From positions 1 to 34,489 of the forward strand of contig CAUJHL010000088.1 of assembly GCA_963204705.1 (NCBI GenBank): DNA of 34,489 bases, written 5' to 3'. Below are positions 1 through 34,489 of the stretch, piece by piece. How positions within the stretch are numbered: position 1 is the stretch's first letter; every line of letters begins with the position of its first letter. The position numbers were made by a program, and so were the translations under genes. This stretch comes from Pseudomonadota bacterium. GTDB taxonomy: Bacteria > Pseudomonadota > Gammaproteobacteria > Pseudomonadales > Moraxellaceae. The notes under the pieces were generated by a model. It had not been told where the DNA came from, did no database searches, and saw only the letters and a list, made by a program, of their open reading frames with translations.

Positions 1-2153
1 CCCACAATGGCAGCCGTGGTACTGGCAACGCCATATACTTTTTTCTGTAACGTGCCATCTGGATTATAAACGTATTGTTCTGCCATTCCGTTCGGCAGAA
101 TCATGCGCTCGGGTTTGCCAAAAGAGTTGTAACCCAGATACCGGGTGGTACGTACAGAACCATTGACCAAATGGGATTCCGTGGCTTTATTGCCGTAGGC
201 GTCATAGGTATAGGTGACTTTATCCACATCCCCTGCCAGCGGGCCATTCACCGTATTAAGCAGACCATTTGCGTAATACACATAATCGGTGGTCTTGGCT
301 GTACTGCCTGTTAGTGAAGATGTCTGGGTTTGTTGGGTAATTTGCCCAAGGGTATTAATGGTGTTAGTAATCGTCTGGTAAGGGGTTTTAATGAGGGTGG
401 GGATCGTAAAGGGATCCATGGTAATCCCATCACTGAGCAAACCATACTCATAGCTCGTTGCCCGCTGCTCAGGTTTTCCGATTGCTTCTTGGATGAGCTT
501 TACACGACCCATCGCATCATAACTATAGCTGTTTTGATTGCCCCTACTGTCGGTATAATTAATTAACTGTCCTTTTGACCCATCGAAGTGCACTGTGCTG
601 ACGGGATTATTAGCTATCAGCAAACAGGGTGCGCCATTAACAGTTAGGGCAATGTCGGAATCACTATTGGCTACCGTTGAAACTGTCGTCGTGGCATTTT
701 GTACACCATCAGGCGAAAAAGTGAGCTGAATGGTTTTGGCAATATCATCATAGACCGTAGTGGTATCCCGTACTGGCTTTGAACCATCCAGCATATAGGA
801 GCGTAGTGTCGTTTTAGCAGTGCTAAAAACTACCGACCCAATCAGTACATAGTTTTTTGTTACTTCCCATTTTGCCACCAAATGAATAAGAGCATCATTT
901 AATTCGGATAATACAGGATAACGATAGCTATCATCGGCGACCTGACCATGCTGTGTAGCAAACAACGGTGTCGCACCGTATTGCACCAGATTATATCCAA
1001 AACTTGTGGTAGTCTCTGAAGTGGAGGAAGCATTCAGCAAACTGTAAAGCTTCTCGGGGATTCCAGTTCCTGGATTCTTGCTATCAAAACTTGACCAATT
1101 CAAATTCGCAATCTGGCTATCGCCTCTGCTTCCACCACTTGCGGTTACTTTAGTGACAAGACGCGACTCACTGTCGGTTTGAGCAGACGCATTATATGTC
1201 CTTTCAAAAACTAATTTATTTCCAAAATTGTCAGAAACCTGTTTCAAATTAAGCTTGGAATCATAGTCCAAATTAAGAACTTTGGTAGCAGTTTTAATCT
1301 GTGCAATCCGCTGTAGGGAGATAGAGGTAGTAATTGTCTCAGTCTCAGAAATTGCTAAGTTAGAGGCAACACCGGCACTGACATTAGGACCATTGAAATA
1401 CTGAAATGTTTTGTATAAATTACCATTAGTAGCAATAAATGCATATTTCGTATAACTATCAGTTTGCGGCGCAGCCATGACATATTGGGAATTACCAACA
1501 ATATAATCAATACCATTTCTAGAAATTATATAGTTTGCATTTGTTTTTCTAATCGAATACTCACCCAAGTCACTTGACCAAGGTAGATCACCGATTGCAT
1601 TGGTGTTCATCATTCCAATGCTATCAGCAGAATAAAGTCTAGAAAATAAACCGTCTTGCTCCTTAAACATTAGCTCTGTGTTTTGTCCTGGCAATCTTAC
1701 AATCATTATACGAGCATTTGTATTAATCGTTACGGGATTAGATGATGAAAGCTGATAAGTCCAGTATCCACCAGATATTCCAGACAAATTAGCAGTAAAG
1801 TTTTGATAAAATGTAAAACGTGACGAAAAATCCCGAAATTCGACATAGGAACTATAGTTATCTCTCCAGCCGCTATTACTATTCTCTGGATTAGTGAAAT
1901 TAAAAGCTGCGCTAACATTTTGCCTTAGAGGTGCTTGATAAAATATCGAATATGGCAAATTCCCTTTGATCAGATTTTTACCGTAACTGACATCACCTGC
2001 TAGGAGATCGTAACCCTGAGTGCAAACTGACTGCAAATCAGCCGAATTGGCTACTGAATAATTCTGCGCCACTACGTCGGACGCATTCGCTACGTCGAAA
2101 ATTAAAATACTAAAAAACACACACAATAAGCGCGAAATCAAGACATTAAACAT
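1..2153 (-). CDS. RHS/YD-repeat secreted protein, 5' part (runs off left edge)
   Basis: The minus-strand frame stays open from an ATG at 2153 to position 1 (about 717 codons), so the C-terminal part, where RHS proteins carry their variable domain, lies outside the window. Residues 1-24 form a signal peptide ending VANA. Residues 95-100 (GWRDNY) resemble the motif found early in RHS shell domains. YD-type repeats appear near residue 527 onward (GNQNSYSYDAMGRV) and near 630-655 (VTYTYDAYGNKATES). An AAAGGG ribosome-binding site lies just upstream, and the start is 36 bp after the small lipoprotein gene, so the two are probably co-transcribed. The first 1-2 kb is AT-richer than the rest of the window, which suggests transfer. 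Known RHS proteins build a shell around a toxin or act in surface adhesion and competition; which applies here is unknown because the C-terminus is missing. Confidence 0.85.
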   Translation of the reverse strand, partial: MFNVLISRLLCVFFSILIFDVANASDVVAQNYSVANSADLQSVCTQGYDLLAGDVSYGKNLIKGNLPYSIFYQAPLRQNVSAAFNFTNPENSNSGWRDNYSSYVEFRDFSSRFTFYQNFTANLSGISGGYWTYQLSSSNPVTINTNARIMIVRLPGQNTELMFKEQDGLFSRLYSADSIGMMNTNAIGDLPWSSDLGEYSIRKTNANYIISRNGIDYIVGNSQYVMAAPQTDSYTKYAFIATNGNLYKTFQYFNGPNVSAGVASNLAISETETITTSISLQRIAQIKTATKVLNLDYDSKLNLKQVSDNFGNKLVFERTYNASAQTDSESRLVTKVTASGGSRGDSQIANLNWSSFDSKNPGTGIPEKLYSLLNASSTSETTTSFGYNLVQYGATPLFATQHGQVADDSYRYPVLSELNDALIHLVAKWEVTKNYVLIGSVVFSTAKTTLRSYMLDGSKPVRDTTTVYDDIAKTIQLTFSPDGVQNATTTVSTVANSDSDIALTVNGAPCLLIANNPVSTVHFDGSKGQLINYTDSRGNQNSYSYDAMGRVKLIQEAIGKPEQRATSYEYGLLSDGITMDPFTIPTLIKTPYQTITNTINTLGQITQQTQTSSLTGSTAKTTDYVYYANGLLNTVNGPLAGDVDKVTYTYDAYGNKATESHLVNGSVRTTRYLGYNSFGKPERMILPNGMAEQYVYNPDGTLQKKVYGVASTTAAIV

Positions 2154-2189
2154 TTTAAAACCCTTTAATTTTTTTCCGCGATTAAAAAT

Positions 2190-2444
2190 TTACGATTGGG
2201 AAGGCGCCAATCTAATCACCTGACTTTTTAAAGTTGGATTAATTTTACCAATTTCTTGAGGTGCTGAATTTTGTGGGTTCAGTTGCTCTTTCCTTATACG
2301 GGACTGCAACTGTGCAAATTCCTGATTCGCCTGAATTGCGGCTTGATTTTCCTGATGAACAGGAGTGGATTCCTTACAACCACTCATGAGCAGCAATACG
2401 CCTAAAGAAGTGAGTATTATTTTTTGTCTAACAATTTTTTTCAT
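2190..2444 (-). CDS. Small predicted lipoprotein upstream of the RHS gene
   Basis: An 84-residue protein starting MKKIVRQK. It has a short basic n-region, a hydrophobic stretch and a lipobox L-M-S-G-C with the lipidated Cys at residue 23. The mature part is only about 62 residues, polar and Gln/Asn-rich, with no recognised domain. A longer reading exists from 2558, but its extra residues are not signal-like, so the ATG at 2444 is preferred. The gene lies 36 bp before the RHS gene on the same strand and probably shares its promoter. Its job is unknown; a surface anchor or secretion accessory for the RHS protein, or an immunity factor, are possible inferences from position only. Confidence 0.7.
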   Translation of the reverse strand: MKKIVRQKIILTSLGVLLLMSGCKESTPVHQENQAAIQANQEFAQLQSRIRKEQLNPQNSAPQEIGKINPTLKSQVIRLAPSQS

Positions 2445-2481
2445 AAGACCACACTTTGAAGTCCAAAGTAAAATTTTGTTA

Positions 2482-2510
2482 AAAATACAACCACTTTCGA
2501 TTGAGATCAA
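2482..2510 (-). promoter_or_regulatory. Candidate sigma-70 promoter for the lipoprotein-RHS pair
   Basis: Read on the minus strand, TTGATC (2505-2510) and TATTTT (2482-2487) are separated by 17 bp. Each matches four of six consensus positions. The implied transcription start is about 30 nt ahead of the lipoprotein ATG at 2444. This is a motif match only. Confidence 0.35.
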
Positions 2511-2604
2511 GTCAAAAAAGAGGCACCTGAGCGCTCTCCTGAACACTACTAAACACACGCCGCATCATACTGGCCTGATGTAAACCTCTACGCCCCCTCC
2601 CAGC

Positions 2605-3249
2605 CTACTCCCCAAACGCCTCATAACGATCGTACTGAAAAGTGCTATCGATCTGCCTGGAATCACTCACCGACACGCCCAGATCCTTGATGTGCCCATC
2701 CTGCAAGCCATAAATCCAGCCATGCACCGCCAATGGCTGGCCACGATGCCACGCATTTTGCACCAGGGTGGTATGACAGACATTACGCACTTGCCGCTCG
2801 ACATTCAGCTCACACAGCAAATCTACCTGCGCATCCGGCTCCAGTGCCTGAAAACGGTCGCGGTGCTGGTGATACAGTCCTTTTAAGGATCGCAGCCAGT
2901 TGTCGATCAGGCCCAGCTCCTGCCTGCCCAGCGCCGCACGGACACCGCCACAGCCATAGTGACCACACACGATGATATGGCGTACCTGCAGCACATCGAC
3001 TGCATATTGCAGTACCGACAGCAGATTCATATCGGTCGCCACCACCATATTGGCGACATTGCGATGGACAAACAGCTCACCCGGCATCAGGCCAACGACT
3101 TCATTGGCGGGCACCCGGCTATCCGAACAGCCAATCCACAAAAATTCTGGGTGTTGCTGGGCTGCGAGCCGCTGAAAAAACGCTGGATCGCGTGCGTTCA
3201 GGCTGTCCGCCCAGAAACGATTATTGTCCAGCAGTTGACTGACCTCCAT
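2605..3249 (-). CDS. can: Beta-class carbonic anhydrase
   Basis: A 214-residue zinc enzyme that interconverts CO2 and bicarbonate in the cytoplasm. The zinc ligands and catalytic dyad are visible: C41, D43 and R45 in GCSDSR, then H97 and C100 in HYGCGG. The length fits the family (E. coli Can is about 220). An ORF extends upstream to a GTG at 3360, but the ATG at 3249 has a GGAG Shine-Dalgarno nearby and gives the usual N-terminus, so it is chosen. The gene is divergent from a DNR/FNR-type regulator, with a 149-bp gap that could hold both promoters. Confidence 0.95.
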   Translation of the reverse strand: MEVSQLLDNNRFWADSLNARDPAFFQRLAAQQHPEFLWIGCSDSRVPANEVVGLMPGELFVHRNVANMVVATDMNLLSVLQYAVDVLQVRHIIVCGHYGCGGVRAALGRQELGLIDNWLRSLKGLYHQHRDRFQALEPDAQVDLLCELNVERQVRNVCHTTLVQNAWHRGQPLAVHGWIYGLQDGHIKDLGVSVSDSRQIDSTFQYDRYEAFGE

Positions 3250-3398
3250 CGCATCACTCCGGCAAGGCACACACAGCCTTACTGTAGCCCATCCATCCGC
3301 GCTGCCATGCACCTCTTTGGAGGTAATGCCGCGGAGCAATGGAGGCACCTGCTCAACCACACTATGCTGACTAAAACTGCCCCTTCCCCGGAACCGCC

Positions 3399-4088
3399 AT
3401 GCTCAGCGATACCACCCAGATCGAACAGTTGCGCTGTCACGATCTCTTTCGCCCATTGCCCGAAGGGACCTTTGCCGATGTGTGCAATCAGGCCATTGCT
3501 CGGCGACTCGGCAAGGGCGAAGTGTTGTTTCATCAAGGTGAGCCTGCCGAACGCTTTTATCTGGTGCTTTCGGGGCAAGTCAAACTCATGCGGGTAATGC
3601 CAGAGGGCCGAGAAAAGCTGATTGATGTGGTGCAGCCGGGCCAGTGTCTTGCCGAAGCACTGATGTTTAGCGCACAGGAATGCTACCCGGTCAGTGCAGC
3701 AGCTCTGGAGAACAGCCAGATACTGAGTATTCAAAGTCAGCATTATCGGCAGTGCCTGAGTCAGCACACCGAACTGTGTTTCAGCCTGCTGGCAACGCTG
3801 AGCCAGCGCCTGCACCGGTTGATTGCCGCTCTCGACACTCTGAGCCTGACCAATGCCAGCGATCGTGTCCGCCAATATTTACTGCAACAGGCGGATGACG
3901 AGGGAATGATCCAGCTCGATATGTCCAAGCGCTTATTGGCGTCGTTACTGGGTATTCAGCCGGAAACGCTCTCGCGTGCGCTGCACCGCCTGCAGGAATC
4001 TGGCATGATTGAGGTACATCAGCGCCAAATCCGCTTAATGAACCGCGACGCACTGCTGATGGATGCTCAGTCCGGTAGGGTTGATTAG
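3399..4088 (+). CDS. Crp/Fnr-family regulator, DNR-like
   Basis: A 229-residue transcription factor. It has an N-terminal cyclic-nucleotide-binding-type sensor domain (about 15-125), a dimerisation helix (about 125-155) and a C-terminal winged helix. The recognition helix carries E189, S192 and R193, the ExxSR signature of FNR/DNR/ANR proteins that bind TTGAT-N4-ATCAA sites. The N-terminal cysteine cluster that holds the Fe-S centre of FNR/ANR is absent: cysteines are scattered at 13, 29, 83, 95, 119 and 127. This points to the DNR subgroup, known in Pseudomonas to sense nitric oxide through haem, but haem binding cannot be read from sequence. No TTGAT-N4-ATCAA site was found in the gap to the carbonic anhydrase gene. 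moaB follows 83 bp downstream on the same strand. Confidence 0.85.
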   Translation: MLSDTTQIEQLRCHDLFRPLPEGTFADVCNQAIARRLGKGEVLFHQGEPAERFYLVLSGQVKLMRVMPEGREKLIDVVQPGQCLAEALMFSAQECYPVSAAALENSQILSIQSQHYRQCLSQHTELCFSLLATLSQRLHRLIAALDTLSLTNASDRVRQYLLQQADDEGMIQLDMSKRLLASLLGIQPETLSRALHRLQESGMIEVHQRQIRLMNRDALLMDAQSGRVD

Positions 4089-4171
4089 CATCAGGCTCTT
4101 CATCAGAATCAGGATCTGCATCCGTAGTGCCAGCAACGCCATGTCTTGTTGTTTTTAAAGGTCATTTTTTC

Positions 4172-4714
4172 ATGTCACACGCCACTGCCGTTGAATTTAA
4201 ACCCCTGTCGATTGCGGTACTCACCATTAGCGATACCCGCACCGTGGAAACCGACAGCTCAGGTCAGGCACTGGTCGATCGCCTGCAGGAAGCAGGACAC
4301 CAGCTGATCGAACGGCGCATCGTGCGGGATGATGTCTGGCAGATTCGCGCCGCCCTGTGTCAGTGGATTGCCTCAGATACCGTGCAGGTGGTGCTGATGA
4401 CGGGAGGGACAGGCTTTACCGCGCGGGACAATACTCCGCAGGCCGTGCAGCCCTTACTGGATAAAGTCGTGGATGGTTTTGGTGAAATGTTCCGTCATGT
4501 CTCACTGGCGGAAATTGGCATGTCCACCATGCAGTCGCGCGCGCTGGCAGGCATTAGTAATGGCACGCTGATTTGCTGCTTGCCAGGATCGACCAATGCC
4601 TGTCGTACTGGCTGGGACAAGGTGTTGGCTAGCCAGCTGGACGCCCGCACCAAGCCGTGCAGCTTTATTCCGCACCTGAAAAAAGTCAGCCAGTCCTGTG
4701 ATTCACGGGGTTAA
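4172..4714 (+). CDS. moaB: MoaB-type molybdenum cofactor biosynthesis protein
   Basis: A 180-residue member of the MoaB/MogA fold, which adenylylates molybdopterin or assists that step in molybdenum cofactor synthesis. The family motif GGTGFTARD is at residues 78-86 and PGSTNAC at 138-144. The reading frame is open back to 4127, but MSHATAVEF at 4172 is preceded by AAAGGT and matches the usual family start, so it is preferred. It follows the DNR-like regulator on the same strand. Molybdenum cofactor is needed by nitrate reductase, so the pairing fits anaerobic nitrogen-oxide metabolism, though no reductase genes lie in the window. The gene converges on the DUF2058 gene with a 29-bp gap. Confidence 0.9.
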   Translation: MSHATAVEFKPLSIAVLTISDTRTVETDSSGQALVDRLQEAGHQLIERRIVRDDVWQIRAALCQWIASDTVQVVLMTGGTGFTARDNTPQAVQPLLDKVVDGFGEMFRHVSLAEIGMSTMQSRALAGISNGTLICCLPGSTNACRTGWDKVLASQLDARTKPCSFIPHLKKVSQSCDSRG

Positions 4715-4743
4715 TTGCTTAGGCCAAGAAAAGTGGCAAACCG

Positions 4744-5280
4744 CTACCACATCAGATCATCAGGGATGACATAGGCGGCGTAGGGATCTTCCTCGTCGCT
4801 ACTGTTCTGGCTAACTGTCGGCTGATTCTGAACCACAATGACCTCGGGTTGCCGCTCCAGCAATTTGAGCCCCAGCGGCTTGGGGATCAGCACAAAACGC
4901 TCGTCCAGCTGGGCTATCCAGGCCTGCCCCGCCACCACCTGATCGTAAAAGCGCTGCGTTAGATAGATTTTCTTGATTTTTCCCAGCGCCACAAACTGAT
5001 AGGGTACCTCGCCTTCGGTCTGCGTCAACTGGTGGTGGCTGAGCATTTGGCGCACGGCGGCTTTCACCGCTTTGTCATCCAGCTCCCGCTTTCGGGCTTC
5101 ATTCAATTGCTGGTCACGCGCTGCCTTGTCGGCCTGTGCCTGTTGCAAAGCGCGCCGTACACTGTCGTCTTCCTGGCCGGTAAGCTTTTGGTGCTGTTGC
5201 TGCTGGTTGGTTTTTTTAACGGCTTTGCTGTCCACCAGACCGGCTTTCAGCAATTGCGCCTGCAAGGCATTTTTGGCCAT
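4744..5280 (-). CDS. yaiL: DUF2058 (YaiL-family) protein
   Basis: A 178-residue cytoplasmic protein of the DUF2058/YaiL family, described as nucleoprotein- or polynucleotide-associated, without an established reaction. Family hallmarks are the N-terminus LQAQLLKAGLVDSKAVKK, a charged helical middle section (about 25-85) and the conserved end DPYAAYVIPDDLMW. It starts 3 bp after the topA stop codon, so it is very probably translated from the topA message. Confidence 0.9.
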   Translation of the reverse strand: MAKNALQAQLLKAGLVDSKAVKKTNQQQQHQKLTGQEDDSVRRALQQAQADKAARDQQLNEARKRELDDKAVKAAVRQMLSHHQLTQTEGEVPYQFVALGKIKKIYLTQRFYDQVVAGQAWIAQLDERFVLIPKPLGLKLLERQPEVIVVQNQPTVSQNSSDEEDPYAAYVIPDDLMW

Positions 5281-5283
5281 GGC

Positions 5284-8052
5284 TTATTCCTCCACCCACT
5301 GGCCATTTTTCCAGATCAGTGACCATTTGGTCGCTTTGCCATCTTTTTCGCTGGCAACGTACTGACTGGCGGCCTTGCGGCTGTATTTGACCAGTGCCGG
5401 ATTGCCTTCGGGATCGGTGTCAGGGGCGAGTAACAGATACTGGTATTTGTCATCCAGCTGGTCTTTGACACTGCGCAGTTCGGCAATCAGGGGTGCCCGA
5501 GTTTCCCGGACTTTAGGAAATTTGCTGGCTGCCAGAAACAATCCGGCCGCGCCATCCCGCAATACAAAATGATCGTCATGTTTGGTTGAGCGTAAATGCG
5601 GCATGGGAATCGCATCGACACGCGGTGGCGCAATCTGGCCGTTTTTCAGTACCTTGCGCGTATTATCGCACTCGGTGCAGGCAAAATACGGCCCAAAGCG
5701 GCCCGTTTTCAGCTGGAGCTGGCCGGTCGCGCACTTGTCGCACGGCACACTTGGCCCCTCATAGCCCTTGATTTTAAAGGTGCCTGCTTCAACGAGATGC
5801 CCTGAACAATCCGGGTTATTGCCACAAATGTGCAGTTTGCGGCCACCATCAATCAGATAGCTGTCCATGGCGGTATCGCACACCGGACAACGTTTTTTGG
5901 CCATCAGGTCAGCCGTCTCGGCATCGCCATCGCTGTCATCGGCCAGAGCCGCCAATGACTCTACCGGAGACAGGTTCAGCGTGCCCTTGCAGCGCTCCTT
6001 GGGGGGCAAGGCATAGCCGGAACAGCCCAGAAACACGCCAGTGGAACCAGTACGAATCTGCATCGGGCGCTGGCACAGCTCGCAGGCAACTTCGGGGACT
6101 TCGACCGGCAGATTGGGCCGCATACCGCCACTGCCGGTCTTTCCCGCAGCGGGATCAGCGGGGGCTTCTTTGGCGCGCGCCAGTTTCAGGCTAAAATCCT
6201 GATAAAAATCATCCAGTACCGCTTTCCAGTCACGCCCGCCATCGGCGACCGTATCCAGCTGGCCTTCCAGATCGGCGGTAAACGCATAATCCATCAGGTT
6301 GCTGAAATTTTCACTCAGACGATCGGTGACGATATCGCCCATTTTTTCGGCATACAGACGGCGATTGTCGAGCTTGACGTACCCCCGATCCTGAATGGTC
6401 GAAATGATGGCTGCATAGGTCGAAGGACGGCCAATGCCACGCTTTTCCAGCTCCTTGACCAGACTGGCTTCGGTAAATCGGGCAGGCGGCTTGGTAAAAT
6501 GCTGACTGGGATCGAGTTTGACCAGCGTCAGGACGTCGTTAACCGCCAGTGTCGGCAGCAAGACATCCTCCGATTCTTTGCCCAAAGGACGCACTCGGGT
6601 AAAGCCATCAAAGGTCAGGGTGCGGCCACGGGCACGCAATTCGACATCCGCCGCCATGACGGTAATGGTCGAGGCCAAAAATTCAGCGGGGGGCATCTGA
6701 CAGGCCACAAACTGCTGCCAGATCAGGTCATACAGGCGCTGCGCATCGCGTTCCATGGCGCTCAGATCGGGGCCTTTCAGGGCAACATTGGACGGGCGGA
6801 TCGCTTCGTGGGCTTCCTGTGCCCCGGCTTTGTTGCCAAAGGTATTCGGCTTGGCAGGCAAATAGCGAGCGCCAAATTGCTGCTCAATGTAGCCACGCAC
6901 CATCCCAATCGCATCAGCACTCAAAAAAGTCGAGTCGGTACGCATATAGGTGATAAAGCCGCCCTCATACAGTCGCTGCGCCATGGTCATGGTCTTTTTG
7001 ACCGAGAACCCCAGCCGGGTACTCGCGGCCTGTTGCAGGGTAGAGGTGATGTAAGGCGCCGAGGGATTCAGTTTGGTGGGTTTGTCTTCGCGCGCGGTCA
7101 CTGTGTACGTGGCGGGCTGCAAGACCTTGAGCACGGCATCGGTCTGCGCCTGATTGACCAGTTTCAGGGTCTGGCCAGCCTGTTTCACCGCTTCCAGCCG
7201 GATCGGCTCTTTTTTCGCCAGCGTGTCGGCGTGAATTTCCCAATATTCCTCAGGGATAAAGGCGCGAATTTCCCGTTCACGCTCGACCACCAGTTTTACC
7301 GCGACCGACTGCACGCGACCGGCAGACAGGCCACGGGCGATTTTTTCCCACAGCAGTGGCGATACCATGTAGCCCACGACACGATCCAGAAAGCGCCGCG
7401 CCTGCTGGGCATTCACCTTGTTCAGATCGAGCCGGCCGGGCTGCTGGAAAGCCTGCTGAATGGCATTTTTGGTGATTTCATTAAACACCACGCGCTGATA
7501 CTTGGCAGGGTCACCGCCAATCACCTGCTGCAAATGCCAGGCAATGGCCTCTCCTTCCCTGTCCAAGTCCGTTGCGAGATAGATGGTGTCGGCCTGAGCG
7601 GCATATTTACGCAGATCGGCAACGACATTTTCCTTGCCCGGAAGGACTTCATAATGCGCTGCCCAGCCGTGTTCCGGGTCTACGCCCATGCGTTTGATCA
7701 GCGCAGACTGGGCACGGATTTCTTTGTCTTCAGCAGTGGCTTTGGTTTTTTTGGCTGCAGTGGTTTTTTCAGACGTTTTTTCGGAAGTTTTGCCACCTCC
7801 GGACACTGGAAGATCGCGGACATGGCCGACGCTGGATTTAACAATAAATTTGCTACCGAGATACTTATTGATCGTTTTGGCTTTGGCGGGTGACTCGACG
7901 ATCACCAGCGATTTGCCTTTCGCAGACCCACTAAAATCAATCTGCCCGACGTCCTCATCGGTACTGGCAGCGGACTGGGTACGCGCGGCTCTGGCCTTGC
8001 TGCTGCCGGCTTTGACGGTACGCTGGGTGGTCGAACGGGGACGGGATGGCAT
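5284..8052 (-). CDS. topA: DNA topoisomerase I
   Basis: A 922-residue type IA topoisomerase that relaxes negative supercoils. The TOPRIM domain begins at about residue 47 ([13 protein letters not shown]) with acidic residues E53, D162, D164 and E166. The catalytic tyrosine is Y369 in [11 protein letters not shown]. Three C-terminal zinc-finger modules follow (about 660-790: CELC, CPVC and CDKC clusters) and then zinc-ribbon-like repeats ending WKNGQWVEE. It carries a basic N-terminal extension of roughly 45 residues. A polar insertion at about 84-112 contains a TSEK duplication encoded by a 12-bp tandem repeat (7763-7786). Length and order match the Pseudomonas-type enzyme. An AGGAA sequence lies upstream of the ATG. 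Confidence 0.97.
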
Positions 8053-8144
8053 GACGGTCAGAAATTCCTGAATACTTAAAAAAAGCCGATAAAGTGCCCG
8101 CGCACACCCTCAATGCAAGCCCTTTTGTAACGCGAAGACCGGGA

Positions 8145-8654
8145 TCAGTGCTGCGGCAGTGCCAATAGTTTCAGAGCTTCGGGTAGTTTGTCCAGTTCTG
8201 CGCCGGCTAAATCGGCTTCTTCGTCCCAATAAATGGAAATACTGTTAGCCTGCATTTCGACAGCATACGCACCCGCCAGAGGCGGAACGGGGCCCCACCG
8301 GTTGTCGGAAATGGATGCTGAGGTGTCGGGATTTGTGGTGGCTTTTGTAGTGGCTTTTGTAGTGGATATCGGCTGCCAGTGACCATTCTCAATGCGCATC
8401 TGTCGCAATGGCAACGTGGCGTTCGGCAGCAGCACGCTGTAACAGGCCACCAGTGCCGGCCTTGGCGTTGCACTGGCCACCGTAGGCCAGATCCACGCAG
8501 GCGCTTTGACCAGACGGGGGTTAAGTCCTAGCTTGCGGGCACGATCCCGCAACTGGCCGAGCGCTTGCTCACGCGGGTTGGGGCGCAGCATCAGCCATTG
8601 ACCGAGGACAAAAATCACAATGGTGCCAATGATCCAATAGGCGGTGCTCGACAT
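8145..8654 (-). CDS. Membrane-anchored conserved hypothetical protein
   Basis: A 169-residue protein with one N-terminal transmembrane helix (about residues 5-24, AYWIIGTIVIFVLGQWLML). A basic segment follows, LRDRARKLGLNPRLV, of a kind I associate with uncharacterised proteins encoded near topA in related bacteria, though I cannot name a family. A soluble domain follows. Residues about 95-107 form a Thr/Ala-rich linker with ATTK repeats, matching a 12-bp DNA repeat at 8335-8370. It lies just upstream of topA on the same strand. Function unknown. Confidence 0.7.
   Translation of the reverse strand: MSSTAYWIIGTIVIFVLGQWLMLRPNPREQALGQLRDRARKLGLNPRLVKAPAWIWPTVASATPRPALVACYSVLLPNATLPLRQMRIENGHWQPISTTKATTKATTNPDTSASISDNRWGPVPPLAGAYAVEMQANSISIYWDEEADLAGAELDKLPEALKLLALPQH
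8335..8370. repeat. 12-bp tandem repeat inside the 8145-8654 gene
   Basis: Three units: GTGGTGGCTTTT, GTAGTGGCTTTT and GTAGTGGATATC. The period is a multiple of three and keeps the frame; it encodes the ATTK repeats of a low-complexity linker. Confidence 0.7.
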
Positions 8655-8675
8655 GACTTTTAGATTTCTCGCTTA

Positions 8676-8714
8676 GATAATCCGCTCAGATTACTGGAAC
8701 CGATAAGCCGCTCA
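8676..8714. repeat. Three-copy 13-bp imperfect tandem repeat
   Basis: GATAATCCGCTCA (8676-8688) and GATAAGCCGCTCA (8702-8714) differ by one base and lie exactly 26 bp apart. A diverged 13-bp unit, GATTACTGGAACC, sits between them. It lies between two leftward genes, just before the 8145-8654 start. Confidence 0.55.
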
Positions 8715-8727
8715 ATTTCGTCACTGA

Positions 8728-9444
8728 CTAACGCCCAAACGCACCCACAGGCGACGAGGGCAGGCCCTGATTCTGTGGCTCAAAATACAGGTTAAAGACC
8801 TGTTCAAGCTGACGATCCAGCGAAGCCGACATGTTGCCAGACAAGGTAAAGAAACTCAGCAGTGCACGGGCGTTGGCGTCATTGGCAAAATGCCCCACGA
8901 TGCGCTGCCAGAAACTGTGGTTGACCATTTGCAGGGCACGAAACTGCTGAATCAGGCCCGTTAGCGCCCAGTCCGGGAGCTTGCCTTCCTGTTGCTGAAA
9001 GTATTGCTGCATCAGGTAAAACGACACAACCCGCAAGGTATTTTCTTCTGCGGAAGCAAAGGGCAAATGCTGCTTTGCGGCCGGACGCAGTGAACCAAAC
9101 ACCGGACAGGCGCTGGTCGCCATGACCAGACCCAGTAGTGAGCGCACACCTTCTTCCAGCGTCACGCGTTTGGCATAAGTACGTTGCGGCGTGATCACGG
9201 TGACATCAATGCGATTATGCGCGGCAACGGGTTGCAAGGGACTGAGAATTTCGTGCACATCTACCGCAGCCGGACAGTGGGTATGAATTTTGTCATTCAG
9301 CGGGCAATTCTGACATTTGTGATGCTGCAAACGAGTCCAGTCGGGTGCACTGGACTGGCGCTGGGAGGTCATGAGGCGATTGAGGTCTACCCGGAAGCTG
9401 GTAGTGTGCTCGGGGCTGAATTCAAAGCGGTACTCTATTTGCAT
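8728..9444 (-). CDS. Conserved hypothetical protein with paired-cysteine motif
   Basis: A 238-residue soluble protein with no signal peptide. Near residues 44-58 it has a cysteine arrangement CQNCPLNDKIHTHCP that could bind a metal or cluster; a further Cys lies in ATSACPVFGSLRP (about 111-123). The rest is predicted mainly helical. I do not recognise a named function, although the combination looks like a conserved uncharacterised family. The start is supported by GAGGAA about 9 nt upstream of the ATG. Confidence 0.75.
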   Translation of the reverse strand: MQIEYRFEFSPEHTTSFRVDLNRLMTSQRQSSAPDWTRLQHHKCQNCPLNDKIHTHCPAAVDVHEILSPLQPVAAHNRIDVTVITPQRTYAKRVTLEEGVRSLLGLVMATSACPVFGSLRPAAKQHLPFASAEENTLRVVSFYLMQQYFQQQEGKLPDWALTGLIQQFRALQMVNHSFWQRIVGHFANDANARALLSFFTLSGNMSASLDRQLEQVFNLYFEPQNQGLPSSPVGAFGR

Positions 9445-9827
9445 CTCACTCGTTTCCTCGCCTGACCGCCCGTCCTATTGTTGTGTGGCATTGTGCTGCC
9501 GTGTATTGCCGGGGGGAGTCAGTCACTTCCCTGTCTGTCTTTTTGGTAAATGTACCGTCAGCGCTGCTGCAACATGCCCTGAATGAGCCATTTGCCCCAG
9601 CACAGAGTGTGATGCAGTGCTTGCTTTTCGGCAAGTCATCCAGTCATTTTTTTACAAGTTTTTGTCGCATGGATTGTGTTGCAGAATTTTTGTTGCAGGG
9701 CTTGTGTCGTAGAGTCTGCGGCTTAACCGCGCTGGCGTAACGCCCATACTAACTGTGCCGCTAACGGGGGCTCAACCATTCATAGCTAAAAAGGCAGCGT
9801 CAATAATCCACTGCCAACAATGCAGGC
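9445..9827. other. Intergenic gap between slyX and the 8728-9444 gene
   Basis: This 383-bp stretch has short overlapping ORFs on both strands that lack good start sites or recognisable products. Apart from the ribosome-binding site of the leftward gene and a weak terminator near the slyX end, nothing was identified. Confidence 0.5.
9788..9815 (-). terminator. Weak candidate rho-independent terminator after slyX
   Basis: Read leftward, GGCAG and CTGCC form a 5-bp stem with a 13-nt loop followed by five T residues, 13 bp past the slyX stop. The stem is short, so support is modest. Confidence 0.4.
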
Positions 9828-10127
9828 TCAATAGTGCGGGGGAATATCGCTCGCTGGGTCAAAGGGAGCAATGTCCGCCTCTGCTCCCGCCGCGGCTTCC
9901 AGACGCTGGTACAGCAGTCTGAGCTGGTGCTGCAGGTCTTGGAGCTGGCGATCCTGCTGCGCAATCACGGCATTGAGCGTGTCTACCAGATCGTCCAGAT
10001 AGCTGAGCCGAATTTCCAGCTCATCCACGCGCTGGGACAAAAGTGCCTCCTGCCCATTTAGGTCTGATTGCGGAATGACTGGCTCCACCGCAATGGGAAC
10101 CGCTTCATGATGCGGGGAATTAGGCAT
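9828..10127 (-). CDS. slyX: SlyX family protein
   Basis: A 99-residue protein of the SlyX family, small coiled-coil proteins of unknown biochemical role. The central region (about residues 28-75) is heptad-like (VDELEIRLSYLDDLVDTLNA) and the end DIPPHY is the conserved SlyX C-terminus. The frame continues to a TTG at 10151, but the ATG at 10127 has GGAG 8 nt upstream and is chosen. The N-terminal 25 residues are longer and more Pro/Val-rich than in typical SlyX (about 72 residues). Confidence 0.88.
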   Translation of the reverse strand: MPNSPHHEAVPIAVEPVIPQSDLNGQEALLSQRVDELEIRLSYLDDLVDTLNAVIAQQDRQLQDLQHQLRLLYQRLEAAAGAEADIAPFDPASDIPPHY

Positions 10128-10341
10128 GATTACGGCTCCGGGGAAATGCAAAGTACCTTCGTTGCACGAATACTGTCATTGCTTGCAATTACTTGCAAAT
10201 TTGCCCTACAGCTACTACCCCACTTGAGCCCACTCTCCACAACACTGCACAGTGGCTAGTACACAACAGCGCAACCCTAAGCGCCTACGCAAGCCCACCC
10301 ACGCACTCGTGCCAAAGAAACGATGACGGAGGCAACCCATC

Positions 10342-11010
10342 ATGTCGATACTTTTTGTCAGTACCAGCGCCAACAAGCTGGGCGTCGAACACAAAACCGG
10401 CCTCTGGCTGGAGGAATTTGCCATTCCCTATATGGTGCTAAAAACAGCAGGCCATGAGATTACCGTGGCGTCTCCCTTGGGTGGACAAATTCCACTGGAT
10501 CCCAAGACCGAGCCTAATGATCAACAACGGGCCGAATGGGCACCCGCACTGGCTGCGCTGCAGAATACCGAGGTGCTGTCACGCCTGCCTCCGGTGGACT
10601 GGAAGGCGATCGTCATACCAGGCGGGCACGGGCCACTGGTCGATCTGGCCGACGATCATGCACTGGCGAATTTGTTAGGCCAACAGGATGCCCGTAAGGG
10701 CTTGATTGCTGCGGTGTGCCATGGACCGGCCGGTTTATTGTCGGCTAAAAATGCCAACGGTATTTCCATCATTCAGGGTAGAAAGATCAGTGGCTTTAGC
10801 AACATTGAAGAACGGCTGGCGCTGCTACACGATGTTGTGCCTTTTTTACTGGAAGATCGCTTAAAAGAAGCGGGCGCCAGCTACGATCACACCCTGATCC
10901 CTTTCCACGCGCACATTGTGGAAGATGGTCATTTTATTACTGGCCAAAATCCGGCATCCAGCGAACCACTGGCCAAACGCCTGCTGGAACGTCTGGCGGA
11001 ACGTCCCTAA
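10342..11010 (+). CDS. DJ-1/PfpI family protein (class I amidotransferase-like)
   Basis: A 222-residue member of the DJ-1/PfpI superfamily. The nucleophilic elbow is AAVCHGPAGLL with C126 and H127, and the partner glutamate is likely E24 or E25 in TGLWLEEFAIPY. The motif ASPLGGQIPLDPK at about 43-55 is typical of the Hsp31/HchA-like branch. Members act as glyoxalase III, deglycase or holdase; which applies here cannot be decided. The start is supported by GGAGG about 9 nt upstream. It is divergent from slyX across a gap of about 215 bp. Confidence 0.88.
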   Translation: MSILFVSTSANKLGVEHKTGLWLEEFAIPYMVLKTAGHEITVASPLGGQIPLDPKTEPNDQQRAEWAPALAALQNTEVLSRLPPVDWKAIVIPGGHGPLVDLADDHALANLLGQQDARKGLIAAVCHGPAGLLSAKNANGISIIQGRKISGFSNIEERLALLHDVVPFLLEDRLKEAGASYDHTLIPFHAHIVEDGHFITGQNPASSEPLAKRLLERLAERP

Positions 11011-11060
11011 AAAGCGTTGTCGAAAAGAACCGCTAAGAAGCATCAGTGCAAAGCTTCCGT

Positions 11061-11112
11061 GAGCAGCATTACTGAGCAACGTTACTGAGCAACATTACTG
11101 AGCAGCGTCAGC
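11061..11112. repeat. 13-bp tandem repeat, four units
   Basis: The units GAGCAGCATTACT, GAGCAACGTTACT and GAGCAACATTACT are followed by a diverged GAGCAGCGTCAGC. They lie 50 bp after the stop of the PfpI-like gene, in the gap before the cystathionine lyase-like gene. Confidence 0.85.
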
Positions 11113-11233
11113 CAGAAAGCTCTGGTTGGCCCAGTGCGAGCTAATGAACCACAGGCACAGGGAAGTGTGATGCTGGAGTTTCCGCCAATTCTCGGGATAG
11201 GATAGGCCTTTTACCCATCAGTGGATTGCGACT

Positions 11234-12526
11234 GTGCAGCAAGACCTACCGACATCATCCCCAAACAATAGCTCGATCGAAACACGACTGATTCATTCGC
11301 CCGCTACCAGTGGGGAAGGATTTGCCAGCGCGGCGGTGGCAGTGCACCGCGCCTCCACGACCTATTTCCCGTCTACACGTGCGCTGCGAGAACAAGACTG
11401 GCGGGATGAATCACGTTACAGTTATGGCCTGCACGGTACGCCAACGACGCTCACGCTGGCGCAGCGTATCGCCGAACTGGAAGGTGGTGCAAAGGCGCTG
11501 CTGCTGCCCAGTGGACTGGCGGCGATCAGCCTGGTCAATCTGGCTTTTCTGAATCCAGGCGATACGGTTCTGGTTCCCCTCAATGCCTACAGTCCCACGC
11601 TGGCCATGGCACGCTCGATGATGGGGCGCTACGGCATCACCACGCAGATCTACGATCCCATGGCACCCGACACAGTGGAATGGACAGCCAGCATCCGGCT
11701 GATCTGGCTGGAGGCTGCCGGGTCGATCACGCTGGAATTTCCTGATCTGAATCGCTGGATAGCCACAGCACAGAAGTACGGCGTGATCACGGTGCTCGAC
11801 AATACCTGGGGGGCGGGCTTGGCGTTTGATGCCTTTGCACTGGGCGTGGACATGACCGTACATGCCTTGACCAAATACCCCAGTGGTGGCGCGGATGTCC
11901 TGCTGGGCAGTGTGGTGAGTCGGGATGAATCGCTGCACTGGACACTCAAACACTGCTATAGCCAGCTCGGCATGGGAGTTTCTCCCAGCGATGCCGAGCG
12001 GGTATTGCGCAGTTTGCCCACCTTGCCCTTGCGCTATCGCCAACAGGATCAGACTACCCGGCAGCTGGCTGACTGGCTGCAACGGCCGGAGCGGCAAAGC
12101 GAATTACTGGCGGTACTGCATCCGGCACTCCCTCACAGCATAGGCCATGAGCACTGGAAAACGATTTGCAATAAGCATTTGGACAATCACAACATCAGCC
12201 AAGACAATCAGAATAAGTACCATCAGGGCAAAGCCGCCGGCCTTATCAGCCTGGTGTTTCGGCCCGAGGTCACGCTGGATCAGCTCTACGCCTTTTGCGA
12301 TGCCTTGCGGGTGTTTCGGATTGGCTATAGCTGGGGTGGGCCCGTGAGTCTGGCGATGCCCTATCCCTGGCAGGAGATTCGGGCCAGTGTGCCAGAGGGT
12401 TTTAAGGGCAGTAGCGGCATTTTGCGACTGGCGATTGGGCTGGAAGCGGCAACCGATTTGATCAATGATCTGACACAGGCATGGCCCAGTTTAAGCAACT
12501 TGGGCACTACAGGGACGGCGCCATGA
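11234..12526 (+). CDS. metC: PLP-dependent cystathionine beta-lyase-like enzyme
   Basis: A 430-residue Cys/Met-metabolism PLP enzyme. The family start IETRLIHSP is at about 15-23 and YSYGLHGTP at 62-70. The PLP-binding Asp lies in VLDNTWGAG (D189), and the Schiff-base lysine is K214 in HALTKYPSGGAD. The substrate is probably cystathionine, releasing homocysteine, but related lyases share these motifs. A His/Asn/Gln-rich insertion (about 313-331, NKHLDNHNISQDNQNKYHQ) interrupts the C-terminal domain, and its DNA contains a duplicated GACAATCA. The start is a GTG without a clear Shine-Dalgarno; no in-frame ATG fits better and a stop lies at 11198. The stop overlaps the next start as ATGA, implying coupling with the transporter genes. 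Confidence 0.85.
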   Translation: MQQDLPTSSPNNSSIETRLIHSPATSGEGFASAAVAVHRASTTYFPSTRALREQDWRDESRYSYGLHGTPTTLTLAQRIAELEGGAKALLLPSGLAAISLVNLAFLNPGDTVLVPLNAYSPTLAMARSMMGRYGITTQIYDPMAPDTVEWTASIRLIWLEAAGSITLEFPDLNRWIATAQKYGVITVLDNTWGAGLAFDAFALGVDMTVHALTKYPSGGADVLLGSVVSRDESLHWTLKHCYSQLGMGVSPSDAERVLRSLPTLPLRYRQQDQTTRQLADWLQRPERQSELLAVLHPALPHSIGHEHWKTICNKHLDNHNISQDNQNKYHQGKAAGLISLVFRPEVTLDQLYAFCDALRVFRIGYSWGGPVSLAMPYPWQEIRASVPEGFKGSSGILRLAIGLEAATDLINDLTQAWPSLSNLGTTGTAP

Positions 12527-13896
12527 CTCTGTCCCATTGGAAATTCTTGGCATTACTCGGCGCCATCATCCTTCTGGTGGTCGCTGGGGGGCTGTGGTAT
12601 CAGAACCGCTCACTACCGGTTCCAGCAACGCGGGTGACTCAGGGGCCGCTGATTCAGCAAGTCGTGGCCAGCGGAACCTATGTGCCACCCGAGGTCGCGC
12701 ATCTGGCAGCCGAAGTACCCGGACGGGTCACCCGCCTGTGGGTGCAGGAAGGCGATCGCGTTCAGGCTGGCCAGACACTCATTAGCCTGAGCAGTGACAG
12801 TCAGCTCGCTGCCGTAGCTGAAGCCGAAGCAGCACTGGCCCAACTCGCTAGCAGTACCGTGCCACAGGCGCAGGATGCGCTGGCAGACGCCGAAGTGACC
12901 TATCAGCAAACGACCCGTGAGCGCCAACGGCGCGAGGCCTTGTATCACAAGGGCTTTTTGCCTCTCGAAACGCTGGAGCAGGCGCGCAAGGCCGAAACCT
13001 CTGCCCGTCTGGCACGGGACCGCCTGACCATACAGGCCCGGCATCCCAGCACGGCACAGGGCGATGAAGCACTGTTACGGCGCAAAGTGGACACCGCGCG
13101 AGCGGCACTTGGCAAAACCATTCTCAAAGCACCCTTTGATGGTCGGGTGCAACAGCGGAATGTCGCGGAAGGCGATACCATTCTTGCCGGCAAGAGCCTG
13201 CTGGATCTCCAGCGCGATGACCCAGCGGAAATTCGGGTCCCAGTTGATGAGAAAAGCAGTGCTTCCCTACGCATTGGCCAGCCGGTTGTCCTCATTGCGG
13301 ACGCGCATCCCGGACAAGCGCTGACTGCCCGCGTCACTGCGCTGGCACCGGCACTGGACACCACGCAGGGCACTCTGGAAGCCCGTATTCGCTTGGTTTC
13401 TCCAGAGCCAGACTGGCTACGACCCGGCATGACCCTGACGGCGAGCATCGAAACCGCACGCCGCCCGCAGGCACTGGTCGTTCCCAATGCAGCACTGATG
13501 GCAATTCCCCAGACTTCCGTTGAGACCTCTGTTCAGCCTTCAGCCGAAACGTCCGCTGCTATTCTCCGGCAGGTATTCCGTGTCCGGCAGCAACGGGTGG
13601 AAGCAGTGACGGTACGCATTGGATTACGTGGCGACAGCGCTAGCGAAATTCTGGACAGTGGCAAGTCCGCTACTGCGGGGGCTATTCCTCCGCTGGCGGC
13701 AGGCGATGTGCTCCTACTGGAGCCCCAGCTGGTCGGGAGCCGCGTTTCGCCCCAGCTGCTTTCTCCGGCGAATTCTGTATCGGCTTCACCACGTCATTTA
13801 GTCCCAGAAAATCAGGCTACAGCAAATCAGGCCACAACACGTCCGGCCAGCAACACGCTCAACAACCTGCCCTTACCCGGCACCAATTCGCCATGA
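12523..13896 (+). CDS. HlyD/MacA-type periplasmic adaptor of an ABC exporter
   Basis: A 457-residue membrane-fusion protein. It has an N-terminal transmembrane anchor (about 7-26), a lipoyl-like half near 50-80 (VPGRVTRLWVQEGDRVQAGQ), a coiled-coil hairpin (about 90-180), the second lipoyl half (LKAPFDGRVQQRNVAEGD) and beta-barrel domains. It ends in a low-complexity Ser/Asn/Pro-rich tail of about 50 residues, longer than usual. An internal linker reads TSVE-TSVQ-PSAE-TSAA, encoded by a 12-bp repeat. The ATG at 12523 overlaps the upstream stop by 4 bp and has AGGGA ahead; the frame is open back to 12481 inside the lyase gene. It overlaps the permease start by 4 bp. Confidence 0.92.
   Translation: MTLSHWKFLALLGAIILLVVAGGLWYQNRSLPVPATRVTQGPLIQQVVASGTYVPPEVAHLAAEVPGRVTRLWVQEGDRVQAGQTLISLSSDSQLAAVAEAEAALAQLASSTVPQAQDALADAEVTYQQTTRERQRREALYHKGFLPLETLEQARKAETSARLARDRLTIQARHPSTAQGDEALLRRKVDTARAALGKTILKAPFDGRVQQRNVAEGDTILAGKSLLDLQRDDPAEIRVPVDEKSSASLRIGQPVVLIADAHPGQALTARVTALAPALDTTQGTLEARIRLVSPEPDWLRPGMTLTASIETARRPQALVVPNAALMAIPQTSVETSVQPSAETSAAILRQVFRVRQQRVEAVTVRIGLRGDSASEILDSGKSATAGAIPPLAAGDVLLLEPQLVGSRVSPQLLSPANSVSASPRHLVPENQATANQATTRPASNTLNNLPLPGTNSP
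13513..13560. repeat. 12-bp in-frame tandem repeat in the adaptor gene
   Basis: Four diverged units: ACTTCCGTTGAG, ACCTCTGTTCAG, CCTTCAGCCGAA and ACGTCCGCTGCT. They encode the tetrapeptides TSVE, TSVQ, PSAE and TSAA in a surface linker. Confidence 0.65.
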
Positions 13897-15182
13897 ATGC
13901 CTTGCTGGCGCTGAAAAACAGCCTGTGGCTGGAATGGAAAATTGCCCTGCGCTTTCTGCTGGATAATCGCCTGCAAACCCTGATGATTGCCATTGGCATC
14001 GCGGTGGGGGCTGCCGTCATCGTCTTTATTACGGCGCTGGTCACGGGACTCCAATCCAACATTGTCGAAAAAACCATCGGCAATCAGGCGCATATTCGGC
14101 TGAGCGTTCCAGATCCCGCCAATACACTCCCCTCGGCTACCCCGCATACCACTGTACTGGTGCTCGAAAGCAAACGCGCCCGTACCGTAAAAACCATTCC
14201 CAATTGGCCGCTGGTACTGAGTGCTCTTGACCTAAGATCGGATCTCAGCGTGGTCTCCCCGCTGTTGTCGGGTTCGGCACAGGCCATTCGTGGGCAAGCG
14301 CGACAGGCCATCCAGCTGATGGGGATCGATGTGGCCCGCTATACCCGGCTGATTCCACTCAGGTCTTATGTGAGGTCTGGCAGTCTGAATCTGCGGGCGG
14401 GACAGGTGGTGATCGGGAGTCAGCTAGCGGCTGATCTGGGTGTGCAATCGGGCGACAAACTGGTACTGGAGACCTTGCCACCACTGGCCGCCTCTGGCAC
14501 CGCGAATCGGGCTTCTAGCGAAGCACCAACGACCACCGCGACGCATACCACTGTCCAGATCGCAGGCATTGTCTCGCTGGGGTCAAGTGAACTGGATCGC
14601 ACGCTGGTGTATGCCGATTTAAAGCAAACCCAGTTTTTGCTGGGCCACCCGGGTGCCGTCAGTGTGCTGGAAATCCGTATACCGCACCTGTTTGATGCTG
14701 AAACGCTCGCCGGACAACTGGGTCGTCAGACGGGCTTAAAAGCAGAAAGCTGGATGAGCAAAAATGGTCAATTGCTGAATGCCCTGCGCTCGCAATTGCT
14801 GTCCACGCGGATGATTCGTGGATTTGTGGCATTGTCGGTCGCACTCGGGATCGCCAGTGTACTCGCGGTGAGTGTGGTGCAGCGCACCCGCGAAGTCGGC
14901 ATTTTGCGCGCCATGGGCAGTCAGCGCGGGCAAATATTACGGATTTTTCTCTGGCAGGGTGCTCTACTGGGCCTGCTCGGCTCGCTAGTCGGCGCCACAC
15001 TGGGTCTGGGGCTGGTGGAAGCCTTTAATCGCTTTGGACCCAAATTATTTGTCATTCCTGTCGAGAGCAGCCTGTTTATCGAGGCCATGCTACTGTCCAC
15101 GCTGACCGGCCTACTGGCGGCGGCCATTCCGGCACGGCGGGCAGCCCGTCTCGACCCTGCGACGGCGATCCGCTATGTCTGA
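13893..15182 (+). CDS. FtsX/MacB-type ABC transporter permease
   Basis: A 429-residue inner-membrane permease. TM1 lies at about 29-50 (LMIAIGIAVGAAVIVFITALV), followed by a large periplasmic MacB core-like domain (about 60-285). The C-terminal FtsX domain has three helices (about 305-415) with the conserved VQRTREVGILRAMGSQ loop and the typical end [15 protein letters not shown]. Such permeases are mechanotransmission transporters rather than conventional channels. It overlaps the adaptor gene by 4 bp and the ATPase gene by 8 bp, so the three form one complex and operon. The substrate is unknown. Confidence 0.92.
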   Translation: MNALLALKNSLWLEWKIALRFLLDNRLQTLMIAIGIAVGAAVIVFITALVTGLQSNIVEKTIGNQAHIRLSVPDPANTLPSATPHTTVLVLESKRARTVKTIPNWPLVLSALDLRSDLSVVSPLLSGSAQAIRGQARQAIQLMGIDVARYTRLIPLRSYVRSGSLNLRAGQVVIGSQLAADLGVQSGDKLVLETLPPLAASGTANRASSEAPTTTATHTTVQIAGIVSLGSSELDRTLVYADLKQTQFLLGHPGAVSVLEIRIPHLFDAETLAGQLGRQTGLKAESWMSKNGQLLNALRSQLLSTRMIRGFVALSVALGIASVLAVSVVQRTREVGILRAMGSQRGQILRIFLWQGALLGLLGSLVGATLGLGLVEAFNRFGPKLFVIPVESSLFIEAMLLSTLTGLLAAAIPARRAARLDPATAIRYV

Positions 15183-15888
15183 ACCCGCTGGCGAGCTAGC
15201 GCTTTCGCATCGCGCCGAAATCCTGCGCCTGTCGGGCATTACGCGTGCCTTTCAGCCCGGCACTCCCATGGAAACATGGGTGCTGAAAGGCATTGACCTG
15301 CGCTTACTAGCGGGGGAACTGGTGGCACTCACCGGCCCTTCCGGCTCCGGCAAAAGCACCCTACTCAACCAGATCGGCCTGCTGGACTACCCCACGTCCG
15401 GCCAGCTCTGGATCAATGGCACTGAAACGGCCCAGCTGAATGATCATGAGCGGACAGAATTGCGCAATCGGGCGATCGGGTTTGTTTTTCAGTTTCATCA
15501 TTTGATTCATGCCTTTACGGTACTGGACAATGTCTTGATGCCCCTGATGATCCGTCACGGCAAACCTTCGCCTGCCGATCGGGCACTGGCTGTACAACTC
15601 CTGACAGACATGGGATTGGCCGATCACGCCCATAAACCCGCCTCACAAATTTCCGGCGGACAACAGCAGCGGGTCGCGATTGCCCGCGCGCTCGTCACCC
15701 GACCGGCGCTGCTACTGGCCGACGAACCTACCGGCAATCTGGATACCCAGAGCGCCAATACGGTGTTTGAGCTGTTTCAGCACATTAACCAGCAATACGA
15801 CTGCGCCATACTGGTGGTGACCCACGACCCCGGACTCGCGGCCCGTTGCCAGCGTACCCTGACACTGGTGGATGGACGCATGACCTAA
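15175..15888 (+). CDS. ABC transporter ATPase, LolD/MacB-type
   Basis: A 237-residue nucleotide-binding subunit for the preceding permease. Walker A is GPSGSGKST (54-62), the signature is [15 protein letters not shown], Walker B is [12 protein letters not shown], and the switch histidine lies in VVTHDP. It starts inside the permease gene (8-bp overlap). The family includes LolD (lipoprotein release) and MacB-like exporters; because a HlyD-type adaptor is encoded next to it, an export role is favoured over lipoprotein sorting. Confidence 0.93.
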
Positions 15889-16012
15889 GACGCATGGCCT
15901 AAGTAGCTTCCACGGCCTGTCGTCTCTTGCCTCTGATCCGCCAAACTGGCATTCAGCGGCTCAATCCGGCATCATGCGCATCCGTTGAATTTACCCGGAG
16001 CCCCGGCACAGC

Positions 16013-18007
16013 ATGGCCCTGATTACCCTGCGCGACATTCATCTGGCTTTTGGCGGTCCTGCCCTGCTGTCGGGCACCCAGTTTGTGCTGGAACCCGGTG
16101 AGCGGGTCTGCCTGATTGGCCGCAATGGCGAAGGCAAATCCACCCTGCTGAAAGTCATTCAGGGCCAGCTGCTGCCTGACTCAGGTGACATCAGCCTGCA
16201 AAATGGCCTACGCATTGCCATGCTGGAACAGGATGTGCCGATGAGTAGCGGCAAAGTGGCCGATATCGTCGCCAGTGGAGCCGGGCCAATTGCCGACATT
16301 TTGCAGCAATACCATGCCCTGAGCGACCGCTGCGCCACCGGCGATATGGCCGCCTGTGAGCAAATGAGTGACCTGCAGGGCGCACTCGACGATCAGAACG
16401 GCTGGGCCCTGGAACGTCAGGTCGATACCATCCTGGACAAAATGGGTCTGGATGGACAGGCCGATCTGTCCTCGCTGTCTGGCGGACGTAAACGTCGTGT
16501 GTTACTGGCCCGTGCCCTGCTGACGCAGCCGGATGTGCTGCTGCTTGACGAACCCACCAACCATCTGGATGTCGAAAGCATTGAATGGCTGGAAAACTTT
16601 TTGCTCGACTGGCCCGGCCTGACGCTCATGTTCATTTCGCATGACCGGGCCTTTGTGGATCGGTTGGCGACCCGGATTGTCGAGCTGGATCGCGGTATTT
16701 TGCGCAGTTATGACGGCAATCCCCCGCACTCCTACGCCCGCTATCTGGAGCTGAAAGCCCAGCAGCTGGAAGCCGAAGAAAAACAAAACGCCAATTTTGA
16801 CAAAAAACTGGCCGATGAAGAGGTCTGGATACGTCAGGGCATCAAGGCCCGCCGTACCCGTAACGAAGGGCGTGTCCGTGCGCTTAAGGCTCTGCGCGAA
16901 GAAGCCAAGGCCCGCCGCAGTCAGCAGGGCAAAGCCAACCTGACCCTGCAGGATGTGCAGAAATCCGGAAAATTGGTATTTGATATCCAGCATTTGTCGG
17001 TGGGATTTGGCGACCGTGAACTGGTACGGGACTTCTCCGCGACCGTGATGCGCGGCGATAAGATTGCCCTGATTGGCGATAATGGCGTCGGCAAAACCAC
17101 CCTGATTCGCGCCCTGCTCGGTGAACAGCCGCACGAAGGTACCGTCAAAACCGGCACCCAGCTGGAAATCGCCTATTTTGACCAATTACGCAATCAGCTC
17201 GACCTCGAACAAACCGTGATCGACAATGTGGGCGCAGGCTCTGATTTTGTCGATATTAATGGCCAGCGCAAACACATCCTCAGCTATTTGCAGGACTTTT
17301 TATTCAGCCCACAGCGGGCTCGCACGCCGGTCAAGGCACTTTCCGGTGGTGAACGCAATCGCCTGTTGCTGGCACGGCTGCTGCTCAAACCGTCCAATCT
17401 GCTGGTGCTGGACGAACCGACCAACGACCTCGACATGGTGACGCTGGAGTTGCTGGAAGACATGCTGGTGGGTTACAAGGGCACCCTGTTGCTGATCAGC
17501 CACGACCGTGCCTTTGTGGATGAAGTTGTGACTTCCACCTGGGTGTTTGATGGTCAGGGCGGCGTCGAAGAATACATCGGCGGCTATCAGGACTATCTGG
17601 TTCAGCGCATGCAAAAAACCCGCATGGGAAAGGATGTGTTGCGCAGTGATTCCCGGGTAGACACCCAGCCGATAGCCAAATCACCGGCGAAAACCACTAC
17701 TAAAACTACCACTAAAATCACCACGAAAACCGATCGCCCAACCGCCGCTCCATCGAAATCCGCTCCCGCAGCAATACCCAAAAAATCAAAATTAAGCTAT
17801 AAAGACCAACGGGAACTGGCGAGCCTGCCCGATGTGATTGCCGCACTGGAACAGGAACAAACCACCTTGCAAGGCCGACTCAACGACGGCCAGTGGTTTG
17901 TCACCGATCCAGACGCTGCGACAGCCGCATCCTTGCGACTGGCCGCCATAGAAGAAGAATTGCTGGAAAAACTGGATCGATGGACTTCGCTGGAAGCGCA
18001 GTCCTAA
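16013..18007 (+). CDS. uup: Uup-type ABC-F ATPase
   Basis: A 664-residue ABC-F protein with two ATPase domains and no membrane segment. The first Walker A is GRNGEGKST (36-44) and the second is GDNGVGKTT. Signatures are LSGGRKRRVLLARAL and LSGGERNRLLLARLL, and the linker contains the conserved WIRQGIKARRTRNEGRVRALK. The C-terminal coiled coil (about 595-664) that binds DNA in E. coli Uup is present after a Lys/Thr-rich linker. ABC-F proteins act on ribosomes, and Uup also affects DNA repair and transposon excision. The linker holds a 12-bp tandem repeat (17690-17737). GGAG lies upstream of the ATG. Confidence 0.95.
   Translation: MALITLRDIHLAFGGPALLSGTQFVLEPGERVCLIGRNGEGKSTLLKVIQGQLLPDSGDISLQNGLRIAMLEQDVPMSSGKVADIVASGAGPIADILQQYHALSDRCATGDMAACEQMSDLQGALDDQNGWALERQVDTILDKMGLDGQADLSSLSGGRKRRVLLARALLTQPDVLLLDEPTNHLDVESIEWLENFLLDWPGLTLMFISHDRAFVDRLATRIVELDRGILRSYDGNPPHSYARYLELKAQQLEAEEKQNANFDKKLADEEVWIRQGIKARRTRNEGRVRALKALREEAKARRSQQGKANLTLQDVQKSGKLVFDIQHLSVGFGDRELVRDFSATVMRGDKIALIGDNGVGKTTLIRALLGEQPHEGTVKTGTQLEIAYFDQLRNQLDLEQTVIDNVGAGSDFVDINGQRKHILSYLQDFLFSPQRARTPVKALSGGERNRLLLARLLLKPSNLLVLDEPTNDLDMVTLELLEDMLVGYKGTLLLISHDRAFVDEVVTSTWVFDGQGGVEEYIGGYQDYLVQRMQKTRMGKDVLRSDSRVDTQPIAKSPAKTTTKTTTKITTKTDRPTAAPSKSAPAAIPKKSKLSYKDQRELASLPDVIAALEQEQTTLQGRLNDGQWFVTDPDAATAASLRLAAIEEELLEKLDRWTSLEAQS
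17690..17737. repeat. 12-bp in-frame tandem repeat in uup
   Basis: Units AAAACCACTACT, AAAACTACCACT, AAAATCACCACG and AAAACCGATCGC encode a Lys/Thr repeat between the second ATPase domain and the C-terminal coiled coil. Confidence 0.8.
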
Positions 18008-18024
18008 CACGGAGCCTGATACGA

Positions 18025-18729
18025 ATGAAGCCTGACCTAACGCTGTGCACCACCCCTTACCGTATGTCCCGACTGGGTCTGGTCATGGGTCTGGCTACCC
18101 TGATACTGAGCGCCTGTGCCAGCCATGGGCCAAGTCCCCAGAGCAACCATGTCTATCATGCGCCGGGTCAGGCCTATTCCGTTGATCTGGGCTCAGCGAT
18201 TTTCCGCGGTGAGGTCAAACTGCGTGAAAGCTGTACGCCGGAAGGCAGCAGTCTGAATATCGTCGATAACGAAGGCCGTTTTTTTCGGATTGATGCCGTC
18301 AACTTGATCAACAATCCCAACATTCCCTTGCCAGAATTTGCCGACGATCCTACCGTCCGTGAATTGGTTTTGCGCTTTTACACCGAAAAAGTGAATACCG
18401 GCGGCAAATTATTGACCCAGACCAGCGTTAATAGCCGTATGGGGCCAGCCCTGTATTCCGTGGTGGAGCTGCCGGTTCAGGGCAAAACCAGCTATCTGGG
18501 CTACCTGATTGCCCGTCGCGGCAACATTGCCTATGTACTGCAGCACCTGCAATCGGTGTACCGCGCTGAACAGATGCGTGCCGCCCTCGGCAGTCTGGCC
18601 GCAGACACCAAAATCCCCGGTGTCCGCCCCAACGTCGAAGGCCAGAAAGATGTGCCGCTGTACATCGACCTGAAGAACTCCACTCCCGAGCAAATCGCTG
18701 AGTGGAAAAAGGCCGCCGACTGCACGTGA
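18025..18729 (+). CDS. Predicted lipoprotein of unknown function
   Basis: A 234-residue protein with a lipobox L-S-A-C and the lipidated Cys at residue 31. The n-region is long; an alternative ATG at 18064 would shorten it but lacks a ribosome-binding site, whereas GGAG precedes 18025. The mature domain is mixed alpha/beta with no motif I recognise, and it ends in KKAADCT. It starts 17 bp after uup, and its TGA overlaps the GTG start of the acyltransferase gene, so it is probably co-transcribed with both. The lipoprotein signal and neighbours suggest an outer-envelope role. Confidence 0.8.
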   Translation: MKPDLTLCTTPYRMSRLGLVMGLATLILSACASHGPSPQSNHVYHAPGQAYSVDLGSAIFRGEVKLRESCTPEGSSLNIVDNEGRFFRIDAVNLINNPNIPLPEFADDPTVRELVLRFYTEKVNTGGKLLTQTSVNSRMGPALYSVVELPVQGKTSYLGYLIARRGNIAYVLQHLQSVYRAEQMRAALGSLAADTKIPGVRPNVEGQKDVPLYIDLKNSTPEQIAEWKKAADCT

Positions 18730-19688
18730 GCGATCCCCAACCGGCAAGCCCTGCCCCGGCACCTCCTCTTGCGCCTTTTCAGAGCCGTTTTCTCCTGCCC
18801 CGGTACTGGGGCATCTGGCTGGGTTTTGCGCTGCTTTGGTGTCTGACCTTTTTGCCGTGGCCAGCCCAGCGTCAACTGGGGTGCTGGATTGGCGAACTGG
18901 TGTGGCAGCTGGGGAAAAAACGCCGAAATGACACCCTGACCAACCTGCGCCTGTGTTTTCCTGAACTCAGTGAGGAAGCCCGCACGGATATGGCAGTGGA
19001 CGTGTTTCGCAATGCTGGCATTGGCCTGTTTGAAAGCCTGAATGCCTGGTATAAACCGTCGCATTTTCATCGCAAAGTCACCATTGCCGGTCTGCATCAT
19101 CTCACCGAAGCGCAGGCGGAAGGCAAAAGTATTCTCCTGCTGGGAGCGCATTACACCATGCTCGACGCAGGTGGCTTGATCTGTCGTCAGTTTTTTCCTG
19201 CAGCCATTGTTTACCGGCCACAGAATAATCCCTTACTGGAATGGCTGATTAGCCATGCACGCCAGCGGCTGTATAGCCAGCAACTCGATCACGACAACAT
19301 GCGCGGGCTGGTGCGGGCGCTACGCAACAAGCAGATCGTCTGGTACACGCCGGATCAGGATTTCGGACTGCGTCAGGGCATCATGGCGCCGTTTTTTGGC
19401 GTGCCTGCCGCGACGATTACGGCAACACGGCGACTGGCGGCACTGGATCAGTCTGCCGTCATGGCCATTCATTTTTACCGGCAGGACGACAAACGACCGC
19501 ATTATCACATTACGATCACACGAGCTCTGGATCATTACCCCAGTGCGGATGTACTTGCCGATACTACGCGGGTCAATCAGCTGCTGGAAAGCCTGATCCG
19601 TATAGCGCCTGATCAGTACATGTGGTTTCATCGGCGTTTTAAAACGCGCCCGCCCGGCGAAGCCAGCGTCTATCTGCGTTCGCCCTAA
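18726..19688 (+). CDS. lpxL: LpxL/HtrB-type lipid A acyltransferase
   Basis: A 320-residue acyltransferase that adds a secondary acyl chain to lipid A at the inner membrane. An N-terminal membrane helix (about 27-46) precedes the catalytic HX4D motif H142-YTML-D147 in LGAHYTMLDAGG. WYTPDQDFG and the end MWFHRRFKTRPPGE are conserved family blocks. A GTG start at 18726 overlaps the upstream TGA by 4 bp and is preferred; a GTG at 18702 in the same frame is possible. LpxL, LpxM and LpxP cannot be told apart from motifs alone. Confidence 0.9.
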   Translation: MSDPQPASPAPAPPLAPFQSRFLLPRYWGIWLGFALLWCLTFLPWPAQRQLGCWIGELVWQLGKKRRNDTLTNLRLCFPELSEEARTDMAVDVFRNAGIGLFESLNAWYKPSHFHRKVTIAGLHHLTEAQAEGKSILLLGAHYTMLDAGGLICRQFFPAAIVYRPQNNPLLEWLISHARQRLYSQQLDHDNMRGLVRALRNKQIVWYTPDQDFGLRQGIMAPFFGVPAATITATRRLAALDQSAVMAIHFYRQDDKRPHYHITITRALDHYPSADVLADTTRVNQLLESLIRIAPDQYMWFHRRFKTRPPGEASVYLRSP

Positions 19689-19701
19689 TCACAGCTGTAA
19701 T

Positions 19702-19863
19702 AACCACAGTCACAGTAAGCCCAACCACAGTAAGCATAAGCCCAATCACAGCTACAGCCCTCATAGCCCTAGTAAAATGGGCTACACTAATTTGGGCTAC
19801 AGCAACCTTGGCTACACTAACCTAAGCCACAGTAAACCGGGTCACAGTAAACGTAGCGGTTAA
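19702..19863 (+). repeat. 15-bp imperfect tandem repeat array with open frame
   Basis: Five consecutive 15-bp units occupy 19780-19854: GGCTACACTAATTTG, GGCTACAGCAACCTT, GGCTACACTAACCTA, AGCCACAGTAAACCG and GGTCACAGTAAACGT. Less regular CACAGTAAGCCCAA-like copies lie from 19702. Read in the frame of the ATG at 19777 they give pentapeptides GYTNL, GYSNL, GYTNL, SHSKP and GHSKR, then a TAA at 19861. The frame is also open upstream into the lpxL gene (another frame). No ribosome-binding site supports translation, so it is listed as a repeat. Confidence 0.75.
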
Positions 19864-19907
19864 ACGCTATGATCCACGCGGTGCCCAGGGATAGGTCAAA
19901 ACCGGTC

Positions 19908-21029
19908 ATGAAAAAACCCCTTACGATCCTACAGGTCGTCTCTGCCTTATATGGAGATCCGCTCTCGCGCGACGTGCTGGATTATTCGCGGGCGATGATC
20001 AACAAGGGCTATCGCTCTCTGGTCGCCTCCCACGATGGCCCTCAGGTGCCACAACTCGTCGCTGAGGGCGGCAAGCATTATTCCCTGCCCATACATCACC
20101 CCGGTCTCTGGACCTGGTGGCAAATGTTTCCCCTGCGCAGACTGATCCAGACCGAAAAACCTGACCTTATTCATGTACATGAGCGATTCAGCTGGTGGCT
20201 GGTACACTGCGCCCTATTGGGTCTGCCCGCAGCTTCCCGTCCAGCCGTGGTCAGTACGGTACATCAGCGCTGCCCTCCCGGGTTGTATTCGACAGGCCTG
20301 CTTCGCAGTGAACGCGTGATCGTGCATTCCCATGCACTGTGGGAGTTTCTCCAGCAACGCGATATACCCGGCTTGGCCGAACGCTTGCTCTGGCTGCCCC
20401 GCGGGATTGAACCGGATGAATTCCCTCATGGCTATCAGCCGCCGGCAACCTGGTGGCATCGCCTCTATCGCGAATTTCCCGAACTCGAACTCAAACAGTG
20501 GATTACCCTCCCCGGAAAACTGGATCACGACCATGGTCACGGGAATTTTCTGGCAATTCTGCAACGACTTAAAACGGATCGCCGTCTGGAAAATCACCCT
20601 TGGCACGCCGTGATTCTGGGTGGTGCGGATCCCCTCGACCAACAGTACCTTTACCAACTCCAGTCCGAAGTGGAACAAAGGCAACTGCATGATTGCGTGA
20701 CCTTTGTTGGCCGAAGGCAGGATCGCCGTGACTGGCTGGCTGCCAGCCAGCTGGTTCTTGCTTTACCCGACAATCCGGACAGTGTCAGTCGGGCGATCCT
20801 CGAAGCGCTGCAGCTTGGAGTGCCGGTCGTGGGCTGGAAGCGTGGTCTGGCTGGGGAGTGGCTGGAGGATTTTTACCCCGCCGGCGCGATTGCCCCCGAC
20901 GATTTCGAATGCCTGTACGAGCATGTCGTACCCCTGTTATGCGAGCGCCAGCGGATTCCAGCTGGCCCACTGCATTCCTTAAAAGCCATGACAGAGGGTG
21001 TATTGGCGTGTTATGAGTCACTGAGGTGA
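19908..21029 (+). CDS. GT4-family glycosyltransferase
   Basis: A 373-residue GT-B fold glycosyltransferase. The N-terminal domain begins KPLTILQVVSALYG, with the acceptor-side motif IHVHERFSWW at about 88-97. The C-terminal Rossmann domain contains WITLPGKLDHDHGHGNF, LGGADP and FVGRR. The donor-site motif is D291-x7-E299 in NPDSVSRAILEALQLG, where Asp replaces the usual first Glu of EX7E. Position after an lpxL-type gene suggests LPS/LOS core or another surface glycan. An in-frame ATG at 19869 would add 13 residues; the MKKPLTIL start is preferred by family shape, but neither has a strong ribosome-binding site. Confidence 0.85.
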   Translation: MKKPLTILQVVSALYGDPLSRDVLDYSRAMINKGYRSLVASHDGPQVPQLVAEGGKHYSLPIHHPGLWTWWQMFPLRRLIQTEKPDLIHVHERFSWWLVHCALLGLPAASRPAVVSTVHQRCPPGLYSTGLLRSERVIVHSHALWEFLQQRDIPGLAERLLWLPRGIEPDEFPHGYQPPATWWHRLYREFPELELKQWITLPGKLDHDHGHGNFLAILQRLKTDRRLENHPWHAVILGGADPLDQQYLYQLQSEVEQRQLHDCVTFVGRRQDRRDWLAASQLVLALPDNPDSVSRAILEALQLGVPVVGWKRGLAGEWLEDFYPAGAIAPDDFECLYEHVVPLLCERQRIPAGPLHSLKAMTEGVLACYESLR

Positions 21030-21092
21030 GCAGAGTGGGTCAAACAGGCCAATGTTTAGACATTCTATTGAGACGCTGATGTTTTCTTTAGA

Positions 21093-21113
21093 GGCTGTTG
21101 GCGGCCCTTTTTT
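21093..21113 (+). terminator. Rho-independent terminator after the glycosyltransferase gene
   Basis: A 5-bp stem (one G-T wobble) with a TTGG loop, GGCTGTTGGCGGCC, is followed by six T residues (21108-21113), 64 bp past the stop at 21029. Confidence 0.6.
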
Positions 21114-21189
21114 GCAAATAACGCACTCTCTGCCTGTAAGCGATCTACCGTTGTCTGCAAGACCGCAGGCGTTGACCAACCTATTATTT

Positions 21190-21195
21190 TATAAT
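21190..21195 (+). promoter_or_regulatory. Consensus -10 box ahead of the alpha/beta hydrolase gene
   Basis: A perfect TATAAT lies 28 bp before the ATG at 21224. A TTGACC at 21172-21177 is only 12 bp upstream, too close for a normal -35 element, so a clear -35 is missing. Confidence 0.35.
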
Positions 21196-21223
21196 TTATT
21201 CAGACAGATATAAGGAAATCCCC

Positions 21224-22132
21224 ATGCTCAAGGTAAGGCTAAAAGATGGCGCTGAACTGGCCATTCGTGAATTTGGCAAGGGGAAACAGCCTGTGGTATT
21301 ACTGCATGGCCTTGGTATGGACAGCAGCCAGTGGCTGGCACCGCTTTGGCCCTATCGCAAACACTATCGCTTTATTCTGCCGGACTTTCGGGGCGCTGGC
21401 CTGTCCCGTCGGGTGCATATCGCGCAGCAGGATGTGTTCCAGTCCCATGCGGAAGACATCCTTGAAGTGATCAACACCCTACAACTCGACCAATTCCTAC
21501 TGGTTGGCTACTCGCTGGGCGGATCCACGGCCCTGCATCTGAATCATCTGGGCAAGTGGGACGGCGTCAAGGCCTATTTGCATATTGATCAATCGCCTGC
21601 CGTGCATAATCGGGCCGACTGGGCCTACGGCATGATGGGCCAGAATCAAGCAGCGCTGTTTGACCAGATGCATGCGGTACTGACCATTACCCGTCGTTTT
21701 CCAACAATCAGTACGCTGTCGCAGTTGCCGCTAGCGGAACGCAAAGCCGCCATGGCCATTTTGTCGGAGATATTTGCCACCATTTTGGGCAAACCCTGGA
21801 TTGGCAGTCTATTGCGCGCGCTGGTCTACACACCCAGTGCACTGGCCAAAGCGTTTAGCCTCGATCATATCGGCGATCTGACGCGGTATCTGAACAGCTA
21901 TCTGGCAGGAAAATACGATTACCTGCCCGCGTTGCACGGTTGCCAGACGCCCGTCACGTGTATGATCGGCATGCACTCGCCCCTGTATGACGCACGCGGC
22001 CAGCGCGCCATCGCTGAAACGGTCACACACGGTTCAGTCATTGAAATGGCTGGCTCGGGCCACGCACCGATGCTGGATCAGCCGATTGTATTCAGTCGTG
22101 AACTGGGGCGCTGGTTACGGGAGTGGGCCTGA
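21224..22132 (+). CDS. Alpha/beta hydrolase
   Basis: A 302-residue alpha/beta-hydrolase fold protein. The oxyanion-hole motif LLHGLGMDSSQW is at about 26-37. The nucleophile elbow GYSLGG carries S97, and the catalytic histidine is in GSGHAPMLDQP near the C-terminus. No signal peptide is seen, so it is probably cytoplasmic. The substrate (ester, lactone or epoxide) cannot be assigned. AAGGAA upstream of the ATG supports the start. It sits after a terminator and a -10 box, so it appears to be its own transcription unit. Confidence 0.9.
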   Translation: MLKVRLKDGAELAIREFGKGKQPVVLLHGLGMDSSQWLAPLWPYRKHYRFILPDFRGAGLSRRVHIAQQDVFQSHAEDILEVINTLQLDQFLLVGYSLGGSTALHLNHLGKWDGVKAYLHIDQSPAVHNRADWAYGMMGQNQAALFDQMHAVLTITRRFPTISTLSQLPLAERKAAMAILSEIFATILGKPWIGSLLRALVYTPSALAKAFSLDHIGDLTRYLNSYLAGKYDYLPALHGCQTPVTCMIGMHSPLYDARGQRAIAETVTHGSVIEMAGSGHAPMLDQPIVFSRELGRWLREWA

Positions 22133-22181
22133 CAGGCCCTTGTCAGAGTCTACTGAGCTTCGTGTCGTATTTTCGTTTCGA

Positions 22182-22231
22182 CTTCTTTTTAGTGGTCTTT
22201 TTTAGTGCTTCTTTTGGAGCTTCTTGTGGGT
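22182..22231. repeat. 12-13-bp imperfect tandem repeat after the hydrolase gene
   Basis: The units CTTCTTTTTAGTG, GTCTTTTTTAGTG, CTTCTTTTGGAG and CTTCTTGTGGGT lie 50 bp past the hydrolase stop and abut a leftward terminator. Confidence 0.7.
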
Positions 22232-22273
22232 CTTAAAAACACAAACCCCAGCTAGGCATCCGCCGGCTGGGGT
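22232..22273 (-). terminator. Strong leftward rho-independent terminator
   Basis: ACCCCAGC (22245-22252) pairs with GCTGGGGT (22266-22273), with an inner GGC/GCC pairing (22255-22257 with 22262-22264). Read leftward, the stem is followed by TTTGTGTTTTTAAG. It lies 457 bp past the nearest leftward stop codon (22730), so the transcript it ends either has a long 3' untranslated region or is a separate RNA. Confidence 0.65.
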
Positions 22274-22729
22274 AAGGTGTTACGATGTGTCTGTCTGAAA
22301 GTCCACACCCTGTTCGTCTGCGTTATTATTGCCTGCAATCCTTGTCAACTGTCACATCCGTGACTTTGCTCATCTGCCGGAATCTCATCTCGAGATCCTT
22401 GGGATGCTGTCGGCGGGTTAACATTCCGTGGGGCTGTCATCCGTGCCCGTTTCCGTCTGCCGATGTGTGTATCTTAGTGAGGAGTTGTGTGAGCGAAAAG
22501 CACCAATTTCCCCAAGCCGTGTAAGCCAAAACCTACAAAGCACAGACGCAAACTTCCTTTTTTGGCACTAAATCACACTTTTCAGCACACACAGTATTCA
22601 CAGTACCCGTGTTGCGCCCACATTTTCCGCACACTTCGTAACGTGCTCAAGGTATGCCAAGCCTAAAATCTTCATTGATGACTTAAAGACTGCAGGCTCA
22701 GGTATGGCGTGTTGATGTTACGGCATCTG
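22274..22729. other. Non-coding gap upstream of a leftward terminator
   Basis: About 450 bp without a supportable gene. It has a small hairpin GTCACATCCGTGAC (22351-22364), the palindrome ATCTCGAGAT, and a partial direct repeat (CTGTCACATCCGTG at 22349 and CTGTCATCCGTG at 22433). I compared it by eye with 6S RNA, tmRNA and RNase P RNA landmarks and found none. A long 3' untranslated region or an unidentified small RNA is possible. Confidence 0.4.
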
Positions 22730-23857
22730 CTACGGCTTATGTCTGGCTTCTGCTTTGGCTTCTTCTGTGGCTTCTTGGGCAGCCTGTTCTTCGCCTTCTT
22801 CAATGCGTTCCTCGGCTTCGGCACGGTCATCCGCAGTCGCTTCAGGGGCTTCCTGCACTGCCTCCAGCACCGGATCAAAATGCAGCTCGGTATACACCGG
22901 AAAATGATCTGAGCCGATATGCGGCACACGCTCCATCCGAACGAGCGAAAAATCGGTACTGTGAAAAATATGATCCAGCGACCAGCGTAAAAACCAATAA
23001 TCCGCATGAAAGGTATTCATGAAATGCCGGCCAATGCGGGGATCCAGCAAGCCGCTGATTTTTTGAAACAGCCGCGTGGTATGCGACCAGGCCACATCGT
23101 TCAGATCACCCGCAACGATGGTCGTTTCATCGTGTCGTGCCACTTCTTTAGCCACCATTAGCAGCTCTGCATCCCGCTGAGTCGAGTCCAGCGCTTCGGT
23201 CGGGCTGGGTGGTTTAGGGTGCACCGCATAGAGCTGGATCACTTTGCCGCAGCGCAGCCTCACACCGGTATGAATGGACGGAATATCCTCACTGAGTCGA
23301 AACAGAATCTGTGGATTAATGAGCGGAAGTTTGCTGTACAAATGCATGCCATACAAATTATCCAGCGGCACCGCCACACGATAAGGGTAATCGTCGTGGA
23401 GAACCGACAGTGCCTGCTCCCACTCCTGATCGGTTTCCAGCGTGATCACCATATCGGGTTGATACTGCCTGATTTGCAGGATCAGTCTGTCTTTATGCGG
23501 ATTGGGCGTAAGTACATTGGACACGAATAATGACAGTGTGCGATCGGGCTGTGGCGTCTTAGCCTGCAGCACCTGGACTGGCCAGAGTCGGCTATAGGGC
23601 AGGACGCGACTCAGCTGAAAGATCAGCGCGCACAGCAATCCCACCATCAGGGCACACGCCCATTTGCCACCAGGCAGCGATGTTCCCTGATGCCAAAGTA
23701 CCACCCAGATCAGCAATGCCCCTGAGCCGAGAGCGATCAGTTGCAAGCGGGGAAAATCACAATCGCGAAACCACCATTCGTTGCGTGGCACCAGGCCGAG
23801 GAGCGTTGCCATTACTATCAGGACTGCTACGGCTTCCAGAAAAATGCTCATGCTCAT
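22730..23857 (-). CDS. Membrane-anchored endonuclease/exonuclease/phosphatase-family protein
   Basis: A 375-residue protein with about three N-terminal transmembrane helices (roughly 4-22, 38-57 and 64-82) followed by an EEP domain. Conserved positions are visible: SNVLTPN (metal/phosphate Asn), ETDQEW (metal Glu), AVHPKPPSP (His), AGDLNDV (Asp/Asn), SLDHIF and GSDHFPVY (catalytic Asp-His). Enzymes of this fold cut phosphodiesters in nucleic acids or lipids; this topology puts the domain on one face of the membrane. The C-terminus is an Ala/Glu-rich low-complexity tail (about 335-375), partly encoded by a 12-bp repeat. Both ATGs at 23857 and 23851 are possible starts. Confidence 0.88.
   Translation of the reverse strand: MSMSIFLEAVAVLIVMATLLGLVPRNEWWFRDCDFPRLQLIALGSGALLIWVVLWHQGTSLPGGKWACALMVGLLCALIFQLSRVLPYSRLWPVQVLQAKTPQPDRTLSLFVSNVLTPNPHKDRLILQIRQYQPDMVITLETDQEWEQALSVLHDDYPYRVAVPLDNLYGMHLYSKLPLINPQILFRLSEDIPSIHTGVRLRCGKVIQLYAVHPKPPSPTEALDSTQRDAELLMVAKEVARHDETTIVAGDLNDVAWSHTTRLFQKISGLLDPRIGRHFMNTFHADYWFLRWSLDHIFHSTDFSLVRMERVPHIGSDHFPVYTELHFDPVLEAVQEAPEATADDRAEAEERIEEGEEQAAQEATEEAKAEARHKP
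22745..22780. repeat. 12-bp in-frame tandem repeat in the EEP-protein tail
   Basis: Units GGCTTCTGCTTT, GGCTTCTTCTGT and GGCTTCTTGGGC (plus strand) encode part of the Ala/Glu-rich tail of the leftward protein. Confidence 0.65.
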
Positions 23858-23889
23858 GGTCTTGTTTTAAGGTCAGTAAGGGAGAGTTC

Positions 23890-25320
23890 CTAGGCTAAAT
23901 CCTGTGGTGCAAGTTTGATGTTATTATTTTGAATTTCCTGTAAAAATACTTGGTAGTCCTGTAGGTTTCGCTGCTCTGCCGCTGCAGCAAACTCCGCCAT
24001 GGCCTCAGCGAACGATTCCCCCTCCCCCACGTAGCCCAGCAGGACATCGGCATCGCCGCTTTTGGCGTGCGCGTGCGCCAGAACAACGCCACAGATGCCA
24101 CTGTATTGAATCAAAAACTCCGGCGTCATTTCCTCCAGATCGAGGCTGACCTTTTTATCCCGAAACTGGCGCAAATAGGCATGGGTAGTTTTCTGGCCAG
24201 GTGATACCTCCTGAAGACTCTGGATGGGCAACTCTGTCCAGCCCAGAAAAATATCACTCGCGGCCTGTAGCAAACGCTGTCCAGACACCACACGCTCCCC
24301 TTGATGCGTATGAAAACTGCCCGCAATGCCTCCCAGCGCCGGTGCCTGTGCTGCCTTGAGCTGAAGAATCAACGGTTCGCTATCACCACTTTCTAGCAGT
24401 ATCAGGGCGGCAGGCATGCCCACACTGCCCACTCCCGTGATCCGGTACACCCAGTCGCTGAGCGCATAGCGCTGAAAGAGCTGCTGGCGATCTGGCTGTA
24501 GGGTGCTTTGGTAGCGCTGGAGCATTACCTCGACCTGCTCCCGAGACCAGCCGGGCTGACCGCTATGCGTTTGCAATGGGCCTTCTTCACGAAAACGCCG
24601 TTTGCCGGTGTGCGGATCGGTTTCCGTCAAGCGGTCGCTCGTCCAGGTATCCGGCCGATTGGCAGCTTTATCAAAGGCTTTGGCAAGTTTTTCCCTTGCC
24701 TTTTCCGTAGAAAACAAAGCCAGTACGTCCTCCCTGGTGAGCAGGTCATACCATTGACCCAGCGGCGAGTGTGTCTGCAGTTGTTTCAACCGCTCGACAT
24801 AGCTCTGCACGAGCTGGGTGACGGCCTCCGACTGCTGACTCGCGGTGCCTTTCAGGTCTTTAATCGCAATCCGGACACTGGTCGCCAGTCGTTTGAGATC
24901 CCATTCAAAGGGCGCCAGCACGCTTTCATCAAAGTCATTGATGCCATAGATCAGTTGCCGCTCAGGGCTGGCAAAACCGCCAAAATTCATCACATGACAA
25001 TCCCCGCAGATCGTCAGCACCAAGCCACTATGTGGGGCATTGACCAGATCACTGGCCATCAGCGCCGGCCAGCCACGATAAAATCCAAACGCAGACCCGG
25101 CCATCCGTCGCGCCCGAATGGGCACTGAACTGGCAATACGATGTTGATTTTCCGCTTGCCAGGCCTTGAATAAACGCCAGTCCGCAGGCCGGGGCGGCAC
25201 TACCGACAGCGACTGCCGGGGTGCGAGCTCGCGCTGGGACTTGCCTTGTGCCTGAGCGGCAGTGCGCGTGAGCAATTGGCCATTGAGGCGATGCGAGCTT
25301 AAATCAGACACAGGAATCAT
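23890..25320 (-). CDS. DUF2252 family protein
   Basis: A 476-residue protein of the DUF2252 family, which has a kinase-like overall pattern but no assigned reaction. Recognisable blocks are FYRGWPALMASDL, then GDCHVMNFGGF, YGINDFDES and PFEWDLKRLATS (about 105-150). Later blocks are YRITGVGSVGMPA and a C-terminal half with ICGVVLAHAHAKSGD. No signal peptide or membrane segment is seen. It is divergent from asd with a 249-bp gap and lies 32 bp upstream of the EEP-protein gene on the same strand, so the two could be co-transcribed. Confidence 0.92.
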   Translation of the reverse strand: MIPVSDLSSHRLNGQLLTRTAAQAQGKSQRELAPRQSLSVVPPRPADWRLFKAWQAENQHRIASSVPIRARRMAGSAFGFYRGWPALMASDLVNAPHSGLVLTICGDCHVMNFGGFASPERQLIYGINDFDESVLAPFEWDLKRLATSVRIAIKDLKGTASQQSEAVTQLVQSYVERLKQLQTHSPLGQWYDLLTREDVLALFSTEKAREKLAKAFDKAANRPDTWTSDRLTETDPHTGKRRFREEGPLQTHSGQPGWSREQVEVMLQRYQSTLQPDRQQLFQRYALSDWVYRITGVGSVGMPAALILLESGDSEPLILQLKAAQAPALGGIAGSFHTHQGERVVSGQRLLQAASDIFLGWTELPIQSLQEVSPGQKTTHAYLRQFRDKKVSLDLEEMTPEFLIQYSGICGVVLAHAHAKSGDADVLLGYVGEGESFAEAMAEFAAAAEQRNLQDYQVFLQEIQNNNIKLAPQDLA

Positions 25321-25569
25321 AGGGCTGCCAGAGTGCTGGGTTAAAAAAAGGGGTGGGCTAATAACGGTTAGGCCAATAAATGCAATCAGTGCTCAGGTCA
25401 TCGAAAGCCTCCGTCGAAACGCTCCGTCCAAATCATGAAATTCCCCAATGGGTGTGTCCTTGTCAAGCAGGTATTGGTACACTGGAGAATGCGGTGCAGT
25501 AAACGACGACTCGCCTCGCCAGCCGGGGCGAGATGGGTCACACACAGTCTGATGAGAGGTTAGGGTGTT

Positions 25570-26688
25570 ATGAAAGTAGGTCTGGTGGGTTGGCGTGGCA
25601 TGGTGGGCTCTGTGCTCATGCAACGTATGGTTGAAGAAGATGACTTTGATCACATCGAGCCTTTTTATTTCACGACCAGCAATGTGGGCGGCCCCTCGCC
25701 TGTTTACGGCGGCAAGACGGCACCCGCCTTGATGGATGCCAACGATCTGTCAGCATTGAAAGCCATGGACGTTATCCTGACCTGTCAGGGTGGCGATTAC
25801 ACGACTGCCATTTTCCCCCAGCTGCGCAACGAAGGCTGGAAAGGCTACTGGATTGACGCCGCCAGTACCCTTCGCATGAACGACGATGCCATTATTGTGC
25901 TGGATCCGGTCAATAAATCCGTAATTGAGCAGGGTTTGCAGCAGGGCGTTCGCAATTACATCGGTGGCAATTGCACGGTTTCCCTGATGCTGATGGGGCT
26001 TGGTGCGCTCTACCGCGAAGGGCTGGTCGAATGGATGACCGCCATGACCTATCAGGCCGCCTCGGGTGCAGGCGCGAAAAACATGCGCGAATTGCTCAGT
26101 GGCATGGGCTACCTGCATGCCGGTGTAGAAACCCTGTTGGCCGACCCAGCCAGTGCGATTCTGGATATTGACCGCAAAGTCGCTGAAATGAAACGGGAAG
26201 ATACCTTTCCCAAGGCCAATTTTGGCGCACCGCTGGCAGGCTCCCTGATTCCCTACATTGACAAACAGCTGGACAATGGCCAATCCAAGGAAGAATGGAA
26301 GGCACAGGTCGAGACCAATAAAATTTTGGGTCACGGCCCCGGGCAGATCATTCCCATTGATGGACTGTGTGTCCGGATTGGTGCCATGCGCTGCCACTCA
26401 CAAGCACTTACCATCAAGCTGAAAAAGGACGTGCCACTGGACGAAATCGAGGACATGATTCGCTCGGCCAACCCATGGGTATCGGTAGTTCCCAACACCC
26501 GTGAAGCCAGCATGACCGATCTGACGCCTGTCGCCGTGACGGGTACGCTGGGGATTCCGGTGGGCAGACTGCGCAAGCTGAACATGGGCAATGATTATCT
26601 CTCGGCGTTTACGGTGGGTGACCAGTTGCTCTGGGGTGCGGCAGAACCCTTGCGCCGTATGCTGCGCATTCTGGTGGAACAGCGCTAG
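25570..26688 (+). CDS. asd: Aspartate-semialdehyde dehydrogenase
   Basis: A 372-residue enzyme that reduces aspartyl-phosphate to aspartate semialdehyde, feeding lysine, diaminopimelate, threonine and methionine synthesis. The NADP-binding start [12 protein letters not shown] is at 3-14, catalytic C135 lies in GGNCTVSLM, and the active-site His is in [10 protein letters not shown]. Length matches the gammaproteobacterial enzyme. GAGAGG and AGGG precede the ATG. Placement ahead of fimV matches Pseudomonas and relatives. Confidence 0.97.
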
Positions 26689-26785
26689 GACTATTAAGAC
26701 CCAAAGCGATTCGTCCCGTCCTCAGCGGCGGGTCGGATGGCATCCCCTCAACCCGATTCATGGGCAACAGAATTCAGCCTTTGAA

Positions 26786-26815
26786 TTGTCCCCTTACCTG
26801 CAAATGTGTTACAAC
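26786..26815 (+). promoter_or_regulatory. Candidate sigma-70 promoter for the fimV pair
   Basis: TTGTCC (26786-26791) and TACAAC (26810-26815) are separated by 18 bp, each with four of six consensus matches, about 115 bp before the fimV start. Weak evidence. Confidence 0.3.
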
Positions 26816-26930
26816 ATCCAGGCTAGTTGACGCCTATCCTTCGGGGACCTTTGGGCTCACTGGCCTGTAATTTTAAAACGATAGACTGGGACACCCTGCA
26901 CTCTGCAGGACGGATACATGGATTTCGCGT

Positions 26931-29111
26931 ATGGCGTTGAACAAAGGACTGTTGGCTCTCGCTGGCACCAGTCTCCTGATTCCCACACTGGCTCAGGCAT
27001 TGACCATACAGCATGTGCGGGTCACATCCGTGATCGGTGAGCCATTTCGCGCTGAAGTGACGGTTACCGATATTGGTGGATTGACCAGCGCACAGCTTCA
27101 GGGCTCGCTGGCCAGTGACGCGGATTTTCAATTACTGGGCGTGAATCAAAATAGCCCAGTGCCTTCCCTGTCCTTTGAAACCCGTATTCCTTCTCCGGAA
27201 CGTGGCGTGATCACGATCACTAGCCGCCAGCCCATTCAGGATCCCTATCTGGATTTTGTCATGCGCATCGGTGGGGGGCGTAATGTACGGCTACAACACA
27301 TTACGGCACTGATTGACCCGCCTGCGAGCACTCGGCGCACCATGACAGCTGCCGCTCCTGTCTCTCTGCCTCCAGTTGTTGCACCCTCTACCGTCAATTC
27401 CACGTACCCTAAAAATACCAGCACACCCTCTGCGCCTGTTTCGCCTTTGACGTCGCCAGTTGCTCAGCGTGTCGCTACTGAACCGGTTGCCCCTATTGCA
27501 CGTCCGGCGATTTCCCTGCCCGTAGTCACACGCATACCCGCCAGCCCAGCTCCGGTCGTTACGTCCAGCTCGGTGGCAACGTCCGCCTTACCCACTGCCT
27601 CACTGCCTCCAGTGCGTATGGCAGTACCCAGTCAGACGAGACCCTTAACGGTTGCCACCCCGCCAGTCCAGACCACTGCCGCCAGGTTCAGTCCAGCTCC
27701 GGCTGGCCAAATAGTCCCGACTGGCCAAACAGCCCCTCTGGCACTCCCCGCATCCAATAAGCCTGCACCGGTCGTGCCCGTCACTCCGCCCGCAGCAACC
27801 GCCCTGATGGCTGAAAAACCCGTGCTTCCGGCAGCGGTGGCGACTGCGCAGCCTGAGCCCAAGGCTCCTTTGATCCAGACAGCTGAAATTCCGCTGATTC
27901 CATTACGGCAAAGCCCGCCTCCAATGGATGCGCCACCTGAACCCCTGCAGGCATCCGTGCCACCACCTGTGGAAACGCCGCTTCGCGAACCACCCAAAAA
28001 TGACGTGCCGCCTCCGGTGAGCACTGACACAATGGTCGCGACCCAGCAACAGGTACTGGAACACCCCCAGTCACCGACAGCGACTCAGACCCCGGCTGAG
28101 ACACCCACTCAGGCCCCCACCCAGACACAGTCATCGACGCAGGAAATCGCGCCACCACCTTCAGAACTGGTTGCAGCGCAAACCTCTCAGCCGACTGTCG
28201 TGCCGACTCCACCCGAGCCCAGCGCAGTCCAGCCTAGCCCAGTCCAGTCCAGTCCAGCTGAAAGTGCCGCTATCAAAGCGAACCAAACCGCAGAACCCCC
28301 GATTACGGCTGCCGAAGCCGCTGCACTGACGGCCGAACTTCAAGCGGCAGAAAAGAAATCCGCCAGCATCCCTCCTCTGGTTACCAGTGCATCGGGCAGC
28401 ATCCACTATCAGGTGCAAGGTCAGGATTCACTGTGGAAAATTGCCCAGCGCCTGCAACCTGAATTGCACATGAGCGTTCCCCAGCTGGTCACGACACTGC
28501 ACCGCCTGAATCAACAGGCATTCGTGCATGGCAATCCAAACCAGTTACGCAAAGGCGTACATCTGGTTTTGCCGCCGCAGGTTCGCGAACTGCCCATGTC
28601 TGGCCCTGAGCATCAACCCACGCTTGCCGCAAAACCAGCACGTTCCGCATTGCCACCAACAACAGTCAATACAGGCAAAACCCAGCCTGCTCCACGGCGT
28701 GGCGCTCTGCCACGAGCCGAAATGACCCTGATTGCTCCCGGTAACGAAGGTCTGGCGCTGGGCAATGCCAAACAGGGTCGCACTCAAGGTGACCAGCCGC
28801 TATCGACCGCATTGGCCACTTCGGTCGGTAATGCTCGCGCACGGACGAAGGCACTGCAAAGTGATATCTCCCAATTGACACAGCGCTTACAGCTCAATGA
28901 TCGCCGGCTGGCCATACAAAATGCCCGTCTGGCGGAACTCGAACAACGTCTCAAAGCACGCAGGGAAGCAAAAAGAAACCCGATGAAACCAGCAAACACC
29001 ATACACGCCATGGCTCTTGGACTGGGGTTGATCACCAGTCTGGGCGCTGTACATAATTCGACCGAATCTGTTGCGACGGCAGCAGCAATGCACTTAGGGG
29101 TATCACTATGA
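26931..29111 (+). CDS. fimV: FimV N-terminal half (peptidoglycan-binding LysM part)
   Basis: A 726-residue protein with a signal peptide (about 1-23, ending AQA) and the FimV N-terminal domain (about 24-130, LTIQHVRVTSVIGEPFRAEV). A Pro/Thr/Ala-rich linker of about 330 residues follows. The LysM domain (about 486-545) begins IHYQVQGQDSLWKIAQRL. A coiled coil (about 635-680) and a final weak hydrophobic segment (TIHAMALGLGLITSLGAV) complete it. FimV promotes type IV pilus function and twitching motility and sits at the inner membrane spanning the periplasm. The TPR cytoplasmic half expected in the same protein is instead encoded by the next gene, whose ATG overlaps this TGA (ATGA). No clear ribosome-binding site was seen. 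Confidence 0.9.
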   Translation: MALNKGLLALAGTSLLIPTLAQALTIQHVRVTSVIGEPFRAEVTVTDIGGLTSAQLQGSLASDADFQLLGVNQNSPVPSLSFETRIPSPERGVITITSRQPIQDPYLDFVMRIGGGRNVRLQHITALIDPPASTRRTMTAAAPVSLPPVVAPSTVNSTYPKNTSTPSAPVSPLTSPVAQRVATEPVAPIARPAISLPVVTRIPASPAPVVTSSSVATSALPTASLPPVRMAVPSQTRPLTVATPPVQTTAARFSPAPAGQIVPTGQTAPLALPASNKPAPVVPVTPPAATALMAEKPVLPAAVATAQPEPKAPLIQTAEIPLIPLRQSPPPMDAPPEPLQASVPPPVETPLREPPKNDVPPPVSTDTMVATQQQVLEHPQSPTATQTPAETPTQAPTQTQSSTQEIAPPPSELVAAQTSQPTVVPTPPEPSAVQPSPVQSSPAESAAIKANQTAEPPITAAEAAALTAELQAAEKKSASIPPLVTSASGSIHYQVQGQDSLWKIAQRLQPELHMSVPQLVTTLHRLNQQAFVHGNPNQLRKGVHLVLPPQVRELPMSGPEHQPTLAAKPARSALPPTTVNTGKTQPAPRRGALPRAEMTLIAPGNEGLALGNAKQGRTQGDQPLSTALATSVGNARARTKALQSDISQLTQRLQLNDRRLAIQNARLAELEQRLKARREAKRNPMKPANTIHAMALGLGLITSLGAVHNSTESVATAAAMHLGVSL

Positions 29112-30580
29112 AAGTAGTCATTATTCTGGTTATTCTGGCTGCGATCGCCGCGATTGCCTTTTTTATTCTGAAATCCAAAAAGCCAACGTCCACACCGACA
29201 CTGAGCCCCCCGCAGAAGCCACCAGCACCGCCCGTAGGCCGTCCTGCGACCAAGACACACATTCCTGTCGCCAAAGCGCCTGTTGCACCCGTTCCAGCGC
29301 CGACACCCGTTGTTGCTCCGGCACCCGCCCCAGCACCAGTCGCCGAAGTTAAACCCGCACCTTCCGTGGACCCTCTGGAAGAAGCCGAAGCGTATCTGGC
29401 CATGGAACGCTATCCACAGGCGGTTGGCGTCCTGTCCAAAGCCTCGCAGGCAGCACCTGACCGTCCTGACCTGCAGCTCAAATTGCTCGAGATTTATGCG
29501 CATCAAAACGATCTGGAGGCATTTGACGAGCAATTTGATCGTTTCAAAAATCTGGCGACCGACGCTGAACTACAGAAAGTAGAACGCCTGCGTGAGTCGA
29601 TTTACATTCCGGTCGTTGAACCCAAAAGCGACAGCATAGACTTTACGCCTTCTGCACTTCCTGTCGCCCCTGAGAGCCCAGCGCCGGAACAGGTCGCACC
29701 AGTCACCAGCGAGCCGGATCATTCACTGGATTTCAGCTTTGACAAACCCATCAGCGATGGTCAAAGCCCCTCACTGGAGCTGGATCAGAGCGACGATCGT
29801 GCTTTCCGTCTGGATACCCCGCCGGAAACCAGTTCACTGGACGAGCTGGAGAAAGAGTTCCGCACGTCGGGCATTCATACCGCACTGAATCTGGATGCCG
29901 CCGAAAAAGCTCCAAGTGCCACCAGCCTCAACCTGGATATGTCCCACGAGGAATTACTGCCTTCGCTGGACGCCAAGGTCGACCCCGTTCCTGTACAGGA
30001 CAACGCGCCTCTACTGGACGATATTGACCTCGATTTCGGTGGCTCCAAGGATCATGATCTTTCCCTGCCTCCGCTGACACCTGCGGCACTGACGACTCCG
30101 GCTGCTGCGCCCGCACCTGCCAAAGAGGAAGTGGTTGACCTCGGCTTTGATATGGATGACTCATTCGATCTGGAGGATGATAAATCCGCGCCAAAACCCG
30201 CTGCCGATAGTCATAATCTGGCCGAAGGATTTTCCGACCTGGATTTCAGCCTGCCTGAAACGGGCGTTGCGGCTCCCAGCCTCGATTCGTCTGAGCTTAC
30301 CAGCACCGCCGACAGTGCGGTCAATGACATGGCCAGCCGTTTTGACAACCTGCTGGAGCCTGGCGCTGGTGGCAGTGATTCCTTGCTGAGCCGTTTGTCC
30401 ACCGAGTTTTCCTTTATTGGCGAAACCAGCGAGCAAAGCACCAATCTCAGCCTGGCCAAGAGCTATATCGATCTGGGTGAACTGGCGAGTGCGCGTGAAT
30501 TGCTGGAAGAAGTCATTGCTCAAGGCTCACCGGAAGAGCAGGCTGAAGCCACTAATCTGATGAAAATGGCTGCCTCCTGA
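29108..30580 (+). CDS. fimV: FimV C-terminal half (membrane anchor, TPR, acidic region)
   Basis: A 490-residue protein starting with a transmembrane helix (about 2-20, VVIILVILAAIAAIAFFIL) and a basic stop KSKK, placing the remainder in the cytoplasm. After a Pro/Ala linker come a TPR-like pair (about 94-160), a long acidic Asp/Ser-rich region (about 175-400) and the conserved FimV C-terminal domain (about 435-490, NLSLAKSYIDLGELASARELLEEVI). In Pseudomonas these parts follow the LysM region within one protein. The 4-bp overlap argues for translational coupling, so together the two halves probably do the FimV job in pilus assembly and polar signalling. A strong terminator follows. Confidence 0.88.
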   Translation: MKVVIILVILAAIAAIAFFILKSKKPTSTPTLSPPQKPPAPPVGRPATKTHIPVAKAPVAPVPAPTPVVAPAPAPAPVAEVKPAPSVDPLEEAEAYLAMERYPQAVGVLSKASQAAPDRPDLQLKLLEIYAHQNDLEAFDEQFDRFKNLATDAELQKVERLRESIYIPVVEPKSDSIDFTPSALPVAPESPAPEQVAPVTSEPDHSLDFSFDKPISDGQSPSLELDQSDDRAFRLDTPPETSSLDELEKEFRTSGIHTALNLDAAEKAPSATSLNLDMSHEELLPSLDAKVDPVPVQDNAPLLDDIDLDFGGSKDHDLSLPPLTPAALTTPAAAPAPAKEEVVDLGFDMDDSFDLEDDKSAPKPAADSHNLAEGFSDLDFSLPETGVAAPSLDSSELTSTADSAVNDMASRFDNLLEPGAGGSDSLLSRLSTEFSFIGETSEQSTNLSLAKSYIDLGELASARELLEEVIAQGSPEEQAEATNLMKMAAS

Positions 30581-30603
30581 GTGAGCGAATCCATCCGATA
30601 GCG

Positions 30604-30657
30604 CCAGGCGGCTGTTTGCCTGGCCTCGGAAAAAGACAGCTTCGGCTGTCTTTTTTT
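30604..30657 (+). terminator. Rho-independent terminator after the fimV pair
   Basis: The stem AAAAAGACAGC with a TTCG loop and GCTGTCTTTTT occupies 30630-30655, with T residues to 30657. A preceding hairpin CCAGGC/GCCTGG lies at 30604-30623. The A-run and T-run are symmetrical, so it could work in both directions. Confidence 0.92.
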
Positions 30658-30787
30658 ATGGCACTTGCCTGCTTGATCACGTCCGCTCGCCTCATCCAGA
30701 CACCAGCACTCATCACTATTGCGACAAAATCCGTCGTCCTCAGCGATGCTGTGGCTTGATCGCAGAGGATCCACCCCCAGAAACTGG

Positions 30788-30876
30788 TAGGCTGATTTTT
30801 AGCTGGCTTATTCTTAGTAGGCTAATTAGTAGGCTAATTTTTGACAGGCTGATTTTTTATTAGGTTTAGTTTTTAG
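30788..30876. repeat. AT-rich ~15-bp tandem repeat upstream of the asparaginase gene
   Basis: Six imperfect units of 12-16 bp around TAGGCTAATTTTTAG: 30788-30803, 30804-30817, 30818-30829, 30830-30844, 30845-30860 and 30861-30876. The array ends 14 bp before the asparaginase ATG, so it occupies the promoter and leader region. Confidence 0.85.
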
Positions 30877-30890
30877 AGAAATATCTCCTT

Positions 30891-31964
30891 ATGGCTGATC
30901 GTGAATCGCTGGATTTTTCCCTGCATTATCTGGGCGGGACGTTTGGCAGTGTTGGCCAGCCGCTGGCACCTGCTCCTACCGCTACGGTGATGTCGTTTTT
31001 ACACCCCTTGCTACTCCAGTTGCGCCCCGGCTGCTGGACGATCCATGACGAGTACCCTGCACGGGATAGCAGTGCGCTGGAGCCAGCGGACTGGCTCGGG
31101 CTGGCGCAGGCGATCAGTCAGGACTATGTGGCAGGTATACGGCGGGTCATGGTCATCATGGGCACCGATACCCTCGCCTATGTGGCGGCATTTTTGGCAG
31201 AAGTTTTTGTCGAAACGGATATTCAGCTGGTCGTCACCGGCAGTCAGTTGCCTCTGCTCACTCCCGATGCACTCGGCATCCGCTCCGAGACCGACGCACT
31301 GGATAATCTCCGTACGGCCTGCCAGCTGTTTAGCACACCCCGCTATGGGGTGTTCGTGGGCTTTAATCATGGACTGTGGCCCGCCCAGACGGTACAAAAA
31401 ATTCATACGCAGGATCTGGATGCCTTTGCCGGACACCAGCGGGCCGGCTATCCGGCCCATCGGTATCAGCCACTGGGGACGCGTACCCGCGAGATGCGGG
31501 CTGCGGATCTCCAACAACGTCTGGCCTCCGTCAGCGACCGCATCGCTTCCTTGCGCATCGGTGTCTGGTATGCCACGCCGCAGCCGCTGGCACTGCTTCA
31601 GGGCAGTTTCACGAGTGCGCTGGCTCAGGCAAGGGATGGCCTGATTGTGCTAGGCTATGGTACCGGCAACCTGCCTCAGGGCGAGGGCTGGGATGCCCTG
31701 TTTACGCAGGCGCAGCAGCAGGGCACTCTGGTCATACTGGGCACTCAGGTGCCCTTTGGTGGTACGCAGAGCCGTTATGCGGCGGGTATCTGGCTGGAAG
31801 CTCAAGGGGTGTTGCCCGCTGCCCGACTGACACTCCCCGCAATGGTTGCCCGGCTGTACTGGATTTGCCTCACGCAGCACTCCCCGGCCCAGCGCCGCCG
31901 CCGATGGCTCTACTGTCTGGATGCCAAATCCCGCTATACTCCCCGGATGGAACAGCAGCCCTGA
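30891..31964 (+). CDS. L-asparaginase family protein
   Basis: A 357-residue member of the bacterial asparaginase/glutaminase family, hydrolysing asparagine to aspartate and ammonia. Catalytic threonine T17 is in LGGTFGSV. The second triad T92-D93 is in MGTDTLAY, with K170 in TVQKIHTQDLDAF. TGSQLPLL and YGTGNLP are further family blocks. No signal peptide is present, so a cytoplasmic (type I-like) enzyme is inferred. The gene lies between fimV and truA, which are often adjacent in Pseudomonadales. The region just upstream is a tandem repeat, with only a weak ribosome-binding site. Confidence 0.9.
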   Translation: MADRESLDFSLHYLGGTFGSVGQPLAPAPTATVMSFLHPLLLQLRPGCWTIHDEYPARDSSALEPADWLGLAQAISQDYVAGIRRVMVIMGTDTLAYVAAFLAEVFVETDIQLVVTGSQLPLLTPDALGIRSETDALDNLRTACQLFSTPRYGVFVGFNHGLWPAQTVQKIHTQDLDAFAGHQRAGYPAHRYQPLGTRTREMRAADLQQRLASVSDRIASLRIGVWYATPQPLALLQGSFTSALAQARDGLIVLGYGTGNLPQGEGWDALFTQAQQQGTLVILGTQVPFGGTQSRYAAGIWLEAQGVLPAARLTLPAMVARLYWICLTQHSPAQRRRRWLYCLDAKSRYTPRMEQQP

Positions 31965-32028
31965 TGGCAGCCGTAGGTCCTTTTTTCCGTGGCCTACTCA
32001 ACGCCTGCCAGCGACCTATTTAGTACCT

Positions 32029-32076
32029 CAGTGACTGACTAAGTGAGTGTCTAAGTGAGTGCATAAGCGTGTCACC
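32029..32076. repeat. 12-bp tandem repeat before truA
   Basis: Units CAGTGACTGACT, AAGTGAGTGTCT, AAGTGAGTGCAT and the diverged AAGCGTGTCACC lie between the asparaginase gene and truA. Confidence 0.7.
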
Positions 32077-32144
32077 CGCGCCAAGGCCAGGTGCAGCGTT
32101 AGCAAGGGCTGTAGGAAGAGCAAATAATTTTCAAATGGCCACAC

Positions 32145-32996
32145 ATGACTATCGACAGTTCTGAACCATGCGCTCCCCTTCCCACTGCTACGGGCCGTAT
32201 TGCGCTGGGGATTGAATTTAATGGTACCGGCTATCGTGGCTGGCAAACGCAGCAGGCGGGTGTGCCCAGTGTTCAGCTCACGCTGGAGCGGGCGCTGACG
32301 AAAATCGCCAATCATCCGGTCATCGTGCATGCCGCTGGCCGCACCGATGCGGGTGTGCATGCCAGCAACATGGTGGTGCATTTTGATACCACGGCCACCC
32401 GAACGATTCAGGGCTGGATTCGCGGTACCAATACCCTGTTGCCCCCAGATATCGCTGTGCGCTGGCTACACGTCATGCCCGAGGCCTTTCATGCCCGTTT
32501 TCGGGCCATCGCTCGTCGCTACCACTACGTCATTCTCAATCAGCCCTACCGGCCTGCTCTGCTGGCTGGTCAGGTGACACACGTCTATGCCTCTCTCGAC
32601 ATTCCCGCGATGCAGGATGCGGCCAGTCGCCTGCTGGGACGCCATGATTTTTCCAGCTTTCGCGCAGTCGCCTGCCAGTCACGGCAACCCGTCCGTCACG
32701 TACAGATTTGCCAGCTCGTGCAGCGCGGAGCCTTGCTCATACTGGATATACAGGCGGATGGTTTTTTACACCACATGGTGCGCAATATCATCGGCTGCTT
32801 GCTGGAGATTGGTCAGGGACTGCAATCGCCTGACTGGATTGACCACTTGCTTCAGGTGAAGGATCGTACGCAGGCAGGCATCACTGCGCCCGCAGATGGC
32901 CTGTATTTTGTGCAGGCTTATTATCCGCCCGAGTTTGACTTGCCCAAGCCCACGCTAGGGCCGGTATGGCTTAGCCCGCCGATTGCGACAGCCTAG
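32145..32996 (+). CDS. truA: tRNA pseudouridine synthase A
   Basis: A 283-residue enzyme that makes pseudouridine at positions 38-40 of tRNA anticodon arms. Catalytic D68 is in AAGRTDAGVHA; LGIEFNGTGYRGWQ (21-34), RRYHYVI, RHDFSSFRA and FLHHMVRNIIG are conserved family blocks. Its TAG stop overlaps the converging stop of the AraC gene in a shared CTAG. In Pseudomonas truA is usually followed by trpF; here it is not. Confidence 0.96.
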   Translation: MTIDSSEPCAPLPTATGRIALGIEFNGTGYRGWQTQQAGVPSVQLTLERALTKIANHPVIVHAAGRTDAGVHASNMVVHFDTTATRTIQGWIRGTNTLLPPDIAVRWLHVMPEAFHARFRAIARRYHYVILNQPYRPALLAGQVTHVYASLDIPAMQDAASRLLGRHDFSSFRAVACQSRQPVRHVQICQLVQRGALLILDIQADGFLHHMVRNIIGCLLEIGQGLQSPDWIDHLLQVKDRTQAGITAPADGLYFVQAYYPPEFDLPKPTLGPVWLSPPIATA

Positions 32997-34006
32997 GGAG
33001 TCGCCTGTTTGCGCTTGCGATATTCCACGGGAGTTTCATCCGTCCAGCGGCGAAAAGCCCGATAAAAGGTACTCGGTTCCGAAAATCCGGTCAGATAGAC
33101 AATGCGCTCAATGCCTTCATTGGTCTGTGACAACAGCCGCTTGGCCAGCCGACAGCGATAATCCGACAAAATCTGCTGAAAACTGGTGTGGGTTTCGCCC
33201 AGTTGTGTGCGCAGCCGACGGGCTGGAATACCCAGTTGACTCGCCACTGTTTCCAGGGTCACTTCGCCAGTTTCCAGCGTACTGCCAATAATCCGCTGCA
33301 CCTCGCTGACCAGATCGAGCCGAGCCAGTTGTTGCAATTTTTCCAGTGCTAGCTGTTCATGCAAATGCAGTAGCTCAGGTTCCGACTGCCAGAGTGGATA
33401 ATCCAGAATGGCCGGATCAAAATGCAGTCGGGTTTCGGGCGCGCCCAGTCGTACCTCACAACCATAAATGCGCTGATATTCTGCAGCACTCGCGCCTTCA
33501 CGGTAATCCAGCTCGATCAGCGTCGGGGTAAAACGGCTTTCTGTGACAAAACGGAAAAACCGCAACACCCCCATCAGCAAACACTCAGTAAAATGCCGAA
33601 GCACTTTCAGATCACGGTATTCGGCAATGCCATTGGTCAAATAGCACAAATCACCTTCGTGAACCAAATGCGCCTTGAGGGCATCGCTGACTAGCCGCTG
33701 ATAAGCCAGTGCCCGCCGCAAGCCATCGCCGAAACTCACGCTACTCATAAACAGATATTCAATCACCTGACCACGATAAAGCGGCAAGTGCTCGCCCAGA
33801 TGCAAGCCCACATCCGGATCGCCACTCAGCTCCTCTGCCGCATGCCAAAACGCAAGTTGCGCATTGAGGGGCGTGCGGGAGTGTGCCTCAATCCGGCTCA
33901 GTGCAACGCCAGCCCGGCCAAGGATTGCCTCAGTCGGCATTTCAGCTCGTCGCATGGCCTGATAGACCAGACGAAACAAAATAGCGGCATCGGTAGGTTC
34001 ACTCAT
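32993..34006 (-). CDS. AraC-family transcriptional regulator
   Basis: A 337-residue regulator with an N-terminal arabinose-binding-like domain (about 15-205) of the OruR/ArgR-related type and a C-terminal double helix-turn-helix (about 240-335). The second helix-turn-helix is the family signature region GIERIVYLTGFSEPSTFYRAFRRWTDETPVEYR, seen at about 298-330 (shown here only by its span and key words GFSEPSTFYRAF). Such regulators often control a divergent catabolic gene; a new gene starts rightward 453 bp away, at 34460. The effector is unknown. Confidence 0.9.
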   Translation of the reverse strand: MSEPTDAAILFRLVYQAMRRAEMPTEAILGRAGVALSRIEAHSRTPLNAQLAFWHAAEELSGDPDVGLHLGEHLPLYRGQVIEYLFMSSVSFGDGLRRALAYQRLVSDALKAHLVHEGDLCYLTNGIAEYRDLKVLRHFTECLLMGVLRFFRFVTESRFTPTLIELDYREGASAAEYQRIYGCEVRLGAPETRLHFDPAILDYPLWQSEPELLHLHEQLALEKLQQLARLDLVSEVQRIIGSTLETGEVTLETVASQLGIPARRLRTQLGETHTSFQQILSDYRCRLAKRLLSQTNEGIERIVYLTGFSEPSTFYRAFRRWTDETPVEYRKRKQATP

Positions 34007-34459
34007 GATGGGGCTCAGTTTTGCTCAATAGTTCAATGTTAGGCTCGGAGTCGTCCGGATTTGGGCACTCCAGATGAAACATCAGGTCACGACATGGACA
34101 CGTCACGGACTCGACATCGACACACCACACCCACAGTCAGGCAGTCGCTCAACTCACAACCGCTTTCACTACCCTATTCACTGTTCATTACAGTGACCAG
34201 CGCATGGGCAGACGCGTTGGGGCTGAGGCTTACCCTATCGCATCCCGCCGTGTCTCACAATGCACACAAGTGCCTGACCCTTTTTGGCAATCGGAATCGA
34301 CTCTCAGTCACTCTGTAATGCATCAGTCAATGCGACTTCTGCCTCAATCACAAGAACACAACTGGGGTGCGCTGGACAGGGTTTTGTAAAAAATGCTGAG
34401 ATGGGCCAACGTGAGCTGTCATCCGTTCAGCCGATCCCTGTGGTATTTAGGAGCCCACC
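34007..34459. other. Divergent intergenic gap before the right-edge gene
   Basis: About 450 bp between the AraC-family gene and the right-edge gene. Short ORFs (for example 34061-34318) have no recognisable product or ribosome-binding site. A partial direct repeat CGACATGGACAC (34090) and CGACATCGACAC (34112) is present. The gap is long enough to hold operators for the AraC-type regulator, but none was identified. Confidence 0.45.
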
Positions 34460-34489
34460 ATGCCGACTTTCTACTCCCTCCGGTTTCGC
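34460..34489 (+). CDS. Start of an unidentified gene (truncated by the window edge)
   Basis: An ATG at 34460 with GGAG 6 nt upstream begins a frame MPTFYSLRFR that leaves the window after ten codons. The product cannot be identified. Its position, divergent from an AraC-family gene, makes it a candidate target of that regulator. Confidence 0.5.
   Translation, partial: MPTFYSLRFR

Follow-up and report, generated by a model that had tools for sequence, protein, structure and literature searches.

Neisserial MafB toxins are preceded by a lipobox protein, MafA, for which a role in surface anchoring has been suggested in a passage of Zhang (2012; PMC3482391). In the sections drawn on from Arenas (2020; PMC7738311), MafA is described as an oligomeric outer-membrane lipoprotein that is needed for MafB secretion, and its homologues are stated to include one in Moraxella nonliquefaciens that is flanked by mafB. 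However, an excerpt of Jamet (2015; PMC4287609) reports secretion of MafB without mafA in N. cinerea, which counts against a MafA-like need. The locus described here is organized like MafA/MafB/MafI of Neisseria, insofar as the excerpts present that system, in that a lipoprotein gene lies directly upstream of, and on the same strand as, the gene for a predicted Sec-exported polymorphic toxin (PMC4287609, PMC7738311). Judging from its sequence, the latter gene probably encodes an exported antibacterial toxin of the RHS type.

The window, meaning the whole stretch of 34,489 nucleotides that was analyzed, is an entire contig (C88) of a genome (G000) of 2.40 Mb in 169 contigs with a completeness of 99.46%. 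The original prediction placed a signal-peptide RHS protein beside an 84-residue lipoprotein, in a region richer in AT than the rest and in a layout other than that of the type VI secretion system (T6SS), and each of these elements was borne out (Table 1). Both reading frames, the signal peptide, the lipobox LMSGC and a same-strand gap of 36 nt upstream of the RHS start were recovered, and GC content is 39-40% in the two genes versus 56% in the remainder (RHS positions 401-2153, 0.402; positions 1-400, 0.475; lipoprotein gene, 0.388; positions 2605-34489, 0.563). The AT-rich stretch is followed on the right by the gene for a carbonic anhydrase (at 2605), one for a Crp-type regulator and other household genes. 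No T6SS family, VgrG or PAAR was found by Pfam among the 28 main non-overlapping ORFs of the window (24 of the 28 at E <= 1e-8 or 1e-5). The genome likewise gave no match to VipB (PF05943), the sheath protein of the T6SS. RHS/YD repeats are present in the RHS protein, with RHS_repeat (PF05593) scoring 33.9 bits against a Pfam cut-off of 22 as the sole above-cut-off Pfam family on the visible part. The signal peptide, called by a simple hydrophobicity and A-x-A rule in place of a trained predictor, has an h-region KD of 2.66 and an A-x-A-like site after residue 24; by eye, the N-terminus ends its signal in A-x-A and carries no lipobox. The window lipoprotein itself matched no Pfam family above cut-off. 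The terminator-like hairpin listed in Table 1 was considered as a terminator or attenuator between the two genes and rejected, as it was absent from the six other loci checked and is unique to the window among the seven.

Table 1. Features at the left end of the window.
Feature	Positions	Strand	Description
RHS (YD-repeat) protein	3..2153	minus	N-terminal 717 residues with signal peptide, open at contig end
Signal peptide of the RHS protein	2082..2153	minus	residues 1-24, ends VANA, MFNVLISRLLCVFFSILIFDVANA; hydrophobicity and A-x-A rule
Intergenic gap	2154..2189	minus	36 nt
Terminator-like hairpin	2212-2194	minus	overlaps the end of the lipoprotein gene
Lipoprotein	2190..2444	minus	84 aa, signal peptide, lipobox LMSGC, Cys at 23, Lys at +2, mature part 62 aa
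AT-rich stretch	1..2520		GC about 0.36-0.48; right edge by eye, left edge beyond the assembly

The RHS gene is truncated where the contig ends. Contigs C88 and C121 share their first 141 bases exactly and agree at 383 of the first 404, which makes positions 1-404 of the window 95% identical to another RHS gene, located on C121. We read this as a shared repeat that broke the assembly, with position 1 as an assembly break inside the RHS gene; because C88 is a whole contig bearing a repeat shared with C121, what precedes position 1 falls in a gap of the assembly. Searching the genome with a relative (from G045, about 40% identical over the visible part) as the query did not recover the middle of the gene. 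Four other contigs (C143, C9, C55 and C142) do carry the ends of RHS cores together with C-termini and small genes downstream; C143 most resembles the window subfamily by eye, and none could be assigned to C88. On C143 (L047, 3-1763), an RHS-core end with its C-terminus, a gene for 183 aa and an orphan core fragment form a cassette array, and none of the three elements had a Pfam match at E <= 0.01; near the end of C55 (L050, 5946-6518, minus) lies a C-terminal RHS piece with DUF4951 (PF16309, 98.5 bits). A third RHS gene (L009 on C73, 3-1520, minus), with an N-terminal hydrophobic segment, comes after same-strand genes that by eye resemble a Tad pilus cluster (ATPase, TadB/C-like, secretin and TadE-like), and may possibly be a Tad-linked RHS. 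A structure predicted for the N-terminal region of the window protein from an alignment of three sequences was unusable (mean pLDDT 36.7). Neither the window protein nor the first 700 residues of its relative in Acinetobacter sp. NIPH 298 had a match at E <= 1e-5 among 72,556 plasmid records.

Relatives were collected with a five-sequence RHS profile, which matched in 36 of 348 genomes of the same family, the window genome included; loci were taken from the 15 genomes in which the match was longest, the remaining 21 having matched over short stretches only. The family (Moraxellaceae) and the genus g15 (Acinetobacter) are both inferred labels, and G045 denotes Moraxellaceae MAG 338R, G228 Acinetobacter sp. 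NIPH 298, G214 A. puyangensis and G288 A. stercoris. A scan of genome contigs with the single protein returned no relative, and its repetition with an alignment returned 68 loci, 64 of which were control candidates. In all eight complete relatives, the RHS core (Rhs_assc_core) is followed by a variable C-terminus and then by a small gene in the immunity position, an ORF on the same strand that starts within 23 nt or overlaps and that is immunity-like by position only; orphan core-CT pieces lie further downstream in four of the eight. A C-terminus with neither a variable domain nor a downstream partner had been named beforehand as evidence against the proposed pairing, and 8/8 relatives have both. 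The corresponding end of the window gene lies outside the assembly and, to go by these relatives, should likewise comprise an RHS core, a variable C-terminus and a small downstream gene.

The co-occurrence of the lipoprotein with RHS genes in other genomes, which the original prediction had offered as one of its checks, is frequent, as 10 of 19 RHS loci of the same subfamily, the window included, have a small lipoprotein gene immediately upstream. Nine were found by a lipobox scan (the window, G045, G010a, G010b, G208, G228a, G163, G201 and G228b) and one by homology, the gene upstream in G150 having a non-canonical lipobox that the scan missed. Across the 234,933 bases of the 19 loci there are only 11 short lipobox ORFs, and nine of these sit directly upstream of an RHS gene, which is more than chance would place there. 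A control set of 45 further RHS genes, largely of other taxa, yielded a single candidate upstream lipoprotein, a doubtful one that resembles a membrane protein; the other 19 of the 64 loci had been excluded, their gene start being either outside the locus or not more than 400 bases from its edge. The span scanned was 500 bases in the control versus 1,100 in the 19 loci, and all nine hits fell within 118 nt. The difference (9/18 versus 1/45) gives a Fisher p of 1.7e-5 for loci that are related and not independent, with G288 left out (69 bases upstream) and G150 counted as negative. An extra control of fifteen further RHS loci contained two that were evaluable, neither with a lipoprotein.

The remaining loci bear on how general the arrangement is. 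No upstream lipobox ORF was found in C121, G146, G281, G173, G205, G174, G214a and G214b, of which G214a and G214b are frame-broken and G174 has, by eye, a transposase gene upstream and has lost its RHS N-terminus. Signal-peptide RHS genes are among them (G146, G281, G173, G205 and the frame-broken G214a), and since the lipoprotein is missing beside these, and since C121 has an Lcl_C/TM gene at this place, it is not needed for every such RHS protein. The C121 gene (L003, 2005-2658, minus) encodes a 217-aa protein with Lcl_C (PF07603) above cut-off and, by eye, a C-terminal membrane segment; it precedes the paralogous RHS gene and overlaps the start of the longest RHS reading frame. In a tree of RHS N-terminal regions (17 loci and 4 outgroups, the frame-broken G214a and G214b being left out), a clade of eight with support 85/93 holds seven carriers. 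The carrier label requires 4 changes on this tree versus a mean of 7.2 after shuffling, and so low a count arose in 7 of 500 shuffles; at least 3 changes are imposed by well-supported branches and no bootstrap tree has 1, so that a single clean origin of the carrier state without losses is not supported. The motif GW[TRSV]DNY occurs in nine of the ten carriers and also in C121, G288, G205 and G214a. Taken together, the pairing of lipoprotein and RHS gene is real and recurrent, and is well supported by these observations.

Dependence of the pairing upon a T6SS can be judged from the genomes of the carriers. VipB, used as one T6SS marker with a positive E. coli control, was unmatched not only in the window genome but also in the one-contig G010 and in G163, and was present in the carriers G045, G208, G228, G201 and G150 and in 9 of the 15 genomes searched overall. 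Because it is missing from three carrier genomes, a T6SS is not required for the pairing, although five of the eight carrier genomes have one.

Whether the lipoproteins constitute one family is less clear-cut than their placement. By BLASTP with the window lipoprotein as query, two pairs pass 0.01, those with G208 (E = 7e-4) and G010a (E = 0.003). Alignment by hhalign of the window lipoprotein against a profile of the Acinetobacter lipoproteins gives E = 3e-6 and a probability of 88%, and the four non-Acinetobacter lipoproteins taken together reach a probability of 92% in profile comparison. The Acinetobacter profile also finds the window lipoprotein in a search (E = 2.9e-4 per genome), and the alignment reaches into the mature part. 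However, the best hit after the five seeds, among the matches listed, is a lipoprotein of G253 (E = 1.5e-4), which is unrelated, 163 aa long and devoid of an RHS neighbour in its 3.2-kb locus; as it outscores the window lipoprotein, the profile hit of the latter is not decisive by itself. Lipoproteins of this kind without RHS neighbours, the other counter-evidence named at the outset, were not encountered, as the four non-RHS matches opened among those listed for 348 genomes (G253, L173, L174 and L175) are other lipoproteins, although this is a weak test, the profile having had no match in G010 and noise-level hits only elsewhere. Sequence comparison thus makes homology beyond Acinetobacter likely but weak. 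The mature part measures 37-62 aa and has no Trp in nine short lipoproteins, and the other lipoproteins scanned matched no family above cut-off. The tenth (G228b) is unrelated, its sole match among the other nine, as query, having E = 6.3; it precedes the second RHS gene of Acinetobacter sp. NIPH 298 (L159, 2431-2790, plus) and resembles EexN (entry exclusion) at E = 1.4e-6, below cut-off. Asp at +2, which in E. coli retains lipoproteins in the inner membrane, is absent in all ten.

The part of the RHS locus that the lipoprotein tracks was examined by pairwise comparison of eight complete loci, out of nine with a related short lipoprotein, each pair being counted in one query direction and the window lipoprotein being added to the lipoprotein pairs. 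The RHS N-terminal halves and the cores each match in 28 of 28 pairs, the C-termini in one (E = 0.010) and the downstream genes in none of the 28, and the lipoproteins match in 10/10 pairs among the five Acinetobacter loci (12/36 overall). Since the C-terminus and downstream gene vary while the lipoproteins remain similar, conservation of the lipoprotein goes with the constant part and not with the toxin tip, which argues strongly against immunity and in favour of a protein that partners the constant part. The original prediction had left secretion, anchoring and immunity side by side as roles for the lipoprotein; of these, secretion or anchoring is now the best reading, and immunity fell away once lipoproteins of the five Acinetobacter loci were seen to be conserved across unrelated C-termini and downstream genes. 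That an immunity protein can be a lipoprotein is illustrated by the family Imm65, as given in a passage of PMC3482391, but with C-termini unrelated in 27 of 28 pairs, and with a gene of its own, unrelated to the others, directly after the C-terminus in each of the eight complete relatives, immunity to the RHS toxin is a highly improbable function here. The lipoprotein gene could also be a passenger that does nothing for the RHS protein, as the gene is missing beside several relatives, and an unrelated lipoprotein (G228b) or the Lcl_C/TM gene (C121) occupies its place; however, its recurrence at the same position and strand in 10/19 loci against 1/45 elsewhere, and its conservation while C-termini are exchanged, render this quite unlikely.

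Two further possibilities grant the lipoprotein a different role in export. It may resemble colicin lysis proteins and perturb the outer membrane of the producer, such that a periplasmic RHS toxin leaks out, which would suit its very small size (mature part 37-62 aa in nine of ten) and fast-diverging sequence. However, the lysis genes of group A colicins come last in their operons, according to a passage of PMC9517006, and the lipoprotein gene comes first here; moreover, the lipoproteins scanned matched no family above cut-off, a hit to spanin2 in G228a (E = 0.075, 13.4 bits versus a cut-off of 100) lying far beneath it, and release of this type seems improbable. Alternatively, the lipoprotein may act in the periplasm as a chaperone or adapter, keeping the RHS shell in a state that suits a different exporter, e.g., type II secretion, and neither anchoring it nor making up the outer-membrane route. 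Dedicated membrane chaperones serve type II substrates in Acinetobacter, and the tracking of the constant N-terminus would be expected of such a protein; a hit to XAC1346 'secretion chaperone' in G163 is far below threshold (E = 0.028, 15 bits versus a cut-off of 120), and only a small likelihood is attached to this role.

These data allow a model in which the lipoprotein serves secretion of the RHS protein across the outer membrane, or its anchoring there. That the locus encodes a polymorphic toxin of the RHS type and a lipoprotein functionally linked to it is very probable; that the link consists in outer-membrane secretion or anchoring has about an even chance of being correct. The model proposes that both proteins are exported by Sec and that the lipoprotein, having no Asp at +2, is sorted to the outer membrane, where it may bind the RHS protein at its constant N-terminal region. 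In this way the shell that holds the toxin would cross the outer membrane or be tethered to it; the C-terminal toxin could then be set free to act on neighbouring cells, and the product of the downstream gene would protect the producer. The lipoprotein would thus act as MafA does for MafB, a mechanism we infer from that analogy, although a mature lipoprotein of this size would be small for a pore unless oligomeric. It is conceivable, albeit rather doubtful, that this constitutes a minimal two-partner export system, in which a mature lipoprotein of ~40-60 residues suffices to bring or hold an RHS shell of ~1,600 residues at the surface without a T6SS. The T6SS model leaves unexplained how RHS toxins with a Sec signal exit a Gram-negative cell, and a small lipoprotein tied genetically to the constant half of such toxins is a concrete candidate for the missing partner. 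For Acinetobacter and its relatives, a signal-peptide RHS gene with GW[TRSV]DNY and a small lipoprotein gene upstream provides a marker for the locus.

A lipoprotein with a Sec-exported polymorphic toxin is a known kind of system, and what appears new is the RHS toxin in that pairing, as no description of an RHS-lipoprotein pair was found in the literature searched (titles, abstract openings and passages). The likeness to Maf extends to the absence of Asp at +2 of the lipoprotein, as presented in excerpts of PMC4287609 and PMC7738311, and, judged from the relatives, probably to the downstream region, where the portions of the Maf literature consulted place an immunity gene and C-terminal cassettes and where the RHS relatives have a gene in the immunity position (8/8) and orphan pieces (4/8). 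Unlike the window RHS protein, MafB is characterized in those excerpts as globular, with DUF1020 and no repeats (PMC4287609, PMC7738311), and MafA, at about 313-320 residues and oligomeric in the source passages, differs from the 84-residue window lipoprotein. Only RHS-type families, and no MafB-N/DUF1020, stood above cut-off in the window protein and the relatives scanned (Pfam, NCBIfam), no Maf model came up from the libraries scanned, and no homology to MafA or MafB was seen in these scans. With the Rhs effectors of T6SS (Tse5, Tse15, Tre23 and others), the complete relatives share a variable C-terminus, and the core end of one of them (L054) matches solved structures; the N-terminal profile of the window RHS protein matches Rhs structures weakly (E 0.002-0.004). 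Unlike these effectors, the window RHS protein has a signal peptide in place of PAAR/VgrG coupling, and G000, G010 and G163 have no T6SS sheath gene. Colicin lysis proteins are likewise small lipoproteins made with a secreted toxin, but the window lipoprotein is encoded first and has no above-cut-off family match. WapA is an RHS-related exported polymorphic toxin as well, but its hosts are Gram-positive and have no outer membrane. Bacterial teneurin-like proteins resemble the present system in being exported YD-shells with polymorphic C-termini, as set out in part of PMC13018210. A point of difference is that Pfam reported no NHL domain here. Those of Gram-negative bacteria are predicted, in the same part of that source, to bear the lipoprotein signal on the toxin (PMC13018210), unlike the window, where the lipoprotein is separate. 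If the minimal route holds, the lipid anchor that Gram-negative teneurin-like toxins carry themselves would here be supplied by a separate protein.

Follow-up and report, generated by a model that had tools for sequence, protein, structure and literature searches.

FimV/HubP proteins are usually viewed as a single envelope-spanning chain that links a mark on the peptidoglycan to cytoplasmic clients. In P. aeruginosa, the LysM domain of FimV is required for the localisation of PilO and PilQ and for optimal secretin assembly, and the C-terminal TPR part of the protein is bound by FimL (PMC5285504). In A. baylyi, a protein corresponding to the C-terminal half alone pulls down with FimL and, again alone, places the pili along the long axis of the cell; this FimV has been described as truncated, and according to the same study FimV could not be found by sequence (PMC9596432). 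The FimV of A. baumannii has been said to lack the periplasmic domain completely (PMC12918733). The first-pass annotation of the locus described here took known FimV/HubP proteins to be single polypeptides, a statement that needs qualifying given that A. baylyi FimV has been published as the C-terminal half only (PMC9596432). Full-text searches of open-licence papers turned up no description of FimV being split in the Moraxellaceae.

The window, by which is meant the whole 34,489-nucleotide stretch analysed, is one contig (C88) of a draft genome of 2.4 Mb in 169 contigs. Its genus within the Moraxellaceae (g1) is represented by this one genome in the collection, and the bases at 29096-29111 come from that single draft assembly. 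The window asd has its best matches in Acinetobacter and Alkanindiges, and the genome contains a PilM gene (type IV pilus) and one CheW / CheA-/ChpA-type cluster. FimV is encoded by two genes, in the order asd, fimV-N, fimV-C, asparaginase and truA, with the following features.

25570..26688, + strand: asd (Pfam), the conserved upstream neighbour, in the same order in the loci of named relatives
26931..29111, + strand: fimV-N (ORF 1), periplasmic half, 726 aa, with FimV_N and FimV_core matches
26931..26999, + strand: signal peptide MALNKGLLALAGTSLLIPTLAQA, with AxA site and hydrophobic core, kept in relatives
27006..27323, + strand: FimV_N Ig-like domain, aa 26-131 (Pfam; beta fold, pLDDT about 85)
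28425..28577, + strand: LysM-like FimV core, aa 499-549 (TIGR03505; pLDDT about 80-87)
28806..28976, + strand: long periplasmic helix/coiled coil, aa 626-682, 57 residues (alignments, structure model)
29001..29051, + strand: weak hydrophobic segment IHAMALGLGLITSLGAV in the fimV-N tail, corresponding to the internal signal-like segment in fused FimV
29096..29100, + strand: AGGGG, Shine-Dalgarno-like, within the fimV-N frame and 7 nt before the fimV-C ATG
29108..29111, + strand: ATGA overlap, fimV-C start over fimV-N stop, where the frame switches (read from the sequence)
29108..30580, + strand: fimV-C (ORF 2), inner-membrane/cytoplasmic half, 490 aa, ATG start, with FimV_Cterm match and 4mal homology
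29111..29176, + strand: transmembrane helix, aa 2-23 (helix pLDDT about 82; hydropathy 3.45)
29372..29614, + strand: TPR domain, aa 89-169 (Pfam TPR_19; helices, pLDDT about 90)
30440..30565, + strand: FimV C-terminal domain, aa 445-486 (TIGR03504; pLDDT about 93)
30891..31964, + strand: asparaginase (Pfam), conserved downstream in most split-clade members and Alkanindiges
32145..32996, + strand: truA (Pfam), conserved downstream neighbour

ORF 1 matches Pfam FimV_N (PF25800) above its cut-off (E 1.5e-20) and NCBIfam FimV_core (TIGR03505) with 51.7 bits against a cut-off of 43.45 (E 5.5e-14), and a long Pro-rich linker lies between the Ig-like domain and the LysM core. ORF 2 matches NCBIfam FimV_Cterm (TIGR03504) with 52.4 bits against a cut-off of 30.65 (E 3.9e-14) and is homologous to 4mal, the solved C-terminal domain of P. 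aeruginosa FimV (E 1.1e-9); in the structure model an acidic stretch of low confidence lies between its TPR repeats and this domain. The membrane helix of ORF 2 is flanked by one K/R before and three after, and these charges predict an N-out/C-in topology. The first-pass annotation had described two FimV genes with overlapping stop and start, split at the membrane segment, with a signal peptide, FimV N-terminal domain, Pro-rich linker, LysM and coiled coil in the first and a membrane helix, TPR, acidic region and FimV C-terminal domain in the second. The coordinates, domains and frame switch agree with the split as described, the profiles and the model agree with the content given for each gene, and the 4-bp ATGA overlap is exact at 29108-29111. 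It is highly probable that this arrangement is a genuine fission of FimV, found in most Moraxellaceae, which has left the peptidoglycan anchor and the cytoplasmic hub as separate, co-expressed proteins.

A search of the named genomes with the C half returned no matches, and asd was then used as neighbour bait, which yielded 80 named loci, 61 of them Acinetobacter-type. An adjacent FimV-N and FimV-C pair on the same strand is present in 56 of the 61 (N half 358-577 aa, C half 342-480 aa). Among the loci with no intact pair, L112 is masked by N and those of A. baylyi and A. soli hold the C half only; in two A. rudis genomes, both halves are gone from between asd and the asparaginase gene. The A. 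soli, A. baylyi and A. rudis exceptions correspond to loci L053, L074, L088 and L099, and a profile search of the genomes of these three species found no N half elsewhere. Because of these losses, neither half can be essential, and FimV is dispensable in the genus. In three further Acinetobacter loci, L174 (G083), L173 (G133) and L176 (G074), the FimV halves are shortened or interrupted and apparently decaying. The pair also occurs in four further Moraxellaceae genera, g11, g8, g10 and g7, where g8 is Psychrobacter-like and g10 Moraxella-like in the sense of likeness only, and in g14 the C half is a separate gene whose upstream partner is lost to the contig end. Among the matches listed, the FimV-C open frames of Acinetobacter are far below fused length and those of the 105 g8 genomes reach at most 745 aa; in all, FimV-C frames too short for a fused protein were found in hundreds of genomes. 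Alkanindiges (g9), g5, g12, g13, g2, g3, g4, g6 and the outgroups encode a one-piece FimV of about 530-1050 aa. The first-pass annotation had suggested searching related genomes for the same split with a conserved ATGA overlap: the split occurs family-wide, close relatives included, whereas the overlap is not conserved. In most relatives 30-150 bp separate stop and start; only the window, g11 and the A. puyangensis group have an overlap or a 2-bp gap.

FimV_N and FimV_core each recognise all ten sequences in the N-half alignment, and FimV_Cterm is matched by 7 of 11 C halves. Each FimV-C examined begins, or nearly begins, with a strongly hydrophobic helix; about 0 K/R precede this helix and 2-7 follow it, a pattern that points to the N-out/C-in orientation of FimV for these proteins. 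Members of the A. calcoaceticus-baumannii complex score under the NCBIfam cut-offs for both N and C halves, which may be why such proteins are labelled 'hypothetical protein' and why FimV could not be located by sequence in PMC9596432. Within this complex, fimV-N is directly upstream of fimV-C in A. nosocomialis, A. pittii, A. seifertii, A. lactucae and A. calcoaceticus, and from these relatives we infer that A. baumannii itself carries fimV-N. The pair is also present at L077, a record labelled A. baumannii but resembling A. guillouiae.

Given that the window is read from a single draft genome, it could be argued that an assembly or sequencing indel near the linker has divided a FimV that is fused in the window species, as it is in Alkanindiges, which belongs to the same clade and has a similar linker. 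Furthermore, 17 open codons precede the ATG of ORF 2 in its frame, none of them a start codon, and one indel there would join the frames. Nevertheless, this is very unlikely. The membrane helix starts at the ATG, which the Shine-Dalgarno-like AGGGG precedes at the right spacing, the window TopA and Asd align to their relatives end to end in one frame with no frameshift, and in other genera of the same clade the two genes are set apart by clear gaps or start/stop signals; because the split recurs in relatives, a one-base error at the window split is unlikely. Codon usage, scored by training on the window's other genes (mean +4.2 nats for true frames and -4.4 for wrong ones, s.d. 3.5), ranks frame 1 above frame 2 as far as 29108, except for an ambiguous stretch at 28960-29010, and nowhere before the ATG does it decide for frame 2: over the last 17 codons before the overlap frame 1 scores -1.9 and frame 2 -5.7 nats, and there is a sharp switch to frame 2 (+7.6) at the fimV-C ATG. 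Frame 1 scores as poorly coding in its final few codons, which is what a ribosome-binding site at this place would lead one to expect, and here the codon test alone leaves room for an indel. A programmed -1 frameshift at the overlap was also considered, and no slippery heptamer is present at ATCACTATGA. A further proposal, that the first gene is a decaying remnant and FimV-C alone matters, would be in keeping with the 'truncated FimV' of A. baylyi, with the loss of the N half there and in A. soli, with the loss of both halves in A. rudis and with the broken or shortened halves of G083 and others, but it is scarcely credible given that signal peptide, Ig, LysM and coil are intact in nearly all split genomes and that the N half is under purifying selection. 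In 15 close pairs of Acinetobacter, dN/dS ranges from 0.11 to 0.33 in the N half and from 0.10 to 0.39 in the C half; as these values are low in both, neither half is a pseudogene.

The weak hydrophobic tail noted earlier at the end of the first half is real, with a mean hydropathy of 1.75 over the 17 aa of IHAMALGLGLITSLGAV, and this raises the question of whether the halves lie side by side in the membrane and re-form a continuous FimV by pairing of the tail with the helix, as the first-pass annotation had in part supposed. In favour of such pairing, similar tails occur in three deep Acinetobacter lineages and the juxtamembrane coil is conserved, the motif at its end (N664, L667, A668, L670, L674) being invariant in split and fused FimV alike. 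However, this is improbable: a hydrophobic tail is found in only a few split FimV-N, those of the window and the A. puyangensis/A. populi group, and is absent from nearly all others, most of which end soon past the coil. Since most FimV-N are without it, the tail cannot be a general link between the halves, which may still touch by way of the conserved coil or a partner protein. In addition, the window tail is modelled as disordered, with low confidence (pLDDT about 40-46), and A. baylyi FimV-C works in the absence of any FimV-N. The proposed association through the tail is therefore not borne out, and separate, co-expressed anchor and hub proteins are the most economical reading of the locus.

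The tail has a counterpart in one-piece proteins. The fused FimV of g5, g12 and Alkanindiges contain a signal-peptide-like segment between the coil and the membrane helix, for example KKALATMACAVVTQSFLATEAKA, and at loci L035, L036, L047 and L050 the internal segment of one-piece FimV consists of basic residues, a hydrophobic stretch and AxA, followed by a short linker. The segments of Alkanindiges RAAEGDSGGGFPIW and g11 YAADEASSGGIPGW are clearly alike, and in g11 FimV-C there is a clear signal peptide ahead of the helix. The window tail (29001-29051) aligns with the internal segment of the fused proteins and looks like a leftover of it; in most Acinetobacter, g8 and g10 the segment is missing from both halves. 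In A. puyangensis/A. populi the last codons of the tail hold the ribosome-binding site of the next gene, CAGGAG, and the stop-start gap is 2 bp. A nested second gene within fused FimV was sought, and no conserved start codon or Shine-Dalgarno sequence precedes the internal segment. That fused FimV might be cleaved at the signal-like site is speculation and would be topologically awkward, given that the segment is met from the periplasmic side.

In a tree of TopA and RpoB, all split genera fall in one clade (support 100) with the fused Alkanindiges nested within it. The window row rests on TopA, as RpoB domain PF00562 has no match in the window assembly, rated 99.5% complete; this is probably an assembly gap. 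The clade of window, g11, Alkanindiges and Acinetobacter has a support of 95, and 98 in an LG+G4 repeat, and the branch order among window, g11 and Alkanindiges plus Acinetobacter is weak (support 48-75). The tree test rejects a monophyletic group of split genera that leaves out Alkanindiges (p-AU 0.0019), from which it follows that FimV was either split once and re-fused once or split several times; the fewest fused/split changes on the tree are two. The break lies before the signal-like segment in g11 and after it in the window, and the spacing from coil to segment is near-identical in Alkanindiges and g5 (17 and 18 residues). These break positions and spacings lean towards repeated fission over fission and re-fusion. 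It is tentatively suggested, as a history that may well be wrong, that FimV was broken independently several times at one juxtamembrane linker and that the older internal signal-like segment enabled this. Were FimV broken repeatedly in this way, the segment ahead of the helix would have let the inner half insert alone, and any stop or frameshift in the linker would then have given two working proteins; the segment would have become the signal peptide of the second gene in g11 and been stranded in the first gene in the window.

With anchor and hub taken as separate proteins, the first gene would give an exported periplasmic protein with Ig-like domain, LysM peptidoglycan-binding domain and coiled coil, and the second an inner-membrane protein with one N-out/C-in helix and a cytoplasmic TPR/FimV-C hub; in relatives, this hub is the binding partner of FimL and sets the position of the type IV pilus machinery. 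What each half does in the window organism is read across from these relatives and domains. The stop/start overlap and the Shine-Dalgarno sequence within frame 1 suggest, by their layout, that the two genes are translationally coupled, such that translation of fimV-C would depend on, or be paced by, that of fimV-N, possibly through termination-reinitiation. With the fission, peptidoglycan anchoring and cytoplasmic recruiting would no longer be covalently joined, and each half would be free to act, be lost or change on its own. A family with separate ends, which includes Acinetobacter pathogens, offers a natural test of whether pili and chemosensory arrays can be placed without the covalent link.

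Compared with known systems, the window has the Ig-like domain, LysM-like core, C-terminal domain and predicted C-in helix of FimV/HubP, but not in one polypeptide, and by domain content its proteins would be classed as split members of FimV/HubP rather than classical FimV. The FimV of P. aeruginosa and P. putida has the same order of Ig-like domain, LysM, coil, helix, TPR, acidic region and C-terminal domain in a single polypeptide, where the window has two genes. HubP of Vibrio and Shewanella, like FimV, is a polar landmark that unites LysM, a membrane helix and the C-terminal FimV domain, and it differs from the window proteins in being a single chain without the Ig-like domain (PMC12918733). 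The closest one-piece relative is the Alkanindiges FimV, of about 900 aa, which likewise lies between asd and the asparaginase and truA genes and differs in being unsplit and in having the internal signal-like segment ahead of its membrane helix; no asparaginase gene lies between fimV and truA in the deeper fused lineages examined. Finally, the A. baylyi FimV, ACIAD0477, is the equivalent of fimV-C, with a membrane-helix start, TPR and C-terminal domain, and has lost the neighbouring fimV-N that the window and most Acinetobacter keep as a gene of its own. The published readings of a FimV that is 'truncated' or has no periplasmic domain change accordingly, given that in nearly all other Acinetobacter examined this domain is encoded one gene upstream.
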